Source of the DNA: a bacterium
GTDB lineage: Bacteria > Patescibacteriota > Patescibacteriia > UBA1558 > GWA2-36-10
DNA length: 11,194 nt
Direction of reading: 5' to 3'
NCBI GenBank assembly: GCA_030690875.1
Contig: JAUYFP010000025.1
Coordinates: 1 to 11,194, forward strand
The notes beneath the pieces are model-generated. The model had not been told where the DNA came from, made no database searches, and worked only from the letters and a program-made list of their open reading frames with translations. Shown piece by piece: positions 1 to 11,194 of this stretch. The first letter of the stretch is position 1. Each line of letters begins with the position of its first letter. A program made the position numbers and the translations under genes.

Positions 1-1
1 T

Positions 2-733
2 TTAGAAAAAATAAAAAACATCAGACCAACACCTCGCTGGCAATTTTTACTTAGAGATTATAGTGTTTGGATTTTAGGGGTAGTTTCCTTGGCTTTGGGC
101 AGTTTATCTTTTTCCGTGATTTTATTTATGCTGGCTAATAATGACTGGGATATATATAGTGAAATAAATAGTAGTTTTTTCAAATTTTTGTTGATAACTT
201 TGCCTTATTTTTGGCTGGTATTTTTACTTTTATTTTTGTTGGCGGCTTATTATAATTTTAAAAACACTAAACAAGGTTACAAGTTTCCTTTTTATAAAAT
301 TTCGCTAATAAGCATTTTATCCAGTATGCTCATCGGTGTATTTTTATATAATATGGGCATTGCTCAGGCCATAGAGGATTCTTTTAATAGGCGGGTGCCA
401 CTTTATCAAGAATTTTTTAATGTTAGAAAAAGGATTTGGATGCAGGCTGAAAAAGGGTTTTTAGCTGGTTATATTATAGCGCTTGACGAAGGTAAAATAA
501 GTTGCCAAGGCATTGATGGCCAAATTTGGGAAATATATAAGTCAGATGATTATCGTTGTCCACCGTTGATATTAAATGTTGGCGATAGACTGAGGCTAAT
601 GGGAGAGAAAATTGATAGCCAGACCTTTGAAGCGGATTGTATTTTACCTCTTAAAGGTATGAAATGGATGCACCCTATGTCAGCTCCGCCAATGGACGAA
701 AGAAAAATTGCGCCCATGCGTATTATTAGGTAG
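2..733 (+). CDS. Membrane protein with three TM segments and an outward C-terminal domain (5' partial)
   Basis: The frame is open to the window edge, so the true start lies upstream; an internal TTG at 89 is unlikely to be the start, because the residues before it (a TPRWQFLLRDY stretch leading into a hydrophobic segment) look like part of the same protein. Three hydrophobic segments are visible, starting near WILGVVSLALG, FLLITLPYFW and SLISILSSML. Lysine-rich loops (KNTKQGYK) fall between segments 2 and 3, which puts the C-terminal half outside the cell. That half, starting about GFLAGYIIAL, is a predicted small beta-rich domain with three cysteines (ISCQ, YRCP, ADCI). The last 24 residues contain five Met and one His (MKWMHPMSAPPM). 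I do not recognise a named family. My recollection is that similar proteins sit beside sigma-70-type factors in CPR genomes, which would suggest an anti-sigma role, but the upstream gene is outside the window. It ends in TAG, 62 bases before the next gene. Confidence 0.75.
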   Translation, partial: LEKIKNIRPTPRWQFLLRDYSVWILGVVSLALGSLSFSVILFMLANNDWDIYSEINSSFFKFLLITLPYFWLVFLLLFLLAAYYNFKNTKQGYKFPFYKISLISILSSMLIGVFLYNMGIAQAIEDSFNRRVPLYQEFFNVRKRIWMQAEKGFLAGYIIALDEGKISCQGIDGQIWEIYKSDDYRCPPLILNVGDRLRLMGEKIDSQTFEADCILPLKGMKWMHPMSAPPMDERKIAPMRIIR

Positions 734-795
734 AAGCGATTAGCTCAGCCGGCAAAAAGCAAAAGCTTTTATCTAATAAACTAACTAAAAAATAC

Positions 796-1227
796 ATGAA
801 GCAAAATAAATTGTATCTAATGGTAGCTGTTTTGGGTCTCATAATAACCACCTTGGCAGTTTCCACTGTCGCCTCTGCTTATCAGGGTAACCCAAGTGTC
901 AAAGGGCCAAATTATAGTGAGGAAGAGCGAGCTACTTTTGAAGCAAATCGTGATGCCTTGCAAACGGCTATCGAAAGCAGAGATTATAGCGCTTGGAAAG
1001 AGATTGTAGATAGCCGTCCCAAGATTACGGACTATGTTACGGCTGACAATTTTGACAAATTTGCCCAAATGCACGAGCTGATGATTGCTGGCAAGTTTGA
1101 AGAAGCCCAAGCCATACGAGAAGAGCTGGGTTTACCAGCAAGATTGCACGATAGCATGATGGGTCATGGACGAGGATCAATGATGGGTCGTGGAATGGGT
1201 ATCCAAAATCAAGTTACTAGTGATTAA
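796..1227 (+). CDS. Small secreted protein with Met/Gly-rich tail
   Basis: This 143-residue protein has a Sec signal peptide: lysines at positions 2 and 5, a hydrophobic core about 7-24, and a likely cleavage after the Ala-Ser-Ala near residue 28 (VASA|YQGN). The mature part begins YQGNPSVKGPNY, followed by a charged, predicted helical region with paired Glu/Ala and Lys segments (RDALQTAIESRDYSAWKEIV). It ends in a tail with repeated MMGHGRG / MMGRGMG motifs (about residues 121-136), a composition seen in metal-binding periplasmic proteins. I recall the YQG-PSVKGP plus FxKFxxxHEL pattern as a small family common in CPR genomes with no assigned function. The Met/His tail suggests copper or another soft metal as ligand; this is inference. 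The start is the first ATG in frame and gives a clean signal peptide, but no Shine-Dalgarno sequence precedes it. It probably shares a transcript with the upstream membrane-protein gene. Confidence 0.85.
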   Translation: MKQNKLYLMVAVLGLIITTLAVSTVASAYQGNPSVKGPNYSEEERATFEANRDALQTAIESRDYSAWKEIVDSRPKITDYVTADNFDKFAQMHELMIAGKFEEAQAIREELGLPARLHDSMMGHGRGSMMGRGMGIQNQVTSD

Positions 1228-1252
1228 AATATAGGTCATATTTTACCAAAAT

Positions 1253-1292
1253 AAAAAACACTCGGCATTTCGCGAAAGGCTGGGTGTTTTTT
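1253..1292. terminator. Bidirectional intrinsic terminator
   Basis: A long hairpin reads AAAAAACAC...GTGTTTTTT at its base (1253-1261 with 1284-1292). The stem continues through TCGGC/GGCTGG with two wobble pairs, and the apex is TTTCGCGAAA. It has an A-tract on the left and a T-tract on the right, so it can end transcription from both sides. It lies between two convergent genes that end at 1227 (+) and 1294 (-), which is where such a structure is expected. Confidence 0.9.
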
Positions 1293-1293
1293 G

Positions 1294-1770
1294 TTATTCT
1301 AGGAATTTATATTTTTGTACTAGTTTGGTATTTTTCCACCAATTGCCTAGTCCAAAATTATCAGCTGCCTTAGTTGATTTTAAAACAAATAAAGTAAAGA
1401 TATAGATAATATGCTCGTCAATAATAGGATTGTGTTCAAGCGGCAGAGTGGCTAGGTACATTAAAAAAAGCATTAAGACGCCACTGTAAGTAGCTATTTT
1501 AGTGGCTATCCCAAGGATAAGCGCCAAACCGATAAGTAGCAAGCCCAGCATAAACAGCCAATCAACGATTGCTAGGCCAGCTAGATTTTGAAATAACTCT
1601 TTAAAGGGGCCACTGACAGCGAAGCGGAGAAAATTAGCTGTCGGCGAGATATTATTTAGCCAGCTCTGCTCTTTGGCAGTTGCCAGCCCTAGGCCAAAGA
1701 GCTTGTCCAAAAAAGCCCAGAAAAAAATCCAGCCCAAAAGTATTCTTAAAATAGCCAAAGTATATTTCAT
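1294..1770 (-). CDS. DoxX-family / TQO small subunit-like membrane protein
   Basis: This 158-residue protein has about four transmembrane segments (roughly residues 4-24, 64-88, 91-110 and 117-131). The N-terminal RILLGWIFFWAFLDKLFGLG segment, the SP-NFL...SGPF loop (about 42-56), the DWLFMLGLLLIGLALILGI stretch and the HNPIIDEHI motif (about 113-121) together look like the DoxX/DoxD-type family, including archaeal thiosulfate:quinone oxidoreductase small-subunit relatives. In that family DoxD works with DoxA, which is not seen here, so a quinone-linked redox role is possible but unproven. Many bacterial DoxX proteins have no known substrate. The ATG at 1770 (read on the minus strand) places the first helix immediately at the N-terminus. 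It is divergent from the dehydrogenase gene (90 bases between starts) and convergent with the secreted-protein gene. Confidence 0.85.
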   Translation of the reverse strand: MKYTLAILRILLGWIFFWAFLDKLFGLGLATAKEQSWLNNISPTANFLRFAVSGPFKELFQNLAGLAIVDWLFMLGLLLIGLALILGIATKIATYSGVLMLFLMYLATLPLEHNPIIDEHIIYIFTLFVLKSTKAADNFGLGNWWKNTKLVQKYKFLE

Positions 1771-1785
1771 AATGATTTTTGTTAG

Positions 1786-1791
1786 TTTATA
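1786..1791 (-). promoter_or_regulatory. Possible -10 box for the doxX-like gene
   Basis: Read on the minus strand the bases are TATAAA, about 15 nt before the ATG at 1770. There is no convincing -35 and no TG extension, so support is weak; the position in the short divergent intergenic region is the main argument. Confidence 0.3.
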
Positions 1792-1826
1792 AAGACATCT
1801 TAGCAGTTTTTTAAAAAATATAAAAG

Positions 1827-1835
1827 TGCTATAAT
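1827..1835 (+). promoter_or_regulatory. Extended -10 promoter for the SDR gene
   Basis: TGCTATAAT is a perfect -10 (TATAAT, 1830-1835) with a TGn extension. The -35 region (TTTTTT around 1807) is poor, as allowed for extended -10 promoters. Transcription would start near 1842, giving a leader of about 19 nt before the ATG at 1861. An AGGAG at 1836-1840 would lie upstream of or at the transcription start, so it would not serve as a ribosome site. Confidence 0.7.
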
Positions 1836-1860
1836 AGGAGTATTATTAATAATATACTAT

Positions 1861-2664
1861 ATGGAAAATAAAAGCACCAAGGAATTATTTGATTTTAGTG
1901 GCAAAACAGCGCTCGTTACTGGCGGATCAATGGGTATTGGCTATGGGATTGTTCAGCGTTTTGCCGAAGCTGGCGCAAATATTGTGATTGCCGATGTGGC
2001 GGAAAAAGAAGCTAAGCTTAAAATAGCTGATTTGCAAAAAAAAGGCACTAAGGCGCTTTTTGTCAAAACAGACGTTAGTGATGAAAAACAGGTGAAAAAT
2101 TTGTTTAAAAAAACGCTTAGTGAGTTTGGCAACTTAGATATTTTAGTCAATAACGCTGGTATTTTTCCTTCGGTGCCGGTTCTGGATATGGATTTGACGC
2201 TTTGGGAAAAAATTCAGGCCATAAATCTGCGAGGAGTATTTTTGTGCTCCAGAGAAGCGGCCAAAATAATGAAAGAAAAAGGTAAGGGTAATATTATCAA
2301 TATCGCTTCCATAGACGCTTTGCACCCAAGTGGCCTTGGTCTGGCTGCTTATGACGCCTCAAAACACGGGGTTTGGGGTTTTACTAAGAATTTTGCCTTG
2401 GAAGTCACCAAATACGGCATTAGAGTAAATGCCATTGCTCCCGGCGGTGTGAGCACTGAAGGAGTGGAAAAAATGACCGGCGGAGCAGTCAAGGCCGGTT
2501 CTACTGGTGGTGATTTAATTAAGCAGTTTACGGCCAAAATTCCTTTGGGACGCTTTGGTGTGCCGGACGATATTGCCCTGGCCACTTTGTTTTTGGCTAG
2601 CGACGCCTCTAGTTATGTGGTGGGCGAAATATTGGTGGTAGACGGTGGATATTTATTAAGTTAA
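1861..2664 (+). CDS. Classical short-chain dehydrogenase/reductase (SDR)
   Basis: This 267-residue protein has the full set of classical SDR motifs. The cofactor-binding TGGSMGIG is at residues 20-27, and an Asp at the end of the second strand (IVIADV, D45) favours NAD(H) over NADP(H). NNAG is at 97-100, with a helix-4 Asn at about 122. The catalytic Ser is in NIAS (S150), and the active-site YDASK gives Y164 and K168. APGG follows (193-196), and the C-terminal DGGY is typical. Length matches the family norm of about 250. It is a soluble cytoplasmic oxidoreductase acting on an alcohol, sugar or ketone; the substrate cannot be read from sequence. Closest general types are 3-oxoacyl-ACP reductase (FabG)-like or glucose/sorbitol dehydrogenase-like enzymes, but no fatty-acid or sugar genes are nearby. 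It heads a probable three-gene unit, with the next gene 6 bases downstream. Confidence 0.95.
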   Translation: MENKSTKELFDFSGKTALVTGGSMGIGYGIVQRFAEAGANIVIADVAEKEAKLKIADLQKKGTKALFVKTDVSDEKQVKNLFKKTLSEFGNLDILVNNAGIFPSVPVLDMDLTLWEKIQAINLRGVFLCSREAAKIMKEKGKGNIINIASIDALHPSGLGLAAYDASKHGVWGFTKNFALEVTKYGIRVNAIAPGGVSTEGVEKMTGGAVKAGSTGGDLIKQFTAKIPLGRFGVPDDIALATLFLASDASSYVVGEILVVDGGYLLS

Positions 2665-2670
2665 TTTAAT

Positions 2671-3030
2671 ATGGGTAAATTAAATAATGATTTTGGTATA
2701 ATTTTCTGGACGCATTTGTCAGTGATTATTATTTTTATTTTAACGCCATTTTTTTTACCTTATTATATTATTTTTTGTTTAGTAATATTATTTTATATTC
2801 AGAATTTGTTGTTTAAAAATTGTATTTTGACCAAGGCCCAGCTTAAAAATAAAGAAGGAATGGCCGAAGATGAGTCTAGCTTCTTTGTTTATTATTTTAA
2901 AAAAATAGGCTTTCCTGTCAACGCCAAAAGAATTAAAAAATATTTTTCTTGGTCTATTTTATGGCTAGTGTTTATTTTTTCGCTTTTCTGGCAATTGGAT
3001 TTAGGTAAAAGTCCGCTGTGGTTTAAGTAA
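2671..3030 (+). CDS. Small integral membrane protein, unknown function
   Basis: This 119-residue protein has hydrophobic segments at about residues 9-28, 30-47 and 92-107. A His lies in the first segment (WTHLSVI) and a CILT motif follows the second (C51). The N-terminal half therefore recalls the layout of small two-helix DUF2784-like proteins, but the resemblance is too short to name a family. The middle (about 55-90) is charged and faces the cytoplasm by the positive-inside rule. The ATG lies 6 bases after the SDR stop with no Shine-Dalgarno, which suggests co-transcription. A promoter-like TGGTATAAT lies inside the gene at codons 8-11, so part of its start region may double as a promoter for the downstream gene. 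Confidence 0.7.
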   Translation: MGKLNNDFGIIFWTHLSVIIIFILTPFFLPYYIIFCLVILFYIQNLLFKNCILTKAQLKNKEGMAEDESSFFVYYFKKIGFPVNAKRIKKYFSWSILWLVFIFSLFWQLDLGKSPLWFK

Positions 3031-3048
3031 AAATTATAAATATATTTA

Positions 3049-3066
3049 ATTATTAAATTTAATAAT
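3049..3066. repeat. Perfect 18-bp AT palindrome abutting the YbaK-type start codon
   Basis: ATTATTAAATTTAATAAT is its own reverse complement and ends on the base before the ATG at 3067. It could be an operator or simply reflect the AT-rich composition; there is no G or C in it to support a specific site. Confidence 0.5.
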
Positions 3067-3672
3067 ATGGCAAAAAAAATTAAAAAAACCAAAAAAATAA
3101 AAAGCGTCAAACTACCTAGTAAAGTTATTGCTTATTTGAACAAGGCGGGTATTAAGCATGATTTGTTGGAGCATAAGACAGCTTATACCGCTGTTGATGT
3201 TGCTAATACCATGAAAAAAAAGTTAGAGGAAGTAACCAAAGCATTGCTGGTAAGAGCGGATAGAGATTATTATTTAGTGATTTTGCCAGCTGATCATAAT
3301 CTTGATTTTGACAAGTTAAGGAAATTGGTAAGCAAACATAATCAAAAAGACGTCAAAGTCATTAAGATTCCAGCGGAGCAGGTAGCCAAAGATGTTTTGC
3401 AAATAAAAAATGACGCCATGACCGCTTTTGGCAGTTTGTATAAATTGCCGGTTATCATGGAAAAAAAACTAGCCAATCTCAAAAAAGCTGTTTTTGCTTC
3501 TGAGAGTTTTAATCACTCGGTGGAAATGGCGGTTAAGGATTTTATTGAAATGGAAAAAGCCCTATTAGGTTCATTTGGAGTAAAAAGAAAAATTAAGAAA
3601 GTGGCCGTTTCTAAAAAGAAAAAAGCTCTTCATAAAAAAGCTAAAAAAACAGCTAAGAAGAGGAAAAAATAA
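3067..3672 (+). CDS. YbaK/EbsC-type aminoacyl-tRNA deacylase with lysine-rich ends
   Basis: Residues about 18-165 match the YbaK/prolyl-tRNA editing fold. An N-terminal helix-turn is followed by LLEHKTAYTAVDVA, then VTKALLVRAD with the lysine (K58) that the family uses for tRNA binding or catalysis, then YYLVILPADHNLD, AFGSLYKLPVIMEKKL and ASESFNHSVEMAVKDF. The family removes wrongly attached amino acids from tRNA (for example Cys- or Ala-tRNAPro) in the cytoplasm. Outside the domain the protein is unusual: the first 19 residues and the last 30 (about 172-201) are dominated by Lys, with AKK-type repeats like histone H1 tails, probably for nonspecific RNA or nucleoid binding. The ATG directly follows an AT-rich palindrome and lacks a Shine-Dalgarno. 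It lies 36 bases after the small membrane gene and probably ends that transcript, before the strong stem-loop at 3685-3726. Confidence 0.85.
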   Translation: MAKKIKKTKKIKSVKLPSKVIAYLNKAGIKHDLLEHKTAYTAVDVANTMKKKLEEVTKALLVRADRDYYLVILPADHNLDFDKLRKLVSKHNQKDVKVIKIPAEQVAKDVLQIKNDAMTAFGSLYKLPVIMEKKLANLKKAVFASESFNHSVEMAVKDFIEMEKALLGSFGVKRKIKKVAVSKKKKALHKKAKKTAKKRKK

Positions 3673-3684
3673 TAATTTTTTGAC

Positions 3685-3726
3685 AGCCCCGCCCGTCCTT
3701 CGACTACGCTCAGGACGGGCGGGGCT
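3685..3726. terminator. GC-rich 14-bp stem-loop, possible terminator or REP-like element
   Basis: AGCCCCGCCCGTCC (3685-3698) pairs perfectly with GGACGGGCGGGGCT (3713-3726) around a 14-nt loop that itself contains CGACTACG. The flanks are AT-rich (TTATTAATT follows) without a true T-run. It lies 12 bases after the YbaK-type stop, where a terminator is expected. The inner CCTTCGACTACGCTCAGG resembles short palindromes dispersed in many bacterial genomes, so a REP-like repeat acting as terminator is a fair alternative. Its GC content contrasts sharply with the surroundings. Confidence 0.7.
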
Positions 3727-3753
3727 TATTAATTAAAATATTTTAGCTGAGCT

Positions 3754-3782
3754 TTGTGTTTATAGCTCTTTTTTGGTATAAT
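3754..3782 (+). promoter_or_regulatory. Extended -10 promoter of the pilus operon
   Basis: A perfect TATAAT (3777-3782) is preceded by TGG (3774-3776), giving an extended -10. A partial -35, TTGTGT (3754-3759), sits at 17-bp spacing. Transcription from about 3789 would give a leader of about 36 nt before the pilB ATG at 3825. The leader has no Shine-Dalgarno. Confidence 0.75.
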
Positions 3783-3824
3783 ATTAGATGTTAAGATAAT
3801 TTTTATTTAGCTAATTTATATAAA

Positions 3825-5555
3825 ATGAGTAGTAAATTACCGATTTCTCAGGAAGATTTAAAGAAGATATTGTTTGAGGCTAAGGCAATAAGCACCAAGG
3901 ACTGGGAAGCAGCCGAAGATAATGCCCACCGCCGCCGTCGGAGCATTGAAGAAGTGCTGATCGAAAGAGGTTTTGTTAATATTCAGTATTTATATGAGTT
4001 GGTTGGCGATAAGTTGGATGTGCCTTATGTAAATTTGCGCAAAAGGAAACTTGATCCGGCTGTTTTAGGCGAATTAACTGAAGCGATTGTCAAAGATGCT
4101 AAGGCCATACCATTTTCTGTCAATGGACAAAATATAAAAGTCGCTTTTGTTTATCCAAAAGATAAAGCCAAAGTGGCCTTGGTGAAAAAGGCCAGCCAAA
4201 AAAAAGTTGAAGTATTTTTGACTAGTTATAAAAATTTTGTCTACGCTTCCCGCCTTTATCGGACCGATATTCAAGAAGAGCTCAATAAGATATTGAATGA
4301 AAAAATATTAAAAGTTGAGGGCCGGCCAACGGAAATAGAGATTCCGGTGATAAAAATAATTGACGCGATTTTGGAGGCGGCGATGTTTGAGCAGGCCTCG
4401 GATATTCATATTGAAGCTTTGCCCGACGCGGTAGTAGTCAGATTCAGAGTGGACGGTGATTTGCACGATCGGGTGGAGTTGCCATCTTCTATTCATGACG
4501 CCATAGTGGCTCGCATTAAGATATTATCAAATTTGAGAATTGACGAGCATAGAGTTCCCCAAGACGGACGCTTTTCTTTTAAAATTGAAGATGAGGAAGA
4601 GTCAGTCAGAGTTTCAGTTATTCCGGCTTTTTACGGAGAAAAAGTGGTCATGAGGTTGATGACTGATGATGCTCAAAATATGACTTTGGAAGATTTGGGA
4701 TTTTCGGAACACAACATCAAAATCATGAACCGGCAGATAAAAAAACCTTTTGGCATGATTTTAGTGGTCGGTCCTACGGGCTCGGGAAAAACCACAACTC
4801 TTTATTCAGTTCTAAATATTTTAAATACCGAAGAAGTGAATATTTGCACGATTGAGGATCCAATTGAATACGGAGTTAATCGCGTCAATCAAACACAGGT
4901 AAATCCTAAGGCTGGTTATGATTTTGCCACTGGACTAAGAGCTTTACTTCGCCAAGATCCAGACATTATCATGATCGGTGAGATCAGAGATAAAGATACG
5001 GCTCAAATTGCCGTTAGAGCCGGTTTGACCGGACACTTGGTATTATCTACCTTACACACCAATAACGCCGCCGGCGCCCCACCACGGCTCTTAGACATGG
5101 AAGTAGAGTCGTTTTTGGTGGCTTCCACCTTGAATGTGGTGATTGCTCAGCGATTGGTAAGAAAAATTTGCTTAAACTGCATTGAAAGCTACCATTTGAC
5201 TAAAGAAGAGATGCGTAGTTTATCCAAAGAGCTTGATTTGGAAGAAATGCTTAATCGTTTCAAGCAACTAGAAGTAGTGGAAAACAAAGTGAAATCATTT
5301 GGCGAATTGACTTTTTATCGCGGCAAAGGATGTTCGCGTTGCAATGGTTCTGGTTACAGCAAAAGAATGGGTGTTTTGGAAATTTTGGAAAATACTGAAA
5401 AAGTTCGTGATTTAATAGTTAGAAATTCCTCTTCTTCTGACTTGCAAAAAGTAGCTATGCAGGAAGGCATGGTGACTATTTTTGAAGATGGCATGCAGAA
5501 AGCTCTTTTAGGAGTAACTACTATTGAAGAAGTTTTGCGTATAAAAAAAGAATAA
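3825..5555 (+). CDS. pilB: Type IV pilus assembly ATPase PilB (GspE family)
   Basis: This 576-residue protein is a cytoplasmic hexameric motor that powers pilin extraction from the membrane and fibre growth on PilC. Residues about 1-155 form the MshEN-type N-terminal domain, including a charged RRRRSIEEVLIERGFV segment. An N2 domain follows (about 170-290: ASDIHIEALPDAVVVRFRVDG and the DEHRVPQDGRF loop). The motor domain has Walker A GPTGSGKTT (316-324), an Asp box (TIEDPIEY, 343-349), Walker B with catalytic Glu (IIMIGEIRD, E386) and a His box (TGHLVLSTLHTN, 402-413). A four-cysteine zinc site, C449/C452 and C503/C506, marks the assembly ATPase rather than the retraction ATPase PilT, which lacks it. 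Length is typical. It is the first gene of the operon, with pilC 6 bases downstream. All catalytic motifs are intact. Confidence 0.97.
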   Translation: MSSKLPISQEDLKKILFEAKAISTKDWEAAEDNAHRRRRSIEEVLIERGFVNIQYLYELVGDKLDVPYVNLRKRKLDPAVLGELTEAIVKDAKAIPFSVNGQNIKVAFVYPKDKAKVALVKKASQKKVEVFLTSYKNFVYASRLYRTDIQEELNKILNEKILKVEGRPTEIEIPVIKIIDAILEAAMFEQASDIHIEALPDAVVVRFRVDGDLHDRVELPSSIHDAIVARIKILSNLRIDEHRVPQDGRFSFKIEDEEESVRVSVIPAFYGEKVVMRLMTDDAQNMTLEDLGFSEHNIKIMNRQIKKPFGMILVVGPTGSGKTTTLYSVLNILNTEEVNICTIEDPIEYGVNRVNQTQVNPKAGYDFATGLRALLRQDPDIIMIGEIRDKDTAQIAVRAGLTGHLVLSTLHTNNAAGAPPRLLDMEVESFLVASTLNVVIAQRLVRKICLNCIESYHLTKEEMRSLSKELDLEEMLNRFKQLEVVENKVKSFGELTFYRGKGCSRCNGSGYSKRMGVLEILENTEKVRDLIVRNSSSSDLQKVAMQEGMVTIFEDGMQKALLGVTTIEEVLRIKKE

Positions 5556-5561
5556 AATAAA

Positions 5562-6821
5562 ATGGAATATTTAGATAACAAACACAAAAAAATTGACGAT
5601 TTTCCTTTGATACAATTGGATAAGTTGAGCGCTGATGGAGAATTCACTAAAGTTCCCAACAAAGCAAAAATGAGCTCCTTTAAGCTTTACACGGGCAAGC
5701 CGGAAAAAAAGAAGAGCGCTCCTAAGTCTAAGGTTAAAAAAGAAGTAAAACCAGTAGCGAAAAAAAGTTTTTCTTTTGGCATGGTTAGTTTGACAGAAAA
5801 AATGATGTTTATGGACAATCTTTCCACCATGCTTAAAGCTGGCTTGGCTTTGGCTCCGGCTTTAAAAACTTTAAAAAAAGAAATTAAAAATAAATATTTT
5901 AGAAAAGTAGTTGATTATTTGGATCAACATGTGGAAAATGGACAGCTTTTGTCAAAAGGCATGAGTAATTATCCAAAAGTTTTTCCAGAAATGATTATTG
6001 CCACCGTTGAAGTTGGAGAAAATACTGGTATGCTGGCCGATTCTTTTGCCCATTTGGCAGAAATAATGAAATCCCAAAAACAATTGCGCAGTAAGATAAT
6101 TAGCGCTTTGATGTATCCTAGTATTGTTTTGCTGGCTCTAATTGGTGTGAGTTTGTTTTTGGCTCTATCTATATTTCCTCAGCTGATTGATTTATTCGCG
6201 TCAGCCAATGTTAAACTGCCTTTTGTTTTGCGGGCAGTTCAAGCAATAAATTTTTTCTTAAGAAATTATTCTTTTTATGCTATCGGGGGAATTATAGTTT
6301 TTATTATAATCTTAAAAATAATATTTAACATTCCTAAGCCAAAATTATTTTTGCATACCTTTTGTTTAAATATTCCTTTTGCCGGTCGGCTGATAAAAGA
6401 AATATCGCTGACTAGTTTTACGGGAAATTTAAACGCCCTACTAGCCGCTGGTTTGGCCATAGTGCAATCAATGGACATCGTCGCCAAGACTTTGGGAAAT
6501 ATGCGCTATCGCAAAGAAATTCTGGCTATGTCTGATGAATTGGAAAAAGGCAACTCTCTGGAAAAAGCCATGGCTAAGCGACCGGACCTTTTTCCGTCTT
6601 TGACTATCCAACTTTGTCAGGTAGGAGAGACAACTGGTGAATTGGAAAATATTTTGCTTAAAATATCAAGATTTTATGAAGAGCGAGTCAACAATGTATT
6701 GACTAATCTGTCTACTATTATTGAACCGGTTTTGCTGGTAATTGTCGGCGTGGCCGTTGGTTTTATCGCTATTTCGGTTATTGGGCCAATGTATGAATTG
6801 ACTAGCAGTTTTGCTCCGTAA
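5562..6821 (+). CDS. pilC: Type IV pilus inner-membrane platform protein PilC (GspF family)
   Basis: This 419-residue protein is the polytopic platform that couples PilB rotation to pilin insertion. It has two T2SSF domains, about residues 76-205 and 282-405. Each has the conserved V-GE-TG core (EVGENTGMLADSF near 150-162, QVGETTGELENIL near 353-365). Transmembrane segments are near 182-206, 239-257 and 387-410, the usual three. The N-terminus has a lysine-rich, low-complexity cytoplasmic extension of about 75 residues (KPEKKKSAPKSKVKKEVK, 47-64) that probably contacts PilB or is a flexible linker. The ATG at 5562 lies 6 bases after pilB stops. A later ATG (codon 37) is possible, but the close spacing favours the first. 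No PilT gene lies between pilB and pilC, a position where I recall it in some related loci. Confidence 0.96.
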   Translation: MEYLDNKHKKIDDFPLIQLDKLSADGEFTKVPNKAKMSSFKLYTGKPEKKKSAPKSKVKKEVKPVAKKSFSFGMVSLTEKMMFMDNLSTMLKAGLALAPALKTLKKEIKNKYFRKVVDYLDQHVENGQLLSKGMSNYPKVFPEMIIATVEVGENTGMLADSFAHLAEIMKSQKQLRSKIISALMYPSIVLLALIGVSLFLALSIFPQLIDLFASANVKLPFVLRAVQAINFFLRNYSFYAIGGIIVFIIILKIIFNIPKPKLFLHTFCLNIPFAGRLIKEISLTSFTGNLNALLAAGLAIVQSMDIVAKTLGNMRYRKEILAMSDELEKGNSLEKAMAKRPDLFPSLTIQLCQVGETTGELENILLKISRFYEERVNNVLTNLSTIIEPVLLVIVGVAVGFIAISVIGPMYELTSSFAP

Positions 6822-6842
6822 ATATAAAAATAAAATTTGTTC

Positions 6843-7310
6843 ATGCAGAGAAAAGGAATATCAATTATTGAGATTATTATTACTATTTCCATTGTCAGTA
6901 TTTTGACGGGAATGGGCATGGCCGCTTATTTGAGCTGGCAAAAGCAGGCAAGGCTTGTAGATAATAGCGATGCTATAAAAAGCGCTTTGGTCAGAGCTCA
7001 ACAATTGGCTACCGCGGCCGCCAGCAGTACGGACTGGGGTCTTCATTTGGAACTTGACCGCTATGTTTTATTTTCCGGCAGTTTTTATAGTGTAGACGAT
7101 GCCAATAACTCATCTTGGAATCTCTCGGGGGTGGAAATAAATGATCCAGAGCTGAGTTTTACTGACGGAGCTGGCGGCCGGACCGCTGATGTTGTATTTC
7201 ATAAATTTACCGGACTCACTTCAAATACCGGAACAATAGATATCATCTCCAATGCGGATCCGACTATTGGTCGGGATATAGAGGTTTTTGCCTCTGGTAA
7301 AATAGACTAA
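6843..7310 (+). CDS. Prepilin-like minor pilin, FimT/GspH type
   Basis: The start is set at ATG 6843, which places a type III (prepilin) signal at once: MQRKG|ISIIEIIITISIVSIL, with the peptidase site after Gly5 and Glu at +5. An in-frame TTG six bases earlier is less likely. The 155-residue protein has the single N-terminal helix and then a beta-rich head. ALVRAQQLATAA (47-58), RYVLFSGSFYS (73-83), VVFHKFTGLTS (117-127) and RDIEVFASGKID (144-155) align with the pattern of FimT/GspH minor pseudopilins. Its place at the head of four pilin-like genes, as in the fimT-pilV-pilW-pilX or gspH-I-J-K order, supports this. Major pilin is the alternative, but the GspH-like head argues against it. It would be an inner component of a priming or tip complex. 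It follows pilC by 21 bases, without a Shine-Dalgarno. Confidence 0.85.
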   Translation: MQRKGISIIEIIITISIVSILTGMGMAAYLSWQKQARLVDNSDAIKSALVRAQQLATAAASSTDWGLHLELDRYVLFSGSFYSVDDANNSSWNLSGVEINDPELSFTDGAGGRTADVVFHKFTGLTSNTGTIDIISNADPTIGRDIEVFASGKID

Positions 7311-7324
7311 ATGATAATTTAAAA

Positions 7325-9214
7325 ATGCAGAGAAAAGGTTTTTCAATCATAGAACTTTTGGTGGCTATTTCTTTTGTTAGCGCAATTATACTTTTGATTT
7401 TGACCTTGGGTTCTTTTAATAGCCGAATTTTAAAATATAATGAAGACCGGACAACAGCGGTGTTTTATGCTTCCGAAGCAATTGAAGCGCTAAAAATGTT
7501 TTCTTGGGACGAACTCATTGTTAATAATAATCATAGTATTACTTTTAATACCGACCATTGGGAGCTCGGCGCTGGCGATCAGTTACTGGCTGGTAGATAC
7601 ACCAGAGCTATCAATGTCGCTAGCGTCAATAGAGAAAGTTCCAGCAATGGGCAAGTTTACGGAGCAATGGTGTCTTCTGGTGGCTATCTTGATCCGGACA
7701 CTAAAAAAATCACCGTAACCATGACCTGGAATTTATTAGGTAATAGCCAGACTGAGGAAATAGTTACTTATTTTCATCGTTGGCAAGCAGGTCGTTGGAA
7801 ACAGACTGATTGGGAAGGTGGCGCAGGGCAAATAAATTGGTCAAGTGTTAATAAATTTTTCAGCAGTGATTCGGGCATTGATGTGTCAATACCAGGGGTT
7901 GTTACTCTTCAGGCGGGTTTTTTGGATTGGAGCCAGGCTACGACTACGGCTACTTTTGATTCGCCTGGAAATTTTGATGATAATGATGTTTATGAGGTTG
8001 ACGGCATTGCTTATTTAGTTACCGAGGACAATCCCCAAGGCTCAGAATTTTATGTATTAGATGTTAGTGATATCTATAATCCTTGGCAAAAAGCTTCTTT
8101 AAATATAGGTTCGGCTGTTAGTTCGGTAGTAGTCAGTGGCGAATATGCTTATATTGCCACCGCTGATAATTATGCTGAATTTAAAGTAGTATCTATAGCT
8201 GACAAAAATAATCCTCAGGTGGTAGCTGCTCTTGATCTGCCCGGAAACGATGATGCTTTAGATGTAGCGGTTGATAATACCGAGGCTTATATTATTCAAG
8301 GCAGTAATTTGTATTCTTTCAGTATTCTTGATCCCACAAATCCCCAACCGCTTGACAATATCAGTGTTGATGAGTTGGCCATTGAAATTTCTTTGTCGGG
8401 CGATTATATTTATTTGGCCACGCAGAATCCTGATGGCGAGCTCCAAATAGTAGAAGTCACCAATCCAGCTAATCTTGGTGTGGCGGGGCAATATAGTTTG
8501 CCTGGCAATTTAAAGGGCACTGATATTTTTGTCAGGGGGAATAGAGCGTTCATTTCCACTCAAAATAATGGTGATGGTGACGAATTTTTTGTCTTAGAAG
8601 TCAGCGATCCAGCTAATATAGTTTTTTTGGGTAGTTATGGCGTTGACGAGAGTGTTTATTCCATAGCTATTATTGGTCCCTATGCCTTGGTAGGAACAAA
8701 TTTACTCAATGATGAGTTAATAGTCTTGGATGTTAGTTTTCCAGAGACTATTAATCTTGTTTCGGGATTTGATTTAACTGGTTATGTTTTAGGCATGTCA
8801 GCTAATTGTTCAGTAATTTATGCGGCCACTTCTGGAAATCAAGGGGAATTTTTTATTATATCCACAGAGGTTTTCGATTGTGATTATGCTGATGCCGGAA
8901 TTTTGGAGTCGTCAACCTTTGACACTGGCAGTTCGCAGGTATCCTATAATTGGATTGCTTGGACGGCTTCGGAGCCCTCTCAAACTGATATCAAATTCAA
9001 GATAGCCACTAGTGATAATATTGACGGTCCTTGGAATTTTGTCGGACCTGACGGCACAAGTGCAACTTATTACAACACAGCGGCGCAGGAATTTATAAAT
9101 TATACTTATCATCTAAATCAGAGGTATTTGCGTTATCAATTATTTTTGGATAGTCAATCAGCTTGGCAGATTCCTATATTGGAGGACATTACTATTAGTT
9201 ATTCAACTTGGTGA
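7325..9214 (+). CDS. PilV/GspI-like minor pilin fused to an LVIVD beta-propeller and a beta-rich C-terminal domain
   Basis: This 629-residue protein is far larger than ordinary minor pilins (about 120-200 residues). Residues 1-33 are a prepilin signal and helix: MQRKG|FSIIELLVAISFVSAI, with Glu at +5. The continuation FYASEAIEALKMFSWDEL (47-64) is like PilV/GspI-type proteins. A beta-rich head runs to about 150, then a linker with TDWEGGAGQINW (161-172) typical of surface proteins in these genomes. From about 221 to 516 there are about seven repeats of 32-45 residues, each with a VxGxYAYIAT-like strand, a VLDVSDP-like strand and a turn: an LVIVD-type beta-propeller. Two cysteines in the last blade (C495, C519) could form a disulfide. 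The last 100 residues (WTASEPSQTDIKFKIATSD...YLRYQLFLDS...LEDITISY) form another domain of sandwich type. The function is probably an adhesive or sensing head at the pilus tip, by analogy with PilY1. Its TGA overlaps the next ATG. Confidence 0.9.
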   Translation: MQRKGFSIIELLVAISFVSAIILLILTLGSFNSRILKYNEDRTTAVFYASEAIEALKMFSWDELIVNNNHSITFNTDHWELGAGDQLLAGRYTRAINVASVNRESSSNGQVYGAMVSSGGYLDPDTKKITVTMTWNLLGNSQTEEIVTYFHRWQAGRWKQTDWEGGAGQINWSSVNKFFSSDSGIDVSIPGVVTLQAGFLDWSQATTTATFDSPGNFDDNDVYEVDGIAYLVTEDNPQGSEFYVLDVSDIYNPWQKASLNIGSAVSSVVVSGEYAYIATADNYAEFKVVSIADKNNPQVVAALDLPGNDDALDVAVDNTEAYIIQGSNLYSFSILDPTNPQPLDNISVDELAIEISLSGDYIYLATQNPDGELQIVEVTNPANLGVAGQYSLPGNLKGTDIFVRGNRAFISTQNNGDGDEFFVLEVSDPANIVFLGSYGVDESVYSIAIIGPYALVGTNLLNDELIVLDVSFPETINLVSGFDLTGYVLGMSANCSVIYAATSGNQGEFFIISTEVFDCDYADAGILESSTFDTGSSQVSYNWIAWTASEPSQTDIKFKIATSDNIDGPWNFVGPDGTSATYYNTAAQEFINYTYHLNQRYLRYQLFLDSQSAWQIPILEDITISYSTW

Positions 9215-9756
9215 TGAAAAGATTAAAAAAACAAAAAATAAATTCAGCTGGCTTTACTTTTGTGGAAACAATAGTCTATATTTTTGTGATGACCATAATT
9301 TTAATGACAATATCCAGTTTATTATTGAGCGCTTTTAATGCCAGAAAACAATCAGTGGCCTCTTATTTAATATACAATGATGCTAGATTTATGGCCAATT
9401 TTTTAAACAACAGAATTCATAATGTTGGCTTAATAGAAGATGAGGCTTTGCCATCAGAATATTTATTTTATAATTTGCCGGATACTAGATTTGATCTGAT
9501 TTTAGATAATAATAATTTGCTTTATCGGGAAACTATTGACACTGGGAGCGGTTTTCCCGATCAGTCCAGCGCAGTAGTTACGACTTTAAATAACCAGTCA
9601 GTTAGAGTAGAAAGTTTTGCTTTGACGGCCGTGGCTGATGGTGAAGGTAATGCTAATCAAGGTATAAAAATAGACTTGCTTTTAGCTACGGGCCAGCCAA
9701 GCGATACTTTTGCATATAAAGAAAGAGCCTTTAGTTTTTACATTAGTTTGCGTTAA
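9214..9756 (+). CDS. PilW/GspJ-like minor pilin
   Basis: The ATG at 9214 shares its A with the TGA of the previous gene (ATG overlaps TGA by one base), suggesting translational coupling, so I prefer it to the in-frame TTG/GTG just upstream. The 180-residue product has a prepilin signal NSAG|FTFVETIVYIFVMTII with Glu at +5, a hydrophobic N-terminal helix, then SLLLSAFNARKQSVASYLIYNDARFMANFLNNRIHN. This long helix followed by a short beta-rich head (about 80-180) is the PilW/GspJ pattern. It would join the minor pilin complex that primes pilus assembly and carries the tip proteins. It has no cysteines, unlike its downstream neighbour. Exact subtype is inferred from order and the N-terminal region; other minor pilins are possible. 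Confidence 0.88.
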   Translation: MKRLKKQKINSAGFTFVETIVYIFVMTIILMTISSLLLSAFNARKQSVASYLIYNDARFMANFLNNRIHNVGLIEDEALPSEYLFYNLPDTRFDLILDNNNLLYRETIDTGSGFPDQSSAVVTTLNNQSVRVESFALTAVADGEGNANQGIKIDLLLATGQPSDTFAYKERAFSFYISLR

Positions 9757-9759
9757 TTT

Positions 9760-10713
9760 ATGTTTGAGGAAATTAAAAAATCACAGCAAGGCGCGGCCGC
9801 TCTGGTATCAGCAATGATAATTTCTTTTGCTTTGTTTTCTTTAGTTTTATCAATTTTGGCCGTATCTTTGAATATGAAAGAAAGCACTAGTTCTTTTGGC
9901 GAATCAATTCGCAATTTTTACGCGGCTGAGGCCGGAGTGGGGGAAACGCTTTATCAGCTCAAAAAAGAACACAATAATTTTAGCTTTGATAATTTTATGG
10001 TTGGCAATGTTGAAGTCCTTGGCCAGTTTGTAGATTTGCCAGGACTTTGCTTGCCAATACCAGAATGCCAATTTTTGCCGGGTTCTGGCTGGTGGGGTGA
10101 ATATTTTAACTATTCAGTTACTCATCCGGATATGGATGTTGATCCTTATCCCGGTCCAACACCAACACCGACTGAGCATGATTGGTATGATGATACTTAT
10201 AAAATTTATGAGCAAATAGACGCCAATTTAAATTTTCCAAGTAGTGGCTGGTTTCCTTATGACGGCACAGTATGGGAATATAAAGAGGGTTTTCCTCATG
10301 ATTATCATTTTGGCATGCACTGGCGAGCAAAAGTAACAGCACCTAGTAGTGGCGATTACGCCTATACTTTGGCTTCTGATGATGATAGTTGGGTTTTGCG
10401 TAGTGGAATCGTAGTAGTTAATAATAGTGGAACGCATGCCGCTTTTGTGAAAACAGGAACTATTTTTTTGAGCGTTGGGGATAATATTATAGAAGTTTAT
10501 TTTGCTGAAAGACACGATGTTGAATCGGGATTTAATTTTCGTTTCAATGATACTAATTTAATCATCACTCCTTGGCCGGAAGGTTGTGGGGATGATTTGG
10601 AGTGTAATTCCAATATTGAAGCCAATGCCAGTAGTACTCGGGCTTGGCGAAAAGCCCGCTATACCTGTAATCAGGATGTGGCCAATTGCGCTTGGAGCGA
10701 GCTGATACCTTAA
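9760..10713 (+). CDS. PilX/GspK-like minor pilin with a PA14/fibro-slime domain
   Basis: This 317-residue protein starts MFEEIKKSQQG|AAALVSAMIISFALFSLVLS. It has the Gly before a hydrophobic helix but lacks Glu at +5, as in GspK and some PilX proteins, which cap the fibre. IRNFYAAEAGVGETLYQLKKE (50-70) matches the PilX-type N-terminal pattern. Residues about 109-270 form an inserted PA14/fibro-slime-like domain: WWGEYFN, FGMHWRAKVTAPSSGDYAYTL, then DDDSW (207-211), HA (226-227), FAERH (248-252) and SGFNF. A proline-rich PYPGPTPTPT stretch (129-138) lies within its first part. Cysteines fall in three pairs: C97/C103, C276/C282 and C303/C310. The predicted role is a carbohydrate-binding or surface-binding tip component. 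It overlaps nothing and follows the PilW-like gene by three bases. The stop codon falls in the inverted repeat that ends the operon. Confidence 0.88.
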   Translation: MFEEIKKSQQGAAALVSAMIISFALFSLVLSILAVSLNMKESTSSFGESIRNFYAAEAGVGETLYQLKKEHNNFSFDNFMVGNVEVLGQFVDLPGLCLPIPECQFLPGSGWWGEYFNYSVTHPDMDVDPYPGPTPTPTEHDWYDDTYKIYEQIDANLNFPSSGWFPYDGTVWEYKEGFPHDYHFGMHWRAKVTAPSSGDYAYTLASDDDSWVLRSGIVVVNNSGTHAAFVKTGTIFLSVGDNIIEVYFAERHDVESGFNFRFNDTNLIITPWPEGCGDDLECNSNIEANASSTRAWRKARYTCNQDVANCAWSELIP

Positions 10714-10737
10714 CCTTCGAGGTTGACCTCGAAGGTT
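10712..10737. terminator. 12-bp inverted repeat at the end of the pilus operon
   Basis: AACCTTCGAGGT (10712-10723) and ACCTCGAAGGTT (10726-10737) are perfect inverted copies with only TG between them, giving an 11-bp stem with a TTGA loop. It begins in the stop codon of the PilX-like gene. A T-run is missing (GGTTGACA follows), so termination may be partial or another role is possible. Confidence 0.6.
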
Positions 10738-10739
10738 GG

Positions 10740-10768
10740 TTGACAAAAATTTGGCTAAGGCTAATAAT
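10740..10768 (+). promoter_or_regulatory. Promoter of the lipoprotein gene
   Basis: A consensus -35 TTGACA (10740-10745) is followed at 17 bp by AATAAT (10763-10768), five of six -10 matches. Transcription from about 10775 leaves a leader of about 24 nt before the ATG at 10799, without a Shine-Dalgarno. It lies directly after the operon-ending hairpin. Confidence 0.7.
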
Positions 10769-10798
10769 GTTATTAACTAATCAGCTAATATTTTGTTT

Positions 10799-11194
10799 AT
10801 GAAAATCATTAAAAAATATCTAAATTTGGGCTTTTTTGCCTTATTTTTATTGTTAATTTTATCTGCTTGCAGTATTGGCAATCAGGGGTCTCTTAATGAG
10901 AATGAAAATTCTTTGCCGCTTAATGAGAATGTAAGCAATGAGCAGAGCGATGAACAGCTAATTGGTGGTGACAAAGACGAATATGGTTGTTTGATAGCCG
11001 CCGGTTACAGCTGGTGCGAGCCAAAACAGAAATGTTTGCGAACTTGGGAAGAGGAATGTATCACCAGTGTCTCGCAAAATAATTTGCCTAAGCAATTTGC
11101 CAGCATAGCTGATTCTGTCAGCTGGGTAGTTTATCAAAACGAAGAATTTGATTATAGCGTTACTTATCCGGATATTGCCAATGTGGCTGGCGAT
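10799..11194 (+). CDS. Lipoprotein with a cysteine-rich motif (3' partial)
   Basis: The ATG at 10799 opens a frame that stays open to the window end (132 codons seen). It starts with a lipoprotein signal peptide: KIIKKY, a hydrophobic core, then lipobox LSAC with the lipidated Cys at residue 24. An Asn/Glu-rich linker follows (SLNENENSLPLNENVSNEQSDEQ region, about 30-53), typical of exported lipoproteins. Next comes a GGDKDEYGCLIAAGYSWCEPKQKCLRTWEEEC-type segment (about 56-88) with four cysteines; split into pieces, the recognisable parts are YGCLIAAGYSWCEPKQKC and LRTWEEEC. I recall this motif in many CPR and archaeal exported proteins, with no known function. The tail, FDYSVTYPDIANV, looks like the start of a further beta-rich domain cut off by the window end. 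It is separately promoted, so it may not belong to the pilus operon. Confidence 0.85.
   Translation, partial: MKIIKKYLNLGFFALFLLLILSACSIGNQGSLNENENSLPLNENVSNEQSDEQLIGGDKDEYGCLIAAGYSWCEPKQKCLRTWEEECITSVSQNNLPKQFASIADSVSWVVYQNEEFDYSVTYPDIANVAGD

Follow-up and report, generated by a model that had tools for sequence, protein, structure and literature searches.

The window, which is the whole 11,194-nucleotide stretch of DNA analysed here, comes from the 69%-complete genome of an ultrasmall uncultured bacterium in which likely binding modules are fused into the pilins themselves. Four prepilin-type genes (M1 to M4) lie consecutively on the + strand at positions 6843 to 10713, downstream of pilB and pilC, and the six-gene cluster pilB-pilC-M1-M2-M3-M4 is a probable operon that would be transcribed as one unit. 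The features are as follows:

3825..5555, + strand: PilB-type extension ATPase, 576 aa, opening the cluster (T2SSE 428.4 bits, MshEN 35.6 bits)
5562..6821, + strand: PilC-type inner-membrane platform protein, 419 aa (T2SSF 171.2 bits)
6843..7310, + strand: M1, minor pilin of the FimT/GspH slot, 155 aa from ATG 6843 (Glu+5 prepilin signal; GspH and ComGD matches of family members)
7325..9214, + strand: M2, minor pilin of the PilV/GspI slot with a fused beta-propeller, 629 aa (LVIVD, Beta_propel, ComGE matches of family members, structural model)
7940..8863, + strand: M2 propeller, residues 206-513 (28 strands in the model, read as seven blades of four)
9214..9756, + strand: M3, minor pilin of the PilW/GspJ slot, 180 aa from ATG 9214 (Glu+5 prepilin signal; ComGF matches of family members)
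9760..10713, + strand: M4, minor pilin of the PilX/GspK slot lacking Glu+5, with an inserted PA14 domain, 317 aa (PA14 score, structural model)
10051..10575, + strand: PA14/fibro-slime-like insert of M4, residues about 98-272
10712..10737, + strand: perfect 11-bp inverted repeat with a 4-nt loop, spanning the M4 stop and lacking a T run, read by eye from the sequence as a possible end of the transcript

The program-made list of open reading frames starts M1 at an in-frame TTG (6837) and M3 at a TTG (9208); the ATG of M3 at 9214 shares one base with the M2 stop. Rfam gave no matches at the gathering score across the window.

Direct reading of the sequence finds the type IV prepilin signature (Gly-1, about 20 hydrophobic residues, and usually Glu+5) in M1, M2, and M3, each with a glycine, a hydrophobic stretch, and glutamate at +5, and M4 keeps the glycine and hydrophobic stretch but not Glu+5. 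GspK-type pilins are without Glu+5, and the order and signal pattern of the consecutive minor pilin series recognized in the first-pass annotation are confirmed, with M4 resembling the GspK type in this respect. Scored as single proteins, M1 to M3 give 17.3, 13.3, and 16.3 bits with N_methyl, all below the 21.2-bit cut-off, and M4 has no match to this model; in the genome search, M2 attains the cut-off with its neighbours in the frame. Profile matches among family members include GspH (18/20) and ComGD (19/20) for M1, ComGE (18/19) and GspI (9/19) for M2, and ComGF (19/19), ComGD (17/19), and ComGE (13/19) for M3, with GspJ absent from the listed M3 matches. ComGD, ComGE, and ComGF are presumably the counterparts of H, I, and J, and these member counts back the sequence-based assignment of M1 to M3 to the H-I-J slots, although other pilin models match as well. 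The proposed fit of the four genes to the FimT-PilV-PilW-PilX and GspH-I-J-K orders holds up in part: the counts agree with it for the first three, but the slot-profile scores of the window's own M1 to M3 lie below the curated cut-offs, and profile searches with M4 and its family members return no pilin-model match.

The second gene had been described as carrying a beta-propeller, and this is borne out by Pfam matches above the cut-offs to LVIVD (52.8 bits, cut-off 20.2) and Beta_propel (28.4 bits, cut-off 22.4) and by a single-protein model of high confidence (mean pLDDT 90.5), with a helix at residues 6-56 and propeller strands at 206-513. The propeller is predicted to be seven-bladed, and in the model residues 152-205 and 514-627 appear to make up a single beta-sandwich, half on each side of the propeller. 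A sequence search of the PDB with M2 gave weak matches (best E 0.0042). WD40 propellers fill the M2 comparison with the PDB, and a PilY1-like fold is still compatible with it. The propeller was also considered as a PilY1-family domain, which was rejected, as PF05567 is not among the Pfam matches of M2 at E up to 1.

M4 scores 28.0 bits with PA14 (PF07691; cut-off 24.0), in agreement with the PA14-like domain first suggested from the sequence, and its single-protein model (mean pLDDT 84.8) has a helix at residues 2-69 and the PA14 match over about residues 98-272. This refines the earlier description, in that PA14 sits inside the pilin fold as an insert and is not a C-terminal add-on. A PDB sequence search finds the RsgI PA14 domain (E 5.9e-8), and sugar-bound PA14 domains are among the nearest folds to the insert; PF05567 is not among the M4 Pfam matches at E up to 1. 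PA14 lectins bind sugar in a calcium-dependent manner via an Asp-cis-Asp calcium and sugar site. D208 and D209 are conserved in all 68 PA14-bearing M4 proteins (A6) and D207 in 64 of the 68, and the pair matching the calcium and sugar site is ambiguous. Both M2 and M4 thus join an N-terminal pilin module to a domain that is not type IV pilus-specific, as in modular pilins.

A survey of related genomes for this gene order, proposed at the outset, finds all four genes complete and of near-constant size at 18 of 20 pilC loci of the Komeilibacteria-related family, the remaining two being interrupted by contig ends, which argues against a chance grouping. Of 21 family genomes, 19 encode the propeller pilin at full length, whereas PA14 is optional: 14 of 18 family M4 proteins carry it, and the other four (136-153 aa) do not, ruling out an obligatory pairing of PA14 with the propeller and making a two-part tip dispensable. 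The best M2 tree, covering 18 of 19 rows (L048, whose M4 is truncated by a contig end, is omitted), needs three PA14 changes, but its well-supported branches force only one, and PA14 gains and losses are therefore not separable. Mean pairwise identity across the family is 54% for the propeller and 69% for PA14, and the modules look too conserved for host-specific receptors; such strong conservation suggests a shared ligand, perhaps a glycan. A scan of genome contigs yielded four loci, with L086 (Cellulomonas) left out.

A separate PilY1-type gene would have counted against built-in adhesins, and one Pfam model found no PilY1 family member in the window's own genome (69% complete) or in any of 36 genomes from the order, although 14 control genomes gave none at the cut-off either. 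The one control match at E up to 1, from Haloferax, was below the cut-off. A standalone propeller protein on contig C95 was tried as the missing PilY1 and rejected, a 692-aa relative (L088) having a hydrophobic N-terminus and belonging to Beta_propel (PF09826). The search for other pilus genes elsewhere in the genome, also suggested at the outset, succeeded for a PilD-type prepilin peptidase gene (contig C55), additional PilB-type ATPases, a PilT-like gene interrupted by a contig end, and a PilN match under the cut-off, but not for PilM, which does exceed the cut-off in most family genomes (19 of 21). The family's version of the cluster (operon A) has neither a major pilin gene nor PilM at the locus, and therefore relies on other loci or builds only a short pseudopilus.

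Building on the observed genes, their order, domains, and family-wide conservation, and the single-protein models of M2 and M4, we propose, with a probability of roughly 0.6, that the six-gene cluster produces the complex that starts a dedicated type IV pilus and forms its tip, and that this tip carries a two-part adhesin. The prepilins would be processed by PilD, whose gene lies elsewhere, and M1 to M4 would come together on PilC in a cap like that of H-I-J-K; PilB would push while major pilin from other loci fills in beneath the cap. M2 would display its seven-bladed propeller beside the tip, and M4, at the apex, the PA14 domain, carried on a loop of the M4 pilin sheet, the two jointly forming an adhesin in the role that PilY1 has in classical pili. 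The ligand would probably be a surface molecule of wide occurrence, with a glycan as the simplest candidate, borne by host or neighbouring cells.

The ligand of the same modules could instead be environmental, a polysaccharide or matrix such as cellulose-like or slime polymers, with the pilus serving for attachment to particles or biofilm and not to a host cell; we regard this as rather unlikely. Family-wide conservation of the modules suits a common polymer, and the fibro-slime model (TIGR02148) matches 14 of 18 family M4 proteins at E up to 0.05 (best 3.9e-7), with Fibrobacter fibro-slime proteins linked to cellulose attachment (PMC4668043); furthermore, operon B of one relative (L074) has Fib_succ_major in slot 1 and Laminin_G in slot 3. 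However, the window M4 itself scores only 21.8 bits against the curated fibro-slime cut-off of 45, and cultivated Patescibacteria are all reported to be episymbionts (PMC12206443), such that a glycan could equally be on the host. That the propeller is chiefly structural and itself binds little ligand, its role being to prime assembly or to sense contact with surfaces (in part a role of PilY1), seems quite improbable. It would fit with the propeller pilin being full length in nearly all family genomes and the likelier ligand binder, PA14, being missing from some M4 proteins, but slot 2 in other families holds other modules, including Laminin_G with CBM_4_9 and one LVIVD match (L064), PSII_BNR (L103), and, in several cases, no known module, which indicates that an M2-type propeller is not generally needed for assembly.

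Very improbable, in our view, is a competence (Com-type) pilus tip or pseudopilus whose modules capture or guide DNA instead of adhering, even though no NCBIfam models match M2 and M3 more widely than ComGE and ComGF, respectively, ComGD is similarly frequent for M1, and operon A is without PilM. The window proteins score below the Com model cut-offs, and a propeller and a PA14 domain with sugar-bound relatives among its nearest folds are what the pilins carry.

The first-pass annotation correctly saw the adhesive domains as fused to the pilins but overstated this as new, as the design is established: minor pilins with fused adhesive domains are described in PMC8179133 as modular pilins, with PA14 among the commonest domains. 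The M2 and M4 architecture extends this design and is not a new kind, although the exact architecture may be novel; none of the papers searched pairs 'LVIVD' with 'pilin' or 'Komeilibacteria' with 'pili', and dataset S1 of PMC8179133 might list propeller pilins. One of the closest parallels is the monoderm type IV pilus of Streptococcus sanguinis, for which a PilA-PilB-PilC tip model with two modular pilins is available (PMC9934059), and in which, as in M2 and M4, a binding domain is covalently joined to a small pilin module (vWA in PilB, lectin in PilC), with two modular pilins per minor-pilin set and no separate PilY1 (PMC8179133, PMC9934059). Unlike S. sanguinis, the domains here are a propeller and PA14 in a four-gene H-I-J-K-like set, and PA14 is inserted within the M4 pilin fold instead of being C-terminal. 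Such an insertion into the pilin sheet of the fourth minor pilin resembles GspK of type II secretion (PMC8179133), although the GspK insert is an alpha-domain and that of M4 a PA14 beta domain. Like the PilC/PilY1 tip adhesin, M2 would display a propeller on minor pilins at the tip, but it is itself a pilin and matches LVIVD and Beta_propel instead of the PilY1 family.

How ultrasmall episymbiotic bacteria recognize and hold other cells is largely unknown, according to PMC12206443, which describes patescibacterial minor pilins of Nanosynbacter lyticus TM7x (a Saccharibacterium) with a hepta-bladed propeller (PilX2) or a jelly roll (PilX1). PilX2 is required for normal host binding, and pilX2 deletion reduces bound hosts from about 10.6% to 4.6%; it has RCC1 repeats, no predicted PilD signal, and an X-type pilin name, whereas in M2 the repeats are of the LVIVD type, the prepilin signal has Glu+5, and the slot is PilV/GspI, in a comparison of descriptions. 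The present locus supplies two compact, confidently predicted domains suited to expression and ligand testing, and raises the question of whether fused modules stand in place of PilY1 outside classical pili. As a tentative extension, the second of the four minor pilins may be a general plug-in carrier across many Patescibacteria, replacing PilY1 and mounting many binding modules; the Komeilibacteria-related family would have given over an extra copy of the system (with its own PilB and PilC, and without its own major pilin or PilM) to one unvarying propeller, PA14 serving as a second grip that members may lack; this copy would make a pilus specialised for attachment, and the ~1-Mb genome would hold up to four more PilB-type systems. 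Outside the family, 21 of the 24 complete operons have the longest of their four pilins in slot 2. Should the pattern in the operons examined, with the biggest module in minor pilin two, prove general, it would offer an easy way to spot candidate adhesins in the genomes of uncultured organisms.

The four-gene minor pilin series with two fused domains described in the first-pass annotation is confirmed in its genes, order, and domains, and single-protein models of M2 and M4 were obtained. The window comprises all of contig C34 in its own genome (718 kb, 119 contigs, 69% complete), the nearest named relatives of its proteins are in Candidatus Komeilibacteria and other Patescibacteria, and the cluster, which we refer to as operon A, is organized as follows:

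3825-5555, + strand: pilB, upstream of pilC
5562-6821, + strand: pilC, followed by the prepilin-type genes M1 to M4
6843-7310, + strand: M1
7325-9214, + strand: M2, a minor pilin with a predicted seven-bladed propeller (LVIVD/Beta_propel)
9214-9756, + strand: M3, overlapping M2 by one base
9760-10713, + strand: M4, a pilin with an inserted PA14 domain
10712-10737: perfect 11-bp inverted repeat (hairpin) spanning the M4 stop codon, read from the sequence, with no T run after it

M1, M2, and M3 have the prepilin signal (Gly, hydrophobic stretch, and Glu+5), and the M4 N terminus has the Gly and hydrophobic stretch without Glu+5. A lipoprotein-like gene (10793-11194) is truncated at the contig end, and at least six loci of the Komeilibacteria-related family have partial, sometimes weak, relatives 3' of operon A.

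The four slots after pilC are tentatively assigned to the proposed H-I-J-K order. NCBIfam scores of the window's own proteins are under the curated cut-offs, and the slot counts refer to family members; M1 matches ComGD (19/20), GspH (18/20), and ComGE (11/20), M2 matches ComGE (18/19) and GspI (9/19), and M3 matches ComGF (19/19), ComGD (17/19), and ComGE (13/19), with GspJ not among the models listed. M4 has no pilin model match, and is thus assigned to the fourth slot only by its position and missing Glu+5.

The gene order is kept among relatives, with four complete pilin-type genes following pilC in 18 of 20 family pilC loci (window included) and contig ends cutting the other two. The slot 1 to 4 products in these 18 loci are 156-162, 627-646, 152-205, and 136-327 aa; pilB is directly 5' of pilC in 16 of the 20, a contig end precedes pilC in three, and L055 has a short frame between them. 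M2 is full length in 19/21 family genomes (own genome included), is cut by a contig end in G014, and was not found in G015 (89% complete, 160 contigs); the propeller pilins span 13 genera. PA14 is present in 14/18 M4 proteins, the remaining four being only 136-153 aa. Mean pairwise identity is 69.4% for PA14 (91 pairs) and 53.9% for the propeller (171 pairs), and 47.9%, 44.6%, and 48.1% for the M2 head, M1, and M3, respectively. Because the modules are this strongly conserved, we favor a common ligand over a host-specific receptor that changes rapidly.

When M2 was used to scan 239 genomes of the class, 106 had matches at E ≤ 1e-10. Among the matches listed, one propeller pilin outside the family is full length (G253) and two are partial (G163, truncated at a contig end, and G146, a 951-aa frame); the others listed are restricted to the pilin part, to the C-terminal sandwich, or to portions of the propeller. 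Together with order relatives, 41 places outside the order (6 + 35) were fetched, where the match starts in the pilin part or is cut as in L090. A further 47 "other" pilC loci belong neither to operon A nor to the family's ten operon B loci (a second pilB-pilC-four-pilin operon), although one of them, L082, is a truncated copy of operon B. All four pilin-type genes are complete at 24 of the 47, and the longest is in slot 2 at 21 of these; most loci were picked because they resemble the pilin part of M2, which selects for a slot-2 pilin, not its size. The exceptions are L078 and L080, where the fourth gene is long instead, and L098, where an additional pilin gene precedes the long one; contig ends truncate some of the 23 incomplete loci, and some have a different layout (e.g., L066, L079, and L128). 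At Dojkabacteria locus L085:4991-10809 the layout is that of operon A (pilB-pilC-153-647-161-134 aa), and the slot-2 product carries an LVIVD propeller. The domain scan covered ten slot-2 proteins, including that of L085 and one of family operon B (L074). L064 combines Laminin_G and CBM_4_9 with a weak LVIVD match, L103 has PSII_BNR, L089 and L105 have matches below cut-off only, and L095, L101, L104, and L108 have nothing past the pilin motif.

Operon B is present in the family at L068-L074, L076, L077, and L081, with an own-genome fragment (L013, contig C11). It carries modules in several slots; slot 2 is 305-1076 aa and the longest in 7/10 loci. L074 has Fib_succ_major in slot 1, DUF2341 over cut-off in slot 2 (L074:5337-8435), and Laminin_G in slot 3. 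The same slot-2 pilin has a weak, below-cut-off match to PF07953 (receptor-binding jelly-roll), most likely a generic lectin-fold resemblance.

The search for pilus genes elsewhere in the own genome yielded PilD (C55), one PilT-like gene that is below cut-off and truncated at a contig end, and a below-cut-off PilN match (C85); PilM was not found in this 69% complete assembly. PilT and PilM are over cut-off in 18/21 and 19/21 family genomes, respectively; PilM matches 3' of operon B and at no operon A locus in family genomes. Strong PilB-type matches number 1-5 per family genome (three in the own genome), a few being fragments; for genomes of 0.6-1.2 Mb this represents a heavy outlay on type IV filaments.

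The interpretation of M1-M4 as a tip with built-in adhesive domains is partly supported. Most likely, M1-M4 would assemble as one tip complex, with M2 and M4 displaying binding modules at the pilus tip; the proposed tip position, adhesion, and ligand, like processing and assembly, are inferred from Streptococcus sanguinis (PMC9934059), TM7x (PMC12206443), and the H-I-J-K work quoted there. The monoderm S. sanguinis is described as lacking PilY1 and as having a modelled tip complex that contains two modular pilins (PMC9934059), and TM7x PilX2 as having a hepta-bladed propeller, its deletion dropping bound hosts from ∼10.6% to 4.6% (PMC12206443). Modular pilins are reported in 264 architectures, with PA14 within the 15 commonest and several named examples from candidate phyla (PMC8179133). 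Operon A brings no new principle beyond published modular pilins; what appears to be new is the module pair, the carrier slot, and the conserved dedicated gene cluster.

A separate PilY1-type gene would speak against the tip interpretation, and neither the own genome nor any of 36 genomes of the order gave a PF05567 (PilY1) match; since control genomes in the order search also gave none, this only weakly suggests that PilY1 is absent. Several family genomes code for a separate ∼700-aa Beta_propel (PF09826) protein with a hydrophobic N terminus, as at L087 (own-genome contig C95) and L088:3223-5301.
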